From Rhexocercosporidium sp. MPI-PUGE-AT-0058 (Eukaryota > Ascomycota > Leotiomycetes > Helotiales): a DNA stretch of 64,000 bases. The translations under genes were made by a program, and so were the position numbers. The notes beneath the pieces are model-generated. The model did not search any database and was not told where the DNA came from. It saw only the letters and a program-made list of their open reading frames with translations. Of this stretch, positions 1-64,000 are shown piece by piece. Where the stretch lies: positions 186,001 through 250,000 of the forward strand of contig JAGTJL010000002.1 of assembly GCA_020746875.1 (NCBI GenBank), read 5' to 3'. Within the stretch, counting starts at the first letter, position 1. Each line of letters starts with the position of its first letter.

Positions 1-1229
1 GTCCTCTCGCCATATTCAATGTTCGCAATACCCGTCTTCTCGAAGCTCTTAAACTCTCACCCTGTCAATCTCGTGTATTTTACGGCTCAATTGCGTCCCC
101 GGAGTCCCCGGCATCCCCTCATCGTTACTTCAGGGGATATTTTTGACACTAATTACTGTGATTCTTTCTAGATTGCGTCCACAAAGTTGTTGGCCCTCAC
201 AGGGTGAACAATGGACCACAACACATGGAAAAGCAAGGTTCTCCAATAAAGATTTTCGGCACTTACGGCTGTAACTTCTACATTCTATATATGCCTCTCT
301 TCGCTATCATTATTGTCTTGCGGTATGACAGCCGGCAGTCCAATTCTCGTTACCAAAACTAGTACGATCTAAGTCAGGAAAGACACTCGACACTTGCTAA
401 GTCTTCGCGGATCAGAGACTTTTTGTAGTTTGTTCTTATGCAATCTCATCCCTGGATGGTACAAGTACCTTATCGGTCCCAGTACTTACCCTATCCCCGA
501 CATTTCACATCGCAATTTAATCCCCTGCACCCATGACTCGGCATCTAACTCTAGCCTAACGCCACATTTTCTGAACTACTGAAACAAGCGTACCCTTTTC
601 TAATCGGTCACCCTTCTGCTTCTCTAAGAAGGTCCGATAACGATATAGCGGTCGGTGTCATATCTAGAACCCGAGTTGCGGGCATAAATAATGACCGATA
701 AAGCTGGGCGCTGGACTGGGCGGGAGTCTGGGCAAGCCACAGCTTTCTCGGTTCTCAATCTTGTGCTTGTATTGTTCTCAACACCACGGATACAAATTCG
801 TAGGAAAGCTCGAGATACTTCCAAATTTCAATCACAAATGCATGTAAATCATGACTTCATCATTTCGACTGGAAATTATTCCACATACAGAGCAGAGGAT
901 GGTTTTGGGGGAGTGGTATCTGCCTACCATTTTCAGGTATCGCATCCTCGAGAGGTGTCGCTCCGGCAATCAGATAAAGTCTCCTTGGATGCTTGTATGC
1001 CTGCCTACCAAGAAAGGCTTGCATGAGATGTCAAGTATGATAGCTTGGCAACGATGACTTGGCTGTATTTCCCCGCTCCCCCCACCTCTCGACAAAGTCT
1101 CGCCTCTCCACAAGACCCCATGGGGTCGGCAGGGAGCTTTTAGCATAAAAAGACCTATGTTCCCATCGTCTTTTAAGACATCTCAATCGGATCAAAAATC
1201 GAATCTTTCTAGATCTTGACATCGTCAAA
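1..1229. other. Intergenic, no gene seen
   Basis: Only short, low-quality open frames occur here and none resembles a known family or has a convincing intron chain. The last part is presumably the promoter and 5' leader of the carrier gene that starts at 1230. Confidence 0.6.
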
Positions 1230-2928
1230 ATGACTGACCGAAAACCATCTACCGAGTCCCCCAAGATGAAGATTGAGCAGATGGAAGAACAACCCATGGA
1301 GGAGCTCAAAGAGGCAGGCATTCGAGATTATGCCGGCGCGGCAGCGAAGACGGATCCTGCTGAGATCAGGCTTGTTCGGAAGCTAGATATGAGGGTCCTA
1401 CCTACGTTGTTCGTGATGTATTTTCTCAACTATGTTGATCGTAAGTACTCCATCCAATAAATGACCGGACTGAAGTTGATGGAGATAGGCAACGCAATTG
1501 CCCAAGCTAGACTTAATGGTCTTGAGAAAGACCTCAAGATGGACCCCAAATCGAGCCAGTTCAACACCACGGTCTCAATTCTTTTCGTCGGCTACGTCCT
1601 TATGCAAGTACCTAGCAACATGTTGATCACCAAGCTTCGACCATCAATTTACATGAGCGCCTGGATGGCCGTCTGGGCCGTTGTTTCGGCCTGTACAGCA
1701 CTGGTGCAGAACTATGCCGGGTTGGTTGTCTGTCGATTCCTGTTGGGAATAACAGAGGCCCCGTTCTATCCTGGAGCAACGTACATGCTGAGTATTTTCT
1801 ACACGAGAAAGGAAATTGCGTCGCGTATTGCCTGTTTGTATCTTGCGCAAATCACAGCGACTGGTTTCTCATCGCTGATTGCGGCGGGTGTGTTTGAGGG
1901 GTTGGATGGTGTGAGAGGACTTGCAGGGTGGAGATGGTAAGTCTTCACAACTTATGAGTGCTTTAGTTTGTAACGCTGACTTAATATTAAAGGCTTTTCA
2001 TTCTCGAAGGCGCAGTCACTTTTCTAGTTGCTCTTGGGGGCTTCGTTCTCCTCCCCGATACACCCAGCACGACCCGCTGGCTCACGCCCGAGGAGAGAGA
2101 ACTTGCTCATGGAAGGATGGTGCGTGATAATATCAACCATAGCGATGAGGTCGTGCCTGCTATGGAGGGGTTGAAACAGGCTTGCAAAGATTACAAGACA
2201 TGGATCTTTGTATTGATGCAGTGTTTCCATCTGTCGGCTTGTTCGTTCAACAGTTTCTTCCCCACGTAAGTCACGAGTCCATTCCTTTCATTTTTCAGAG
2301 GGGGAGAACGATTCATTCTGACCCATGGAAAACAGTGTCGTGAAAACTCTCGGCTTCACCACGACAATCACTCTGGTTATGACTTGTCCACCTTTCCTCC
2401 TCGCTGGTGCAGGTGGACTAGCCATGGGTTGGTCTTCAGGAAAGCTCCACGAGAGGACATGGCACATCACCGCCGGTCTAGCACTATCCATTGTCGGATT
2501 CGCTGTTGCAGCAGGGACAATGGATACCGCTGGCCGATACGTAGCCTGTTTCATCTTCCCACTGGGGGCATACTCCGTGAACTCAGTGATCATTGGATGG
2601 GCATCTTCGACACTCTCGCAAACGAAGGAAAAGAAAGCGGTAAGTTGTTTCTGAAACCCCAGACCGGTTCTGGGATAAGTGACTAAATAATTATTTATAG
2701 GTTGTACTCGCGATGACGAATGTTGGAGGACAGATTGGATACATCTATGGTGCTTATCTTTGGCCTGGAAGTGATTCTCCGAGATATATCACCGGATTCA
2801 GCGCGTCGGCTGCGTTTGCATTTGGCTCAATTGCATGTGCGTGGTGGATGAAGATGTGTTTGAAAAAGGAAAATAGGAGGATCATGTCTTCGGCTGTGGA
2901 TGAGGGCGTGAACCTGTATGCCTATTGA
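1230..2928 (+). CDS. MFS transporter, anion:cation symporter (DAL5/TNA1-like) family
   Basis: Five exons join cleanly: 1230-1440, 1489-1936, 1993-2265, 2336-2639 and 2701-2928, giving 487 residues. All four introns are GT..AG, 48-70 bp. The cytosolic N-terminus (about 55 residues) leads into the first membrane segment with LPTLFVMYFLNYVDR, whose NYVDR ending is typical of the fungal allantoate/nicotinate permease group. Later motifs also fit: VGYVLMQVPSNMLITKLRPS, FLLGITEAPFYPG, and a second half with a GAYSVNSVIIGWASSTL helix. The family moves small organic anions such as vitamins, allantoate or carboxylates across the plasma membrane with protons. The substrate cannot be told from sequence. 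Length is normal and no break was seen. The start is the first ATG of the long frame. Confidence 0.9.
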
Positions 2929-3204
2929 TTGAATCGGGCATGGAGGGGAGAGAAGTTATTCCTAAGAAGGTGGTGGTCCCCTCTTTGGTTTCATTGTCTA
3001 GCGTATTCTACTATTCTTAGCACTTTGCTGTATTACCTTGAGCTGTACCTTCGTCAGTTCGGTGCCATCCAATCAACGATAAAGAATCAAACCGCAGATT
3101 GACAACAAGAGACAAATTGCCGTGACATAGTTTTACATTATCTATTTCTGGAAACCATCCATGTCGGGGATATTCTACAATATTCCACTTTGTCTGCTCT
3201 CAAG

Positions 3205-6200
3205 TCAAACGGCATCAGCCTCAGCTTCCCAATCATCCACGGCTTCCTCGACAATCTTCTTCTTCTCATTCTCCTTCATCCTCTTGGTCCCGAGCACTGT
3301 GAAGCTGCTCTTTGCACCAACGCTAGCTTGAGGCACGCTTCTCAATGCTGCTCCACCCTTCGCAACTTGGCTCCATCCTCCACTGGCTGCATTGTCGTCC
3401 TCTCGTCTCAAGACGTTGAGACTACTGTCCACAGCGCAAAGGGTTGTCGATGAGGCGAGGTTGAGGGATGAGACTTTCTTGTTGACAGATGTTTTGATGG
3501 CTGTGAGCTCTTTGTCGATTTTTATGAGCCAGGACGATGTGGGAAGAGCTTTGAGGATGGCATCTCCTGACGGGAGAAAGGATATCTCAAAATCAATACC
3601 GGCGGTGGCGAAATCGGGCTTCAGATCTGCGTATAACTCGTCGATTGTAATTCCGAACTTTGGGTTGGAGAGAAGGAATGCATTCCATGGCTCTGCACTC
3701 GACACAAGTGGTTTTGAGACACTGGCTTCTGCACTAGGAGCTGCGCGGATCTTGGCACATTGGCCAAGGGTCTTTGTAGGACTCGAGACAAACTTAGGGG
3801 TCTTGAATATGCATACATGACGATGTGGTTCGGGGTCCTGGCTTTCGCTGTCTAGGCCAAAATCTTCGGCAAGGGCATGGATAAAGGCTCGTTGGTGAGG
3901 TTGCATGGGCTTGAAGCGAAGGCGTCTCTCTTTGTCGTCTGCGGCGAAGACTCGGAACTCTCGTTCGTATTGCTGAGCGAACTTTTGATTGTCTGAGAAG
4001 AACGACAGGGTTGTGGTAGAATATGGGATATAGTCGTCGGTGTGTGTTGCCGGGTCTATTTTGAGAGCAGCTGCGAGTTTGGCATTACGTTGAAGTCTCA
4101 GGCATTCATCATTGCACTCCAGTGTTTTCTCGGAATTACCGGGAGAGGTCTTCGAAGCCAGGCACCTGATAGCCTGTTTTTGGTTTTGGCACTCGCAGGT
4201 GATGAAGGTCTTTGCTTGACACGCCATAGCCTCCTTGCAAGGATAAGGAGCGTGGCATGGATCCAAACATGTATGTTCGCACACTGTCTTTTGACGACCG
4301 CATGCTTGCGTGCAAGGAGATGTGGCATCCTCGCATTGACCTGCACGATGGCACATCTTCTGGCAGAAATGATTGCCACATCGAAGCTTCTTGTTGCAAG
4401 GTAAACCGCACCGAACTTCGGCGAACCAACAAGGCTGATTCTTCAGTGTCTTCTTCCCACAGATGCACGGCTTCTCCACCAAGAATGGACACTTCGGGCA
4501 GTCTTCAGTATCTTCATGACATTGGTGCTTGACTTGAGGATGGCCACAGGCTGGTCCCCGCGTACAGTCGAACCTGCACTCGGGAGGCTTGGTGCCACAT
4601 GGCTGAGGAGGTTGAAGAACAGTCCGGCCACAGGCGCAGCTGATGTCTTCAAAAACAGCCTCAAGACAGCTCGCGCAGGGACCTTTATGACAGAGAGACG
4701 CACAAGCATGGTTGCCACACTTCAAAGGTCGACCGCAAACCTTCAAGCAGATATGCTCTGGCTCAAACTCTTCTCCGGTGGCTGGGGCGTTCAGAGCTCG
4801 GTGCTTACGCTTCGAGGCTTGTCGCTCACTTGCCTTCTTCTCTCCAGGACAACAACGCTCGCCACATTCATGCCGACCGCAATTGAGAGTGGAGCGACAT
4901 ATTCGAGGGCATTGGGGCTGCTCGTCGATACCTTGGTGACAGACTGAATTCGAGGTTGTTCTGCCACAGCGACAAGATATCTGTACTGTTTGAAGACAAG
5001 GTCTGCATCCCCCACCATGACACTTCTGTTCACACAGATGCCCGCAAGCAAGTGACTTTTGGCACTTCTCCTGGCAATGTGGTACGGGTGCGGAGCAGTC
5101 CAACCGAGGTTCCGAAAGTAGACTGTCCATCGGAGTCTTTCCGCATGGACAACATGTAACAACATCTGGTGAAAGTGGGCAGTGAGCGGGCTCCGGATCT
5201 TGAACATGGCAGGGTTGTTCGCAAAAGTGCTTCGGGTTTCCACAATCGAAGGGTCTTCGGCATTCAGTCCCACAGTTGAATGAGCCTAACCAGGTCTCGT
5301 CCTTTGACCAGCTCTCCATCTCGTCCTCACGTTCCGAACATTTTAGAGTCTTCTGATCCCGCCCACAATAACAACGAGATTCAACTTCCACGTCGCAGCT
5401 TCCACATAGACCTTCATGACACTCTCGGTCACAAGTATGCTCTCCACAAGATAGGTCCTCTCCGCAAATTTGACCACAAGTCCATCCCTTCTCGTAATTC
5501 GTTTCCACACATTTCCTAGAGCTCATCTCCTTCCCGCAGAAGCAAGACATCGAAGGACCCATATGGCCGCAAGGTGGGCAAGGACCAGCATGGCATATCA
5601 ACTCGCAAGGGTGCGGACAACTACCAGCTCTCCGCTTTGAGCACGATTGTCCGCAAGAATGGGGTGGCAAGCCTGCAATGGATCGAGGCTCAATTTCCTT
5701 CTCGCACCAGCAGGAATATGTATTTGGCAGGTCTATCTTTGGAAGATTGCAGCCTGGGCAACGCCACCGTCTTGGTGGGGGAAGCTCTCCATTTTCAACA
5801 GCACGTTGCTGGTGCGTCGAAACCTCGTTCTTAGACCATCTCTTTACACATGACAAATGTAGAACCGACCAGCAGGTCTTGCAGCTCCAGATTTTTGAAT
5901 GTGGTAGTACTTCATTTGTGCAGATCACGCATTCGTACTGGCCGTTTGTAATATCCTCATGTGTGCGTGTGGCGATGTCGGGGGCTTGGGACTTCGATAG
6001 TCGACGTCGGGGTAGATTTCGCGGTTGGGAATCTCGAGCTCGTGCAGCAACTGGTTGGCCAGGTATAAATTCGGGGGCATCGCCTGCGAGGGATCCCTCG
6101 CCGGGTGTTGCCGCGGTCAATTGTCCTCCGAATGCTCTTCTGTAGGTAATAGGGCAATTAGCAGCTGCCATGCCAAGGATATCTTGAGAACAAAATAACC

Positions 6201-6542
6201 AATGTCTCGGAGAGAACTTCTTGGGGCATTCAAATGGGAAGTTCTGGGTTTCCCCAATACCTACTGTCCATTGACCATAAGCTGGGCACCACCTCGTCCT
6301 CTACCTCTATATCCACCTCGTCTACTATTTCCGCCGTTCCCTCTTGACTGTGTTGGCATAGGCATAGGCGTAGCCGATTCTGGTGCTACGGAAGCAGGAC
6401 GTAAAGCCAATGAGGCGTTTGGAGCTTGCGTTGTATTTCCAGATCCCCCACCTCGACCTCCTCTTCTTGGCCCACGACGCTGACGGGGTCTGTTTGATCC
6501 AGTAGCTGTAGCTGGCGCCGTTGGAGGCTCAGCAGTAGACAT
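3205..6542 (-). CDS. FAP1: FAP1/NFX1-type zinc-finger protein with R3H domain
   Basis: Two exons, 6265-6542 and 3205-6139, separated by a 125-bp intron (6140-6264), give 1070 residues. The first exon is rich in Arg-Gly repeats (RGG-like, probably RNA binding). Next comes a RING/PHD-like CVIC...CKTCW...HLSCV...CPGC segment, then a long array of NFX1-type fingers with repeated CG..C and C..PC spacing, then an R3H region near the C-terminus (FIHALAEDFGLDSES). This order is that of NF-X1 and yeast Fap1, which binds Fpr1 and competes with rapamycin. Yeast Fap1 is about 965 residues, so the size fits. The start chosen is ATG at 6542; an in-frame ATG at 6644 would add 34 residues but is less attractive. 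The gene is convergent with the MFS gene, 276 bp away. Confidence 0.93.
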
Positions 6543-8978
6543 GTTTGCGGTTAGAAGAGATTCGGTGACTGTCTGCGAAGCCGTCTTCGTGGTTTGTATT
6601 CTAAAGCCAGCAGATGGCGGGGTATGGTGTTGGAAAGCCGACAACTCGACTCAGCTCTCTGGTTGCTCTTGAGGATTCTTTGTGCGGCTGCGCCTTTGAA
6701 ATACGACGTCTTCGAATAAGAAAGAAATCGCCAACTGCAAGACGTCAACGTTGGTGGTTGGGAATGTTGTTTGTATGTGGAGAAAGGAACGAGGCGAGGC
6801 TGAGGTTAAATGGCAGTGGCAAAGGCTTCTGGAAGAATAATCAGGCTAGCCGCTAGGCTTAGCTCTGTTTTGGGCGAAGCGAGAGTCCCAAGTTCCACTG
6901 AGGCGGCCTCGTTGAGTCACAATCGAGTCACCTCCTATTATTATTACGGCCGGATTCGATGCAGGTCTGACAGCATAAAGGTCTGTACAAATAAGAGCAT
7001 TCGAGTTATCGAGAGCAATCGTACCCGGATACTCCTCCTGTATTACATAGGTCGGTATGTATGATGGGGCTTAGGTAGGCTGCAAGCATGGTGGAATTGG
7101 GAACAGGTGGTGTGTGTAGTTCTGTCATCAGCCTTGGCTTGGTTCGCGAGGCTGGGGGATATCCACGAGAGCCCAGCAAAAGGTCCAGGTACAACCTTGG
7201 GTTTGATTCCCCGAAGTCAATGTTATGAATGACTGAGGGACTTTGAACAGGTCCCAGGGATGAGGTAAAGAGAGTGTGATGGCTACTGTAGTTAATTTAG
7301 CCCGCTTTGGAGGCGGACGAGCGACAAGGACGGGATGCATTGCATTCTATATAGGCTACCTAAATTCGTGTCCAAATGCCGTGCCATCTTAGATTCTTTA
7401 AATTGTTTGTTCTGAAATGACTTGGAGATTTTAGACAAGCTCCGATGTAGGCGTAGTAAAGAGAGCGAAAGCGAGGATGAGTGATAATGATGAATGAGGC
7501 ATGCCCGTATCCTAACCGACCGAATTTCGTGCCTGGCGGTCAAGCCAAGCTTACCTACTCGCAGGTGAGCTTCCTTAAAGAAAATGACCTTGAACAATTC
7601 AGAGACTTAGATGGGCTCGGTTCCGATGCAGTGGATATACCAAATAGACCACTTATTTTCTTCCCTTCGCTGGAGGCGGATTGGAAGCAGGTTGGAGTAG
7701 ACCGATATTAGACGTTTACTTTCGCTGGAAGCAGAGGAGAATCTTTTTCTTGTAAGCAGCTATGGTGTCTGGTCAGACTATGAGCAGCACGATCAAATTC
7801 GTCCATTTTGGACTTGTGATCCGCGATGCGTAAGCCCGAAACTTGACCGAGATGAAACTCAAATATCTGCTTCATTTCCACAGATGCTGGGTCCATGCCC
7901 AGATAAGCGAAACTTGTCGCAATAGTGGAAGTTGAAAAAGCCTCACGACGGTGAGGCGATCCTTCCCGATCCGTTCAAGTATCTCAGGGTTTCGAACAGC
8001 CCGATTCCGAAGATGAATGAGCTAAGTCAGTTGACCTATTATTGCCTTTGCTGGAACTTCGGCCAGATGATTACCTCTGTCTCGTGTTTGGTAGGATTCG
8101 AAGGCAGCTTTTGAGGCGGAGATTATGACAGTCATTGGAGGAGCGCCTAATTGTTTTCCAAGTCAATCCAAAAAAAAAATAGCGATCTGCCCCTTCCCCT
8201 CAAATAGAGGTTGGCTAGTAATATTGAATACGAGGAGCAAGTCTGGGGTTGTGGAGTTGGTTGGATGGAGTGAGGATCCGGCTTAGGAGCATGATGAATA
8301 TAATTGAGCAGGTGGTGAGTGCATGGTATAAACTTCTCTGACGCCATTGCTATTGGAAATCTAGTTATAGAATGTTTATTGAGCTTCGGTGTTCATCTGT
8401 TATTCTGCCTGGAGATAAACCAGATGGCAATCGAAAACAGGATTGAGTATTCCAAGACAACGTAATGGCTCTCGGGTAAAGACTTAAAGTAGCAGAAATT
8501 GTTAATCCGCATTACGCAATGTATATATCCGAAATCTGGTTGGTACGAAGTCATTTCAGCGCACCTAAACATGCATTCTACCAGCTGACATCACTTACAC
8601 ATGCTCTGAGCAATACTACATACAGGTGTTTTCAAATCATACTTGTACGACTCTGACATCAACAATAGAATATGCTTGACCATCTTTTCCCGCTTGCCAT
8701 GCATCACTACTGCGTCAATCATTTTTGAGGCAAGATTATGGAGATATGTTTGCCCATTCCCTTCTTCGATATAACATATCACTCTTGCGTCAATTGTTTT
8801 AAGATAGGATTATAGAGGTGATGTAATGTTCAGAATCTCAAGGTCCAGAAGAGAGCTGACGATGCGTACGTCACTATAACGAAAATGATTTTTATATATA
8901 CTGGTTCCCAGTAGCCAGAAGGCATGAAACTTTCATCATCAAAGAAAATTCAACAGTACGGAAAACAAAAAAACAATC
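6543..8978. other. Long intergenic region, no gene seen
   Basis: About 2.4 kb between the divergent FAP1 and alcohol dehydrogenase genes. It contains scattered frames below 110 codons with no recognisable domain. The right part (from about 8400) is AT-rich and probably holds the dehydrogenase promoter. Confidence 0.6.
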
Positions 8979-10312
8979 ATGGCAGAAGTTTCGTCGTGAG
9001 CTCTAGCAATCTCGTTGTGAATTGCCTAGGCTAACTTGTTTAGACCAGTCAATTCAACCCAATATCAACCTCATCCGCATGAGACAATGAAAGCTGCTCT
9101 GTGGATGGGTCCGAAGAATATTCAGCTTGGCACAGTGCCAAAGCCAATGTTAACGGCCCCTAAGGATGCCATTGTGCATATAACGCATTGCACAATCTGC
9201 GGTTCCGACCTTCACATGTACAACCCTGACATGAAGACTGCCATGGAGGAAGGCCTCATCCTAGGCCATGAGGCCATTGGCATTGTAACCCAAGTAGGAC
9301 CCGAGGTGAAAACCCTGGTATCCGGGGACAGAGTCATCATTCTCCCAGTCATCGCCTGCGGCGAGTGCTTCTATTGCAAACGTGAAGAATATTCCCTTTG
9401 CGACAGGACCAATCCTTCCAAGGAGATGGAGCAACTCTATGGGCATCGCCTCTCTGGCATCTTCGGGTACTCTAAACTTACTGGAGGCTATCCTGGGAAC
9501 CAGGCCGAATGGTGCAGAGTCCCAAATGCAGATCTTGTCTGCGTAAAAGCACCAACAGATCTGCCCGCAAAGAAGCTCCTTGGATTGTGTGATGTTACGC
9601 CGACGGCCTGGCATGGTAACGAACTTGCGGAGGTCCGCGAGGGCGATATTGTTGGGGTTTGGGGTTGCGGGGCTGTGGGCCTTTCCATTCAGCGACTCGC
9701 GCTCTTTCGCGGTGCCAAAAAGGTCTACGGGATCGACAAGGACCCCAAGAGACTCGCGTTAGCTGAGAAGTACGGCTCTATCCCCGTCGACGTGTCCGCG
9801 CACAAGGACGTTGCCGATTTTCTTCTGGAGGTCGAAAAGCATGGACTTGATAGGACTGTGGAAGCTAGCGGATTCCGAAGCACCAGTTCCATTTCTCACA
9901 CCATAATGCGAGGCGTTTTTGCCGAGGGTGACAGCGGAGATACAGTCAGTGCAATGATCAAAGCAACTCGCAAAGGAGGTAATATAGCACTGATTGGAGA
10001 TTTCTTCTTCACTACCAATCAATTCCCGATTGGAGCGCTGATGGAAAAGGCGATTACCCTTAGAGGAGGACAGCTGTATGCTCAGAAAGTATGCGCCCTG
10101 GCTGACTGTTGATTGTCTAAGACTAATGGCCTTTGCAGTACTTTCCATACCTACTGGACATCACCAGGAGAGGTGAATACGATCCATCATTCATGTTCAC
10201 ATACGAGGATGAATTTGAAAACATTGCGGAGGATTACGCCAAGTTTAACAAGCATGAGCTTCCTGGGGGACTCAAGGTTTGCTTGACAACTGCATTTGGT
10301 CGTTCACACTGA
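8979..10312 (+). CDS. Zinc-dependent alcohol dehydrogenase (MDR family)
   Basis: Three exons, 8979-8995, 9044-10088 and 10139-10312, give 411 residues. The 17-nt first exon is inferred: it ends at GTGAGC, and the 48-bp intron has a CTAAC branch site just before TTGTTTAG. If it is wrong, translation would start at the ATG at 9087. The N-terminal GroES-like half shows the catalytic-zinc signature CTICGSDLHMY (Cys58) and GHEAIG (His81), followed by the structural-zinc lobe CGECFYCKREEYSLC. The Rossmann nucleotide site reads VWGCGAVGLS, followed by VYGIDKD, where the Asp suggests NAD preference. The family oxidises alcohols, or formaldehyde as its glutathione adduct. The precise substrate is not evident. 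It appears intact. Confidence 0.88.
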
Positions 10313-11506
10313 ATTCATGTAATAAATAAGCAATCATGGGGTTTTCACAGCTTGATTCCAATAACTTTGCGGACCTCTCGCTGGAGCTTCTTGGGAGTTG
10401 TTTTGAAACTCGAACTCTATTCCCCTTCACCAGTTTGGATATTTGCCTATGTGATCCTGTGACTACGCTTGCCATGGCATCTTCGACGCGGGAAGAGGTG
10501 CGCTCTCCTGGCCTGATCTGCAAGTTGGTCGACGATGGCCATGCTCTCGTTCTTCTGGGCCGGAAAATCTTGAAACTCACGTTATGCTCACAACATCATC
10601 CAGGCGGTCGGAAGGTATGCAGAGGATGGGATCAATACAAGTACGTTGGTGTCCCTGACCAGCGAGCAGCCAACACGTCAGAAGCTGAGAAGTACTGATC
10701 GAGCAGCTCCATCCCCATTCACGTGAAAGAAGCCTGTCCTAATCGCTGAGATAATGAATGATCCTGCTAGCTGACTAGATGCACAACATTAAAAAAAAAA
10801 TAAGCAGATCTACTGAAGAATTCAATCATTCCTCTTCCAAGCACAAAACGAAAAGTCGTGAGATATCCGCTGCCAGGAGGGGTCCGGGTTGAGTAGCAGC
10901 TCCCTCCCACCCACATATCGGATAATCGATTCTCCGTACCTAACTCACCTCTCTTACAGTACACAACAAAGAAGGTCTCCTCCGATATGGCTTGAGCTGG
11001 CGCATTTTATCCATTCCCAACTGCACCAAAAGCATTCAATCCAACTCGCAACTTGTACCCAGGCTACGATCGGTGTCTGACAAGAAGCCACACATCGTAT
11101 TTATCTGCGACAAAGTCCATGTCCGCTTCCGACCAAACAAAACCTCCCTTATATTGGGAAGCTATTGAATCTGGGCCCGCCCACGCCACGCATAAACTAT
11201 ACCGTCCTTTTACCGAACATCCATACCTCACCAATACCACACCTCACTTTCCCACTTTCATGCAACGCAACGCACCACGTCGTTGGTCTATTTCTCCCCT
11301 ACTTTTCCCTCCTTGACTGTGCAGCTGCCTGTTCCAATGAGCCATCATTAGCGAGGCAAGTACTGTACGGTCAGCAGTCTGGTCGGACCACGAGTCAATA
11401 CTGTACTGTAGGAGGGCACAAGCAGGCAACCGATTCGAAACACGGACGCCCGTCTTTCTTTATACACACCTCACCTCACCTCACCGCACCGCGCCGCACG
11501 TCCAGC
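10313..11506. other. Intergenic, simple repeats, no gene seen
   Basis: No supported gene. A short CTCAC/CGCAC microrepeat lies at about 11468-11500, just before the BEM46 start codon, probably in the 5' untranslated region. Confidence 0.6.
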
Positions 11507-12767
11507 ATGTCATCTCAAGAAAACACCGGCTACCTACAGCAGGCTTCTGGAGTCGCGGGTAGTATGTACAGCTACATGCGTCTTCCGGTCCTGGTATCCT
11601 CGGTATTTGGCTGTTCCTGATGTTTTCACCCGCATCCTACTTACATTGGCCTCAGGGCATCGCTGCTGCGCTCAGTTCCTTGCTCTACTTCAAGCAGAAG
11701 TAAACGCCTATGTCTCCAGCCTTTTCCTACGGGCGCCTGCTAACAGATCCAGAGCTCTTATCTACCCCTCCCACATTCCAAACGATGCGCGAACAGAAGT
11801 CCCTCGACCCTCCCAGTTCGGCATCACCGACTTCGAAGACCTGATGATCCCTACCCCCGATGGCGAGAAGCTCTCCGCGTTCTACATACGGCCTCCAAAG
11901 TCTGGACTACGGAAGGGGGTTACGGTTCTGATGTTTCACGGCAATGCGGGCAATATTGGACACAGGGTACCTATCGCGCGCATGTTCGTACAGCGCATGG
12001 GATGTAGCGTTTTGATGCTGGAATATCGAGGCTATGGTCTATCTACCGGATCTCCAGACGAAACAGGACTTATGATCGATGCGCAAACAGCTTTTGACTA
12101 CCTCCGGAAACGATCAGAGACGAGAGATAATGACATTGTGGTCTTTGGACAGAGCCTTGGAGGGGCGGTGAGCATTCAACTCGTGGCCAAGAACCAGAAC
12201 GACAAGAGATTAGTGGGGTTGGTATTGGAAAACACGTTCCTGAGCATGAGGAAGTTGATCCCCTCGTACGTATCCCTGCTACCCTGCTGGTGAAAATTCT
12301 AAAAGTGGATAGGATCATCCCACCCGCGAAATATCTCACCCTTCTCTGCCACCAAGTCTGGGCTTCCGATACTTACCTGCCTTCCATTACGGAAGTGCCG
12401 ATTCTCTTTCTTTCTGGTCTGCAGGACGAGATAGTACCGTACGTCTACATGTCTCTCCTTCTCCCCTTCGACTTTGAATGATGACTTAATTTCCATCCAC
12501 AAAACCTGATCCCTTCTGGGACTTGATTATACACCTTGAGAATTTCTGACAATATCCTCCGCGCTTGACATTCTGGCCGCTCATTCCTGCAGTAGCTAAT
12601 TATAAAACAGGCCAAGCCATATGCGTCGTCTCTTCGAGATCTGCCAATCCCCCACGAAAGTGTGGAAGCCTCTGCCAGGTGGAGACCACAATTCAAGCGT
12701 TGTTGAAGATGGATACTTCGATTCGATAGAAGACTTCGTTGCGAACTTGGATACCGAGTCTGGATAA
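11507..12767 (+). CDS. BEM46-family alpha/beta hydrolase (ABHD13-like)
   Basis: Five exons, 11507-11593, 11656-11699, 11753-12265, 12313-12438 and 12611-12767, give 308 residues with all phases closing. A short N-terminal membrane anchor (LGIAAALSSLLYFKQK) precedes the family hallmark ALIYPSHIP. The hydrolase core shows the oxyanion-hole region MFHGNAGN, the RGYG motif, the nucleophile elbow GQSLGG (Ser178), the acid in SGLQDEIVP and the histidine in PPSHMRRLFE. BEM46 proteins are conserved ER/plasma-membrane-associated hydrolases linked to polarity and germination in Neurospora. Their substrate is unknown. The intact triad suggests an active enzyme. Confidence 0.92.
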
Positions 12768-13920
12768 TTATCTTGGACTAGGCATGCTATACTATGTGTA
12801 AGGTTGGATCGTTGGGTTTCTGCTGCATTTTTGCGCGGCGTTAGGGTTTTGCTTCCTGGATACATATTAACGGGGACATTTGCATTCCTGCTCGTGAGTC
12901 CAGATTAGATTGAGGTTTTCCGTCACGATCGATGAGGAAATTGTATGATTAGGCGTATAGGGTTGATATACCAGAACGCATGCAACCACTACACCAGTGA
13001 TTTTTCATCTCGATTTCTGGTCTTGTCTTTCTCACAGTTAGTCCCCCAATCAGCTTAGTTTCCTGTTCTTTGGCCAACGCTTCTTCTCTTCTACAATAGC
13101 TTGACTCCTCCATCTTATCTTGTACAGGATTCGTATAGCTCTATGCAAAGCGCAAAAGATTCTAAAAGAACCTTTAAACCTTGTAGGCATTAGCTAGCGT
13201 TGCGATAGTTTGCTCGCTTTCAAGGCTTCCTGTCTTATTCCAACTCCCAAGCGTTTTGCTACAGTCTTCTTCCATTTTGAAATCAAAACGTGAGTCTGGT
13301 ACTCTCGGGAATGATCTGGTCATGCACCAGAAAACCTTGCAGTCTTCTCGAAGCAGAAGGTGGTTGAGAATACGAGGTCGAGATTCTTGGCTGGCATAAA
13401 TGAGGGGTCTTGTCGCCAAATCAGTATTCCTAGACCGAAGAAAGCTGGGGTTTACGAATAGAGGCTTATCAGCAGGTAGCATTTGTTCGGCACATCGCTC
13501 AACATGCTAACTAGATACGATAGGCCCTAAATCTTGCCTGGGGTTGTTCGGAAGTCAAAGATATTGCGATCACGATGGCTGCTGGTAGATTTCCATCTAC
13601 ACTCCACTCCACAGCGTCGCGACTCGCGCAATATTAGCTTTGCGTCTTCTTTTCTTCTGCGACGATCGATTTTGTTACGATAAGATGGGTTGTTTTCATT
13701 GGTTTTATTGCTCAGCACCTGCTATATTGGACAAGTACACGACGGTGAAATAGATATGAGCAATTAGCATGTGAGTGCTGCGAGACGTTTCTTCGGGCAA
13801 CTCGACGAATGGTACCTAGTTCCATCTACCCTAAGCTGAGGGCCTTTCTCTGTTCTATATATTCAGCCCAGGTCCCAGTCGGACGGAGGGCACAGCGAGC
13901 TACAACCCAGTTCTATCGCA
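12768..13920. other. Intergenic, no gene seen
   Basis: About 1.15 kb with no supported coding sequence between two genes of the same orientation. It should include the BEM46 terminator and the subtilase promoter. Confidence 0.6.
13856..13863 (+). promoter_or_regulatory. TATA-like element before the subtilase gene
   Basis: TATATATT lies about 60 bp before the ATG of the subtilase gene. Spacing and sequence suit a TATA box with a short 5' leader, but the assignment rests on position alone. Confidence 0.35.
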
Positions 13921-16900
13921 ATGCTCCTTTTCGTTCCATTGCTCGGGCTGATTGTCCTTGCTGAGGCTGTCAAGCAGCGGGAGATTGGTTTAAACAACAC
14001 CCAGATTGTGGTTCCCAATGCATACATTGTTCAGATCAAGAATGATACAGCTCTGTCGCCCTCATCTGTTATTGGAAGAGGCCTCGACCGCCACGCCCTG
14101 TTTCATAAGCGAGCATCTGAGGAGATCGACTACGACGTTCGAACAGAGTTTAAGAATCCGGATCTCTTCTACGGCTTGACAATTACTGTCAAAGACAACC
14201 TGACCTCTGCGGAGGTGGAGGAGAAGTTGACAAATCTCCAAGATGTCGTGTCTGTCTGGCCAGTTCTTGTCATGAAAGCACCAATGCCGTATGGCTCCCT
14301 CCCGTTGAATACCTCTATCCAGTCGACGGCCGCTCGTGCCAATACCACTGGTATTGTCGGCAACTCACGGTTTCCAAAGGTCATTGGGAAAGATTTCGAT
14401 CCATCCACTGCTCATAAAATGTCTGAGGTTGACAAAGTTCACGCTCTTGGCATCAAGGGCGCAGGCGTGAAGATTGCTATCATCGATTCGGGCATTGACT
14501 ATCGGCATCCTTCCTTGGGTGGAGGATTTGGTCCTGGCCACAAAGTTATTGGCGGCTATGACTTTGTTGGAGATTGGTATGCAGGAGCCCCTTGGATACC
14601 TCCCGTCGAAGACGATGACCCTCTTGCTTCTTGTCTAGACGGAGGCCACGGCACACACGTCGCAGGTAATTTCCCCCTGAGTTTGGGACACACACTAGAC
14701 TAATTCAACAGGCATCATTGGAATGCAAGACCCGGAAGGCTTTGGTTTCGGCCTTACTGGTGTCGCACCAGACGCAGAAATTCTTTCCTACAGAGTATTC
14801 AGTTGCGCTGGGGCTGCAACAACGGAAGGGATCATGCGTGCACTGCAACGAGCTGGCGATGATGGCGCTGACGTTATCAACATGTCTTTGGGGGGAGCCA
14901 CGAGCTTTCAGTCGACTGATCCATTTTCGGCTATGATCTCTGGACTTCGTAGCCGTGGAGTGGCCACCATAGTATCCAACGGAAATGATGGGCAGGGAGG
15001 AATCTATTACACGGTAAGTACAACTCTTTTACATTGTTCTTGGCATCGAATATCCGCCCCAAAAAGTTAATAAGCAACCCGGAGCCAAAAGTCGCCATTT
15101 TAACGCAGCACTCTGGATGTGGTTGATGGAATCGGTGCTGACCATTCTCAAGTCATCACCTGCTGTTGCCGAGGGCGCCATTGCTGTTGGATCCATTTCA
15201 AACACCAAATTTCCTGTTACATATAAGGGTAAAAACTCAAGGGGTCGAGACTTCAAATACGCATCTGTATGGCCTATCGAAGAGACCGAACCTCTGGATG
15301 TCTACTTGGTAAGCGCCACTCATCCATTAGGTTGCTCCTGGGAGCGATATGCCGCTCTTGAGAAGGAGATTTCCAATAAATCAATGACCTTTCTTCTTAT
15401 CGACGGGCCCGAGTGTTTCACTGGAACCTGGTACTACTTCAACTACAGATATATCGCCTTTCTCAACAACAACGCAGAAGCATTTGCAGACCAGTACTAT
15501 CTCGATACCAGAAACGATGCCGACAACAGTCAGTTCATCAATCTTGACACAGCAGATGGTACTGTCACTCGATCTATGTACGAGAAGGCAGGAGGGTACG
15601 GGAAATACAAGTGGACCTTCGGACAAGTCGAAGCTACTTCATCAAAGCAAGTCTTGACAGGTGGTATGATGAGCAACTTCTCCAGCTTTGGCCCCCCTAT
15701 CGATACAATGGTTCTCAAGCCGCAGCTCTCGGCTCCTGGTGGGAACATTCTTTCCCTTTGGCCTGTGGGGAATTACTCAGGCTATGCAATCATTTCAGGA
15801 ACCTCCATGTCAGCTCCCTTTGTCACTGGATGCTACGCCTTGATCAAGTCCAAGTTTCCAAAGCTCAGTGTCTCCGAGATCCAGGACTTGATGCAGACAA
15901 CTTCTGTTCCGGTCTCTTGGGTGCCTAATACGTCGATTCTCTCTACCACCGTGCACCAAGGCTCGGGACTGGTCAATGCTTACAGAGCCATCACATATGA
16001 GACTTCCATTTCACCGGGAGAATTATCCATAGGCGACACCGATGACTATGTCAATAAACCCAGAAACTTTACCATCACCAACAAATCAAGCAGATCCAAG
16101 TCGTATATTATCTCACACCAAGGAGCAGGATACGCAGAGCATTTCCCATATCCAGATCTTCTCCCTGATCCCAACCACTGGTATTTCTGGGGACAACCCC
16201 AGTATGCCAGATATGGCAGCGTCAGCTTCTCTCAGAACTCGGTTATGCTTGCGCCTGGTCAATCCACCACCATCCAAGTATCTTTCACGCCCCCCAGTGG
16301 AGTAGATGCTTCCAGGAACCCAATTACATCGGGCTTCATCAAAGTCACCAACAACAATGACAACTTTGTCATCCCCTATGCCGGACTTCCGTATTCCCGT
16401 TTCAGTGCCGAGTATTTCGACACTTCCAATAACACCGGTTTCCCATATCCGATGAGCACGGTCGATTACTACTATCCCAACATTACTGTTTCTGGTGACC
16501 TGCACGTCTATACATGGGCTGAAATTGGAGGAGGCAGCGTTCCGTGGGTAATCATCAATTTCTTCCACCTGACGCAGGAGCTGCGAATGGATATCCTGCC
16601 TGCCAACACCACGTTTGTGCCAGACTACTATGGCTTTGATCCGAAGTTTGAGTTCGAATACCAGCCTTCCGAGGACCCATTGTCTTCAAATTTCATTGGT
16701 GTGCCGACATACGGAAATGCGGACAGGCGGTTCATGATGGAGCCGCAAGCAGGCTGGTATGGGTGGTTTTCGAAGATGGTGAAGAGAGATGGTGAAGAGA
16801 GCAAGGTGCAGCTGAAGAAAGGTGATTATCGGGTCTTGGTTTCTATTAGGAGATGGGACGGGGACGTCACGAAGAGGGAGACTTGGAGTACGTATCTAAG

Positions 16901-16928
16901 TCCTGTGGTTCGCTACATTGATGTATAG
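13921..16928 (+). CDS. Secreted subtilisin-like serine protease (S8 family)
   Basis: Three exons, 13921-14665, 14712-15013 and 15153-16928, give 940 residues. A signal peptide (LLFVPLLGLIVLAEA) is followed by an I9-like propeptide to about residue 118. The catalytic triad is complete: Asp189 in AIIDSGIDYRHP, His243 in DGGHGTHVAG and Ser567 in ISGTSMSAPFVTGC. The stretch between His and Ser is long and contains a protease-associated-type insertion (about residues 390-520). After the catalytic domain comes an Fn3-like C-terminal region with many Asn-X-Thr/Ser sites. This layout matches the fungal minor-extracellular-protease (Vpr-like/C5a-peptidase-like) group. It probably digests extracellular protein. 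The 139-bp second intron ends in CTGAC..CTCAAG, and splicing there restores YYTSSPA, as expected for the family. Confidence 0.92.
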
Positions 16929-17525
16929 TGTGGATCGGTGACCTTGCCAAGTGGAAATCGACATGCAAACTAGAGACGAGGTGATAAGTAGGAGGTCATC
17001 TCATGCCTCATTCAATATAAGTGTCCACAATAACGACTCCTTTCAAAAGAGACGAGCGCTTACGAGGCCGAAAAAAAGGGATCAAAATAGAATTCGTCTG
17101 GAGAGCTGTAGTCGACCAGTTTCTTTCTTCCTCCATTTTCTCTATCTAACATCTTGTCATCTTTCAAATGGGGATGATGTGCCGCGAATCGAGATGAATA
17201 TAGAACATTTTGGCTGTAGTTGTCAAATTTTGCAATGGTTGTCTAGTGTCTCCTCATCTATCGAATCCCCCACAATTCTTGGGAAGTACTGACAAACTTT
17301 CTAGGCTTCTTGCAATTATTCCATTTGATTTACTTTCAAGTAATTGGCCTTGCCGCCTGGATCCTCTTAAATCCTGCAGTGGCGCAGCCAAGCGGCCTGT
17401 TAGGGTGAGCATGGAAATGACAAGATGGAATCCATCTTATCTTCTCACGACTTTCAAACGGAAGATCGTGTTCTCGTCTTTGCAGAAGGCTTACACTCTA
17501 TGTTTGCTCTGAGGTCTAATCGACG
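16929..17525. other. Intergenic, no gene seen
   Basis: About 600 bp without a supported gene between the subtilase and the DUF6594 gene. Confidence 0.6.
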
Positions 17526-18768
17526 ATGACGATGGATACAGACATGGAGAAGTGTGCGGCTGAGCAAGTGACTTCCGACACATCCAAGAGATGCGGGTGG
17601 TGTTTCTGCGGAAAGAGACCCCCGAAATCCGGCCTCGATAATAGATTTTACCGAGACCTACAATCAAGAACCAGTCCTGGTGGAAGCAGAGAAGACAGCA
17701 CCGGACCATGCCCTGCTTGAAGTTGTGATTGGGGGAAATTCATCACCTGAGCCGCCAACAACAATGTCTTGGGAAGAGCATCAACAGATCTTGGAGTCCA
17801 ACGACAGGATAAAGTTCTTAGGGAACAGAGAAGATATGCATCGGTTGATCACTAGACTGCATCATGTCAACGTGGTGCGAGCTCGCGAGAAGCTGGTCAA
17901 GAACGAGATCTTCTATCAGGTTGCCGTTTCCCCGTATCACGCAGACAGCAGCATCAGGAGCTTGGAACCACTGGCATCTCTGTACAGACCGTGTAAGTTT
18001 GCTCTGACTTTTCGCGTGGCGTAACCTCGCATTTTCTCTCATTTCTCATTCCTTTCCCCTCCCCTCCTCCAGAAGGAAGCTAAAAAGTCACTAGTACTGG
18101 CAAAAGCAAAAGATGATGACCAGGGTCGTATTGACCTCGAGAGGTACGGTGAGCATAGCTTCTCGTATATCGAAGAATATCCCCAAGTAGCATGTTTTCT
18201 GCCTATACATCATTTCCCTTCTTCTGCACTTGATTTATTGACTCGGTTCGAAATGACAGCAACGGCATTGAGAATACAAAGCGAGTGGGAGAATTACCGA
18301 GCTCCTGGTATAGTCCCACCGCAAGAGTATCAAATCCTTGTGTTGAAGGCAGTGCTGGATTGTGGCGAATATCATAAGCTATGGGAGAGCAAGGAGCTAG
18401 ACGAACTGAAGAAGCTGGACGAACTGAAGAAGCTGCTCGTCCGCCGGGACGATCTCACCATGGGCTCTGGTTGGTGGCAGCAATCGCTACGGAATATGGA
18501 CGAGCAGAAGAAGACGTGGCATGCTTTCCTGTCGAGGCTTTACATGGCTTTGTTTGGTGGTCTGGCTTTGATCACTCCGATGCTGATCATGAGTTTGCAT
18601 CAGAGTAAAGTGACGAGTCTAGTTACTACGGCAGTATTTGTCCTGGTTGTTGCTATAGCGCTTGCGTACTTTATGAAAGATGCACAGCCGAAGGACATTG
18701 TGGGTGCGACTGCGGGGTATGCTGCTGTGTTGGTGGTGTTCGTAGGTGTTGGTGCGGACACTGGGTGA
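17526..18768 (+). CDS. DUF6594-type fungal membrane protein, 5' end uncertain
   Basis: The C-terminal half is clear: a charged coiled region with a doubled LDELKK repeat, a WWQQSLRNMDEQKKTWHAFL stretch, then three membrane segments starting RLYMALFGGLALITPMLIM and ending GATAGYAAVLVVFVG. That ending is typical of fungal DUF6594 proteins. The frame is open in two blocks, about 17572-18021 and 18080-18768. They are best joined by a 98-bp intron whose donor is GTAAGT at 17995 and acceptor the AG at 18078-18079, which closes the phase. Where translation begins is not settled. ATG at 17526 lies in another frame and would need a further small intron; ATG at 17764 lies in the main frame. Function is unknown; the family often sits in accessory, variable regions. 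Confidence 0.65.
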
Positions 18769-19388
18769 AGAACTGGACGACTTAACTCTTGGGCATCTCA
18801 AGATACTGCTGTACTTGTTGTGGATGTGGCTGTGGTTGCGGGCACAGAGAGAGTGTGAGGGTGATGATCCTTGTGCGAGAACAGTGGCGAATTCAACTAC
18901 TTGAGAGCTGTTGGAGCAACAGGAATGATTGAAGAACGAAACGGAGAAAGGGAATTGGGTATGCATGAGGATTAGGCATTCATATACCTTGGGGTTATCC
19001 ACTTTGAAGAAGAGTTAAACTCAATTGTAAGCCTCGAAAACATGAAAGCAAATAAACAATTCCAGAAGCTAGTTTACCAAAGGAAAGGACACGGAGAACT
19101 AGGAATGAAAACAGAATTTCGCCACTTGGGACCAGATCGACCTCACGCCCTCAATAAAGAGCCAACCAACGCAAGATATTCGTACTGCCAGAGTGGACAA
19201 GGAAGAGATAGTTCAATGCTGCAAAGACTCATATCTACACGGCCACATAATCGGACCATTATGCTGTCAGCCCACAACCCCCACCAACTTGTGATCTTAT
19301 CACCCAAGATATTGCACACGATCGTATCGTACGCTTCTCCGTTCCCATGCTGAGCACCTTCATTTCCTCACTACCAAATACAAGCTTC
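18769..19388. other. Intergenic, convergent gene ends
   Basis: About 620 bp between the DUF6594 and succinate dehydrogenase gene ends. No gene seen; presumably 3' untranslated regions and terminators. Confidence 0.6.
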
Positions 19389-20303
19389 TTAAAAGGCCAA
19401 CTCCTTCTTGATCTCTGCAATCGCCAGACCAGGATTCAGACCCTTGGGGCACGTCCTCGAACAGTTCAAAATAGTGTGGCAGCGGTACACACTCATGCTG
19501 TTGTCCAAAGCTGCCTTTCTCTCCTCCTTCTTCTGATCTCTCGAATCTGCCAACCATCGGTAACTCTGCATGAGGACTGCAGGGCCGAGGTACTCCTCCG
19601 AGTTCCACCAGTATGAGGGACAGGATGTTGAGCAGCAGGCGCAGAGAATGCACTCGTACAGACCATCAAGCTTCTTACGCTCCTCCTTACTCTGCAGGTA
19701 TTCCTTGTTATTTGGTCCCGGTCCGTCATGTTGGAGGTATGGCTTGATAGACTTGTACTGCTTGTAGAAGAGCGTGAGATCCGGTACGATGTCCTTGACG
19801 ACGTAAGTGTGGGGGAGGGGGTAGATCTTCGTTTCTTGCTTGGTGTCCGTGGGGATTCTGCCTGTAGGAAATCAGCTTGTTTGTAAAGATTGAGTCCGCG
19901 GATTAAACATACACAAACAAGCCAGAGTATTGACACCGTCAATGTTCATTGCGCAGCTCCCACAGATTCCCTCTCTGCAGCTCCGTCTGAAGGTCAAGGT
20001 AGGATCAACCTCATTCTTGATCCGAATCAAAGCATCCAACATCATAGGACCAGTCTTGTTCAAATCAAGAGTATAGCTCTGCATGCGAGGCTTGGAGGTC
20101 GGCTCATCGGGATTCCAGCGGTAGATGTGGAAGGTCTTGACTTTGGCATCTGGATCACTTGTGGGTTCCTTGATCGTGGTGGTTTGAGAAGGAGGAACGG
20201 CTCCAGTGGCAACGGATGCCATGCCACGGATTGGCATTGAGGATCTGAATGCTGGTCGGCTCGCCGCCGCGAGGAGGCGCGAGCCTGTGCGAAGGGAGGC
20301 CAT
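19389..20303 (-). CDS. SDH2: Succinate dehydrogenase iron-sulfur subunit, mitochondrial
   Basis: Two exons, 19913-20303 and 19389-19861, split by a 51-bp intron with donor GTATGT, give 287 residues. A mitochondrial presequence rich in Arg and Ser (about 30 residues) is followed by the ferredoxin domain with [22 protein letters not shown], which binds the 2Fe-2S cluster. The C-terminal ferredoxin-like domain has [17 protein letters not shown] and, later, [18 protein letters not shown] for the 4Fe-4S and 3Fe-4S clusters. All ligands are present. The protein passes electrons from SdhA to ubiquinone in complex II. Splicing restores ACLCRIPTDT exactly, confirming the intron. Confidence 0.97.
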
Positions 20304-21196
20304 CGTGGTGGAGTGGTGGAGTGGAGTAAATTGAGTATTCGCGAAGGGGGAAGTTCAGTCGTGGTGGTGGTATTATTTTTAAGGCTCGCTGTTTTCAATC
20401 TGCTGCGCGATAGTCGAATTGGTCAGATTTTGAGGTGCGCACAAGACGTGGATGGCGGCGTCAATTGGTATCCAAACACAGGATCAGAGAGCAGAGTGTA
20501 GACGTCGTCGATCGATGGCAACTGTTTGACCTCGGGAATAAAGCTACACCAAAGCGTAGTGGAGAGCCGCCGACCAATGAGGAGAGCCGCGTTCGAAATC
20601 AAAAAGATGACTGGGGAACTTGTCGGGATATCACGTGAACTCCTGCTCTCTCTCCCACGTCGGGTCACGTTCTCGCTCGCCACTCATCCTCCTCGCCATA
20701 CCTACCAACAGATATTACCTACCATATAGTTAGAATCAGTTGTCATGCGCTTCGCTCTTCTATTACTACGGCAGCACGCAATGGTCCACGAGCAAGCCTT
20801 CTGGAGTTCTGATGTTCTGGAGAAGCTCATCATGTATGCCCCTACTCGATATCTACTACCTACCGAGGTTGCTATTGAAAACAGGAAGACTTCTTAGAGG
20901 TAAGCTCGGGGCCATTTACGCCAGTATACTCGGAGAGAGCTGCTTCCGTCGTGGCATATTTCTACATTCCTATCCTATGTTCCGGTGCTTCCTTGGCGGC
21001 ACTGCCCTTCGAGGTTATGTCTGAAGGCACTCACCAAGTCCTTGGGTGCCAATGTCAAAAGTCGGTTCAGAGACTTGAAATGATGCCGGAGCCCTAGACC
21101 TTGTCTGCGAACAATATTGATGCAGAGATATGACTACGTGGCCGACCTTTGTAACCTCCCTTGCTCGCGCCGTATCTCCCTTCCAGGATTACACAT
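20304..21196. other. Intergenic, one weak short frame
   Basis: About 900 bp. A short plus-strand frame from 20744 reads MRFALLLLRQHAMVHEQAFW and continues with VLEKLIMYAPTRYLLPTEVA. It faintly recalls an F-box start and stops after about 47 codons. No further exon is convincing, so it is not called as a gene. Confidence 0.5.
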
Positions 21197-24100
21197 CTAT
21201 GTCGTCCATATCTGCTCCTTGACGACAAAGGTATATCCTTCTTCAGTCACTATTTTGTATCCAGGAGTCTCGCACGGTTTTGCTATAGCGTCGTCTAATA
21301 TCTGCAGATATGCCTTGCAATCTGTGCGCCTTTTCAGTGCTAGCAATGTCTTGAGACGTTTCTCGGCCGCAGCATACCCCCATAGGCTTTGTTCTCTGTT
21401 TGCTGCGAGTAGGACTAGATCTTCGGTGATGACGAGGCTTTTGTCGTTACTCAGCAGGACTCTGACGCCCTCCCATTTACCATTCTTGGCCGCCTTGCTG
21501 AGTAACTCCTGAGCAAACTCCAAGACCTTCGATTCTTTCTCCTCGTAAATCTTCCCCACAAGCCTCCAAAATTTCTCGTCCTCTTCACCATTTGGTTGCA
21601 CCTCTGTGCATGCGGAAAATAAGACGTCTTTTGTAATGTCCAGTCCGGAAGACAAGAGAATAACAATTGTTATCCATTCAGCTGAGCTTGCAACTAAAGC
21701 CTCGAGGAAGTCTTGTGTGAAGACATCTCGTCCGGTGTCACGACCGTCTTCTCTATCCAACAAGTCTCGTAGCATGTATTCTCCATTCTTGTCCGCAAGA
21801 ATGTCAAGAAACAAGTTAGAGCCAGGGGGAGCTATTACCCCGCTCCGGAGCAACAAATCAACAGACCTCCAACTCTTGCAATTCCGTGCTATGAACACAA
21901 AGTGTTTTTGGTTCAGTTGCTGCAAATCGCACCTATCAAATCATTCTTTGCAGCTGCTGATCTGATGGTAAGACTTATCGTATCATCATCGTAATAAACT
22001 CGACTGGGAGCTTGCAAGTCTTATCAGCATCGACCAAGAGCAAGATAGTTTCAGTGATCCATCGACCATTTCTGGGAGGCCAACGATTACTTTGTACGAA
22101 GACAGAATTTACCGACTTCATGAAGTCGTTATCGACATGGAAATGTAGACCCTGCTCGATCAACACCTGCAAAATCTTGGACTGCCTACTTGTGAACGGC
22201 GTGATAGTTCCAAATCCTACTGCCACCGCCTGTAGTACCATATCGGTGGAAACGCAGGATAAATCGCATCGATCCATCAAGATCTCGAAACAGCCAGTAT
22301 CTTCTACGAATGTACATCTCGCTGCCTCTAGTGCCAAGTTTGGACCGGAAGTATCGAGGCCCGGCTTATCTAGAAGGTAACTCAAGACAGACGGTGCTCC
22401 ACATCTGACTGCGTGCTTTGCTAATTCGAAGGAGAGGTCTGGAGCCCGAACCTGAGGAAGGGATTTGAGTTCACTGTCATATGTTGAAAAGCGAGATTTG
22501 GAAGGCATATGATCTTGATCGCGGGCCATTCCTTGGTCACTGCACCCATCGAGCAAGTACTCCACAATCTCGACGAAGTTGAGAGCACATGCGTTAAATA
22601 AACAGCGATGTGCAATGTCCGCATCGACTGGGGGTTTTGGAGCTCTCCATCGGATACTCAGATTTCCTTCCGAGCCATCTAACGTTGATAAATCAACCAT
22701 GTTGAGGAGTGACCACAGTCCCCGGCGCAGTGCAATCAGTCTGTTCTGACCGCCGGCCTTCTCAAGGTGAAACCTCAGGTACTTGTTAATGTAACGACCT
22801 AGTTCTCGGAAATTCCAACTCCAGATTTCCAGACCAGCTCTGTTCCAATCTCCGATCTGACTCAATGCGCAAAGACTGATATCCACATGGGTGTTGGCTC
22901 GGGTGAACACTGGTAGCCTTTCGAGAAACTCCCGTACGGAAAGATGCGCGAAGTGGAAAACAATCGGGTTTCAATTCCTTTTTCATTCCGAGGAGGAGGC
23001 TGAAAGCATTCTGTGCAATTCTGCTCGATGCTAATTGCTGGCTCGAAGCGATTCGGTTGTAGATCTCTAGATACAGCTCTTCCAAACTGGGCGGGTTCTT
23101 TCCGAGTCGATCACGGATATCCGCATCTGTTTTCATCTCCGCCAGGTTTTCAAGCTGCAGACTTGCCCAGCGGAACCTGTGAGCAGGTAAGTAAAAGCAA
23201 AGTTGTGCACAATTATTGTGACTTACATTCCGCTTGCTTGTGCAGCAACCTTTGTGGCTACCTCTTCCGCAAGCTCCTGCTGCCTTGCGCTATTACGAAG
23301 GAGATATCCGGGTTTCACAAGTAGGGAAGTCTCCGACGCAACAAAAGCATCTATGTCTACCTGGTTCTTGCCTGATGAAATCCTCATGTTTGGGAACCGA
23401 TCTAAGTGGAACACGATATCGCCGTCTTCTCGGCTTGAAATGAAGATCCGCACGAGGCTGGAGGATTCCTCAACAATCATTCTGATGAAGTTCAGAATTA
23501 CACTACGTTCGTTGGCGCAGCATTCGTCTAGAGCATCAATGATGATTGTAGTCACAGGATAGAGATTGACGAGAGCAAGAATCAGCTCCTTGGATTCATC
23601 GATATCGAGCGTTCCAGATGCAGATCCTTGACCTTCCATTTCCTCGTAGAGGTCTATGACCGGAGGCAGAACTGCCGAAGAAGGGGTGAGACTTGCAAGC
23701 TGACGAGCAATGCTGGCAAGAATGGAGGTGGGATCAGCTCGAAGGGGCTCTGCCGTATTTTGAGAGCAGTAGAAAATTGCTGGTCGGGGTACGAGTCCTC
23801 GAGCAGACAGTTGTAGAGCGTCTTCTATAACTAGGGAGCTGCCAGCAACTAATCAATACCACACTTCAAGATGTATACGTAGACTTACGTCAGTTTGCTC
23901 TTTCCCGATCCCGGTATCCCGTGAAGCCAAAGGAGAGAAGATGCACTGTCATCTTTCCATTTCTTGTAAGATTACATGTCATCGTTGAGCAGCCATTTTC
24001 CAGTTCCTTTCAAAATTTGTCGTTTATTCTCCTTGTGGTGCTTTAGATAGGGCAGCTTTGTGGTGTCCGACATCCAGTCGAGGATCTTCCTTCGTTTCGT

Positions 24101-25182
24101 ATCTAGGAGTCAAATTTTTCAGTCAATGCACCTGAAGTTGTAACAGATCACACTGCTCACCAGTCAGGTTATCTTGGATATCTTGGAGTTGCCTGGATAT
24201 TCTCTTCAAAGGCGCTTCGCATTCCAGCAGAATTCTCTTAAGCTCAGAGTGCCGCATAGAATCATCTATTAGGTCCGTCGTGTAAGCTAGCTGGATGCCG
24301 TGCAGGACGAAGGGATATACCTTCGTGAGCAGAAATACGAGTATATTGATCGACCTCTAGGATGTTACTTGTGATACTGTCCAGGAGGTCTTGGAATTCT
24401 TGCTTGATTCGAAAGGCACTTGATATTATGCGGACAGCAGCGGATGTTAACGATGTGAAAATATCGCAGGACATTGACACACATACGACTTTTGTTTCGC
24501 TTAAGAAAGCTCTTGGCCTTATAGATAAAGAAGGATGGTCCCGTAAAGCTTTACCAAGGCCGTTTTTAACTCTTCTTTTGCTGCTGACGAGAGTCCGTCA
24601 AGATAGAGTTGCTCGGTGATTCTGCATCGACATATGCACCTGGAAACAGTTTCGAGGTTTTCCACAACGAAGTCATACTTTTCAAGATCGCCGATAGCCA
24701 CCTGCAATTTGCAAGTAAACATAGGATTTCTACTGCAGACAGAACATATTTCGACGCCTAGTAAATCTTACCTGCAGGACGAATCTGACCAGAGCCCAGG
24801 GCAGCGCTGCATGACCTGGATCGTACGAAACAGCAACATCACCAACCTCTCTAAACAGAGCGATCCACTTGGCAAACTTTCCCAGGACATCACGGAGGAT
24901 CACTTTCTCTCCACTGGACCTCTTGAAGCCAAGTCTTCTTTCCTCGCACTTCAACTGTGCTGCTTCGGTCTCGGCTTTCAAGTCAGAAAGGATGGACAGT
25001 TTGTTGAAACTGAAATTAATGATCGTTCTATCTTCTGGGCTCAGCTTCTCGACTGCTTGAGCCCAGAGATCATTGGCTCGAGGTCCATCCAGGCTGGGAG
25101 CTAACTTAGACTCAGCGTTGCGAGGTCCTCTGGCATGGCGTCCATCGAGAAAGGTTGGCCGATGCAATGCACATGCCTCCAA
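21197..25182 (-). pseudogene. Decayed NACHT/STAND (NLR-like) gene with DUF7708-type N-terminus
   Basis: Reading leftwards from 25182, the remnant keeps the fungal STAND order. First is a DUF7708-type N-terminal domain (LWAQAVEKLSPEDR, YDPGHAALPWALVRFVLQ). Next is a NACHT ATPase with P-loop WLHGIPGSGKSKLT at about 23890-23930 and Walker B TTIIIDALDECC at about 23521-23556. Then come FHFAHLSVREFLERL and an ankyrin/leucine-rich-like tail (VDLLLRSG, VRVLLSNDKS). Several lesions break it. No in-frame ATG is seen at the start. The frame shifts near the stop at 24519-24521. A nonsense TAA lies at 23972-23974 within the lead-in to the P-loop. The segment before FAHLSV is shortened and out of frame near 22950. 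The frame shifts again at about 21930-21970. Normal genes of this type act in allorecognition or innate immunity; this copy is probably dead. Confidence 0.8.
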
Positions 25183-26463
25183 GATTTAGACAAGCCTGCT
25201 CAAGTTTGCTATGCAAACTCATGAGATAGTTGAATGCGATTCATGGACTCAATCAAGAAGATGTTGTCAAGGCTGAAGTCGATCGTGGCTGAGCTGGACA
25301 GCTGCAGTGAAGCGGGGCGTTGGTGGACAGTAAAGCGGCTCTTAATCGTTCGGAATCAAGCCAATAGGACATCAGTGGCCTGTCGGGCTGACTGGCTGAT
25401 TGGTAAAAAAAATTACTGCAGTCACTGAGCTGAGGAAGCGAGGGAGTCTCAGGCACTCATGGAGTCATCTATACCTCATTTTCTCATGTGATCCTGGGCT
25501 CGTATTGGATATATGGAAATTTATCAACGTGAATTATTGCTAGTACTAGTTCGACTACACTTCATAATCGGGGGCAAAGAGGAGATGCAAAGGAAGGCCT
25601 AGCCCAATTCTTAAATTGTGACCATCAAGGAGAACATCTTGATCTAGACATCGACTTGTTTGTATGATGACATTCTTGGATTGGATCCGAATGAGTGAAC
25701 AGCGCGCCAGGGATTCAGAAAAAATCAAAGACCAGCCGATTAAATTCCCCAAACAGAGTGGGTTTGGAGCCTAGGAGATAAAACTTGAGGCGGATTTTGA
25801 GCCACCCACAATACTTGTGTCGGAGGAGTATTTGATGGCTAGGAATATCCAGTTGCATCACGGCCAGAAAAGAAGACGTGATTGGATAATTATTGATGCT
25901 ACAGGCTCTCGCAGAATGTTAGTACTCGTTTTAAGTTAACCAGAAGCGTGTCATTGAACATTCCACTCAACGCAGCCCGCCGTTCCTTGATGTCCGCTCC
26001 CCGAGTTCAATGTATTATTGTCGCCGACCTTTAAGAGTCTAGAAGCTCTGAAGTCTGAATGACAAGAGCATATATATTCTCAGGCCCGATGAATGAAGTA
26101 CTTTCCAAAATACGGGCTTTCTTCCAGACAGTTTCCAAAACGGAAGACGGAGCAACTATTGATGGTCTCAGGTTGATTATCAGACTTCGATAATCCTGCA
26201 TGATGGGGAACCGTCTTGAGACAACAGACAAAACTTCTACAGCAATATCAACAAATTTTGACACATATTCTGGGCGGCACTTTCGGAGGCTGCCCAATGG
26301 CGAGTAAATTGAAACATCGAAATCTAAGTTCCGCATCACTTGAAGATTACGAATCAGTCAAAATCTAATGATGCATTGTGAGGAGCGTTTTTGGGAGTCA
26401 GTGAACAGCTAGCAAGATTTTAAACAACTCCTTTCATTGTCACATAGTTTGCCCTCTAGCAAC
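25183..26463. other. Intergenic, AT-rich, one orphan frame
   Basis: About 1.3 kb. The only notable frame is a 102-codon minus-strand one at 26031-26339 that ends IYALVIQTSELLDS. It has some feel of a regulator C-terminus, but no family is recognised and no matching exons were found. It may be gene debris. Confidence 0.5.
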
Positions 26464-27471
26464 ATGAAAACATCACCAGGGCTCGTCAATGACTTGCAGG
26501 TTAATGCTGCAAAAGGGAAAATATGCACGGTAAGATTCATCTACGATTATCCCAAGGGAAATCAATAAGCTCACAAAACTCACCTTCAAGCACTGAGTAT
26601 CAAAATCATGCCTACGAGTGAGATTGTGTGCATCGGAAAAGATGCTGGATACGACTCTCTTTTCATCGAGTTGGAGCACCCTTCTTTTCTCTGAGTCAAG
26701 CAAGTCAATTGTGTGCTGCAGGTATCATGTCAGGAATCACGCCTTTTGTTCAAGTTCCTCATCAATTCGGAAACGGTTTCGTACAACATGTGCCGAATAG
26801 TGGAGCAATAGGTGTGATATTTCCACATGTCAGATCGATTGGTACGGTTTCTATTTTGAGTTGATACATCTGAGAAAAGTCGCCAACTGACATTACTATG
26901 CAGAAGAGACTCAGGCCGTAGCTACCATCTGCAAATTTCCAGCGCCAGCACCAGGAGTTGCAAAGCTTGTCTCTGGCAAACACTCGCTTCCGGCAAACAC
27001 TCGCTTCCGGCAAACACTCGCTTCCGGCAAACACTCGCTCACGGCTGGCTTACCTCATTTTGCTCATGAGCTAACCTCACTAACTAATGCTATGGGATTG
27101 CTCGATGCTTCAGGATCAACAGTGATTCTCATGATCGAGATAGCCGAGGCGATTGCAAATGTTGATGCCATTGCTGTAGTTCAAGGTGTTGACGTGCTCT
27201 TGATTGGATCAAATGATCTCTCGCTAGATTTGAGAATCCAAGGGCAGTGGGACAGTCCCATTTTCAAGGAATCGTTGGAGAAGGTTGCGAATGCGTGTAA
27301 GAACTCAGGCATCTTATTGGGATTTGCCGGTCTGTACAGTACAACAGGCCAGATATTTGCTCCGATGCAATCAAAAGGCTGGGAGCGAGATACATTCTGG
27401 GAAACTTGGATATTGGGCTAGTAACTGAAGCTACAAAAGCAAATTTAGAGGTACTGAAAACACTGGAGTAG
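26464..27471 (+). pseudogene. Broken HpcH/HpaI-type aldolase gene
   Basis: Fragments match class II 2-keto-3-deoxy/2,4-dihydroxyheptanedioate aldolases. A first exon begins at ATG 26464 and reaches a GTAAGA donor at about 26536. KDAGYDSLFIELEHPSF then stops at TGA 26692-26694. The continuation FSLSQASQLCAAGIMSGITP is in another frame, so a frameshift lies at about 26685. After an intron (donor about 26841, acceptor about 26904) come the LTAGLPHF segment and the metal/substrate part MIEIAEAIANVDAIAVVQGV DVLLIGSNDLSL. A second frameshift at about 27340-27370 separates this from the true tail (LGARYILGNLDIGL, ending at TAG 27469-27471). The enzyme class cleaves hydroxy-keto acids to pyruvate plus an aldehyde; this copy should be inactive. 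Confidence 0.78.
26974..27041 (+). repeat. Four-copy 17-bp tandem repeat inside the aldolase remnant
   Basis: The unit CGGCAAACACTCGCTTC occurs four times head to tail, with one base change at the first position of the first copy and one at the end of the last copy. Three extra units add 51 bp, which keeps the frame but inserts 17 residues, before the LTAGLPHF segment, that other family members lack. Confidence 0.95.
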
Positions 27472-27901
27472 ATGAAGAAGAGTGTTGTTTTCGCTTCTCG
27501 GTTCTTTTAGCTACCCCGCTATCACCCCGCACTCGCCTTCTGAATCGCATTTTTGCTACTCAATAAACGAGCTTGCCATGTTTAAGATATTCAGACCGAA
27601 GAAAGTTTGACCCATTGCACTTCTCCATGGCCTCAAGCCATCCGTCAAGTCAATTGTCTGTCCGCCATTATCAGAGTTTGGAAAAAAGGAGAGGAGAGGA
27701 GCATTCATTAGCCGAGCCCCTTTTAACAAGCGAGAGTACCCTCCGTATGCCTGACAGAATAGCAAATAGCGTCAGGAAGTGAAAACTTCAGTGAAAACGT
27801 TGCGAGCGCAGTTACTATTACACCTCACTATTACAGAAATATTAGTTTTGATGCATTCTAGACGTGTGATTTGACTCTTCAAATCACAAAGATTATTTCT
27901 T
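27472..27901. other. Intergenic, convergent ends
   Basis: About 430 bp between the aldolase remnant and a regulator gene. No gene seen. Confidence 0.6.
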
Positions 27902-29879
27902 TCAATTAAATCCTTCGAAGAGACGAATTCCTGCATCGTCAAGACCAGGCTCCCACAAGACGCTATCCAAAATCAACCTTGCACTTTCCCACGAATTCAA
28001 CAGCAAAGTATGGGAACAGATTTCATATTTTTGCACGAACCAGGCTCTTTCAGGCCTTCCCTCAGCGGCAACTCCACCAAACGCAAGGACCCAGAACATT
28101 TTCTTCGTAAGCTCGGGGCAATCCATCCAGAGATTTGAAGTCTCATACAATTGAACCGCACTCTGCAGCCTCGTGACCGCTTTGGCTGTTACTGCGTAAC
28201 TAAGTGGAATGTCTCGGAGGCAGTGGCCACAATATATGAGAGCTGTCAGAGCGCAAACAGAGTCTATCGGTATGCGATATGTTGAGTCATTTGCAATATC
28301 GAACAAATTTCGTTGCAGAGAATAGATCTTGTCGCTATACCATATGTCTTCATCAGGCATGGTGGCTTGCTGCCTAAGAAGTCTGAGTGTCTTAGATAAT
28401 TGCCGCACGTTTGCTAGGAGAAATTCGAGACTCGGTGAGATGACTTCAACGTGTTCGATTGTAAAATCATTGTTCGGTTGCACAACTGTTTGTGGCTGCG
28501 CCGTCCGAGGAAGCTTCAGTGGCGGAAATCGAGGCTTCTGGAGGAGGGACGTAGCAACATGATAATCTGTCCTTCGTGAATCATCAGTCGTGATCTCCCA
28601 AGGCTGAAAGGATATCCTACCATCCAATCATTCGTTGAACGATGAGTGAGAAACCGCCATTCTCAATTCCACCCCTCAAGCTTACCATCTTTTCAAGACC
28701 ATCCATATGAACCACCATACTCTCTGCGGTGCCGTTCGAAGACTGCGAAATTAGCCCTCAGCTGAGGCATATCGAACTACAATTTTGCTTACTTCGTAAG
28801 CAGCCATATTTGCCACCGTGGCTAGAGTTTCATCCGTCAGTGCTGAGATGGGGTCGGCCAGTCTCTGGTTGATTATTTTGGCAGCCATAGTCGCATGGTA
28901 CAAGCTTTCGTTCGACGATGTGTTTCTGAACTGGACATTGAATGCCGCCGCATAATGTGTCATAAATGAATGGAACATTGCCGGATCGTGTATTGAAAGT
29001 GAGAAGAGTGATTTTCTCATTGGCATCATGAGCCATGCTGACTCCAAACGCACGCTGACTGCAATAGTGGTTAGTATCGCAATCAAACTATAGGTCAAAT
29101 AAAATGGATGTTTGAGGGAGGGGGAAGCAGCTGTGATTACGCACAATAATGATGAATGAGAAGTTCAGAACGAGGCGTAATGATCAACGATGTTGCAGAA
29201 AACGGATCTAGGCGACCAGCTCCTGGGGAATCATATAAGGTTGAGGTTTTGAGGACAAAATCAAAGGCCGAGAACCACGGCTCAAGTGCTCCTTCAGCTA
29301 GAGAAGTATCGAATATATCATGGTGCCTGGCTTCTTCCTCGAAGTAAATCTCGACGGGTTGAGAAAGAACTTCCTCTGGAGTTGTTTTCATTTCCAATGC
29401 GACCTTACGGTCATTTCTGACGAGGGGTTTTGGAGCTTTATTGATGTGCCCAGAAGAGCGGCCTCCTGGATTGGACTTCACCGGAACCCAAGGTTGGAGT
29501 ATCTTTTCTTGCCCGAGTCTGAACTTATGTGTCTGGGCTTTTGCGCTGAGAGGCTGCTGCGGAGTGGCTTTTGGCCGAATATCGCTATCTGGTTTGGCGG
29601 TTCGGCGTCGATGGTAATCTCTCATAGCCTGAACTCGGACCTGAGTACGTGATGTTTTGTCAAGGGATGTGGAGTCAGTCATGTTGATGAACTGGGCCAT
29701 GGATTCCGGGAGTTTTCCTGCCTGTTGGATTGAACGGCGGTCATTCGAATGACTTTCTTCCGGCTTCGCTCGCTCTGCAAGTTTGTAGAATGGATCTGGA
29801 GGCACATCAATCACGAATATCTAACAACGTGGAAGTCTGTAGGCTTTCTTGGTGCTCTAAACTTACCTCTAAACGCCAT
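27902..29879 (-). CDS. Fungal transcription-factor-like protein (Fungal_trans_2 type, no zinc cluster)
   Basis: Exons 29867-29879, 29145-29795, 28793-29058, 28622-28742 (plus base 28621) and 27902-28571 give about 573 residues with phases closing. The tiny first exon is the least certain part. The N-terminus carries the pattern VRVQAMRDYHRRR, typical of a large fungal family with a C-terminal Fungal_trans_2-like domain, but no Zn2Cys6 cluster is visible. The middle has FNVQFRNTSSNESLYHATMA and DETLATVANMAAYE. Later segments include MVVHMDGLEKMVSLRGG and, after a 49-bp intron, WTDYHVATSLLQKPRFPPL. Proteins of this family are usually annotated as regulators of neighbouring accessory genes, without experimental proof. 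It shares intron positions with the gene at 31534-33660, so the two are paralogues. Confidence 0.75.
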
Positions 29880-31533
29880 GATCACGGGATCATAAGCATC
29901 GTTCTCGCAATGGTTCATAGGTTGAAATAACTCTGATTCCGAAGAACGCCCCTGCTTGGCATTCCCATAGTATTTAGTCCTCACGGCTACTGAACATCTT
30001 AAAAAGCTTCCAAAACGAATCCATTCTATTCTGGTTTCATACCAAGCTTGAGCTGCGGCGGGATATCAAGAGAAGGATCGCGGGGTCGTCGAATAGGAGA
30101 ATTCGTGGCTTACCTCAGCCACCTGCTTTGAAATGTGTACCTCTAGTCCACAAGGAGCTTGGCTTGAATTTCCGGCATCACAAATTCCCAAGTCAGTGTG
30201 TTCAGTGCCTGAGGATCAAATATAGTTCTTGAGAAGCTTGTAAGAATTAATGTGTGAAGAGCCACTACTGGGCTGATGAAAAGTTGGTGGTTGTTGAGTT
30301 TCTGAAGCTACTGCGACAATATCTTTCAAATCCTTTGCCGCAGGCGCAGGGGGTAGTTTTTAAGCAAACTCTCCGGTATTGGAATGATTACCCCCTCATC
30401 TATGAGAATGAACCGAGGAAATCATTTTTGAAACACGCATAACATGTTGGAGGTAAAGGAAGTTTTTTGGCTTGACGTTTGGATTTTTGGGATATTATAT
30501 CGTTGACTACTTAGCCAACCTCGCGGGAACCACTTGGAACTTAGAGCATATCAGCAACTTCGAGATAAGATAACAGGGCCTTGTATGTTTGGAGTTTGAA
30601 TCATTGCTCGACTGCACTCTTGGTTGTTTAAGAGGAAAATTTCAAGCGGGACAACGTTTTTTTTTGGGTGGTGGGGGGGGAGCGGGGGATGTCCTGTTCA
30701 GAGTTGAAAAATGTAACAAAATTTACATCTTTCATAAATGAGCAGACACTGTTGAAATCAAGGTAACTGAAATCATCAGAGATAGTGATATACCAAGGTC
30801 TTTGGTATGATGCTGCTTCTGTATGATACTTGTTTCGCTGGTGGTCGCCGTCTACGCAGACTATCTCGTCAAGAACCAATAAAAGATGCAGTGGCACAAG
30901 TTTAGACGCCCTTCTGCTATAGCTTACTAGGCATTTCTAAAATAATGAAAGATGTAAATAGGTCCCAGCTCAAAGATCATCAGACCAGCCATATCCAATC
31001 TGACTCAGCGAAACATTCCCATGTCCCAATGTATCTAGTCAGCCTGTCAAGTCCCAGAAGAACACATGCCAAATGGAGCCTCTGCCTCCGAAGCTTATCT
31101 TCCCAAGCATCCAATCAGACTTATAGCATACGCCTTCTCAAATCAGCATAGTTGATGCTCACAACTAAGCGATTACCTGCAAGTCTAAGGCTCCATGCTG
31201 CCAGATGGTACAGTACAAAGACCCTATGGGGAGTGAGTTGGCTTTTCCTGCAAACTTCGTATATGCAGTCTAGCCAAGTCCCGCTGAAGAGACGGACGAC
31301 CTGTTGAGAAAAGAATGCTATCCAAATGTCAGCAGAAGCACAGCTCTGATTTAAGTGAGTTGGAATTGGATCTTGAGTGAGCAGAATATGCATGGGCGAA
31401 AGAATCGGGAGGCCAACTTTTAGGTTGCGTTCCATAGAGAATACGCGCATTGAGATCTACGCTAAGAAATCAAAGGATGAAAGTGACGTCCCCAGCCCTT
31501 ATTTTGCTTTACATAACACTTTTGAACGTCCCA
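29880..31533. other. Intergenic, no gene seen
   Basis: About 1.65 kb between two same-strand paralogues. Only short unsupported frames occur. A T-run followed by a G-run (about 30657-30682) is a simple-sequence feature. Confidence 0.6.
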
Positions 31534-33660
31534 TCAAACCAGCTTTGGTAACCTGTCGACCACTGTAATTTGTACCCCACCACCTTGCTCGATGGCTACA
31601 GAATTCCAAAACGCCATTGTCATGGGGCTACAGTACAAATCATACCAAAGGAACTCTCCCACCATGGAAGCAATTTCGCTTCCTCCAACCACGCCTAATG
31701 CAAGACAGGATTCTGCAAGTATGACGGCGAAGTTCTGTTGAGTCGCTGTACCCGTCGCTCCGAATCCACCCATGATCAGGATCCAAAGGATCATTTCAGG
31801 GTATTGCAACAGGTAGATTTGCAGATCGACGGCTTCGAGTGCTCTCTGTATACGATCTGATAATAATCTAGCCAAAGGAACACTTGCTGGTGAATCCCGC
31901 ATGAACAGTAGAGCGTGGATCAGGGCTGCATTGCCGAACAGTTGGTAGATGACCAGGTTCTGATTTGAGGAATCCGAGGCTGACAAGACAAGGGCTAAGC
32001 TTCGACGTTCTAGGCGCTCCAATTGGCCTTTGTATTGAAATACAGGCGTGGGATTGTCGTCTCCAATCATGGCTAGTGCCTCCCTTTCTGGCAACGGAGT
32101 AACACTCCGCAACGCTGAGTAGAGGTGTATCGTCTCCGCGCTCAATTCCTCCTGCCCAGTGAGATTGTACAGTTTGGATTGATAGCGACGAGCCAGAGCG
32201 GAATACGGGGTCCAATCATCATCTCCTCTTTCCCTCTTGCTCTGGACGAGCTCGAACCGTGGCCTGATGTTCAATGCAATCGATACGCACGTGTCGGTCC
32301 TATGCTTCTGAGTTGGCAACCAACCAATGTCATGAAACAGAGCTATAACATACCATGCAACAAAAGTGCTGGTACTTTTGCCGCTGAGGAACTCTGTGGA
32401 TATTTTCTCAAGTCCACCTCTCCCGTTGACCATGGCTTGCAAGCCATCAAAATGAATTTTAGCTTCATTCGTCTCAAGACCAGCTCGAACGCCATTGAAT
32501 CCAAAATCGGCAAGGATCTATACCATCAGTCTAGCAGCAAAGAAATTTTTGATTGGGGGATATACCTCGAAGTGAAGTAGGCACGCTACCGTCAAGAGGG
32601 TGACATCCGATGCTTTCCAGAAATTTGGATCACTTAGCCGTCGATTTATGATCCGAATCGACTCTCCATGGTGGTAATAAACATCCCGACTGAAAGTCGT
32701 ACCTCGTAACCTGCATAGATTCAAGGCAGAATGGAAAAGAGTGGCATGGAGAAAAGACGGATCTGCCATGGCATGCCCCATCGCAATGTCCTTCTTTGTC
32801 TTGTTAGTCATGATGTCGCTCGGATATGTGTGTTTGAAAGTGATGTAGTCTTGCATACAACAGTCAGCACTCTACTCTGATTCCAAGAGAAAAGCGTGCC
32901 ATAATTCCGGCATGACAAGCAACTCACAATGCTTGATGTAGAAATGCGTCCTGCCCCGCTTTCCAATGACCATGCAGTCGAAAGGATCATGGGAATTGTC
33001 TTCAGGACAACGAACAAGAGGAGCGACGACATTGGATAATTTGACAATATCGACTTGCTGCACAGTCTTGGTATCATTGTCACCATCCGGAGACTTTAGT
33101 CTTGCTCGCTTAGACGGGCCAGGTCGATGTCGTAATTTACGTCGTGCTTGAGATCGAACTGTATGATTGAAATATCAGCAGGTACTGCGGGTTATTGTCC
33201 AAGGGTGATGAGATTGGTGGCAGGAATAGCGTATGGGTTTGGTTGACTGGAGATAGCTCGCATGTTGCAGACTACTGCTGCTAGGTCGACTAGAGGGGAT
33301 ATGCAGAACAAGCCCACGTACTTAGATTCCGAAAAGTCCCTCTGGGTCGTGCAACACCTGTTTCTGCCACGAAGTGAAGATCCTGAGAATGACGCGGTGT
33401 TAGCATGCACCATAATTCAAAATACAAAAGCTTGGGTCAATTGGCGGCTTGGAGCTGTACCACATCTCGTTGAGAGCTGGGCGAGTTGACTAGTCAAGGA
33501 GTGCTTAGTCCAACCTCATTTTGATGCAGTTAGAAAGTCAATACTTACCGTGTATGTCTGGCACGGCTTCAACTTGCATCCATTCGAGCTGGTGGCCCTG
33601 GTGGATTGCCCCTCCTTCACCCCCACTACTCCCGGACTGCGGGCTCGACGAGTCGCTCAT
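31534..33660 (-). CDS. Fungal transcription-factor-like protein, paralogue of the neighbouring gene
   Basis: Exons 33549-33660, 32928-33158, 32566-32849, 32354-32517 and 31534-32299 give 518 residues. The join between the first two exons needs a 390-bp intron, long for this genome, so a small exon may be missing there. The basic motif VRSQARRKLRHRPGPSKRAR corresponds to the VR..MRDYHRRR motif of the left neighbour. Other matches are FHSALNLCRLRG, the ESIRIINRRLSDP helix, LQAMVNGRGGLEKI and, across a 54-bp intron, WTDTCVSIALNIRPRFEL. Intron positions before LQAMV and inside the W-T-D motif match the left neighbour. No zinc cluster is seen. A regulatory role is inferred from family habit only. 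Confidence 0.72.
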
Positions 33661-34806
33661 ATCTGATATCCGATAGCTTGTCAGAAGATACAACAAGGAG
33701 TTCTCCTTCAAAACCAGCCTATCTTTAGAGTGGAGCAATCCGAGAATACGATAGTTGTTTGAAGTGTACCTACTGTAGTGGACTTCTTGGCAAAATCTCC
33801 ACAACCTTCGCATTTAGCCTGAAGACAACTGGGCCACGACGTCCAAGGATCGGTAGACGTGGAATGCACACGGCATCCATAACCGGACGAGAAACAAGCT
33901 TTCTTGTCCAATGATACAAGGCAAAGATCAGGAGATAATGCAGTGCGATGCCCCAAAGAGAGGGTTGCCACACTTGCCGTTCCCCGGTGTGGCTGGCGCC
34001 TATCTCAAATTCGTATTTGTGATAGGCGCGATGCTTGGAAGCATCCACGTGCAGGCGAGACACGAAGATGCCAGATCAAAAAGAAGCGAAAAATTACCTT
34101 TTCAAGCCTAGCATTTGAAGGAATCTTTGCCTTAGGAAGACTTCGTGGAATTCCTTCCCGTATGTATTGCAAGGGTGATTGTCATCGTAAACAATGGTCA
34201 ACTCTTTGTGGTTCGTCTGTAATGTTGGGAATAACTTCACCGCTAGATATCAACAGCCCTGCGTGTGTGGAACTGCCTTTGAGCATTGCGCTCAGTCACA
34301 TCCGGAGTTCAACGACTGCACTAGCATGCAACAATCATCTGGACTTTTTGATTACATCCCCATATGCACGGTTAGAAGCAATCGATTCGCGAGAGAGCTG
34401 TTGGTGGGTCTAGAATTGACTGTGACGGCTGACTAACTCCACGATGCATGGTCAGCTCGGAGCGATTGGGACGCCACAGACTCGGCAGCTGGGCGGTAAG
34501 TGCATTTGCTGGTCATAGAACTCAAACAATCATTGGTGAATCTTGACGTGAGAAATCGCGTTTAAACAGCTAGGACTTGAGTATATTCTATGTCCCGATC
34601 CTGTCGGTTGGATTCCGCCAGGGCTAACTGTGAACGGAAGTCCACATCCTGCCTCGTGGATCGCCGATCATACGATGATGGGCCTGTCGTGGCTGCATTC
34701 CATACAAAGGTGGCTTCGAGAGCTGACTGATATATAGATATGTGAAGCCTCGACTTAACACTTGCTATCGATACTTCTACCTGACAGTACCAGATCGAAA
34801 ATCGCC
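33661..34806. other. Intergenic between divergent genes
   Basis: About 1.1 kb. A minus-strand frame at 33770-34063 has a hydrophobic stretch (WGIALHYLLIFALYHW) but matches nothing known and lacks a convincing start. It is treated as chance. Confidence 0.5.
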
Positions 34807-35459
34807 ATGGCATTCGAATACAACCAAGATAGCTACTGGAATGGTGCTACATTCTATCAGCAAAATCTAGATACTGTCCCTCTTGAAGGCGATGGATTCT
34901 TTGATGTAAGGAGCACCGTACATTTCTCCCCCCTGTGTTGACTGACTTTGGGCAGATCGATACCACAAGCCCCCACTTCACTGGTAGTCTGGTAGGAGAT
35001 CCTACGACAGTGACGTACTCAGATTGGGGCGGCAGCATCCAGGAAGACGCAACTTCGACTGGGGAATTCTCTCCGACCACTGCCCGATCGGACAAACCAG
35101 CTTCGACATCTGGAGGAAGCTCGCGGGGACCTAGACGCCCATCTGCAGAAGCCGTAGCCAGACGAAGGAAGCAGAACAGAGTCTCTCAAGCTGCTTGGCG
35201 AGCTCGGAACAAGGAGCTAGTCGAAGAACTTCGTCAGGAGATATCCGAGTATTCAGAGTACACAGGGAACATGCAGCAGACGATGCAATCCCTTCTCCAG
35301 ACGACTGAATCGTTGAAAAGCGCCATCGAATGTGCTCTGGCTCAGCAACCGCCAAAGAAGCAAAGTCGGGCAACCGGGGAAATACAACTTATGTCACCTA
35401 GTTCATCGAACGACGGGCCACCACAGGATACACAGGACTGCGACGGAGACCTTGTTTGA
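34807..35459 (+). CDS. Small bZIP transcription factor
   Basis: Two exons, 34807-34905 and 34956-35459, joined across a 50-bp intron, give 200 residues. The basic region RRRKQNRVSQAAWRARNKEL keeps the Asn and the Arg pair of fungal AP-1-like bZIPs (N..SQ.A.R.R) but has Ala where many have Arg (SQRA). The following heptads are weak: Leu and Met occur at LVEELRQEI, MQQTMQSLL and LKSAI, and there is no perfect four-leucine zipper. The N-terminus is acidic and aromatic and could activate. The gene is divergent from the regulator at 31534-33660. Targets are unknown. Confidence 0.85.
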
Positions 35460-36838
35460 TATGTGCGTGACTTTGGGATTTGGAGTTTGGCTTCCGGCCG
35501 GGGATACACCCTGCTGCAGTTCTCATTCTTGACCGATATTTTAACTTATGATAATGATTGATGGCGTTGGAAGGCAACGAACAGGGGAGTATGCATATAG
35601 ACATGACTTTGGCATAAGTCAAAAATCAAATCCACACAGGTGAAGTAGCACATGAAAATGCCAGGCTGTACTCCAGCATCTCCTACCAAAAAAGAGATAA
35701 AAGAGCTCCACAAGCCGGTGACATGATGTGGACCCCGAATCCAGGTTGAGTGTGTGACGATGGCCAAGGGTTTTTGTACCTGCGTCCACTGAATGCATAC
35801 GGGAAGTCAGTCGGTGGAGGCTTAGACTTGAAAGAATAGGCTGTTGGGGGTTGTATTGTGCAGCGGCTCTGGCTTCGGGGTTGGAAGGACGTGGGTTTCG
35901 AAGATCCCCTAGAGAGGAGTCCAACATTCCACAACTGGTCGACTAACTTGGCCCCATTCAGATCAAGTCAACCTTGCAGAACCCACACCCGTATTTCGTT
36001 CATGCTGCGAATAGAGTGGTGCGAAGGATATCATGTAGAGGACAGAACGAAACACGGTTGCCCTCTAGAGAGGGATACATGAACGTATCCTTGTAGCCAT
36101 GCATTCTAGCGGCAATGTCCAATTCAAAGCAAAAGTCCCATATACATCTCCCAACGATGTCCATTACAAATTGCCGGAGTAAACATTCGACGTTCAAAAG
36201 TTTCAAAGCGCAACACCACGTTCATAGGTAGATATCTATCAGCTCCGTTTCATCAGATCCCCGAATGGCAAACACAGTACACCAAGCGAGTAGAAGAGAA
36301 AACTTGGCAGGAACTTCTGTAGGCACGCGAAAAAAAAATACAAAACAACAAACATTGCCGACTCGACTTTTGAAAAATGATTTACATCAGCCTTCCCGAT
36401 AGAAACATCTTACTTCTCCAGACCAGATGACTGCCCATCAATGGTGGCCTAGTCATTTTGTAGATTTTAAAGGAACATCGTATTGTGGCCCATGTCAAGT
36501 CTGTATGTCTGCTAGCCATAGCCAGGTCAGAAGGTAGGTCGGTTGGGAGGCTAGCTGGCCACCCAAGTGTTGTCCTGCTTTGTGAAATCCTCACGCGTCT
36601 GTCTGTCACAAGCGAAAAGGTTCACTCGCAGTGCTGACGTCATCAACGCGAAACCCATCACATCACGTCCACCAAAACAGTTTTCCTGTTTCGGTGGGCA
36701 GCTCAGTCTCAGTCAGGCCACAGCCTCGTGCTACCAACACCTCATGGAGGGCGGCTTGTCTATGCAGAAAGGGAATCCTTCTTCCTTCTGCAACATCTGC
36801 ATCTCCTGCCACTGCTGTTGCGGAAATAGCAGCGCAAA
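35460..36838. other. Intergenic, no gene seen
   Basis: About 1.4 kb. Frames near 36567-37187 overlap the next gene in other phases and are shadows. No supported feature. Confidence 0.6.
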
Positions 36839-38482
36839 ATGGGGACTCTATTCCCCCACCACTCCTCAACAGGGCCACCTCCCTCCCATCTCGAAGTACT
36901 GGCCGCCTACCGCTCTTCATTCGCCTCCCTCGTCGAAAGAGGATCTCTCCGCCCGCTCGTCCTCCCCTACCACTTATACGGATGTCTGCTCCTGCTCCTC
37001 TACCTCTGCATACCCCACACACAGCAACCCATTGTCTATGCGTTGCGATGGCCGGTTTTGGGGGTTATTCTGGCATTCCAGTGGAAGACACTATGGGAGG
37101 CGACTAGTACAAGTATGGCGACTGGGTATGCGGCAGGGTTGGTGGCGGCTTGGGGTGCGGTTTGGAGTGTTACGTGGTTGGTGCTGAACAGGCCGCAGTT
37201 TGATGCGAAGAGGATTGATAGAAGGAGAAGGGTTGGGAGGTCGGGAGTTGAACGAGGGAAGGCAGAGGAGGTTCAGGGCAAAGAAGATACAAGGCAAGAG
37301 AATGGAAGGGCTACAGGACATACGAACGGATCTGCGGACTTGAAATACAGAGGGAAAGCAGAAGGGGAGACGAATGAGAAGCAGGAGCAAGACGATGCTG
37401 GGATGGAGTATTACTGGCAGACGTACCCAGACAACTTCCTCGAGCGCTTCACATGGACATCTGACCTTCTGATCAACTTTCGCGGTCCAGGATGGAACTG
37501 GGCTATTCCTCCTCTGCCTCCCATGCCACCATTTATCGAGAACCAGCTAGGAGAAGAAGTCACCGCCCAATCCATCTCTGGGAAATCCTCCATTGGACTA
37601 CAAAGATACGATACACATAGCGACTTAGCACGAGCACGCCTCCCAACCTTCGTATTGGGTTATTTCCTGCTCGACATCCTGAAAGTAGTCATGATGAAAG
37701 ACCCGTACTACATCTTCGGACCGAACACCTACGCACTCCCCGCCCATCTGCAAGGCTACTCACCAACAACACTGCAATTCATGCGGCAGGCAATAAGCTC
37801 GCTCGCCATAATCGTCTCTCTGGAAATGACCTTCATGCTCGCGCCTATCTTCCTGTGTCTGATCTGCGGTCCTGCGATCTTTGGTCTGCGCGCAGAATCG
37901 TGGTACTACTCCACCACCTGGGGATCATGGAGCAATGTCACACATAAAGGACTTAATGGTCTCTGGGGAGGATGGTGGCACCAAACCTTCCGGTTCGCGT
38001 TCTCCGCGCCGTCGAATTATCTCATCAAGAACGGATATGTGAAAGCTGGATCGCCGATGGCCAAATTCCTCGCCTTTGTTTCCGCATTTGGAATCTCGGG
38101 GATGCTGCATGCTGCTGGAAGTCTGAGCCAGTTCCCTCGCACGTATGCCAGTCACGCGCTTGTCTTTTTCATGCTGCAGGCTCTGGGGATAGTGGTTCAG
38201 ATGAGTGTCTGTTCTGCAGGTCATGGGGTGATTAGGAAGTCCCCAGCTGTGACGAGGAGAATGGGGAATTTCGTCTTTGTGTTTTGCTGGTTGTTCTATA
38301 CAGGGTCGTGGCTTATTGACGATTTTGCGAGGGGGGGTATTTGGCTGTATGAGCCTATTCCATTTAGTGTTTTGAGGGGCTTGGGGTTTGGTGAGAAGGG
38401 AGAGGGGTGGTGGTGTTGGGAGCATCTTGGAGTTGGGTGGTACAAGGGAAGGCATTGGTGGGAGAGTGGGATTGCTATTTAG
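36839..38482 (+). CDS. Wax-synthase-like membrane acyltransferase (MBOAT_2 type)
   Basis: A single uninterrupted frame of 547 residues. Several hydrophobic segments (for example LYGCLLLLLYLCIP, LVAAWGAVWSVTWLVL, AISSLAIIVSLEMTFMLAPI) surround a charged loop at about residues 120-190. Family motifs are WTSDLLINFRGPGWNW, FGLRAESWYYSTTWGSWSNV, LWGGWWHQTFRFAFS and the helix with the likely catalytic His, FGISGMLHAAG. This is the plan of fungal wax-synthase-domain proteins, the group that includes the trichothecene acetyltransferase TRI7, the terpenoid acetyltransferases and others. It should transfer an acyl group to a hydroxylated lipid or secondary metabolite in the ER membrane. Its substrate is unknown. 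No other biosynthetic genes sit beside it. Confidence 0.85.
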   Translation: MGTLFPHHSSTGPPPSHLEVLAAYRSSFASLVERGSLRPLVLPYHLYGCLLLLLYLCIPHTQQPIVYALRWPVLGVILAFQWKTLWEATSTSMATGYAAGLVAAWGAVWSVTWLVLNRPQFDAKRIDRRRRVGRSGVERGKAEEVQGKEDTRQENGRATGHTNGSADLKYRGKAEGETNEKQEQDDAGMEYYWQTYPDNFLERFTWTSDLLINFRGPGWNWAIPPLPPMPPFIENQLGEEVTAQSISGKSSIGLQRYDTHSDLARARLPTFVLGYFLLDILKVVMMKDPYYIFGPNTYALPAHLQGYSPTTLQFMRQAISSLAIIVSLEMTFMLAPIFLCLICGPAIFGLRAESWYYSTTWGSWSNVTHKGLNGLWGGWWHQTFRFAFSAPSNYLIKNGYVKAGSPMAKFLAFVSAFGISGMLHAAGSLSQFPRTYASHALVFFMLQALGIVVQMSVCSAGHGVIRKSPAVTRRMGNFVFVFCWLFYTGSWLIDDFARGGIWLYEPIPFSVLRGLGFGEKGEGWWCWEHLGVGWYKGRHWWESGIAI

Positions 38483-39836
38483 GTGTTTCGGTGCATTGGC
38501 ATGAGTTACTATACATGACTTTATGACGATAGAGGTGCATAGCATACGGTTGCCTGGGATTGCATAGCATTGGGTCACGGAAAAGTATCGTGTTTAGATG
38601 GCTGGGAATACGAGATATTAAGTAATGCATACTGTGCCGAACATCATCCAGTCTGCTCTATATTTGTTACTACAGAAAAAGGCACAGTCCGGTAGTTCTA
38701 ACACGCCTAGTCTCTCAAACTTATAAAGCAGAGAAACGGCTTTCAAATCCCCAGTTTACTTCAACCTTGCCATCCAAAGCTCACTTCTCAAAGACCTTTC
38801 TCGCCTGTCAGCCAGCCTTTAATTACATGCAAAGATCAAGATCTTAACTCCGATGATTAGAACCTCTTCAACTTGAAATGCGCAAGTGCAGTGCGTCTTG
38901 ACGTCGTTAGACTTCTCTCTCTTGGTCTCCCCTCGCTTAGTTGGCTTGCTTTTTCCACAACGCATACTGTTGATGTTACTTTTCTTGCTTACCTAAATAC
39001 TTTCTTACTATCGGCCGTACCCCCCTTCATCATTCTTCGAAATTCCAAATCCAGAAGATCAAGTAAGCACGTACTTGTACATGTAAGCATCAATGCGTGA
39101 TGTAAGCATCAATGTGTGAGCCGAGTCGGACGGCGCAAGCTAGCAGCGAGCAGCAAGTCAATCTCACCAAGATCAAAGTTAAATAAGTATCGACGAGGTA
39201 GTATCTACGCCCTATTCATGAAAGCAGCACCGGGATCAACTCAACAATGAAGAGGAGGAAGAGATAAAGTTATTTCTGTATAGTAGGTATATCATACTCC
39301 AGTTGCCACTAGATACAACCAGCCAACCAAGCATCTCCTTTCTGTTCGTTCCTCAGCCACTGTATTCAATTTGATCACCTCTAACCAAAAGCCAAAACTC
39401 CACAAGAGAACTTCGCGCCGATCCGAATCCGATCCGATCCATCATTGCCCGTCTAGCTCCAGAACAAGTCAAGCAAGCAAGCAAAAAACCACCCAGCCAC
39501 TCCAATGCACCAAAAGAGACACACACAAGACGAAAAGCCCGTCCATTTTCAAAAAGACAAGCACCTCCCAAGCCGACCCCAAGCAATATCCATATTCCGT
39601 CCAACCGACAAAATGCAAGGTCCAGGTTCCCCTCGTTGTTCTCATGGCTGGGCAAATCGATCGAAGGTTCCATAATTCCAGTCTGTATTCCTACTCGCTG
39701 GCGATCTTCCTTATCTTCCTGACGGCAGAAGTGGCAACTATTCGATACTCTACAGTCCCCTCTCGACTTCCTTCCGTTTCGGGAGAAGGAAAGAAGCGTC
39801 GTATACCACAAAAGAGGAGCGTCAGTCATGAATCGA
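38483..39836. other. Intergenic, convergent ends, no gene seen
   Basis: About 1.35 kb. Overlapping frames of up to 197 codons on both strands at 39353-39946 have low-complexity composition and no family match. A small imperfect duplication (GTAAGCATCAATG) occurs at about 39080-39116. Confidence 0.55.
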
Positions 39837-41552
39837 CTACTCTTCCTCATAGTCTTTTTCTTTGTCATTTTTACCCGGGCCTTCCTTGCGAATCGGGATC
39901 TTGATGCCCTGCGTAGCAAAGCACTTGCTAAGATTTGTGCTCTCAACTACGCCGGGGAATCGCTTGGCCGAGTAGACGTGGAAGACATCGCTGAAGCAGG
40001 AGGCGAGTACAGGAGCAACCGTTTTGTTTGTGGTCAAGGTAGTGGCAGCGCCAGGGTTGCTGGGGGAAACAGGGACGCCGACGTTAACGAACGAGAACCG
40101 AAGTCTAGAGCAAGATGTAAGTCACTGTTTCAGCCGCTGAAAGGAACTAGACTCACCTGAAGTGGCCTTCGGTACGGATGGACAGATCCTGCAAGACAAA
40201 CCAGATACCGATCCGATCATCGGGATCGCAAAGCCGGAATGCACTAGCTGCAAGACTACCGATCAGGTTACGAGTGAACATTCCCTGTGGAGCTGAATTG
40301 TTGATCGGCCCCCTAGCAACAGGCATCTCATGCGGAGAGAATGTTCGAGGGCCACCCGATCCGTAAGCTTGCTGACCTTGCGATGGGTAATCCATGGAAC
40401 CGGAGCCAGCCGCCGTGGGATAATACGATGACGCTCCGGAAGGCTGCGAATAGCCATTCTGGGGTGGGTAAGCTGCCCCGTTAGTGGCTGGTGGGTAGTT
40501 GTTTGAATAGTAGGATTGTGATCCGCCTTGGGGAGCAGCGTAGGCGTTGACTTGAGGTGGTCCTGGATACGGATTGTACGATGCAGGCTGGCCGCCTTGT
40601 CCAGATTCGGCCTTGAATACGTTGGATTGAGGCATGATGTTTGAGTAGGCTGGAGTCATAGTAATGTCCTGGAAAGAGACCGGCGTGGTGGATGATATCG
40701 AAGGAGACGTATTAGAATGGCGAACCATATTCACCTCATCTCTGCCATTCTCGTGCCAGAGGTCAGTACTGATCACGAACATACCATGGTCGACATCACT
40801 TCCTTTGTTAGCACAGCTCAAACTCAGTTCTCAATTGGTGGACCTACTTGCAATCGACCTCTTTTCCACTCGCTACGTCTGTGATGACCAGTTTCACACA
40901 TGGGGGCGGGGTGATGGGTCGACGATCCTGATATTGTGTTAGCAACATCCCGACACCAATCGAGTGCTCATACCTTGTCCCCAAAACCGCACATTCGAGC
41001 TCTTTGTGGCTGCTGTACAACAAAAAGCCTAGAACTGTCAGCGGCGATTATCAAGCTGTCGAGAGCCACCTACTCGTATTTCCGTCCATCTAGAATCATG
41101 GATCGCCCTGCTGGATGTTCAGCAGCTGGCTGGACACCTGGAGCCAGTGGTGCCAACTCGCCGCCGTGCAGTCCCTCTGGTGGTCCCGACGTTGGCGGTC
41201 CCGAGCTGTAGTAGTTTCCCTGTGAAGGGTCTTGTGGAGGACCAGACGAGGGTGGAAGTTGGTTGGGGTAGTAGTGAGTTTGTGGTGGCCCGCTTATTTG
41301 CGATGGCATAGGAGGCATGGGAGGCATTTGGGGGTACTGGGCTCCATTGGCATGGCCATTTCCATTCGGATGGAAAACTCCATTGGCATGACCATTTCCC
41401 CCATTTGCATGGCCATTCCCATTCCCATTGGTATTGCCATTGCCATTCTGGGTAGGGCGATATGGATGGTCGTTATGGTTCGTCATAGCGGTTCGAGTAT
41501 CGTAGTGCTGTGGAGGCGGGGGCGAATGATATGGTTGCTGGTACTGCTGCAT
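39837..41552 (-). CDS. velB: Velvet regulator VelB
   Basis: Five exons, 41074-41552, 40974-41028, 40848-40927, 40157-40798 and 39837-40104, give 507 residues. The N-terminus is low complexity (Gln/Pro and Asn-Gly-His-Ala repeats). The velvet domain begins MILDGRKYELFVVQQPQRAR, then MCGFGDKDRRPITPPPCVKL and DHGMFVISTDLW. A long Pro/Tyr/Gly-rich insertion splits it, and it resumes with GMFTRNLIGSLAASAFRL and VLASCFSDVFHVYSAKRFPG. The split velvet domain is diagnostic of VelB rather than VeA, VosA or VelC. VelB joins VeA and LaeA in the nucleus in the dark to couple development with secondary metabolism. All intron phases close; the start is the first ATG before the Gln-rich tract. Confidence 0.95.
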
Positions 41553-44500
41553 GGCAGTAGGGCGCGTTAACAGAAGCTTTGGTTGAAGCTTTGGAGGAGG
41601 TAGATAAATAGTTGTCGCAGCTAGAAAGTCGATTTGAAGATTTGAGGCTGGTAACAATCGTCCTATCCTGTCCTGTCCTGTCCTGCGAGTAGGCAAGTCG
41701 ACTTACAGTACAAGTCTTGGGTAATCGCGGCAGCCGCGATCGCAGACAAGCGCAGCGAAGCGCAACGCCCCAAGTCCAAGTGGGAGGTACAAAGACTTGT
41801 GTTGTACTACTCTGTGTCGTTCGAAGGTCGAGGGTCTCGATTGTTCTCGGCTCGAATCTTACGACTGACTCGACTATGGCGTTTGCGATTGACGCAAGGC
41901 TTGTACAAGTTGTGGCGATCGGGATAAGGAGGTCGTGAGGGGCGGAGGAGCGGCGGAGCAGAGTGGCGGGCAAGCCGAAGCTTTAAGTGGTCCGTACCAG
42001 TGTAGCAGATCAAAGACTAGCAGCGTTCTTGGTTGTTGAACTGATGTTGGCGGATCTAGAGAGTAAGTGAGTAAAAACTTAAGTGAGTGAGTGAGTGGGT
42101 GAGTGAAGGAGGATGAAGATGGTGGAGCAGCAGAGTAACTTAGTCGTCAAAAGGCAAGGTAAGGTCAGGTAGGGAGATGTGGAGAGAGGGTTGACTGACG
42201 GGCTGGCGGGCTGTCTTGTCTGTGTGTGCTCCAGTCTAGTCTGCTCAAGGGTTGGTGTGGGCACGCACAGCGCAGTATTCTGCTTCTGCTCCGACGGAGG
42301 TTTATCTCGACAAAGTTAGTAGAAGGGATGACGATCTCCCGGAGCTTGGAGCAGCGCCCGGCGTGAGCGAAGCGTGTGCGTAATGTAATAGCGTATGAGG
42401 ATGAGATGAACGAGGTGGTGGAACAGGGCCGAAAAAAGGTGTGCGTGCGTGCGCAAAGTAAGGGGCCACAACGATGCAACGATGCAACAGAGGGACTGAA
42501 CAAGTGAGTAGGCGAGTTGCAGATGAAGATCTATCTGTATCCTCGCTTGGAGTATGAGCCAGACTCGTAACGAGGGCTTTGAAGGGAAGCGAAGAAAAGT
42601 CAAGTCAATGGAGAAGGATGAGGATGAGGATGAGGCGGGTGCAGTTCTTGTAGTCCTCTGCAGGCAGGTGGAAATTGTTACCTACCTTAGTCTTTGCTCC
42701 CAGTATCATGTTCAAGTCCTGTATTATTATCAATACTATTATGCAGATGTGCGTGCGGGCATGCGCATGCAAAGGCAAGCCATCCTCCCAGCCAGCCAGG
42801 TGTGCTTCTCTTAATTAAGCTCCATCCTAGAACTATCATAGGCCACCACGGACCTGTCTTCGGGATCCCAAACACTACTTCAGTACTTCTCCTACTGTTC
42901 TTGCGCATGTCCTATCCTATTCCCGTGGCTTTGGATTGGGTCTTTTCATCCGTGTTCAGGCCGGCATATCTCGTTCCTGACGGAACTTTTATTGATTATT
43001 CCCGAACTCTATCCTGCCCGCCACCACTCGATCGCTTGCACTGCACTGCTGTACAGAAAAGCAAAAGCAGTTGCTCGGGATACCCCATTCGTGAGGTGAT
43101 GCAGCCGAGTGCTTTAAGCAAAATTCAATATGACCGATGCCCACCACTTGCATGCTGTCTCTGCTTCCCCAGCCATGGGCATGGGAGTGGTTGGAGCGGC
43201 TGTGGTGTTTTTTTTTCCCGCGATGGACGTTAAACTCTGATGGTGGTGGTTCCGTTGCCTTGGGTTTTGCCTACTGTCCGACTACTCCGACTGTACAGGG
43301 TCTAGGGACTGCCGGCTATGCAGCTGTCCTGCAGCTGTGAGAGCTAGGGGAAGGAGGCAGAGGCAGAGGCAGACTACGCGGACAGACTTGGAAAAGGGAT
43401 TTGATATTTCCCTCAATATCATAATGACAAGGACTTGAAATAACACTTCTGAAGTGTACTGTACTGTAGGTAAATCTGGAAAGTTCACACTTGAGTAGGC
43501 CCTTGAAAGATAGTCAGTCGCTTTTGGCAGCATTGCGGGGTGCGATGGGGATGGGAAAGATGGTGCGCCTATCGAGTGGCGTGGGTTGTTCAGGGGGTGG
43601 GAACGTGTAAAGAGAACACAACATGAGTTGAGCATGTTCTAATTCCCTATACTATTCTAATCGGCCACTATTCTCCTGGCAAATCATCATCCGAACATTC
43701 TCATCATTCACAATATATTCTCTATTCATTCTATGTACTGTACATCTAGAATAAGAGGACATAAATAGAGAAATGTTCGCCTTCCGTTGCAGCCGCCCCC
43801 TCAACCATGTAAATCAATCTGCATTTAGACTTCTCTCGGTACACAACGACTTCCTATTGGTACCGGATTTATACCGTCTTCGGAACCTAAGTCTTTCCCT
43901 ACGTCTACGTATCCTCCTTTTGGTTTTCTTTTTCTCTTCCCGTTGCACCCGTAGCCAATTATCAAACGTCACTCAACTTCACAAACCCATCGAGACCAAC
44001 CTTTCTTTCCCCTCATCTTCCGCTCACTCAAATCAGTACTGTAAAATATCCACCACCTGGCCACGTCTTCCACAACCCCTCCTCAATCAATCTACTGCGA
44101 TAAGAAACAACCCAATCAGCTCTCCAGAATCCTGTGTAACCATGTCTCACCTTCGTGCAGTTCGAAGCTGCACGACACAGATTCCTTGCAGGTATACGGC
44201 TCTCCTCTAGTCCTCGTTGGCCACGGGCATGAGTCTGCATTTCCGTGGCCACCCGACTTCGAGGACTTGGGCCGATGCGAATGTAACCCTAGGTTATAAA
44301 TCTCCTGCTATGCCACCTTTTGTGGCCGATGCAAGCGCAACAGCAACAGCCTTATGGTGGGGCAGAAGCCTTCGGAGGAACGCCTTCTGTCTTCAGCTCG
44401 CTAAAGACTGACCAATTGCACAGCAATTAGTCTTTTCGGTACGTTTCTCCATCCTTGTGCTTTGTTGTTCGAAACACCAACATGCCAGATTCTCAACAGC

Positions 44501-47500
44501 TTTGCTGTTATCTATTTCTGAGCCGAACCAACGGTCACTGAGCCGTGGAGCACAACAGGCATGGTACTCACAACAATGCCGTAATAACCAATATGAGTCT
44601 TCAGCGATCAAGTATGCACCGTTTCATGGGAACTAACGCCGAGAGACAACACGGTGAGCCGAGTCCATGGAATACCAATTTCTGAACATCAGTCCGTATC
44701 TTGTTGGCCTTCGAACCGTGATCCTTGCGAGATCGAGTACCGGATTCGGCTTCCCGAGAATGGAATGGCAATCGAGAATTCTTCCTTGTTTAGTAACCTC
44801 TACAGTCCTGCATTTTTGCTCTAGCTTCGACTTCTCACGTTGCTGTGCGATGCTGTTTTTATATCATAAGTCACGTGTGGGTGACGGTTGGAAGTTCGGC
44901 CGTCTCGGCCGTAGTGTCTAAAAGACTACAGTTCTAGACTTCGATACACAAAGAGCTGCTTCATTGTCCCAACATCTTGGAACAAATCTCCATTCATGCA
45001 TGGAACTTTAGTCTCCCAGCAGATCCTTCCCAAGATGGACGAAAAACGCACTCGTGTCACAACATGGCGGCAAGCACGAACAGACACAGGTGGGAACAAA
45101 TTAAGTCGATCCAGGATCCCGGTCTATCACATTATAAAGCTGCTCTCATCTTCATAGAACCGTACGATGATTAAGGCACCATCACACTACCCCATGATCA
45201 TCGATCGATGCGGCATGGATGGGAAGCTTATCAAGCCCAGCGTAGAACAACGTCCGTCCCAACACCTGCACGCTCTGCATGGTACAACACACTCTGCGGG
45301 ATTCAGGGTGCAGGACTACGTCTTCCGTGTCACCGAGCAGCTTCGGCTATGTGCCGATATGGCTCGAGGAATCGTATTGCGGATTCAACATCAGTCATGT
45401 GGAGGTACCGTGTCTAAGCTTCGGCTTCCCATTCTAGGATTTCAATGACTTGACCCATTATTTCAAAAGTCTGCTACTGGCTACTCAAACGAGCTATACT
45501 CCCAAATTTGCAAAAAGAAATAAAAAAGATTCCCCCACAGCTTGGGAGTGGCAAAAAGCAATCTGGCTGCCTACACCTGTCAAAGATGGCACGTCTCCCC
45601 CAGTACTTGGATACATGCAAGCTCATCCAGATTAAGCTCCCGTACTGCAATGTGGAGGATATAGTAGATGTGATAGGAAAGTTGTTGGATTATCTTCCAC
45701 AAAGAGAAGAATGTCTTGATATCAAACAATCGGCTTCTGATCTCGTCAAGATTCGCTCAGACCCTCTTTGTCAGGATTCACTCTAAGAAATTCTCCCCGA
45801 TATGCAGGACTCTATCTTAGGAGCTCGATCGTACATTATATTTTCTCTCATCGAGCATCAGAGGTGCAAATCGATACAGATTAGGTGACCGGCTGGTTGT
45901 CATGGAATGACCAATCCCAAAGCACCATTCACTTCCCCGCTTTGTATGACTGCCGCTGAAATCGAGCCTTTGGCGTAAAGTAAAGATGGGGATTCGCAGA
46001 AAGTACATTGAGAACCCTTATCGTGCTCCTTTCGCAAAATTAGCGGTCTGAATGATATGCCTGTTGGTGGCAATATACCGTCTCCCGTTGATGTCTCTCG
46101 TCTAATTTCACTTGGTGACTAAATAACAGAGCAACGAGCAAACAATGTATTCCGGAGTCAGCAAATATGATGAATGGTTTCCAATTCCAAAATAGAGCCC
46201 ATTCGTCCATAGATGAACCAACAGACTTTTCTCTTTCATCCTCCATCCACTATCCCAAGTTGCGATTCCCCTTTCAAAGTCCCACCCAAGTCACCATCCA
46301 AGTCTTAGCGAGAAGGCACTAGCAAGTTACGAATCTACCAATCACCCCATCTCATTCCGCTGACAAGAGAGCTTAGTTATCAGTCCTGCCATCATCTGAT
46401 TCGCGGCGATATACGCGAGATGCCCTTACTCGACTTTTGGTTGCTCTAGCGTATCAATAAGAAAGGGAGGATCATGACACAGATGAAGGAGAATTGTACA
46501 CTGAACCCAGAGTGTAGTGTTCCTTTTCAAGCGCTGTTAAAAAGAAGGACGAACTCACTCCACCCCACTTCGTCGCCTCTTCTTAATGCTCGCCTAATAA
46601 AAGGGGAAGCAGGCAGAAGTAAATGCCAAACTTGAGCCGACACAACACCAGCTGGGCACCCTACCAAAAGTCCTATCAACCAAGTCCAACCTGTGCCAGA
46701 CAATAAATAAAAACCTTCTATCCAGAGCTCTATATTCCCATCCCATCATTTACAAACAATGACCCTGCTCCGTTCCTATTTCTGTAGCCGAGGAGTCCGA
46801 CACATCGCATCGTGCGTCTGCAAGGCAAAGTTCGCGCTCGTCGCGGGGGGCTGACCTCTTAAGCGCCGAGTGGACAGGTAAGGTCTCTAAATATAGCCCC
46901 CACCTTCCTCTTTCTCCAGAGGTACTGTACCTCTACCAAGTCTGTTTTTGGCACCGTATTCACTGTTCTAGATGTGCCTAGTTTGAGCTTTGACTTCACC
47001 TTACTTCGTCTTATCATGTTTGTTTGGTCTGTATCTTCTCCACTCCATTCTGGGTAATGCCATGGTTTAGATAGAGCTCCAGACCAGATATTTGTACATC
47101 AACACAATAAATCAATACGATTCAACAAACACTGGTCTTGGTACCGGTAGCAAACCGGTGTATGTTAGAATCCACACTCGCCCATTTCCCAGTCCCTAAA
47201 TTATTCTTGTTCTCGTTGATATTGTTGATGGCTTTGTGGCGCACAGATTTGTCACCCGAGAAGCTGGGTTCTTGTTTACCTCGGTTTAGCATCGTCATCG
47301 TGGGGGGGGGGGGGGGGGGGGGGGGTGTAAACACAGAGGCAAACGAGCGGATGGCCTGCTACTAAAGTCGACATTTAGCGAGCCTGCTATGGGGACTTAA
47401 TATTGAGAGAAAACTGCTTGACAGGCAACAGTATCAAAACAGTGACCTGCCTTTTCCACTCTTCATATCAACGGGTGGAGAGTTGTAGATCATCACGGAT

Positions 47501-48505
47501 GATTGAATGTGCAAAGCCGTAGGACATGATATATGGCATGGAATTACGCTACTCAACCAGGCATTAATGCGAGATACCATCATCTATCACGATTCAAACT
47601 TCGAAACCGAGCAGACCCTTGGTTTCTCTGACAAAGTCGACGGGTCAAACATTGTCATGAAAGCAGCAAGAAATATTTCAATTCCTCAAAGTAGATCGAG
47701 GGATAGGCTGGACGCCCTATCACGGATTGGTTCGACTTACATGTTCCGAGCAAGAGTGGTTACTTGACTTCCAAGCATATCCCGGTTCTTTGGCGATATG
47801 AAATATACAGTCTGGCGTGCTCATCAAACCAAGCCACAATTGTATCAGACAACTCCATTTACAACCCCTAACCTTGATCGTAGTGCTTGAATACAAACGC
47901 AGATATGCAACTGACCGAATAAGCACCCTGGAATCCAACCATGCAGCTGAATTCTGTACAAGAAAAGGAGCTGTCTCCCCATCAGGATTTCTTGGTAGTG
48001 ACGAGACTGTGTCTGACATTGAGCAGCCTGAGTTTTCTTCTTTGAGAAATTGGTCATACACCTTACTCGCTCTCCTCGACCAAACGATAAGAGGAGAATG
48101 GAGGCTGAAAGACCACCTTAACCCCAAAAAAAAATTGTTCATTGACAACAGACAGAGTGAACGGTCGAAACAAAGCTAGTGAAATACATCCAAGGGCAAA
48201 TTGCAGGTTCATCGAAGCAAAAAGTCCAAGCGAGTATAAGGCTAATTGTGATTATTCTTGTGGCAAGAGTGCTAATTATTATTAGACCATTCAAATCCTT
48301 GTCGATGCAGAAAAGAGTCAATGAATGAAGCCAAGACAAGCATGAACTTCAGAAACCGTACAAAGGAATCAAGAGAAGCCAACAATTAGTAAAGCAAACG
48401 AAACGCCGGGTATCTCACACACCAACCCATCCCCGAACCGCAATACCTCCAAAACATCCTCAAAATCCACCCTCGCGTGGTTTATCTCAAAGGCCACCCG
48501 AATGC
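41553..48505. other. About 7 kb without a recognisable gene
   Basis: The part next to velB (to about 43.5 kb) is full of simple repeats (GTGAGTGAGTGAGTG near 42085, GGCAGAGGCAGA near 43355) and pyrimidine tracts. It probably contains the long promoter and leader common in velvet genes. Farther right only short frames occur; the best is a 92-codon plus-strand one at 45508-45786 with no known family. Non-coding RNAs or small secreted proteins could be present but cannot be shown. Confidence 0.5.
47302..47325 (+). repeat. Poly-G tract of about 24 bases
   Basis: An uninterrupted run of about 24 G residues. Length is approximate because such runs are error-prone in sequencing. Confidence 0.9.
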
Positions 48506-49214
48506 TTATTTCCCAATCTTTCCCATAAGCCACTCCTTCCCCCTATCCGCAAGGCCCTTACTCTTCTCATTGTCCGTCTTAGCAGGCTTAGCACCAGGCA
48601 CAAGTCCCTGTCGACCATCCTCACTCCTGTCATCACCCACAGCACTCTCCCACTTCGCGTTGTCTTTCTTCGCGTTCTCGATATCGGCTGCGGAGGGCTT
48701 GAAGACGTTCGCTGCGCCGCCGCGGCCGACGTGTGTGTTGTTTCCAGATTCGCGGCGGGGGTGACTGGGTGTTTGTTAGAATGCGTGGTTTGAGGAGGGG
48801 ATTGGTAGCAAGAAGAGAAGGGAACATACGCAACGACATCTTGCGCCCGTCTAGCTTCCAGCGCATCAGTGTTCTTGGCCATATTTCCACTCCCTCCTCG
48901 GCCTGTGGTGTACATCTCGCTCTTAAGAGTTGGGGTCTCGAGGTTGACGGGTGTGTCATCTGAAGAGGATACGCCGATATTGCCTGTTTGCTCGTGTCAG
49001 TCCTAGCTCGTTTTCTCTTCTACATAACTTCTTGGTTCTGGTCTTAGAAGTTGCGCTTGCATTTCTTTCCGGAGTTGAGATAGGGAAGAGAGGTACAGTA
49101 TTGGAAATTAGACTTACCGGCTCCGCCACGGCCATGAGAAAGAGCAGCTCTCTTTTGGGAGTTGTTGCTGTCTCTGCGACCGGTCTCGCTGAGGGATTTG
49201 GGGATTGCTGCCAT
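48506..49214 (-). CDS. DUF3602 (GRGG-repeat) protein
   Basis: Three exons, 49118-49214, 48830-48983 and 48506-48764, give 169 residues. The fungal DUF3602 hallmark is seen three times: HGRGGAGNI, TTGRGGSGNM and VGRGGAANVF, each with the glycine/arginine turn. The C-terminus is Lys/Glu rich (LADRGKEWLMGKIGK). These small, disordered proteins are widespread in ascomycetes and have no established function; some are stress-induced. The first intron is 134 bp and falls inside the first GRGG motif. All phases close. Confidence 0.88.
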
Positions 49215-50800
49215 TTTTGCGGACTAGGTTGCTCTCTGTTTATCTGGGTGTTTGCGGTGATCCGATTTGATTTCAGGTCAGGACGGACAGAAAGTAAGTA
49301 TTGGCGCCGTGTCAGTTGAGTTGGTGGTCAGTGATCGCGGGGTAGCAGCTGTGAATCAACAATGAGTAGCTGAACAGTTCGTGAATGGGCTGTACGTTGA
49401 AATGGTGGTATACGACGGTGACTTGCAGTAGATATTTTGGTACGTGAATAGAGAGGTAGTGAAGGAGAGATGTGACGAAGGAGCAGGGCATACCCCAAAG
49501 CTATATACCTACTACATCAACAGTCACACCTACCTCAACAAAAGTGCAAGGCTACCGAAAGCGTTCCCCTCAAAGCCAAGAGTTCTAAACTGCATGAGAG
49601 AAAATTGCATCTCATCATCACCTGGGAGGGACGGGCGCGGTACTGTACGCTGGGCTGGGCTGTGGGCTGGACTGGACTTTGCTGGTAGTACGGCATGGCA
49701 TCGTCCTAGCCTCATCTCCTCAGCTGGGCCTCTCTCCGCAAAGCATTACCCAACGCCGAGGGCAAACAGAGTCACGCATCCGTGACACGAAACGCTGAAA
49801 GCAGGACACAAAGAAGGGGAAATATAAAAATTGCACTTTGTATAAAGAGAGCTTAGAATGCCCAGGCGGTGAAGCCGCAGCGTGCGAATTCAACTCGCCC
49901 TGGAAACAGCATCGGGGAGCTGTCGTGAAGCGCAGAATGCGGGGAGACGATGCAGAGAATGACGAACTAAACGTAATGGAAATCGCAAGCAAGCAAGCAA
50001 ATAGCCTGAAGGAATGGCGCCATCGAAAATAGCGTACTGCCACTGTCATCATGTGCGACCTGTCAAATTCTTTTCTTCTTGGGTTCTTCTAGAACGGATG
50101 CTTCGCCTGCTTGTGTTTTGATGGGTGTCTTGTTGTTGATCTTGGAACTTGTTGATGATTTATGAGAGGACCGTTGAACCGAGGTGCTGTTGCAGCAAAA
50201 TCTGGATCCAGAGCCGCAGCTTATGCAATGCAAGCCATATGCCTGACAGGCCTGCCTGCAGGTGGGTTGCTTCTGTCTGTCTGGGTCAGGTACACCCGCA
50301 AATTGAAGATTTTCGATGGGGGGCGATGAGGTATGTCGTCGCATGAGCTGCAGAACTTTCTTTTTCTCTGTACTACTGTAGGAGGGCGGAGCTCCAGCTG
50401 GAATCTCGAATCTGGGGAAAGGGAGCTGAAGCGAGGATCTTATAAAGATTTTTCACGAAGCGTTTTCAGAGGGCCTAGTAGTTTGACAGCAGATACAGGA
50501 GGGCTTGTTGACCACCCAAGTGGACTCAAATCAGCAAAAATTACAGTAGCTGGGTAACAACGTCAACAAATCGAAGGAAGTATTATTGTATCAAATGGTA
50601 GTAGTGTTTCTCATCTATAAGCGAAATCCCATCTATTCAAACATCAAACTCCACTCAACCTTTCTGAGTCAGGTCATACACTCGTACATCAAGTCGTAGT
50701 CTTACGACTGTGCTCAAATCAAAACAAAGGGTACAAGTTTCTCTTGTACTACATTCGCTTGGCTTAGCCCGCTTCAAGTAAGTCCATTCAAACAACCATA
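49215..50800. other. Intergenic, no gene seen
   Basis: About 1.6 kb with only short frames. A GCTGGGCTG-type microrepeat lies near 49650. Confidence 0.6.
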
Positions 50801-52216
50801 TCAATCATCATCATCTTTTCCGCTGCTGTAACCAAAATCTCCCAGGTCGTCACTATACTCGCCCAGCAGGACATCATCCTGGCCAGGTCCACCCAGAACA
50901 CCCCGATCTGTACTCCTGACCCACTCTGTCTCGACGCGGAAGAAAATCCAGATCCATCTCCTACCAACTTCCAAGAACTCCATGAGGAAGATACCGCTCT
51001 CGAAATCAGCGAAGTGATCAAGGTGTGGAGAAAGTTTTAAAGACCATGTACAGCGGAGGAGGAGATCGAGTATGATGACGATGTAGTATAGCTCTTTGGT
51101 GTGGAAGAATAGCCGCGAACGTAGTCCGAAGGGCATGTTGTGTGGTGTTTTCGACGGGGAACGTAAGGCCGAAAACAGTGTGAGGTCCCAGTCCTTGGCT
51201 ACATCCCAATAGAAACTATACAGGGAATTTACGATGACCGCGACAAGCCAAGCGCGGTAGAGAGATGTCTCTGTCAACCCAATCGCATCATGGTTCAGGC
51301 TCAAATTCCGCTGCAGAGCAGAAAGTATGATGACTGGGAATGCGGAAGAATATTTCAGCGCATTGGCCAGATGTTGACCTCCCCATCCTTGTGCCCCGAT
51401 CCCTCCATTCCTACGATTTGAGGCTCGTACGCGAACGTATTCGATCAGGCATTGTCGTAGACGGATGAGGGATGGGATTGCGATTATGATCGGAACGAGG
51501 TATTGCCCTCCACAAGCCCGGTCAGGGCGCTTTGTTGCGGATCCATTATGCGAGAAAAACATGCAGAGAGCTACAAAGAGGTCTGCGATTACTTTGGCAT
51601 ATGAGGTGAGCACATCTGCGAGGAGAATATCGCCAAATTTGCCATCATGAGCTTGCGCAAGACCACCAATCGAGACACGCCGTAAGGTCTGTAAGAAGCG
51701 GGTTCGTCCAGTGGAGGAGAAGAGTCTTGGGAGGAAGAATATGACGAGAAGTAGGAGGAGGAGCGAGATAGGGAGGAAGTCGTAGTAGATTACGAGGGTG
51801 GGATTGCGATGTGACAGGGCCCAGAAGAGGAGGATGGAGAAGGAGAAGGGTAGCGTCAGAAGGAGGGCGAGACGGTATGTTGAGAGATGGTGGGGGAGGT
51901 CTGTTCGAGGAGAGGTTCGCTGCGGGTAGTGAATGAGAGACGGAACATCCTATATACTTGTTAGTGGGTGCTGAGGAGGGGGAGGGACAGAGGGTAAGAA
52001 GTCAAAAGGGGACCAACGATTTTAACAAGAGACAGATAATGCAGATTTGCGCCCCATGCCCAAACACCTACACTCTATCAGTCAGAATTCTGCTAGGTTC
52101 CTGTAGTGGGCAATGCACAACATACCTAATACTACAATCAAGGCAACTCTGTATGGCAAAGGGAGTGTCAGACTAAAGGAGTCGAGTTCTGGCTCTACGG
52201 CCGGGTCACCATCCAT
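50801..52216 (-). CDS. ERD1: ERD1-like EXS-domain membrane protein
   Basis: Three exons, 52126-52216, 52018-52067 and 50801-51949, give 429 residues. The start region leads into a membrane segment and the family motif VWAWGANLHYLSLVKIDVPS. Further membrane segments follow. The EXS core has YLVPIIIAIPSLIRLRQCLI, NALKYSSAFPVIILSAL, SLYSFYWDVAKDWDLTLF and a C-terminal VGRRWIWIFFRVETEWV. This matches yeast Erd1, a Golgi protein needed for phosphate recycling, glycosyltransferase localisation and retention of ER proteins. The C-terminus is acidic (ends KDDDD). The gene is divergent from PEX10 with 369 bp between start codons. Confidence 0.9.
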
Positions 52217-52585
52217 TGTTACTGTTGCAAAGAACGCCGCATCGAAGGATAGAGGAACAGCGACCCAAGGAGTGACGGCAGTGGGAGGAGTCGAGTGGAG
52301 GTTGAGGATACTTTATAGGGACTAGGCAGGTAGGTTGTAGAGAGGGATGATTATTGGGATAGAAGAAGGCTACGTACCTCGAATACGCCAGCCTCGATTG
52401 GGGAAATAAATTTGGGTTAAGCCACAGCAACTGTCAGCCACACTTCACATCAGCCACCAGGCGAGAGCACTACTGGCGGGCCGAGGTCAACTTGGACTTG
52501 GGCAGGGGTTCTCGTCGCAAACATTCACGCTTTGAATCAACATCCAGCATCAGTTGTTGCGCGACTGGATATCACCAAGCTCACT
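52217..52585. promoter_or_regulatory. Shared promoter region between ERD1 and PEX10
   Basis: The 369 bp between two divergent start codons must hold both promoters and both 5' leaders. No specific element was identified. Confidence 0.6.
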
Positions 52586-53695
52586 ATGACGGACCACGTA
52601 TCGGAAAAAGTGTCAGAGACACCGAAATTCAACTATCCCTTCGCCGCCGCCCCAGATATCATTCGCGCCCATCAGAAAGACTCCTACTTTGAGGGTGTGC
52701 TCCTAAACCACCTTTCGAATCTCCTTCGCCGTCTATACGGTGCACGATTTCTACACACCTACACCTCCGAAGCTCGCACTTTCTCTGAACTACTCTACCT
52801 AGGTCTGACGACGTTTATTGGGAATAGAACGCTGGGAGAGGAGTACTGCGATATCATTCAGATCGAGGATGATACGTTGAAGCTTCCAGGAGTGGAGAGG
52901 AGGGCCGGATACATTCTGACTAGTATACTGCTACCGTATGGGTTGACGAAGATATTGCCTGGCTTCCGAGGGAGGATAAGGGCGAAGCTTGAGGCGAACT
53001 TGAGGAGGATGGGGAAGAGGAAAGAGTCGGGTTCCACGAACTACAAAATTCAGGAATACCTACTAACCCATCTTGCGACAATCACGTCTCCATCACCGCT
53101 CCACGCGTTGACTTTAACCATCTTCTACTTCTCTGGCGCGTATTATCAACTGTCGAAACGGATATGGGGTCTGCGGTATATCTTCACTAAACGAGTAGCA
53201 CCATCGGAAGCTAGGGTGGGATACGAAGTTCTAGGAGTATTGCTGGTTCTACAGATGAGTGTTCAGGCATGGTTACACCTACACAACACAATCCGCCAAC
53301 CCGTGCCGGCAAATGCAAGCAGCATGAATGGCGGAAGTGCGATCCTTGATGGCGGCGTGGAATTATCTCTCGAGCCACCTACTTCAGGCAACGAACTCCT
53401 CTTCGAAAGTGGAGGCATCTCACAACATAGCAGCAAAGAAGTGGGCAAGATGACGCATACTCAGGTGTTGAAGGAACCAAGATATGATTTGCGGAAAGAG
53501 GGCGTCATGAAGTTTATTGGAGGGCAGAATAGGAAGTGCACCCTCTGCTTGGAGGAGCTGAAGGATCCGAGTGCTGTTGCTTGTGGCCATGTGTTTTGTT
53601 GGGAGTGCATTGGGGATTGGGTGAGGGAAAAGCCGGAATGTCCTCTTTGTCGAAGGGAGGTGGCTGTACAGCATATTCTGCCACTGAGGGCATGA
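52586..53695 (+). CDS. PEX10: Peroxisome biogenesis RING protein PEX10
   Basis: One exon, 369 residues from the ATG at 52586; the frame stays open upstream but without another ATG. The N-terminal Pex2/Pex12-type domain starts FAAAPDIIRAHQKDSYFEGV and includes GVERRAGYILTSILLPYG and the membrane segments near LTLTIFYFSGAYYQLSK and VLGVLLVLQMSVQAW. The C3HC4 RING occupies residues 318-357: CTLC, CGHVFCWEC and CPLC. PEX10 works with PEX2 and PEX12 as the peroxisomal ubiquitin ligase that recycles the import receptor PEX5. All zinc ligands are present, and length is normal for filamentous fungi. Confidence 0.96.
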   Translation: MTDHVSEKVSETPKFNYPFAAAPDIIRAHQKDSYFEGVLLNHLSNLLRRLYGARFLHTYTSEARTFSELLYLGLTTFIGNRTLGEEYCDIIQIEDDTLKLPGVERRAGYILTSILLPYGLTKILPGFRGRIRAKLEANLRRMGKRKESGSTNYKIQEYLLTHLATITSPSPLHALTLTIFYFSGAYYQLSKRIWGLRYIFTKRVAPSEARVGYEVLGVLLVLQMSVQAWLHLHNTIRQPVPANASSMNGGSAILDGGVELSLEPPTSGNELLFESGGISQHSSKEVGKMTHTQVLKEPRYDLRKEGVMKFIGGQNRKCTLCLEELKDPSAVACGHVFCWECIGDWVREKPECPLCRREVAVQHILPLRA

Positions 53696-54364
53696 AGGTT
53701 GTTCCGGAGATGGATAGAGATGGATACTTGGATGATAATACGATGTATTGGAAGATCAAGAAGAATTTCTGGAAGCATTGGGACTATTCGAATTTGGTTT
53801 CCGCAGAAGTTCGGCGCTATTCAGCCGTGGTTCGGAAGTGCATGGGATGCAAAAGTTGTTAATTGGTTTCGCTTCTCAAGCAAGATGTCAAACCTCCCCC
53901 TCCTCAGTTCGAAGCATTGTTGTTATTGCCAACTATCAAGCGAGAGTCATGCAAGATGCCGCAATCGCGAAGAACGGTTTTGCTACACACCATCCATCTC
54001 CCAAAAGCCGAGGGAAATAATTGTCCGGTCTTCCGCAGAACGAAGCCCCATTCTAGAGTTAGTAGTCGTTTAGTCTAACACTGCCTGCTATGCTACTTCT
54101 GCAGACGCCTGTCGAAAGATTATTGAGACGAAGCCTATCAAGCGATTCGCCAACTCGAGGGCCTCTATCAAGAGCCGCATTTTGGGTTCGAAATTGCTGC
54201 ATTGGATATCTGAGGAGTACCAGCTGCCGAGCCTTAGACGTCATGGATTGTTGTGGTATAAGTACTCTGCTTTACTCCGTGCTTCCCCATTCCCTCGATC
54301 TCTCCCAATTTCTCTCTATCTTCATATCAAAAGAACATGAAGTCAATGACATAGAGCCTTCATA
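53696..54364. other. Intergenic, no gene seen
   Basis: About 670 bp between PEX10 and the acetate-transporter remnant; no supported gene. Confidence 0.6.
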
Positions 54365-55392
54365 ATGGCAACAAACGACTTCAGCGGCAGCGGAAGCGGT
54401 ACCAAAACACTCAACGACAAAGAGCATGCACCTCCACTTTCAACAACCACACACCAAGGCCAAGCCTCAAACTCAGATCCCACTGTCAAGACCAATTTCC
54501 CCTCAGAAAACCACCCTGCCTACCACTTCACCTACGATTACGGTGGCAAGCCCCTCGCGCACGCCAATATAGACGAGTATGTGCCATTACCCCCTTTACA
54601 GGCTTCCTCCAACTCGGCTCTACCACCCACCCAAGAGAAACGGGATCGCCAACCCAGCACCATTGTGACCTTCGGATTCGCTTTCGCAAAATTCCTGCTG
54701 TCTATTTTGAATGGGCATACGAAAGGTTGTGTCGCTGTCTAGTATTGTCAGTGGGCCCCGTTTTCGTATGATGGGTTGATACAGTTGCTCACTGGCATGT
54801 GAGAGATAGCTGCTGGGAACATGTTTGGTGCTACGGCCCTGAGTTGTTATGGAGGGTTTTGGATCTCGTTGGCGATTGTGCTTACGTCTAGGAGGTTCGA
54901 GGTTGAGAGTAGTTATGATACGCCTGAGCATTTCATGAATGCGTTTACGTTCTTCCTCTTTATACATCCTTTCTTCTTTTCTACTTCTTCTTATTCGAAG
55001 TCTAGCGATGTAGCACAGGGCTTTTCGTATTCACATTCATCCTCGAGCTGGTCACATTCAAATCTTCTGTCGTCTCCTGCGCGCTCTTCTTCTTCGTCTA
55101 GCTTACCTTCGTGATTCTGGCGCTGTCTTACACGCTGCTTGATAAAGGTGCGCAGAATTTCCCGCTGCAGAAAGCAGATACGACTTCCAGAGTACTGGCA
55201 GTGTTCTTGGCGTGGCATTTTGCGATTGCTGGTGTGACGGATGATAGTAATAGGTGTGTGTTACTTTTACTGTTGTCACGCATCTTGTCTTTAGTAAGGT
55301 GATGCATTTATAAGAGGGGATTTAAGGTGGGACTCGGGCTGACTTGAACTAGCTACTTTACAATTTCAGTTTTGGTACTTCCCATCGAGTGA
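54365..55392 (+). pseudogene. Broken GPR1/FUN34/yaaH (acetate transporter, ADY2-like) gene
   Basis: The N-terminal cytosolic part (from ATG 54365) is intact. The family signature IANPAPL at 54645-54665 is out of frame with it, so a shift precedes it, and another shift returns to FAFAKFLLSILNGHTKG. Downstream, FGATALSCYGGFWISLAIVL is clear, but the expected Trp codon in the LAGMWE-type motif is TGA at 54800-54802. A further TAG at 55099-55101 interrupts the next hydrophobic block. The tail keeps RVLAVFLAWHFAIAGVTDDS and SYFTISVLVLPIE, in yet other phases. Normal members are plasma-membrane acetate/ammonium-linked transporters with six membrane segments. With at least two stops and several shifts this copy is non-functional. 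Confidence 0.85.
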
Positions 55393-55685
55393 CAAGGGAA
55401 TGGAGGCAAGGATGAAGAGGTATGAGTTCAAGGCTTGATTTCAGAGCTTTAATTAAGGGGATGGAGTTGTCGGAAAGTAATATGGTGGTGGCTGGTCTTG
55501 TGTGTATGAGTGTGTGATTCTGATGGCGATGGTCGAGAAGCTACCACGAAACATAAGTTGACAAATACGAATTACTCGGTTTATAAGACAAATGATGAGA
55601 TGAGAAAATGGATATTATGATGGCCCTTTATCCTGACATCCGATGCTGTCTACGGTATATGTATCCAAGACCATCAGACCAGAAC

Positions 55686-57198
55686 TCATCTCTTCTTTCC
55701 GGAGATGATGTACCAATACTGGTTATTATTGTAGACACTCGACTCTTCTTCCTCCAGCGGGTCCAGCAACGGTCTCAACCCCATCCACTTATTCCTATCA
55801 CCCTCCTTCACAAACACTGCTCCATCGCTTCTCAACCATTTAGTCTCCTCCCTCATCTCCTTCTCATTGAAAGTCGTAAACACAGTCGGATATCCCGCCG
55901 AGATGAGATACTCAAGCGACGGTCTCCACTGCTCCTGCACCTCCTGAGAATGCCCAGAATGAAACACTACCCCCAGATTCGGCTTTATAAAAAGCGAGTC
56001 TTTCACATAATCATGGTATGTCCCCTTGAACATCGATATCGAGCGCTTCCGGCCTGCATTCGTGCAAGGTGGGCAGCAGTCCAGGTCCACTCTTTCCCCA
56101 CCATCGGTCGGCGTGGGGAGTTGTGGACCAATGAATACACAATGTAGGGATCTAAGTTTAGGGAGAAGATGGAACATCTCTTCGAATAGCATCAGAGCAT
56201 CGAGTTCCTTGGACGTAGCGCCGATCAGGTGAAGCGAGATGGTTTCCTTGGTTCCGAGATCAGGGAAGACAACTTCCAATGCGGCGATAATAGTGAGGAT
56301 CATGGTGTTCTTATCACTAGCTGCTATCAAGACGCTAGATACCTGATCGTTGCCATGCATAGGCCTGAGATCTGTAGACACTTTGCCGGTTATGGAGGGT
56401 CCTTTGTCGGAGATCGTGGTGAAGTACTCGTACCAGGATGTTGCGGTGGAGAGAGGTCTGTACGTTGAGCGTGGGATTTCTGTGGGCAGTCCGAGGGAAG
56501 TCTCCCCTGTTCTGAGGTAGTGGCTTATGGAGAACAATTCCGTTGCGGCTATAGAGGTAAGTTTGGCGCAGGAGTGGTCGTGAGAAGTTGAAGTGCAGCG
56601 GGGGCAGTATGCTGCAATCTGACAGACGGGACAGAGCATGAGCTTTTCCTCTTTCGTGAGCTGAGAGCGATGACATGTAGCGCAGTACGGTTGATATCTG
56701 TATGCCATGTATTTAGCTTGAGAATCCATGCTTGGAGATGCCTTCATCGTACAGTAGAGAACGTTCACTATCGGAAGCAGTGACTTTGTTCTGCTCGCAA
56801 CGAGACCGAAAGGCGTTGACTGTGCTCCACTATGACGATTATCAGCTCGATTTCGTGAAGTCGAACGACTGGAATTCTCACAACTTGCAAACGGTACTCA
56901 TTCCATGGTTGTGGTTCAGTCTGGACCGAAAGAAGGGTGTTCATCTCAACGAAGATCTTGCAAATCTTCTTATGGCCATCAATCCAGTCCTTCTTTTGGC
57001 ATTTCTGGGAGCAGTAGCTATTTCGAATCTTTAGATTTCGTGCTAATACCACAAATTATTTGCGGAAACTTGCCTCGTACGTTTACAACCACCACATTTA
57101 TTGAGCTTGGCGTTTTGTTGAAGACATGTGGTGCAAATAGCTCCTTTGGCTGCTAGGACCGGCTTTGGGAAGATAAGGAATCCGGACATCGCCATCAT
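55686..57198 (-). CDS. MYND zinc-finger protein, MSS51-like
   Basis: Four exons, 57074-57198, 56882-57017, 56753-56829 and 55686-56697, give 449 residues. The MYND finger is split by the first intron: CTTCLQQNAKLNKCGGCKR on one side, YCSQKCQKKDWIDGHKKIC on the other. That intron appears to use a GC donor (GCAAGT at 57073), which closes the phase; no GT donor nearby does. A second Cys-rich cluster follows (CATCHRSQL, CPVCQIAAYCPRC). The C-terminal domain resembles that of Mss51 (LTIIAALEVVFP, ISLHLIGATSKEL, LHCVFIGPQLP, FHSGHS). Mss51 controls Cox1 synthesis in yeast mitochondria, but many fungal MYND proteins carry this C-terminus, so mitochondrial function is not assured. Confidence 0.82.
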
Positions 57199-58094
57199 TA
57201 TGGAGCGCGAAAGAACCCGTTCCAATTTACAAGGGCAAATTCTAATTAGTTCTGAAGTTTGGTATTTTGTTAAAAATTGCTGTGTAGAAGATGACCGGGT
57301 GAGGAGGACGCGTGGGGGAAAATCAGGGACTCTCGCTTGGGGCCGGGTCGCAAGTTCCCGGATCTCTAGCGTCTTATCGCAGCCCCTTGCTTCTACGTCT
57401 GCTCGTCAACCTCATCACAATTTATACACAGAATTCAGTCCTGATCAACACATCAACGGAGTTGTGGAGATGGAGCGAGTTATCAAATTTACTGATTTCG
57501 TATGTCTCGAAAGCTATACAGTACAGGATACTACAGGGCCATCACGTTTGGATAGCCGGGCAGGACATCAGAGGAGACTCCAGATCCGAGTCAACGATAC
57601 AGAATACGGCCAGGATAGAGGCCTGCAGAGAGACCTGGACCAGTTAAATATAGGTCAGAAGTAGCATGGAGAATTCACTCTCTTGGTGTTGATGAACAGC
57701 AGATCCCATACTTCAGCTCGAAATTGGTCCTTGGTCTCTACGAACGCAGGAGGCTAGAACGGATGGATCCAACTCCTGACAAGGTACTGCCTAGGCTTCT
57801 CACGTCTAGTCAGCAAATAGTAAGTGATGTTAATGGTGATGTGAGACTTGTAATAACGTTATGAAGGTCATTCTCTCCAGTCAGAGATGTCCAGCGCACC
57901 CGGCTGGATATCGAACTGGAAAACATGAGTAACGGAAAAGTTAAGACACAATCAAGACATCGAGGCCACTCCCAAAATTATCAGACAATCATGCACAGAC
58001 GAAAATTACTATGCATTCTCGACTATGGATTTCCCACCCGACTCCATCAACACCCAAAGTCCAACAAAATATTATACAATCCAATTATCACTCT
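57199..58094. other. Intergenic, no gene seen
   Basis: About 900 bp between the MSS51-like gene start and the repeat-protein gene end. A frame of 178 codons at 57128-57664 shows no recognisable feature and overlaps the first exon of the MSS51-like gene. Confidence 0.55.
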
Positions 58095-59344
58095 TTACCC
58101 AGACTTTGCGGTCTTGTTTTTCTTGGCAGCGATCTGAGCCTCGGTGTGATGAGGCTCACGGGATTCGACCTCAACATCGCGGGGTCCCTTCTTTCCTGCC
58201 TTTGCATTCTTGGCCTGCATGTTATCAGATAAGTTCAGTACACGTATCGTATTGGAAGACTTACAGCAATCTGAGCTTCTGTGTGATGGGGCTCCCGAGA
58301 CTCGACAGCTCGAACTCCCTTGGCGGCCTTTGCTTTCTTGGCCTGAAGAATGTCAGCATGGTCACAGAAGAGATGAGAATCAAACGTACAGCGATCTGGG
58401 CTTCAGTGTGGTGACGAGTCTCAATGTCGCGGCTATTCTTCACACCTTTGGCTTTCTTCGCAGCAATCTGAGCTTCGGTGTGATGAGGCTCACGAGTCTC
58501 AAGAGCAGCGTCCTCAGCATCTTCAAGATCTTCTTGGTCCTCGAGATCTTCTTGATCCTCAAGAGCCTCGTCAGCGGCCAGATCACGACTATTCTTGCGG
58601 CCATTAGCCTTCTTTGCGGCGATCTGGGCTTCAGTGTGGTGACGAGTCTCAATGTTGCGGCTATTCTTCACACCTTTGGCTTTCTTCGCAGCAATCTGGG
58701 CTTCGGTATGGTGAGGTTCGCGGGTGTCAAGAGCAGCGTCCTCAGCATCTTCGAGATCTTCTTGGTCCTCAAGAGCCTCGTCAGCGGCCAGATCACGACT
58801 ACTCTTGCGGCCATTAGCCTTCTTTGCGGCGATCTGGGCTTCAGTGTGGTGACGAGTCTCGATGTCGCGGCTATTCTTCACACCTTTGGCTTTCTTCGCA
58901 GCAATCTGGGCTTCGGTATGGTGAGGTTCGCGGGTCTCAAGAGCAGCGTCCTCAGCATCTTCAAGATCTTCTTGGTCCTCAAGATCCTCCTGGTCTTCCA
59001 AAGCCTCATCAGCTGCAAGATCACGAGCCGTCTTGGATTTCGTGGTCTTTGCTTTCTTAGCAGCAATTTGAGCCTCAGTATGATGACGGGTCTCGAGGAT
59101 CTCAATGGATCTGCCGGCCTTTGCAGCCTTGTTCTTCTTGGCCTAAAGCGTGTTAGTGGCTGCTCTACAAAGGTGAATGTCCAGTTCTCCTTACGGCAAT
59201 TTGAGCCTCAGTGTGGTGTCTAGCCTCGACTGGTTCAACAGACCGGGCCAGGTCTTGGGATTGAGAAGGGATGGCGTAAGCCGATGCCAATGGCGCGGAG
59301 ACCAGAAGGCCGAAGGCAAGTAGTTTTGAAACGGAAGTATACAT
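58095..59344 (-). CDS. Secreted repeat protein, candidate RiPP/KEX2-processed precursor (10 x HHTEAQIA)
   Basis: Four exons, 59195-59344, 58390-59142, 58265-58342 and 58095-58214, give 366 residues; every intron is phase 0. A signal peptide (KLLAFGLLVSAPLASA) ends near residue 22. The octapeptide HHTEAQIA then occurs ten times. It is preceded by ETR, EAR, or REP and followed by AKKAKG, AKKANG or similar lysine-rich sequence. Acidic spacers (EDQEDL, EDAEDAALETRE) separate pairs of repeats. Each of the three introns falls directly after the Ala of QIA. This is the plan of KEX2-processed repeat proteins and of dikaritin-type RiPP precursors: secretion, repeated cores and basic cleavage sites. 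Two UstYa-like genes lie beside it. The repeats contain no Tyr, Phe, Trp or Cys. It is not an alpha-pheromone precursor, since no Trp/Cys core is present. Product and activity are unknown. Confidence 0.85.
58391..59071 (-). repeat. Higher-order tandem repeat in the precursor gene
   Basis: Within exon 2 a composite unit (two octapeptide repeats plus an acidic spacer) is tandemly repeated three times. Equivalent points fall at 58391, 58619 and 58829, so periods are 228 and 210 bp. The 18-bp difference is one extra acidic EDQEDL hexapeptide. Near-identical DNA between copies indicates recent expansion; the third copy diverges at its upstream end. Confidence 0.9.
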
Positions 59345-60600
59345 GATGAAGGAATGTAATAAAGACTGGCCGGCAGTGAAACGAATGTAGCGAGTAAGGA
59401 TTGAAAGAAGTGAAGGAAGGTGAATGGGCTGATGAGTGGATTTGAGAAGGTATGTAGGAGCGAGCCAAGTTCCTTTATACATCATGTCATTTTGGGACGG
59501 TGGAGCCAGAACTCACTTGAGGTTGCTTCAGTTCGGACGACAAGTGCTCGGCAAGGGCCACTGCTCAATCCACGACCAGCTCCGAGACTTCTCTTGCTTG
59601 ATGAGCCGCGAGGGTCGGCCATGACACTCGAAGCTGGCCTCGCATTTAGATCGACAGACAGCTCCTGGTTTAATCCGCCGGGTACTATTGGTTGTCAGAG
59701 CCCCTTGCTGTCAACATCCAGGTCAAGCTTTGTCGGCTAGTGGCCGTTCAAACACTAGCCACCGTCAGAACCTTCCGCGCTACTCCATTGAGGCTCCCCG
59801 ACAGTTTGATATTCAAGGATTAATTACTGGAGCCGACCCTGTCATGGCCAAGCGGGAAGGTTTAGTCTAAGAATGGTTTGGATGTGCAGTCTCAAGATAT
59901 CTTGAGGCATTAATTGCGCGATGGAATCATGGAATTCTTGGAAATGCGCCTGGAAATGGAACTCGAGCCGCGAAACCGAAACTCATCTCTTGGTGCTCGG
60001 TTTTGAGTTGAAGCTTGATTTTGACAGGTAGGAGCGATCCCAACTTGGGATGAAATGCCAATGCATGTTTTCAATGCATGGTACAGCGACAGGCTCGCAG
60101 GTCCATGCTACACTTCAATTCCATGCGAGCGAAATTGCTTGCGGCTGAGCAATTCAAACGCACCTTGGTGGAATATTGGCTGTGGTCGCTGGGACATTTG
60201 TTCTGTTTACGCTCCTCTTTACTCCATTGGGGCAATCCCGAGGCCCATTTTCTGGATCCTGTCGGTTGGGGTTTCATTGTGGGGTCTTTGAGGTTGGGAA
60301 TTGTTTCTTGTTGGCACTAGTGTCTAACCTGCTGTAGCCCACATTGAACCTAGCAATTGTTTCAAAGATCTGACGGCCGCAATCCTGGACTTGTGCATAA
60401 TTTTAAGACAGCGATCAGACGAGCCAGTCGCTTGCACTACTACCCCTATGATTCAGTGTTCGAACAATTGATATCCTTTCGTCAAAGATTCTCATCCCTC
60501 ATTTTTCCTTTCTCCAATTGCTTCTGGTAAAGTACATTCGTTCAAAATAATCATTCTTTTCTCTTCCAACTACCAGGAGTAGTATTTTTGCTGCGCAATT
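59345..60600. promoter_or_regulatory. Divergent intergenic region between precursor and first UstY gene
   Basis: About 1.26 kb with no gene of its own. It separates the divergently transcribed repeat precursor and the DUF3328 gene and so should hold both promoters. No defined regulator site was recognised. Confidence 0.6.
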
Positions 60601-61564
60601 ATGTCTTCCAAATACGAAGCCGTTCGAGACGATGAGAAGTTCCAAGAGCCGTTCCCTGGACGCTCGTCGACGTCAACTTCAGGTTCGACGCTGTTGGAGG
60701 ATGATGAGGATGTCAGACTCAGTCAGCCGCGGCGGAAGTTCACTATGAGATGGATGTGGCTGGTTCATGCTGCGCTACTTTCACTCTCATTCACGATGTT
60801 TGTTGGTGCATTCTTCACAAGAGCGTCAACTTTGGAGCATGTGAAGAAATTTTCTGCCTATTGTAAGTTCGAATTCAATTGATCGTAGAGAGAAGATTTT
60901 AACAGATGTAGCGCCTGCCGTAGAAGCTGTTGAGTACCAGAAAATTAAGTTCAATGCTACTATGGGAGAGGGTTCACCATATGTTGGAAAGGGTCCAGAA
61001 GTTGACAAAGCGTGGCATGCTATTTCTTACGATAGTAAGTTAGTTCCAAATATATCTCAGCTCAGACACTAACAATTATTAGTCGGAGACCAAGTTATCA
61101 CAGATGAGGAACTGGAGATCATTGGAATGCCAAAGTCACACTTGAGAGCTACGAATCCCAAGACCGGTGTTGAAGGATACCGAGTTGGCTTGGAAGTGTT
61201 CCACCAACTCCACTGCATCAATTTGCTCCGTCAAGTCACATACAAAGATTACTACATGGAGGTTGGCAATGGCAACTTTGCTGGTACTCAGGAAGATCTA
61301 CAGATGCATACCGGTAAGCCAGCAAGATTTAGTTATTTCTTAATATCTTACTGACTGGTACCAGATCACTGTCTTGAAATTCTCAGAATGAACGTTGAGT
61401 GTACTGCGGACATTGGTGTTTTCACTTTTTACATGATGGATGGCGATCCACTTCCATGGCCAGAACTCAACTCCATTCACCAGTGCCGGAACTTTGATAG
61501 AGTTAAGGAGTGGGCAATCGACAACTCTGTAGGTAATATGGAGCGGGGAGATGTAAATCCATAG
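60601..61564 (+). CDS. UstYa-like (DUF3328) protein
   Basis: Four exons, 60601-60862, 60906-61034, 61083-61313 and 61365-61564, give 273 residues; introns are 43-51 bp. A Ser/acid-rich cytosolic tail leads to one membrane segment (residues 51-72, WMWLVHAALLSLSFTMFVGA). The lumenal part carries both family signatures: HQLHC at 171-175 and HTDHC at 206-210, with YKDYY between. The C-terminus has the usual CRNFDRVKEWA helix. UstY proteins are metal- or heme-type oxidative tailoring enzymes in fungal peptide pathways: cyclisation in ustiloxin, asperipin and phomopsin, hydroxylation or chlorination in cyclochlorotine. Next to the repeat precursor it is the likely modifying enzyme. No defect seen. 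Confidence 0.93.
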
Positions 61565-63517
61565 ATTTAATCCCTAATACATCTCTGTACAATCATCCAC
61601 GAAATATTCAAAATTTCCCTTGCTCGCAGAGGTTCTTCTTGGAGGCTCATTATTTGATCCCCCCATATCAAGATTAGCACCTCCACTGTGAATGAAAGTC
61701 TAGATAACAGCCTCAAGTTACATTTGTCTTGCACCCATAACACATTTTCCCGTCCTCACCGAATATAAGCTTAATAGCCATCCCATAAGGCTCATTTCTC
61801 TTCGATTGTCTCCCAGTAACTAATCAAATTATCCTCTTACGTACTTTTCAAACTTCACAAGTGTAAGTGGGTCTCTCTCAGCCTGGACTTGGTCTCCTAC
61901 AAAGCTCCATGTACCCTAATCTCCTGCCCTTGGAAGTCTCCTTCATTCAACCAGATAACACTACCGTATTCGTCTATACGCCCAGCAGCACTGATAGCGC
62001 CCGTGGGGACTCGGGTAAAATATCCAATTTAGTCTAATCAAGGTCTTCCTCTTGAGACGTTAGTTTTCGGGGAATTTGTTTCTTCCTCCGAGATTGCTGT
62101 CAAGTGTCATCCCAACTCCCATTCGTGTGTGGAACTAGCATGTTTAAGGACCGAATCTGTGGGTGTCAAGAGCGCATTGAGGGAGAGATGGTCTGATGTC
62201 CCGAGTTGAGATGAGCTCGGGGGTTGACTCCTATGATGGTTAGTTTGCTACTACCGTATCGCGTGGGCAAGCGCTGAAGGCATTTGGGTGGAGGTAGCTT
62301 GAATTCTAGGGTTTCTGCGGATTATTGTCCGTGACATTTATCGCTTCTGTTATTTGATTTTACAAATGTGTGGAGATTTTCTGGTTGTCCAGCTCATTCT
62401 ATTCAAGATGCTCTCTTGATTTGTCAGTGCCAGCTCTTCCCATACTCCTGAAAGTCCATAGAACCCGTCCTCGCAAAAACACAACACATCCTGCGTCGCA
62501 AAATGAACAAATCCGCCAAGGGGCGTCGTCTAAAGCGGCCCAATCACCGCTGCATCCCCACAGTCGCCGGCACCAATTCCCCTGTCTAAGTGTCCCTGCA
62601 ACTTGGCACATTTCTCGTCTCAGCTTGCCGCTCTATCCACCACATGCTAGATGCGAGGTGATCGACGCTAGGTTACAGGGCTTCACTTGCCCGTTCGAAC
62701 AATGTGAACTTTCGACTTCTGAAAACTAGTGAAACTGGATAGCTGAGAAAAGGGAAACAATTGTTATCCATTGGCGAGAACCTGATTGATGATCGAAGTA
62801 TTTGAAGCTGTCAGCCTTCTCAATGTAAGGTTAAAAGTCCGGTTAAATATGAAAGTAAACACTACAGATTAAAAGCAGGCAAGTTTCTCAGTGGGCAAGT
62901 CTCGCTCATCATGGGCGGAGTGCACTAATAAGCGAGGTAAAAGGGGCAGCGCCAGAGAAATCAGCGCCAACCGTCGCCTCAGCGCATAGACCTCAATGGA
63001 CATGAGGACGGACAACCAATCTAATTTTGGCGTCTCCTTTTGTCAAGGAAAGCAAGCCGCCTTCGAAAAGCTTAAGCTCCTGGCCGGCTGGCTTGGCCAG
63101 AAGGTCGAGACGGGTTCAGATGGCATCGATCGAGGGATCGCCTGAAACCAGATGGCATTTGCTTGGGAGCAAGCCCACGCGACCATGCTGGATACCAGAT
63201 GAAACCTGCTGTAACCTCTCCTTTGGGTGTGTGACCGAGTGATTCCATGCGCGTGTATGATAGCCCCCTAGCGTAGGGAGAAACCTTCCGCCTCTCCCTG
63301 GACAGCTCCTAGGGACAATCGTCTGAAAGTTGTCCGCTGTCAATCAGTCTCACCACATCCCCATCGTTGTGTTTGTTTGATATTATCAACAGTCTGGCAC
63401 TGCATTTTTCTCGTACTGCAAGAACTGGATTCTTCACTTTCTGGAACTGGTTTCTCATCACGTACTTTCTTGCTAATTTTGGTTCCTTTAAATTGAACAT
63501 CACATTCGTTTATTACC
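61565..63517. other. Intergenic between two UstY genes, no gene seen
   Basis: About 1.95 kb with only short frames. It contains the terminator of the first UstY gene and the promoter of the second; a further small gene cannot be excluded. Confidence 0.55.
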
Positions 63518-64000
63518 ATGGCTCTTTTACATCATGAGAAGCAGAGCAGATATGCTACACTCGACGACGATGAAGTCATGTCCATCGACCTTGAGAACGA
63601 CAACGACCATGACTCCGATACTACGCTCGCCTCAGATGGATTCCTCAGCAGTAAAAAGTCCGCACTTCGCCATTCTAGATATGAACACAGTTCTCGGTTA
63701 TCAACGGTGTTGACGTGGATAAGATGGGGTGTGATTGTATTCTTTCAGGGCATCATCATCATGCTCTTACTACCAACCAGCGGAGTTCTGAGTGATGGCT
63801 GGGCTGGACTGGGATCGGCGAGTGGATGGACGCAAGAAAAGACCGAGACGGGTGGCGATATCAATGGGCTCTACATTCCAAGTGAGTATAGCGATTCCAT
63901 GGACCTGATACAGTGACTGACATGAACAGCGAGTCACAAGTGGACACTACTTACACCCGATGAAGAGATGTTCGTGCCAAACATGACGACCAACGATAAC
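63518..64000 (+). CDS. Second UstYa-like (DUF3328) protein, cut by the window edge
   Basis: Exon 1 is 63518-63881; a 48-bp intron (GTGAGT..AACAG) leads to exon 2 from 63930, still open at 64000. The N-terminus is acidic, with HDSDTTLASDGFL, and precedes one membrane segment (about residues 65-86, TVLTWIRWGVIVFFQGIIIM). The lumenal start (SHKWTLLTPDEEMFVPN) is of the kind seen before the first HxxHC motif in this family. That motif lies beyond the window, so assignment rests on the N-terminal plan and on context. Dikaritin clusters usually hold two UstY proteins, which fits. Confidence 0.75.

Follow-up and report, generated by a model that had tools for sequence, protein, structure and literature searches.

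The repeat precursor gene and its UstYa neighbours

The window, by which we mean the whole stretch of 64,000 nucleotides that was analysed, contains a gene for a repeat precursor protein of 366 amino acids on the minus strand (58095..59344, stop codon included), accompanied by two UstYa genes on the plus strand. All three gene models are predictions from GT-AG introns and reading frame, made without transcripts. The precursor gene has four exons (59344-59195, 59142-58390, 58342-58265, and 58214-58095). The three introns between them measure 52, 47, and 50 nt; each is in phase 0 and interrupts the frame directly behind the HHTEAQIA of a repeat copy (copies 1, 8, and 9, respectively). The N-terminus of the protein (MYTSVSKLLAFGLLVSAPLASAYA, residues 1-24, encoded at 59273..59344 on the minus strand) resembles a signal peptide by eye and by hydropathy, which peaks over residues 8-26. 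Small residues lie around position 24, and the cleavage point was judged by eye; the precursor thus looks like a secretory-type protein. The ten HHTEAQIA repeats that the original prediction placed in such a protein are indeed present, as ten exact copies in one spliced minus-strand frame running from 59344 to 58095. A Pfam scan of the precursor gave no match, and a search of the genome with it returned four matches, each an exon of this one gene.

UstYa-1 (273 amino acids) is encoded by four exons on the plus strand (60601-60862, 60906-61034, 61083-61313, and 61365-61564) and matches the Pfam family UstYa (PF11807) with an E-value of 4.3e-54 (184 bits). It carries HQLHC at position 171 and HTDHC at position 206, with its strongest hydrophobic segment at residues 54-72, and is hence the intact DUF3328 protein with both HxxHC motifs that had been claimed. 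What had been described as a second DUF3328-like start (63518..64000 in the window) belongs to a complete plus-strand gene, UstYa-2, and forms its 5' part; this gene extends from 63518 to the window-equivalent position 64584 (C12:250584), 584 bases past the window. UstYa-2 (308 amino acids) matches PF11807 with an E-value of 1.5e-16 (61 bits), and has HALHC at position 196, HAAHC at position 227, and its strongest hydrophobic segment at residues 72-90. A PDB sequence search with UstYa-1 gave no match at E-values up to 10.

The precursor and UstYa-1 genes are arranged head-to-head around a common intergenic region of 1256 bp (59345..60600, from the gene ends). Co-regulation through common promoter words was considered and is not counted as evidence: this region and the one upstream of UstYa-2 have no common word of at least 12 bases, and their common 11-mers are at the null level, with 15 common 10-mers versus 5.7 under the null (reached by 2 of 200 shuffles). 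Comparison with the promoter of the C1 locus described below gave nothing distinctive (seven 10-mers versus 3.7, 26 of 200 shuffles).

For the neighbourhood, flanks of 49 kb on the right and 10 kb on the left were added to the window; the right-hand frames considered lie to either side of roughly 85-91 kb (window coordinates), and the left 10 kb entered only the repeat survey. Among 20 selected frames from both sides, a Pfam scan found no dikaritin tailoring gene near the locus, and the ten nearest contain no methyltransferase, transporter, or peptidase. The sole tyrosinase (PF00264) match on the contig is at C12:3422742, more than 3 Mb away. The statement that the window has no tyrosinase, methyltransferase, or peptidase gene thus applies to the surroundings of the locus among the frames scanned, but not to the window as a whole, which has a subtilase (peptidase) gene at 13.8-16.9 kb, more than 40 kb from the locus. 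The locus had also been expected either to continue to the right or to be minimal. All that the right side adds is the end of UstYa-2 itself; a larger cluster there was rejected, the scanned frames being ankyrin-type, kynureninase, IDO, and a transcription factor domain. The right flank also holds a transposon-like frame, judged by eye, one scanned piece of which had no Pfam match. Among the frames scanned, the locus looks minimal and tyrosinase-free.

Constraint on the repeated block and its predicted processing

The invariant block is HHTEAQIAAK, longer than the HHTEAQIA first noted. Its ten copies, located from the spliced frame and a DNA pattern search, span 58132..59218 on the minus strand, with HH codons starting, read leftward, at 59218, 59085, 58923, 58851, 58713, 58641, 58485, 58413, 58288, and 58151. 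A degenerate DNA pattern for HHTEAQ-I/M has exactly ten matches in the 62.7-Mb genome, all at the precursor gene, and the reversed control pattern has none. Across the ten copies, the minimum codon changes in the block are 12 synonymous and 0 non-synonymous, compared with 15 synonymous and 16 non-synonymous in the next eight codons (Fisher p 0.0013). The probability that all 12 block changes are synonymous is between 8e-9 and 5e-7 for transition/transversion weights of 1 to 8. The block is under purifying selection at the protein level. The string HHTEAQ was not found in the literature searched, and the matches to EAQIA included none on fungal peptides, as judged by title or abstract start, in line with the statement that the core is not recognisable from any described product.

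RiPP repeats usually pair a recognition segment with an adjacent core, and an acidic block, DLAADEALEDQEDLEDAEDAALETR, is itself present three times in the precursor. HHTEAQIAAK could accordingly be an enzyme-docking or follower segment, with the product coming from an intervening stretch such as DLAADEALEDQEDLEDAEDAALETR. However, the acidic block varies in length and precedes only 3/10 copies, whereas HHTEAQIAAK is in all ten under protein-level constraint, and we regard this explanation as very unlikely.

The precursor has no KR and no RR sites, so the earlier picture of a KEX2-cut precursor does not apply as stated; the candidate sites present are KK, RK, and monobasic Arg. An aliphatic-x-x-Arg site of the form [L/I/V][E/D][T/S/A]R stands in front of every copy, with Glu-Pro between Arg and HH in five of the ten, and KK follows nine copies (copy 9 has KN). 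All ten Arg that stand ahead of a copy, with or without Glu-Pro in between, have an aliphatic P4 residue, compared with 0/12 other Arg counted; the copies, being duplicates, are not independent. The sites have weak points: in three copies P2 is Ala or Ser, outside the named Kex2 alternatives, and in one P3 is Asp, described as unfavourable for cleavage. In silico cutting at KK and RK yields ten fragments of 21-52 amino acids, each with HHTEAQIAA, plus three short ones; by fragment length, and leaving aside the repeat-scoring step of Umemura 2020, the precursor falls within the repeat part of the definition of a Kex2-processed repeat protein (KEP; at least three repeats of at least 8 amino acids between KR, KK, RK, or RR, none above 100 amino acids). 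The genome has one Kex2-type P-domain match and DPPIV_N matches at two places.

From these features we infer a possible processing route. The precursor would enter the secretory pathway, where Kex2 would cut after the Arg of [L/I/V][E/D][T/S/A]R ahead of every copy and also at the following KK. The five copies with Glu-Pro would lose it to a Ste13-type dipeptidyl peptidase, and Kex1 would take off the lysines. The same nonapeptide, HHTEAQIAA, its N-terminal His-His free, would in this way arise from nine or all ten copies. The computed [M+H]+ values, exact masses by which a product could be recognised, are 977.480 for the linear peptide, 975.464 with one crosslink, and 993.475 with a hydroxylation.

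With its 20 histidines, biased, K/E-rich composition, secreted-type N-terminus, and lack of a Pfam match, the precursor might instead be a structural or metal-binding secreted protein unrelated to UstYa chemistry. A constrained block of ten residues with processing-like flanks and UstYa neighbours argues against this, as does another His-His precursor in the genome, which has KR sites and a related UstYa gene next to it, and we find the idea highly improbable.

UstYa loci elsewhere in the genome

We grouped 57 exon-level matches by hand into 23 UstYa loci, of which three have a tyrosinase (PF00264) within 15 kb. Repeat arrays were sought in one 10-kb stretch at each of 16 of these loci (the window and L019-L033), most of them picked non-randomly by similarity to UstYa-1 or UstYa-2; the loci left out are C23:2574k, C15:54k, C1:604k, C23:235k, C58:1635k, C56:1036k, and C6:1442k, and the arrays at C2, C34, and C7:1250k were read in part only. 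Ten 10-kb control stretches, five from the flanks and five from the window, all come from one contig. At a threshold of five repeated hexapeptides, an array is present in 11/16 UstYa loci versus 0/10 controls (p 0.0007), including L030, positive by the counting rule yet with no clear Kex2 layout; the other five loci have no array within the 10-kb stretch. The result is 11/16 versus 1/10 at a threshold of three and 12/16 versus 3/10 at two (p 0.043), whereas at one there is no difference (13/16 versus 6/10, p 0.37).

One of these loci, L019 on contig C1 (G000:C1:3546501-3556500), has a second His-His precursor together with two UstYa genes. The precursor contains three repeats starting with HHK (HHKGAGGG...), preceded once by a monobasic L-x-x-R site (LAVR|HHK) and twice by KR (NNKR|HHK in both cases). 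As at the window locus, HH directly follows the predicted cut site, introns are in phase 0 (one of those at C1 lies just after HHK), and a UstYa-1-like gene lies head-to-head with the precursor; exon by exon, this gene and UstYa-1 are each other's best match within the genome. The C1 locus differs in its longer, Gly/Ala-rich, otherwise unrelated core, in the KR before two of the three repeats, and in its surroundings, which include a tyrosinase as well as a frame for an M28-type peptidase. Its precursor has HH at the cut site and no acidic DLAADEALEDQEDLEDAEDAALETR block, a further point against a docking role for HHTEAQIAAK. A specific pairing of UstYa-2 with the C1 UstYa-2-like gene was rejected, L029 scoring 74 versus 62 bits, and three other loci rank above UstYa-2 in the reverse search.

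The Glu-Pro that follows Arg in half of the copies is a Ste13-type signature, and the core has no Tyr, both of which would suit an unmodified linear His-His peptide hormone akin to an alpha-pheromone, beside which the UstYa genes act on something else or have lost their role. Ascomycete alpha-pheromone cores contain Trp/Cys; the present precursor has neither residue, has Glu-Pro in only five of ten copies, and has two UstYa neighbours. According to Le Marquer et al. (PMC6339444), the signature goes with pheromone-like peptides and is missing where a precursor yields toxic cyclic tetrapeptides or epichloecyclins. However, the UstYa-linked precursors of L020 (EPEADAAPEPAAEAE) and L023 (EAEAEPVAEAHAE) carry long XA/XP runs, so in this genome the two classes cannot be told apart by it. 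Since two intact UstYa genes also adjoin the precursor, one of them head-to-head, we consider a hormone unlikely.

Relation to known systems and proposed chemistry

The ustiloxin and phomopsin loci likewise combine a repeat precursor, with a signal peptide where the window precursor has a signal-peptide-like N-terminus, with two or more UstYa genes, but have Tyr-Ile cores, a required tyrosinase, and further tailoring genes; neither the tyrosinase nor tailoring genes are seen at the window locus. Asperipin-2a, too, comes from a repeat precursor, and its locus has a DUF3328 enzyme, encoded by one gene rather than two; its core, FYYTGY, is Tyr-rich, and we know of no tyrosinase requirement. Victorin resembles the window locus in arising from a Tyr-free core in a repeat precursor with UstYa enzymes, and differs from it in its core (GLKLAF), its KR sites, and its further tailoring genes. 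The DUF3328-based definition of dikaritins (PMC12048977) asks for a nearby DUF3328/UstYa protein that carries two HxxHC motifs, and by gene content the locus qualifies, with such genes beside repeated cores; by the original five-gene definition it lacks the tyrosinase. The proposed dikaritin-like pathway therefore stands as regards a repeat precursor beside two intact UstYa genes, does not conform to the original definition, and involves a modification that is predicted.

The locus is not of a new kind. In the portion of the Umemura 2020 survey drawn on here (PMC7329392), the ascomycete types G-3 and G-8 are listed as di-histidine repeat precursors set apart from the Tyr types, with DUF3328 neighbours in 57/64 and 45/49 cases, respectively, and with no product described; moreover, the C1 locus is another His-His case within this genome. 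Likened by text description only, these types correspond to the window locus in tandem di-histidine repeats, a signal peptide (signal-peptide-like N-terminus here), and nearby DUF3328 genes, so the locus is one more case of a known sort, as far as that portion goes. The same portion offers the hormone explanation a similar HH rate with and without DUF3328 (5.7% versus 3.9%), but sets against it that DUF3328 neighbours are given for only three putative fungal pheromones and for no yeast alpha-factor, compared with the G-3 and G-8 counts.

A guide to the chemistry is CctR, a copper-dependent DUF3328 hydroxylase in which HxxHC(x)nHxxHC was measured to bind two coppers per monomer (PMC12435403). 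Like UstYa-1 and UstYa-2, CctR combines a hydrophobic N-terminal anchor with this motif, but it acts on a non-ribosomal cyclic peptide, and copper in UstYa-1 and UstYa-2 is inferred from the motif. By this analogy, the two proteins would be membrane-anchored lumenal binuclear copper enzymes that oxidise HHTEAQIAA; the most plausible reactions would be hydroxylation or a crosslink through a histidine ring replacing the tyrosine of ustiloxin. Taken together, we favour, with a probability of roughly 0.7, a UstYa-type (dikaritin-like) RiPP locus that is minimal, with three genes and no tyrosinase, and whose released HHTEAQIAA is oxidised by binuclear copper enzymes.

In both His-His precursors of this genome, HH directly follows the predicted cleavage site and copper-enzyme genes adjoin the precursor; the amine and imidazoles of an N-terminal HH would be predicted to bind copper. 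Tentatively, and with more doubt than expectation, we raise the idea that His-His precursors with a UstYa-1-type partner form a distinct dikaritin subclass that does not depend on tyrosine. Two copper enzymes would there modify the N-terminal His-His, and the outcome would be either a secreted copper-binding peptide or histidine-crosslinked RiPPs, the first of their sort from fungi. Tyrosine is the basis of the best-known UstYa products, whereas the core in the window is a tyrosine-free His-His peptide with two UstYa genes and no tyrosinase. The locus therefore provides a small, clean system for asking what binuclear copper UstYa enzymes alone do to a peptide, and the answer would assign chemistry to His-His precursor types that, in the survey text available to us, are listed without a product.

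The repeat precursor and its predicted processing

The window occupies positions 186001–250000 of contig C12, in an assembly whose gene content marks it as fungal. The precursor gene (59344 to 58095, minus strand), in a model built from GT-AG introns and reading frame, has four exons encoding 366 residues. Residues 1–24 resemble a signal peptide, as judged by eye and hydropathy, and are followed by ten copies of HHTEAQIA, in agreement with the original prediction of ten such repeats in one secreted protein. A degenerate DNA pattern of the repeat had 10 matches in the 62.7-Mb assembly, every one in the precursor gene (0 for a reversed-pattern control), and all genome matches of the precursor protein were exons of the gene itself. 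The three introns are all phase 0 and fall at the same codon, immediately behind the HHTEAQIA of copies 1, 8, and 9, which suggests that an exon with a single copy probably gave rise to the array.

The block HHTEAQIAAK (positions 1–10 from HH) is identical in 10/10 copies and is encoded by eight distinct DNA versions. Its minimum codon changes are 12 synonymous and 0 non-synonymous; for the eight codons that follow it the counts are 15 and 16, and for the four that lead up to HH they are 10 and 8. Treating these changes as independent, an assumption because the copies are related by duplication, the difference between the block and the next eight codons gives a Fisher p of 0.0013; with transition weights set from 1 to 8, the 12 block changes would all be synonymous with a probability of 8e-9 to 5e-7.

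The precursor, expected to be KEX2-cut, has no KR or RR sites. A monobasic Arg, a candidate Kex2 site, precedes each copy (in VEAR, LETR, LDTR, IETR, or VESR), and KK follows 9/10 (KN in copy 9). P4 is aliphatic for 10/10 Arg preceding copies versus 0/12 other Arg counted in the precursor. Thr occupies P2 in seven copies and Ser or Ala in the remaining three; a single predicted cut site carries Asp at P3. A review on effector processing describes an extended Kex2 motif with Arg at P1 and an aliphatic residue favored at P4, names Arg, Thr, Pro, Glu, and Ile as the best alternatives at P2, and regards Asp at P3 as unfavorable (PMC8528282). In mushroom Kex2-processed repeat proteins (KEPs), products apparently arise from cleavage after a single Arg (PMC9769878). 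An internal argument for cutting at such sites comes from a second His-His precursor in the same genome, located at 8194–8714 (+) of the 10-kb stretch L019 (G000:C1:3546501-3556500), since its three repeats (LAVR/HHKGAGGG..., NNKR/HHKGAGGG..., NNKR/HHKGAGGG...) place the HHK start behind a monobasic L-x-x-R once and behind KR twice. Five copies in the window have Glu-Pro between Arg and HH, and Xaa-Pro is described as a Ste13-type signature (PMC6339444). Kex2-type cuts at the Arg in front and the KK behind, with Ste13-type removal of Glu-Pro, would leave the copies as HHTEAQIAA.

The UstYa pair and the extent of the locus

UstYa-1 (60601–61564, +; 273 residues; PF11807, 184 bits) is the intact DUF3328 protein with both HxxHC motifs that had been predicted, and its gene stands head-to-head with the precursor gene across 1256 bp. 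The second DUF3328-like start proved to be that of UstYa-2 (+; 308 residues; PF11807, 61 bits; two HxxHC), which runs from 63518 to window-equivalent 64584 (window numbering extended past 64000 on contig C12). Both proteins have their strongest hydrophobic segment near the N-terminus, and none of the solved structures matches UstYa-1 by sequence. With CctR, a copper-dependent DUF3328 hydroxylase, they have two HxxHC motifs in common; copper binding was measured for CctR, whose HxxHC pair binds two copper ions per monomer and is required for O2-dependent C–H hydroxylation (PMC12435403). The best reading, to which we give a probability of about 0.7, is that HHTEAQIAA is released and then oxidized by UstYa-1 and UstYa-2 as copper enzymes. 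The oxidation may, for example, use a histidine ring as crosslink partner in place of the tyrosine oxygen. Plant BURP cyclases make histidine crosslinks. The four-histidine plane of CctR has been likened to that of these cyclases (PMC12435403), and a report on a bacterial example terms histidine crosslinks rare in ribosomal peptides (PMC10206099). A bolder alternative is that the product is a copper-binding peptide.

We took in 49 kb of contig to the right and 10 kb to the left of the window; of these flanks the frame survey covered the two ends of the right one, and the Pfam scan covered ten frames near the locus and ten further left, of which 3/20 had no family. The sole tyrosinase match on contig C12 is at 3.42 Mb, and the locus therefore seems to consist of three genes, although the frame survey may have missed a further tailoring gene of small size. 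The earlier statement that no tyrosinase or peptidase is visible stands for the tyrosinase, but a subtilase frame lies more than 40 kb away on the left side, where the scanned frames also include MSS51_C, Pex2/Pex12 with RING, EXS, MBOAT, dehydrogenase, and others. Of the two options then offered, a minimal locus fits the three genes, whereas the frames scanned in the direction of a rightward continuation are ankyrin, kynureninase, indoleamine 2,3-dioxygenase (IDO), and fungal transcription factor domain frames.

A tryptophan-kynurenine gene group adjoins the RiPP locus: kynureninase (aminotransferase V + KYNU_C) and IDO frames adjoin at window-equivalent 68730–71923 (L009, a stretch right of the window), beside a frame at 72.5–73.3k that is hydrolase-like by eye. 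At 74150–76105 (L010, likewise to the right) lie pieces resembling a pogo-type DDE transposase by eye, one of which was scanned and had no Pfam match.

UstYa loci elsewhere in the genome

The genome holds 57 exon-level UstYa matches, manually grouped into 23 loci; a tyrosinase match lies no more than 15 kb from three of them. Surveyed under one rule (at least 5 repeated hexapeptides), 11/16 UstYa loci, the window included, contain a repeat array, compared with 0/10 control stretches (p = 0.0007). The counts were 11/16 versus 1/10 at threshold 3 and 12/16 versus 3/10 at threshold two, with no difference at threshold one (13/16 versus 6/10). L026, L027, L028, L032, and L033 had no array at threshold 5. 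Tyr or Trp is present in eight other arrays: DYGKYG (L020), GVAEVWANW (L021), IYGQAH (L022), ENLYFRGYKINK (L023), ALGNYYE (L024), QGYLIKYPNAEEESS (L025), QYLAAFAEDEA (L029), and YVHGSYGYD (L031).

Several of these loci have features of their own. In L030, a repeated AGRTVGEIFEEKQRLADEKGIAVDRKLKTRE array (2790–3050, −) shows neither a clear Kex2 layout nor a Tyr core. The precursors in L020 (about 7300–8350, +) and L023 (7220–7414, +) have long XA/XP (Ste13-like) runs before the core, although a published survey reports no such signature in the precursors of cyclic tetrapeptides and epichloecyclins that it names (PMC6339444). In L021 (3043–3690, −), the frame breaks after several copies at intron-like spots in the repeats, by eye, resembling intron placement in the window precursor. 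Two arrays, each read in part, have several UstYa genes per about 10–20 kb (G000 C34:2592-2603k and C2:2370-2390k) and Tyr-containing repeat precursors (YVHGSYGYD; QGYLIKYPNAEEESS).

The L019 locus shares with the window locus an HH start, two UstYa genes, and a precursor head-to-head with a UstYa-1-type gene. KR sites, a nearby tyrosinase, and a nearby M28-type peptidase frame belong to L019. UstYa-1 and its L019 counterpart are reciprocal best matches within the genome, exon by exon (6e-33, next locus 9e-19; 2.7e-22, next 1.4e-4). UstYa-2 likewise has its best genome match at L019, but was rejected as the specific counterpart of the partner gene there.

Relation to surveyed repeat proteins

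Umemura 2020 counted 7878 KEPs, 22% of them with DUF3328 genes; of seven abundant DUF3328-linked types, four have Tyr and the others di-histidine (G-3, G-8) or Trp (P-3), with DUF3328 in 57/64 G-3 and 45/49 G-8 members (PMC7329392). Neither paired UstYa genes nor multiple clusters of this sort in one genome are unusual; nine dikaritin clusters are reported for Venturia inaequalis (PMC9632046) and four adjacent DUF3328 pairs for Sclerotinia sclerotiorum (PMC6941272). The conserved motifs given in the text of Le Marquer 2019 differ, and none has HH (PMC6339444). HHTEAQ had no match in the literature searched, and among the matches listed for dikaritin/histidine, Kex2-repeat/DUF3328 (since 2021), and UstYa/HXXHC, judged by title and abstract start, no His-His core product was recognized. 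The view that the core matches no described product is supported for the HHTEAQ string in the literature searched, but the His-His/DUF3328 kind had already been surveyed. Because DUF3328-linked di-histidine types, UstYa pairs, and multiple clusters per genome are already published, the window locus is most likely a member of that kind. Rather than a new kind, it is a real and well-formed locus that is worth a mass-spectrometry test.
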